A DNA stretch of 12,080 nucleotides. Source: Funneliformis mosseae. Lineage: Eukaryota > Glomeromycota > Glomeromycetes > Glomerales > Glomeraceae. The stretch lies in NCBI GenBank assembly GCA_910592005.1, contig CAJVPP010003274.1, positions 1 through 12,080 on the forward strand, written 5' to 3'. Every line of letters begins with the position of its first letter. Position 1 is the first letter of the stretch. Below, in pieces: positions 1-12,080 of this stretch. Position numbers and translations under genes: made by a program. The notes beneath the pieces are model-generated. The model ran no database searches. It was not told where the DNA came from and worked only from the letters and a program-made list of their open reading frames with translations.

Positions 1-332
1 TCGACCATGTAACTTCTTTACTCTTAAATGAAACTTATAACTTTACCGGTACTCGATATCAATCTTTGCCTTAACTAGAGTTTACTACTGGAATTTTCCT
101 GCATCCGCCATCTTGTTTAATTTTTTGTTGATTATTCTTACCGTGAATGATTCTCAAATGAATTTGCTTTTTTATATAGGATAACGATAAGATCGTTCAG
201 GTCTTATGGAATATTACCATCATCAACGTCACCTAGGCATGTATTAGGAAAGGAAAAAGATTGATATCATTGTTATCATTCTCCAAATATTCTTGACTAA
301 CCATTTGTTGTTATCAAGCTATCCTTGAATGC

Positions 333-509
333 ATGATATCGATTGACTTTATGAATTTCCTAATATACAAGGTGTACGTCCGCTACTTTGAATATCATCT
401 CACCCAACCTGCGAAATGCCATAGAATGACCTGGAATAAATCCGGTTACCATTTTCCAGGCGACGCTAGGACCGCAATTCTCACGCGTGACGTTTTACAA
501 GTTTTATGA
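333..509 (+). other. Short open frames on both strands in a GC-raised patch, possible gene or transposon remnant
   Basis: The plus strand has an ATG at 333 opening a 58-codon frame that ends in TGA at 507-509; the frame is already open from 297. The minus strand over 360-494 has a 44-codon stretch without a stop, ending in TAG at 360-362. It begins NVTRENCGPSVAWKM and includes GHSMAFRRLGEM, and its composition looks more protein-like than the plus frame. Base composition here is clearly less AT-rich than the flanks, which is what decayed coding sequence would leave. I recognise no family. Nothing shows expression, and neither frame has convincing splice partners nearby. Confidence 0.2.
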
Positions 510-1598
510 CATCTATTCGAGTTTTATTGGAGCAATCCTTATGGATAATTACGAGGTCCAACATTTTTAATCTGTTAGCTGGTATTATTTATTAGTTAGT
601 AATTTATTTTACTCTAAAAAAAATCTTTTTATCCATGTATCAAATTGCAATGAGGCTGAAAAAAATATAAGTTAATTTTTATTTTACGCAAAATATAGAG
701 ATAATATTTTAAAATTTCAAAACGAACTCTATTCTTTATTATTTTTTGTAAAGTGATAACATACGAAAATAATGAAGTATCTCATTGATCTAATTTTTTT
801 CCAAATGCACGGGAGTTTATCATATTTTATCTGTTTCTTTTTCGTTGCGAAACTGGTAGCGTATTTTTAATATTTTTATTTCTAGATTTTGTTTGTAAAG
901 TATTTTTTTAGTGACAGGAACAAGGGAGTTCTCACAATAATCTTCCGTGAGTAAAATTCGTCATAGGACATTTGCGGTTCAAGTGTTCAAATAATTATTC
1001 GTCCTAGACCGTTAGCATCTGATTATTCTTGTAGGTGTAAGAGAATTATTTCATGATGCTCACGTAATGTGGTGCTGCGAGGCATAACATCATCCTCATC
1101 TGAACCAGTCCTTTACAGTTGAAAACTTTAAAATAAAAATGAAAGTAAATCGTCATAGACTTTGCTAAAGGAAGATCAATTCTTAAAATAAACATGTCTA
1201 ATTATTTATTATTAACCACCTACCTGTATTGTGATATACCGACAACTTTTTTTCAATATTTGTCTAGATCCATACATAGAAAATACCACATTGATTTATA
1301 AGAATTCGTATTAAAGCTAAATAGGTTATTAAGTAACAAATTTGGATTAATTTCATTTAGAAAAAAAAAAATGCAAATCATTAAAAAAAAAAAAAACAAC
1401 TATTCGAATTGTCACTTACTGCGCACATAATCATGTGATGAGGAAGGTAATTCGAGTTAGAATTCGGTTAGGCCCAATTTGAAAATATTTCTAAACCTGG
1501 TCAATTGTTAATGTAGATTATGTAATCACTTTTCTCGGTTTTGTAATACGAGATGTGAAAAAAATTTTAGATCTAGATTTTCGATTATTTTCGATTGG

Positions 1599-1762
1599 AA
1601 AAAAAAAAATTTTTTTTTTAGATCATAATAGAGGTTTTCAATATGATTATGAATCCAGTTATAAATATCAAGGAATAAAAAAAAATTTTTTTTTATTCTT
1701 TTAATCCTTACCTTTTTATCCTAAGTTAATATAATAAAAAGGATTCCCCCCCTTTTTTTTCC
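1599..1762 (+). promoter_or_regulatory. Probable promoter-proximal tracts of the Hsp70 gene
   Basis: Within 200 bp of the start codon lie an A11T10 block (1599-1619), a perfect 26-bp palindrome GAAT-A9-T9-ATTC (1673-1698), and a C7T8CC tract (1746-1762). Long poly(dA:dT) tracts are known to disfavour nucleosomes in fungal promoters, so a role in keeping the promoter open is a reasonable inference. The C7T8 tract contains CCCCT, the yeast stress-response core, but inside a homopolymer this match is weak. I looked for a heat-shock element (inverted GAA/TTC units) and did not find a clear one. Confidence 0.35.
1673..1698. repeat. Perfect 26-bp A/T palindrome
   Basis: The bases read GAAT, nine A, nine T, ATTC. 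Both halves are exact reverse complements with no loop, centred between 1685 and 1686. The centre lies about 110 bp upstream of the Hsp70 start codon. A second A11T10 block at 1599-1619 repeats the theme without the flanking match. Confidence 0.85.
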
Positions 1763-1793
1763 GATAGTAAAATAACGAGAGGGTTGTCATATC

Positions 1794-4154
<2,361 letters not shown>

Positions 4155-4249
4155 ATGATGTGAGATCTTATGATTGAAAAATATGAGATATCTAGGAGAA
4201 AAAGAAAACGTCATTATGTTAAATTCATTTATCAACCATTTTTCATTGT

Positions 4250-4289
4250 AATAAATCCCCACTCTCACATAAAGCACCTTTTTAATAAA
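4250..4289 (+). terminator. Candidate polyadenylation signals for Hsp70
   Basis: AATAAA occurs at 4250-4255 and again at 4284-4289, about 95 and 130 nt past the Hsp70 stop codon. This is a normal distance for a fungal 3' end, and an A/T-rich tract follows. Because the whole region is AT-rich, such matches are also expected by chance. Confidence 0.4.
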
Positions 4290-4887
4290 AAAATAAAAAA
4301 ATTTATTCAATCTTTTTAATTCATATATATAAATTTTCATGTAAAATCAAACTAATAATGTTTACTTAACCTCTTTTCGTTGTTAATTCTACAATTGCTT
4401 ACCGGAAAAAGCAAAGTTATATTCGTTAAAACACGTGACAACTCCCTGAATTCTTGCTCTTCACATGATACTCCTATCCTTGTCAAATGTATTGGCGTAA
4501 ATTAAATAGGTAATGAATGCGATTTCTTTCATTTTGAATCAGTTCCTCTCTACAATCACGCACTTTGAGGTATGTGATTATAGAGTGGTGGTGACTATAC
4601 GGAGGGACTCTGCAGGGTTGAAATTTTTTTTTATTTTGTACTCGATTTAAGATATTGGGTTCATCTTGAAAATTAGCTGATTGGTTGATAAGATGAACAG
4701 GTTGGCACACATCTGTGTTCCATTATAATTGGGCTGCACAAAAGGCATTATGTCTAATTCTTTCGTATGAATAAATAATTTTAAATTAATTACGTAATAG
4801 AAATTCGTCGGTTATTCCGTTATAAATGTTATTTTAAATAAATTTTTTGGCCTTGTAAATCTCATTATATATACATATATATATTAA

Positions 4888-5088
4888 AATTTTTGTTTTT
4901 GTTTCTTTAAAGCTAATGAAGTTAAGAAGTTGGTTGAACATCTCGGATGCTCCGATGAGAATCTAATAAAATCAGGAGACGTAAAAATTGGCTTGTTACT
5001 TGACCTTTTCTTTTTTTGTTTGTTCAAAGCCTGCAAAACTAAATCCAAGCCGAAAGAGTGTGAATTTATGAAAAAATTTTACACGTAA
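4888..5088 (+). other. Exon-like open stretch without start codon, unrecognised
   Basis: A 66-codon open frame with stop TAA at 5086-5088. It is preceded by a good acceptor (pyrimidine-rich tract and AAAG ending at 4912), followed by codons reading NEVKKLVEHLGCSDENLIK, which look like real protein. A second pyrimidine-rich tract ending in CAAAG at 5029 suggests a short internal intron from GTAAAA at 4981 (49 nt). In that case the tail reads PAKLNPSRKSVNL and ends at a TGA near 5070. It could be the last exon of a small gene, a decayed gene fragment, or a 5' exon of the downstream gene. I recognise no family. Confidence 0.25.
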
Positions 5089-5343
5089 TGACGCGATATT
5101 TCGAATCCTTTCTTATCAACATTGCACCATAAAGTTTTCTTTTTTATTAATTCGAATTCTTGTGCTGAAATATATTTAACCTAAAACCCACGACTGACCA
5201 ATCATATTTGATCGGATGAATTCTTGGACCAAAAAAAAATTTTTTTATGAGGGGATAATTGCGTAACCTTTGATCGAAACATACAGCATCCATTTTTGGT
5301 TATTACAAAAAAAAGATTATTTAAGATTTTTTTTTCGTTGAAA

Positions 5344-5521
5344 TTTTTTTTTTTTTTTTTTTTCTTGGCTTGCTATACAAGAAAATAAACGAGTTTTTTT
5401 TTTCCTTATACTTTTGATAAAATACTTCACCCTTTTGCTGAGCGATCTCTTCGAAGAAAAAAAAAAAATTAAAATAATTTATTTCTTAACTTTTTTTTTT
5501 TTTTTTGCTTGAAGTTACCTT

Positions 5522-5554
<33 letters not shown>
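5344..5554. repeat. Cluster of long A and T homopolymers
   Basis: Within about 210 bp there are runs of 20 T (5344-5363), 12 A (5457-5468), 16 T (5491-5506), and 20 T followed directly by 12 A (5523-5554). The last forms a loop-free hairpin core of 12 bp. The cluster ends less than 100 bp before the bromodomain-kinase start codon, so it is probably its promoter or 5' leader. Run lengths are prone to sequencing and assembly error. Confidence 0.8.
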
Positions 5555-5556
<2 letters not shown>

Positions 5557-5641
5557 GGAAATAAAGCTGGACCCTCAAAAAATAAAAGTGAATAACTTAA
5601 AACTCTTACTTTTGCCTTTACCCTCTGTTGTTGATCTGGTG

Positions 5642-8600
5642 ATGCCACCTTTACAACAACAGACTCAAAAGGAGAAGCGCCAAGGTCGTCGAACAAATCC
5701 ATATCGACGACCGCCGAGGCTGACTATGGTCGGATCGGCTACCAATGCTACTTTCGAGTTAATGGGTTCACAATACGAATGGGCTCAAGCTCAACAAATT
5801 CATTCAAATACCGTAAGTGTAATAGTATATTTTTAATATATTTACAGTATTTCTGTTTTAAAAGAAAAAAAAGGGCGTTTTTTTTTTTTTTGTTCATTGA
5901 AATACTTAATAACATTACTTATTTCTCTTTCTTAAACCTGAAAAAAGGTTGAAAATGAGTGGCAAAATGCTACTTCGAGCGAAAATGGGGACAACACAAA
6001 TGATTATGACGATAATGGGCAGCCATCTTTTAAGCAAGTGAACGAAACCAGCGAGTTGGCGATAATGGTTGTTAATTCGGATCAGAATAGAAAGAAAGCG
6101 GACAGAAAACCTAAACGTGGAGCTGGCATTATTATGGAACAAGAAGGAAACGAAAATAAACGTCGCAAGATTACTCACGATAACGATTATAATAATACAA
6201 ATCTCATGATAAATGGCAACGAGACAACCGAAGTTGCACCTATGAATAGTATTGATATGGAGACTATTGGCATTGAGTCCTTCAATGCGAACAATGTGAA
6301 TACGACGACAACTACGTTGACAACAGTGACACCTACAACGGAATCAAATCCGACAGTTACTAATACTAAAGTAGCTCGTAATAAAGCCCGAGGTTCGAAT
6401 TCTCGCTCACGCGGCAATAAGTCAAGAACGCGAAAAGTTTCTTCAAATACGATACGACAAAATCCGACGTCTACTCGAAAATCTCGTGGTAAACGTGGTC
6501 GCCCCAACGTTGCGATATCAGGAGCAAGTCGAAGCGACAACATTCGTAGTAGTGATCAAGGTGAACAACATGAATTGACATCAAGTGTATCTCAACTTTC
6601 TGTTGCTCCGGTTCCTGATGTGGCCGAACCCGAGCCGAGATCAACGATAGTATTGCGAAGATTTCTTGAGTCACTTTGTGCAAGCGAGCAGGTGTTGAAC
6701 CGCGAACGATTGCTCCGTCTAGGGACCTACTTGCTTGATTATTTTGTTTCTCAGGCGTGGTGTCGTCCTTTTGTTAATCCTGAAGACGAATCGGCATTCT
6801 TCTATCGCTCGGTCATTTCACGCTTGATGGATTTGACAACGGTCGAACATAATCTCTGGTCAGGAGAATATGATGGTGCAATTTCGAAATTCTACGATGA
6901 TATAGCCCAGATTATGTATAATGCCTTCAAATTCCATCCTGAGGGAACCATAATATTCAACGAAGCGAATTCGATGTTGGCTTGTTTTGTTGAAATAACA
7001 ACGAAATTTTCTAAACCTCCACATGACTTGAATAAATTCGACGATGAACTTGCTATGGTTGGTTCTAAACTACCTCACGAAGAATTCAGCGACGTTTGTG
7101 GTGTGGCACCAAACCTTGAAAGGTAAATGTTCTCAATAATCTGTTACTAGAATTCGTGTTTTACAGTCGTTATAATTCCTCCTTTCCTTTTTCTTTTTTT
7201 TTTTTTAAAAAAAATTTTATTTAATAATTCTTATTTGAATGAATAATGTCATACATATTTTCTTTAAAATAGTCGAATATTTATAGTACCTTTATATTCG
7301 TTCCGCCAAATCTCTAAAAGCGGAAGCAATGTTGCAAAGCTCCCCCAGGCTGCTGCTGAACGTTTAGATCCTATGTCGCGTCCTCTTTTTGACGTATTTG
7401 AACGTAGAAACATCCCACCAGTAAGATTTCAACCTACGGAAGCGAATTGTAATTTCGGACGTCTGTATATCACGATGGGCGCACAGAATATTAAAAATTG
7501 TAGAGATGAACGCAATGCAATTCTTGTAATCGTAAAGGATGTGGCTTATACACGCGGAACGAATCGATTGCGGTGCAGTGTGATCATTGCGAAACCGTTT
7601 GGTGAGCTACGCGAGCTCGATACGATTGGGTTTCCGGAATTACAAGATGCTCGATATTGGACTCGAGTTGCTTTTCTCAGCAGAGTAAACCTTGATATCG
7701 CAGTGGGCTCAAAATTCTTTGATAAATACTTGCGAACTCCTTTTAAAGTATCAGAATACGATAAAGAAATTATTACACCGCAGCAGCACGAAGGGTTTTT
7801 GGCAGCTTTGAATTTGCGACAAGGTCACTCGTCACCCGAGGGGCTTTCTATCTGGCAGCGACTAGTTATTGGCGAGTATAAGTTTCTTTTTCTTATTATC
7901 TTATTTCTTTGATTATAAAGAAGAATGGGAAACTCGTTTTTCTTTTTATATTAATTCTCTTAATTTTTCATTCGTTTTGCATTTATAGAGGCGAACAGGG
8001 TAAACGTACCAATCGAGAGCTTCGAATCTCTCGGAAAATCAATACAAGTCGACGCAGAAGGATTCTTTAAACGAGTTTTTCACGTTCCTGGTGATGAACA
8101 ATATGTCGTGCAAAACTTCAAAGAAATTTCAAATGATACTCTTGAGACCAGGATTAGGGAAGCAGTTTGCTGTTTGTAAGTTTATAAAGTTGTTAACTTT
8201 AATATTATGATATATATAATTAAGCGTGATTATATCTTACTCTTTCTTTAAAAAAAAAAAAAAAAAAAGAAAAACGAAAGGAGTCCCTCATACCGGTCAA
8301 ATCCGATCGATTTACAAAGATGACATAGAAGACGAGCTTGTCGGCCTTTCCATGGTAAGGTATGGCTATACGTTGAAGGAGTACGCCTTCAATACTCGTG
8401 CTCCACTCACAGGTGAGCAAAAATTCAAGCTCATTCATGATATGATAAAAGGCATCAAAGCGCTTCACGACGCTGGATTTGCACATCGGGATCTCTCCGA
8501 GGTTAATATGATGGTAAATTGTACTACCGAACTTTTGTCGGATGGTAACGCCAAACCTGAACTCGTAATAATCGATTTCGGGAAAGCCGAGTTTATCAAC

Positions 8601-9274
8601 CGTGATGATGTGTTGGCGTAAGTGTATTATTTTTTTCTTAACCTTTTTTTTTTTGGCCTAATATTTATTATAAAGCCATAAATGCTTATTGAAAAATCAA
8701 TAATATAGTTGGTCCGTTGGCGAGGTAACAAACGATAAGTTGGAACATCTTCCACGGATTAAGACGGTGCCAGATCATGGCTATAAATTGTACAGGTAAG
8801 CCAATGATATTTAATAATTTTTTGTATCTTTATATTAACTTGTGATGGTATTCATTATGATAAATGTAATTAATGAATTATTATTATTTAAATAGGTCCG
8901 CGGCAACACTCCCTCGTACTAAAAATGATCATGCAATTCTCCCGTACCCAATCGATCCTTGCTCTGAAGATGTATATGCAGCTGGAATTTTAGCGTGGCG
9001 AATCTTTTCAGGCCAAGCACCTTGGGGAGGAATCCTTGATACCGATCTTAAAAATCTCAGAGAAATCGTATCGGATCCCGTCAAAATTAAATTCCATACA
9101 GAAAAGAATGTTAAAGGGATGAGATCGCGAGAGTTATTGTTAAAGTGTATAACCGCGTCTCCGCAGGATCGTTGTACCGCAAAAGAATTGCTAGATTGGC
9201 TTCTACAAACCAAAGATGAATTGATTTCCGAATGGGCGATCTCTGGAAGAAAGAGAATAAGAAAGCAATTCTAG
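5642..9274 (+). CDS. AT-hook / bromodomain / protein-kinase fusion protein, seven exons
   Basis: Exons are 5642-5812, 5948-7122, 7273-7875, 7999-8175, 8270-8617, 8709-8795 and 8896-9274, all GT-AG and in frame, giving 979 aa and stop TAG. Residues 1-290 are basic, disordered and rich in N, T, S and R, with an AT-hook core KRGRP at 239-243. A bromodomain spans about 292-412 (PF shelf, MDLTTV at 351-356, NAFKFHPEG at 382-390), with His387 at the acetyl-lysine Asn position. Residues 449-650 match nothing I know. The kinase domain covers about 657-960: HRDLSEVN at 781-788, DFG at 811-813, DVYAAGILAW from 879, and the late conserved Arg near 946. The usual VAIK lysine reads Gln688 and the glycine loop is weak. 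The role is likely nuclear or chromatin-linked; substrates are unknown. The start could be later (Met29) or in an upstream exon, because the frame is open upstream. Confidence 0.85.
7876..7998 (+). other. Intron 3 of the bromodomain-kinase gene, acceptor ambiguous
   Basis: The donor GTATAA follows GGC GA at 7871-7875. The stronger-looking acceptor TTTATAG at 7988 does not keep frame with this donor. The next CAG, at 7996-7998, restores frame and gives IGE|VNVPIESF at the entry to the kinase domain. The alternative is a GC-AG intron from 7872 (GCGAGT) to 7988, which would give VIE-ANRVNVP. I prefer the canonical GT-CAG pair. The two choices differ by only a few residues. Confidence 0.65.
8176..8269 (+). 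other. Intron 4 of the bromodomain-kinase gene with 19 A just before the acceptor
   Basis: The donor is GTAAGT at 8176. A pyrimidine-rich tract (8235-8249) is followed by 19 consecutive A (8250-8268) and then G, so the splice AG is the end of the A-run. Only this AG keeps frame (CCL|KTKGVPH). The later AG pairs at 8279-8280 and 8282-8283 shift the frame with this donor. A pure A-run in place of pyrimidines next to the acceptor is unusual. Confidence 0.7.
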
Positions 9275-9295
9275 ATCAAATCGGGCGCAGCTGAC

Positions 9296-9315
9296 AAATA
9301 AATAAATAAATAAAT
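9296..9315 (+). repeat. (AAAT)5 microsatellite containing a polyadenylation signal
   Basis: Five perfect AAAT units start 22 nt after the stop codon of the bromodomain-kinase gene, giving overlapping AATAAA hexamers from 9297. It probably lies in the 3' UTR and may serve as the poly(A) signal. The position is close to the stop for a fungal 3' end but possible. Confidence 0.7.
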
Positions 9316-10352
9316 CTCATTCATGTGGAAGAAATTTTTTTTTTTTTTTATTTACCACCATTTATTGTTTGAAACCTTCAAAAAAAGGGGGGATAAGTTA
9401 GCTGCTTATTATTTCATTTGAAAGATAGCTGTAATATTTATCCACCTTACTTTTTAATCATTATGACAATATGTCCCCCAATCTTCTATTATTTTCAACT
9501 TTATCCATCACTATGAATCAATAAGATAGCGTTTAAAATTGAAAGGGAATATTAATTTGGAGAATTCTGGAATAATAGAGACATGGAGAAACTTTTTATT
9601 TAATGGAATTTCATTAGGGGATTTTTTTTTTGTAATGTTGAAAATATACTCGAGTTCTGTAAACACTAGGAGCTTAGTAAGTACACAAATTATCCTACCT
9701 TGAATTTATCCAGAGGGATGAAATGTTATTCACTGCAAAGTTTTGATGTTGTCTAATATTTATATTCTTGAACGTTTTTCCTTTTTAATAGCTATCAAAT
9801 CATTAGGATTGTTTTTGCAATAAATGCAAGATATCATCATCTGGTTGAAATGATTTATCGCTAGTTTTAAAGTGGAACAATTTATAAAGTTTCATTCAGT
9901 ATTTGATTATTCCGCTACAAGTGCCTAGACTAATCCTTCAACAGAGTAAGTGGTATAAAAGCTTTTAGCTTGGATTAATATCTTATATATATATATTTTT
10001 TTTTTATAAATTCTAATTGTCTTGAAAACCATTTTTTTTCTAGATATTAGTCATAATTCATTTATAAGGAATTAATATTCAATGTATATTTGTGAAAGAA
10101 TTATTTGTACATCAAGGATGATGTATATTTAACAATTGAAGGAAGGGATTTTAAACAATATTTTTTTGTATATATTTTTTTAAAAAAAAAAAAATTGCGC
10201 GGACGGTAATCAAGGAATTATATTATAAACGAAAAGCACATGTATTTATTAATATTATGAAGAAACACAATTTTTTAGATTGATCTTTTATATTTTAGAC
10301 AAAAGAGTTTGTAACCATTTGTATTTGGTTTAAATCATGTTATTAAAGAAGT

Positions 10353-10358
10353 TTTATT
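10353..10358 (-). terminator. Candidate polyadenylation signal of the V-ATPase gene
   Basis: On the minus strand this reads AATAAA, about 170 nt past the stop codon of the V-ATPase subunit a gene. Another lies at 10245-10250. The region is so AT-rich that either may be chance. Confidence 0.3.
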
Positions 10359-10526
10359 GTAATAATGTAATTAATAAAAAAAAAAAGAAGATAAACATAT
10401 TTCTCTTTTTATAAATCAAAAGCAAATACAAAAAAGTAATACAATATAAATACACACATTAAGCAAATATTATTCAAATAAAAATAAAAACCCTTAATAA
10501 TAGTTCTTTTTTATATGTCCTCAATT

Positions 10527-12069
10527 TTAATCGTCTTGACCTTTTAAAATAAGTTTAAATGAAAAAGGCATAAATTTTCTGCCTGAACCTTCATAAAATT
10601 TATTATTGAATTCAACCCTGTCATAAAGGAAATAAATGATTATTTAAAATAGAGGGGGGAAAAAAAAAATTTTAAAAAAAAAATATATATACCAATGCAA
10701 ACGTAATGCGTGTAAGAAAGCGGATAATCCTTCCATAAGCAATAAGATACCAACAGTCAAAACAAACCATAAGACTGCTGTTATCACGAGTAAGATAAAC
10801 CCAACTACTCCTTTAAAATTTATAGTATTCTTCAGAGTCATATCGTATAAGACAGCAGACAATTCTAAATTATAGCAATAATAAGAAAATGATTTTTTTT
10901 TTTTGAAATAATAATAATAATAATAATAATAATAAACTTACGAGCATGTGCTAAACTCAGAGCCCATAATCGTAAATAACTTGCTGTATTAGAAATACAA
11001 CCCAAACAGAATTCGATCGTATGAATGACCTGATGAATCATAACCTCTCCGAAATCAAACTCTTCTTCCTCATGCATTTCCTCTGCTACTATTGCTCCGC
11101 CGTGCTCATTATTCTCATCTGTAGATATACGTGTAACGTCAGCTTGCGGATTATGATATCCCTGTGCCCGTATTTTCTTATACTCACGACGCAAAACGAA
11201 AGGCTTCACAAACAACATCCAAGGTATGCAGACCGCAGCTATTAAGAGTAATGCGAGCTGTACAGTCCCCTATTATGATATTAATAATAAATTCAATTTC
11301 TTAATAAATATAAAAAAAAAAGTCGATTAATGGTATTTTAAAACAAAAAAAAAAAAATTTTTCAAAAAGCAACCTGTCCAGGATATAACTCAGCATTTTT
11401 TTCAACGGAACCAGGTTGTAAAAACATATAAATTAACATATTTAATAATCCAGGTGGACTGTTCCTTGGATTTCCGTTAGCATCAGGTTCGTACCAAGGT
11501 ATGGACCACTTATAAATGATCGTAAAACACAGGTATCCAAAGATACATTGCATAAATAATATCTGAGGGATGAATTCGGCCCAGATACTCAAAGTTTTTT
11601 TGAAATGAATGTAATTAAATATTGAAAGGAATATACCGAAACTCATCTAAAATCAAAAAACAAAATTATTGTAATAATCATAAAGTTAAATTTACAAATT
11701 TTAATAATGATTATCATACCTGAATAACACCAAGAATTATTGACATTTTCATTTTATAAGAATTGGTGAACAGTAAAAAGTTTTCGGTACCATGCCATGC
11801 CTATAATTAAAACATATAAGTTTAAAATACTAAGAAAGTACAAAATTTCACTATATACAAAGATAGCTAACCGGATCGACACCAATTGGGTAAACACCAG
11901 TTTGCTTGCCAATTTCTTTTCCACTATCGGGGTCTAATGTAAACTCCCAACCAGATTTTGTCAAGTGCATAGTTCGAGAAAAGACATCGTTATAGATCAA
12001 CCCAGTGTAAATTGAAAATAAACCCATCAAAAGAATAATGTATCGACCACCAAAAAACATTTCAAAGAT
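10527..12069 (-). CDS. VPH1: V-type proton ATPase subunit a, C-terminal part (5' end beyond window), six exons
   Basis: In coding order the exons are 12069-11872, 11800-11720, 11646-11374, 11269-10942, 10864-10693 and 10617-10527, all GT-AG and in frame: 380 codons plus TAA. The first exon here begins at an acceptor (TTTTAG at 12070), so the rest of this roughly 800-aa protein lies to the right. The sequence follows the membrane half of yeast Vph1: [24 protein letters not shown], then [14 protein letters not shown] and [16 protein letters not shown]. Both membrane arginines are present, encoded at 10970-10972 (equivalent of yeast R735) and 10701-10703 (R799), as are the His and Glu equivalent to H743 and E789. 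This is the stator subunit of the Vo sector that passes protons to the c-ring and acidifies vacuole, Golgi or endosome. The sequence does not settle the Vph1 versus Stv1 paralogue. Confidence 0.95.
10907..10933. repeat. (AAT)9 microsatellite inside a V-ATPase intron
   Basis: Nine perfect AAT units (ATT on the coding strand) lie in the 77-nt intron 10865-10941, immediately after the donor GTAAGT. They fill about a third of the intron. Read through, they would add a run of Ile and a stop, so they are not coding. Confidence 0.85.
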
Positions 12070-12080
12070 CTAAAAGTAAA

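What the first reader, a model, noticed from the sequence alone, without database searches (positions are those of the whole stretch)
5642..9274. One chain combining AT-hook, bromodomain and protein kinase
The seven exons join in a single frame across all six introns, linking a DNA-binding AT-hook (residues 239-243), a bromodomain (about 292-412) and a eukaryotic-type kinase domain (about 657-960). A bromodomain fused to a conventional HRD/DFG kinase is not an architecture I know as common; chromatin proteins with claimed kinase activity (TAF1, BAZ1B, BRD4) lack such a domain. It suggests a kinase recruited to chromatin, possibly a lineage-specific invention. The fusion depends on my splice calls at 7122/7273 and 7875/7999.
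Basis: partly seen in the sequence, partly recalled or inferred. Interest (0 to 1): 0.8.

Follow-up and report, generated by a model that had tools for sequence, protein, structure and literature searches.

The report
Fungal chromatin kinase with rewired site
This gene of a plant-root symbiotic fungus seems to make one protein that joins a bromodomain, a module shaped like readers of chemically marked DNA or RNA, and a protein kinase with an unusual active site, and relatives with the same layout are found in three old groups of fungi.

Summary
The fusion is real. The window is Funneliformis mosseae; seven exons give one open frame of about 980 codons with a bromodomain (Pfam E 5.6e-12) and a protein kinase (E 3.6e-13). 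The same domain order recurs in 66 of 109 collected sequences (this gene counted twice); all named hosts are Glomeromycota, Mucoromycota or Mortierellomycota. So it is an inherited family, not a splice artefact. (1) The kinase is not conventional: the third glycine of the Gly-rich loop is lysine (98 of 98) and the beta-3 lysine is probably replaced by glutamine (101 of 101; sequence alignments conflict, the model supports it), while C-helix Glu, HRD Asp, Asn and DFG Asp are kept. This resembles the lysine move of WNK kinases. (2) The bromodomain's acetyl-lysine Asn is His in 33 of 57 domains covering it (this one included) and Asn in 24. (3) Between them lies a third conserved domain whose model resembles YTH/EVE modified-base readers, by structure only and without the YTH cage. 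Best reading: a chromatin-targeted kinase with WNK-type chemistry. Boldest: a candidate for the unknown 6mA reader of these fungi. Activity and ligands are untested.

The parts
5642..5812 (+). exon 1 (start codon 5642)
5948..7122 (+). exon 2: basic low-complexity N-terminus, AT-hook, bromodomain
6485..6505 (+). AT-hook-like RGKRGRP (residues 237-243); also in Glomus cerebriforme P0002; AT-hook-like patterns in 22 of 109 sequences
6698..7018 (+). bromodomain (residues 308-414)
   Evidence: Pfam PF00439 E 5.6e-12; family profile
6935..6937 (+). His387 at the acetyl-lysine Asn position (N-A-F-K-F-H)
   Evidence: alignment to 5n13; His 33, Asn 24, gap 1 of 58
7274..7840 (+). middle domain (residues 450-638), YTH/EVE-like PUA-type fold by structure comparison only
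   Evidence: AF2 pLDDT 85.4, pTM 0.84; Foldseek; VIA
8057..9235 (+). protein kinase domain (residues 672-969)
   Evidence: Pfam PF00069 E 3.6e-13; fold match of orthologue P0003
8069..8071 (+). Lys676 at third Gly position of the Gly-rich loop (E-G-F-F-K), WNK-like
   Evidence: 98 of 98 sequences covering it
8111..8113 (+). Gln690 at the probable beta-3 (VAIK) lysine position (V-V-Q-N-F)
   Evidence: 101 of 101 covering it; register from model strands, sequence registers conflict
8159..8161 (+). C-helix Glu706
   Evidence: 106 of 106 covering it
8270..8617 (+). exon 5: HRDLSEVN (residue 783) and IDFGK (residue 812)
8709..8795 (+). exon 6
8896..9274 (+). exon 7: kinase C-lobe and stop

Best explanation
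A gene for a chromatin-associated Ser/Thr protein kinase of a family so far seen only in Glomeromycota, Mucoromycota and Mortierellomycota. Shown by sequence: one chain with bromodomain, middle domain and kinase, conserved in order. Inferred with model support: the kinase domain folds as a eukaryotic protein kinase and positions ATP with a lysine moved to strand beta-2 (third Gly of the Gly-rich loop) in place of the beta-3 lysine, as in WNK kinases but probably arisen independently. It keeps the C-helix Glu, HRD Asp, catalytic Asn and DFG Asp, so it is probably active. Inferred: the AT-hook, bromodomain and a PUA-like (YTH/EVE-type) middle domain bring the kinase to chromatin, where it phosphorylates chromatin or transcription proteins. 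In the Mucorales and Glomeromycota branches His stands in place of the acetyl-lysine Asn, so the bromodomain's ligand or affinity has probably changed there.
Against: No transcript, protein or activity data. Sequence-only alignments of beta-3 mostly speak against the Gln register: HMMER with CDK11B, three MAFFT settings, and hhalign with CDK11B and with recalled WNK1 put the family's K/R (three residues after the Gln) on the VAIK position; HMMER with TTK puts the Gln there. The HRD+2 lysine is Ser or Ala (104 and 3 of 107), unlike most Ser/Thr kinases. His for Asn weakens a histone-reading claim for this protein. AT-hook-like patterns occur in only 22 of 109 sequences and at different ends. 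43 of 109 sequences lack the bromodomain in my scan; many are short, but kinase-only genes are not excluded. The model has pTM 0.47 as a whole, no ligand, and its coordinates could not be measured.
Confidence: 0.67

Rival explanations
1. Nucleotide-binding pseudokinase: the domain binds ATP through the rearranged site but works as a switch or scaffold on chromatin, without phosphorylating substrates. (Not exclusive of the next rival.)
For: Degenerate Gly loop (first Gly is A 77, S 17, V 2, T 1, K 1), probable loss of the beta-3 Lys, HRD+2 Lys replaced by Ser/Ala in 107 of 107.
Against: HRD Asp, Asn, DFG Asp and C-helix Glu invariant where covered; WNK shows that this lysine move is compatible with activity.
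Confidence: 0.2
2. The lysine swap is an alignment illusion: the K/R three residues after the Gln is the real VAIK residue and the beta-2 lysine is an extra basic residue.
For: Gap-free alignments by HMMER with CDK11B, three MAFFT settings, and hhalign with CDK11B and recalled WNK1 place it so; its spacing of 17 from the third-Gly position equals that of CDK11B, though one Mucorales branch is three residues shorter.
Against: That position is K 57, R 43, Y 1, whereas the Gln (101/101), the Val two before (100 of 101) and the Phe two after (101/101) are nearly invariant; in the model beta-3 ends at the Phe and begins two residues after beta-2, which hardly allows that register; HMMER with TTK places the Gln there.
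Confidence: 0.22
3. Two neighbouring genes joined by wrong splice calls.
For: No cDNA; the deposited F. mosseae model differs in detail (P0001), though it too holds both domains in one protein.
Against: Same three-domain order in 66 of 66 sequences that have all three, from many assemblies in three phyla; junction segments are conserved in Glomeromycota.
Confidence: 0.03

Closest known systems
WNK kinases (WNK1)
   Same: Lysine on beta-2 at the third Gly of the Gly-rich loop; usual beta-3 lysine absent (here: and model; WNK facts from passages).
   Different: HRD+2 is Ser/Ala, the first Gly is lost, fused to bromodomain and middle domain; WNK is not among the 60 of 886 PDB sequence matches shown, so probably convergent, not proven.
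BET, TAF1 and BAZ1B bromodomain proteins with claimed kinase activity (recalled)
   Same: Bromodomain and proposed kinase in one chromatin protein; BDF1, TAF1 and BRD bromodomains are among the PDB matches.
   Different: Those lack a canonical protein kinase fold (recalled); here a full kinase fold is predicted.
YTH and EVE (PUA-like) modified-base readers
   Different: No YTH/EVE match by Pfam or PDB sequence; the tryptophan segments of the fungus's own YTH gene are missing. No Foldseek E value below 0.001.
FunK1 fungal kinases (PF17667)
   Same: HRD followed by Ser (recalled for FunK1); sub-threshold match E 0.00065, 19.0 bits against 24.1; 5 of 6 kinase slices match weakly; one relative, P0061, carries PF17667 in the database annotation.
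   Different: The window protein is below the family cut-off and matches over a short stretch only.

Membership tests
Bromodomain | Pfam PF00439 above cut-off and alpha-B pattern with D and N, aromatic before the docking residue | tested here: met
   45.9 bits against 21.7; FYDDIAQIMYNAFKF fits the pattern given in PMC3326523
Bromodomain | acetyl-lysine-anchoring Asn | tested here: not met
   His here and in 33 of the 57 domains covering it; Asn in 24 (94 sequences scanned, P0094-P0108 not included). PMC3326523 names Thr and Tyr as possible replacements
Bromodomain | binds acetyl-lysine | not testable with these tools
   needs a binding assay
Eukaryotic protein kinase | fold and Pfam Pkinase above cut-off | tested here: met
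Eukaryotic protein kinase | C-helix Glu, HRD Asp, catalytic Asn, DFG Asp | tested here: met
   invariant where covered
Eukaryotic protein kinase | GxGxxG loop | tested here: not met
   A-x-G-x-x-K; middle Gly kept 98 of 98
Eukaryotic protein kinase | beta-3 VAIK lysine | tested here: inconclusive
   Gln by model strands; sequence registers mostly favour the later K/R
WNK | lysine at third Gly position of the Gly-rich loop | tested here: met
   98 of 98
WNK | common descent with WNK (best sequence match) | tested here: inconclusive
   best matches DAPK1 and TTK; no WNK in the 60 of 886 rows shown
WNK | HRDLK catalytic loop (recalled) | tested here: not met
   HRD(L/I)(S/A) in 107 of 107
YTH | Pfam YTH match | tested here: not met
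   0 of 10 middle domains up to E 10
YTH | YTH/EVE fold | tested here: inconclusive
YTH | aromatic cage tryptophans (positions recalled) | tested here: not met
   W-A-S-T and V-W segments of own-genome YTH have no counterpart by eye; the only conserved Trp is at position 130 of the domain (74 of 80)
FunK1 (PF17667) | Pfam match above cut-off | tested here: not met
   19.0 bits against 24.1 for the window protein

The most novel reading that the evidence does not exclude
A triple-reader chromatin kinase invented in an ancestor of Mucoromycota, Mortierellomycota and Glomeromycota. Its YTH/EVE-like middle domain reads a modified base, possibly the 6mA that marks active genes in these fungi and for which no fungal reader is known, the bromodomain reads a neighbouring mark, and a kinase that independently evolved WNK-type catalysis converts this into phosphorylation.
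Probability: 0.1. Interest if true: 0.93.

Novelty: new variant of a known kind. Interest (0 to 1): 0.72.

Why it matters
It would be a protein kinase with a complete kinase fold physically joined to chromatin readers, while the known bromodomain kinases have disputed, atypical domains (recalled). It would give an independent case of the WNK lysine move, useful for testing how a kinase active site can be rewired. And it gives early-diverging fungi, where a 2026 review states that no canonical 6mA reader is known (PMC13297926, passage), a concrete protein to test. Automatic names such as kat2b, receptor-interacting kinase 1 and SIK kinase 3 hide the family.

Tried and rejected
Two separate genes or a splice artefact: rejected by conserved order in 66 of 66 sequences with all three domains. 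Descent from WNK: WNK not in the 60 sequence rows shown nor in the 50 VIA rows; this does not exclude it. YTH membership: no sequence match, tryptophan segments absent. In one search one of ten middle domains matched PF23527, an Apicomplexa microprotein, at E 1.7e-4, and three other families matched one member each at E 0.08 to 0.22; I took these as chance. FunK1 membership: window protein under the cut-off, although P0061 carries that annotation. Paralogues in the own genome: none found, only weak kinase matches; that genome is in 4154 contigs and may be incomplete. hhalign of the kinase N-lobe with TTK and PKA gave no usable register. Most genera were placed in phyla from my own knowledge; only Jimgerdemannia, Podila and Funneliformis were looked up. 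Literature: (bromodomain with kinase domain and Glomeromycotina or Mucoromycota) gave 0 papers, one search gave 0, one search listed 3 and one search listed 1, none on such a fusion by title and abstract start. Only the open-access library was searched. Rows dropped: P0001 from the motif counts; P0001, P0066, P0072 and slices under 330 residues from the tree; P0090, truncated, from the His/Asn count. On checking, I lowered the best explanation from 0.70 to 0.67 and raised the alignment rival from 0.17 to 0.22, because hhalign also favours the K/R register, and lowered the boldest case from 0.12 to 0.10, because the review says 6mA seems to act without dedicated readers.

Full report
What is there. 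The window matches Funneliformis mosseae: the best hit is the deposited protein of a 12080-base contig (P0001), from a fungus of Glomeromycota. The seven exons join to 979 codons without internal stop; base shuffles give about 60 stops. Pfam finds a bromodomain at 320-398 (E 5.6e-12) and Pkinase with its best stretch at 701-822 (E 3.6e-13). The RGRP core of an AT-hook is at residue 240. The exon 3/4 joint is better explained by a GC-AG intron 7872-7988 (981 aa), because 8 of 8 other Glomeromycota sequences carry the residues it adds; the frame is the same.

The fusion is inherited. Three protein searches gave 108 sequences, P0001 to P0108, P0001 being the window's own deposited model. With my own profiles, seeded from some of these, 66 of 109 sequences (window included) have bromodomain, middle domain and kinase, always in that order; 16 have middle domain and kinase and 27 the kinase only. 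Many of the latter are short or marked partial; I did not test whether some are true kinase-only genes. Named hosts belong to Glomeromycota (Funneliformis, Glomus, Rhizophagus, Gigaspora, Racocetra, Ambispora, Geosiphon, Paraglomus, Entrophospora), Mucoromycota (Mucorales and the Endogonales species Jimgerdemannia) and Mortierellomycota (for example Podila); other placements are from my knowledge. The kinase tree of 87 sequences has starred support for the three groups; its root is arbitrary and the tool warned of a possible false join by long branches involving P0013. Some Mucorales carry more than one copy, for example Blakeslea trispora with P0029 and P0044. One copy was found in the held F. 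mosseae genome.

The kinase. Counts where covered (P0001 left out; rows picked by an HRD-type pattern that 108 of 109 sequences match, P0002 being truncated): third Gly of the Gly-rich loop is Lys 98/98; V-x-Q-x-F on beta-3 with Gln 101/101; the residue three after the Gln K 57, R 43, Y 1; C-helix Glu 106/106; HRD Asp 107/107; HRD+2 Ser 104 and Ala 3; Asn 107/107; DFG Asp 106/106. The beta-2 register is firm: HMMER aligns the Lys to the third Gly of CDK11B, and MAFFT aligns it to the third Gly of recalled PKA and to the catalytic Lys of recalled WNK1. The beta-3 register is not settled by sequence. HMMER with CDK11B, three MAFFT settings, and hhalign with CDK11B and WNK1 put the later K/R on the VAIK position; HMMER with TTK puts the Gln there. 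The AlphaFold2 model of the orthologue P0003 (48-sequence alignment; whole-chain pTM 0.47, folded blocks mostly above pLDDT 80) has beta-2 at 747-752 and beta-3 at 755-763. So short a turn sets Lys747 opposite residues 760-761 and leaves Lys764 outside the strand. In canonical kinases the third Gly and the VAIK Lys face each other across this hairpin (my knowledge). Together with the alternating invariant V, Q, F this makes Gln the more likely VAIK residue. Review passages state that WNK1 is active with its lysine moved to beta-2 (PMC4718504; PMC1821047, passages and section 11). Nothing seen points to descent from WNK: the best PDB sequence matches are DAPK1 and TTK and the structural matches shown are ordinary kinases. 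I infer convergence.

The bromodomain. Of 94 sequences scanned (P0094 to P0108 came later and were not), 58 match the bromodomain profile; the acetyl-lysine Asn position is His in 33 (window and P0001 are the same gene), Asn in 24 and missing in 1. All named Asn proteins are Mortierellomycota; all named His proteins are Glomeromycota or Mucorales. [quoted passage not shown] His could still donate a bond; whether acetyl-lysine is bound is open.

How it may work. Shown: domain order, conserved catalytic set. Inferred: AT-hook, bromodomain and middle domain hold the protein on chromatin, and the kinase phosphorylates nearby proteins. 6mA is described as the dominant mark in early-diverging fungi, in Rhizopus microsporus tied to H3K4me3/H2A.Z open chromatin (PMC13297926, passages). 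The same review says that no canonical 6mA reader has been identified in fungi, but also that 6mA seems to act through nucleosomes and transcription-factor binding without dedicated readers, and it lists 6mA in phyla such as Chytridiomycota where I found no relative. PMC12695648 says that identifying readers is key (passage). PMC11258239 on 6mA in Mucorales holds none of the words reader, YTH, bromodomain or kinase. The family is therefore a testable candidate and no more.

Novelty. Each module is known; the combination, the lysine move in this family, the His for Asn and the middle domain are not described in the papers I could search. I call it a new variant of a known kind.

Noticed in passing
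window about 2000-4154 +: Hsp70 gene upstream (stretch 2342-3466: PF00012 E 3.1e-184); mitochondrial type is a guess from its start.
   Followed up: partly
window 10868-11646 -: V-type ATPase 116 kDa subunit on the minus strand (two stretches tested, PF01496), seemingly running off the window end.
   Followed up: partly
window 7123-9274: The deposited F. mosseae protein P0001 omits several in-frame pieces (for example about 16 residues at the start of exon 3 and part of the kinase C-lobe) that relatives have.
   Followed up: yes
window 7872-7988: Probable GC-AG intron, favoured by homology over the GT-AG alternative.
   Followed up: partly
P0010, P0014, P0060, P0096 and others: Relatives bear misleading automatic names: histone acetyltransferase kat2b, receptor-interacting serine/threonine-protein kinase 1, SIK kinase 3.
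   Followed up: no
G000:C3620:7081-7631 (L021): F. mosseae encodes a separate YTH protein with W-A-S-T and V-W segments.
   Followed up: partly
P0010, P0011, P0013, P0014, P0017, P0029, P0048 against P0002 and window 6485-6505: AT-hook-like RGRP motifs lie near the C-terminus in Mucorales and Jimgerdemannia but N-terminal to the bromodomain in the two Glomerales genes.
   Followed up: partly
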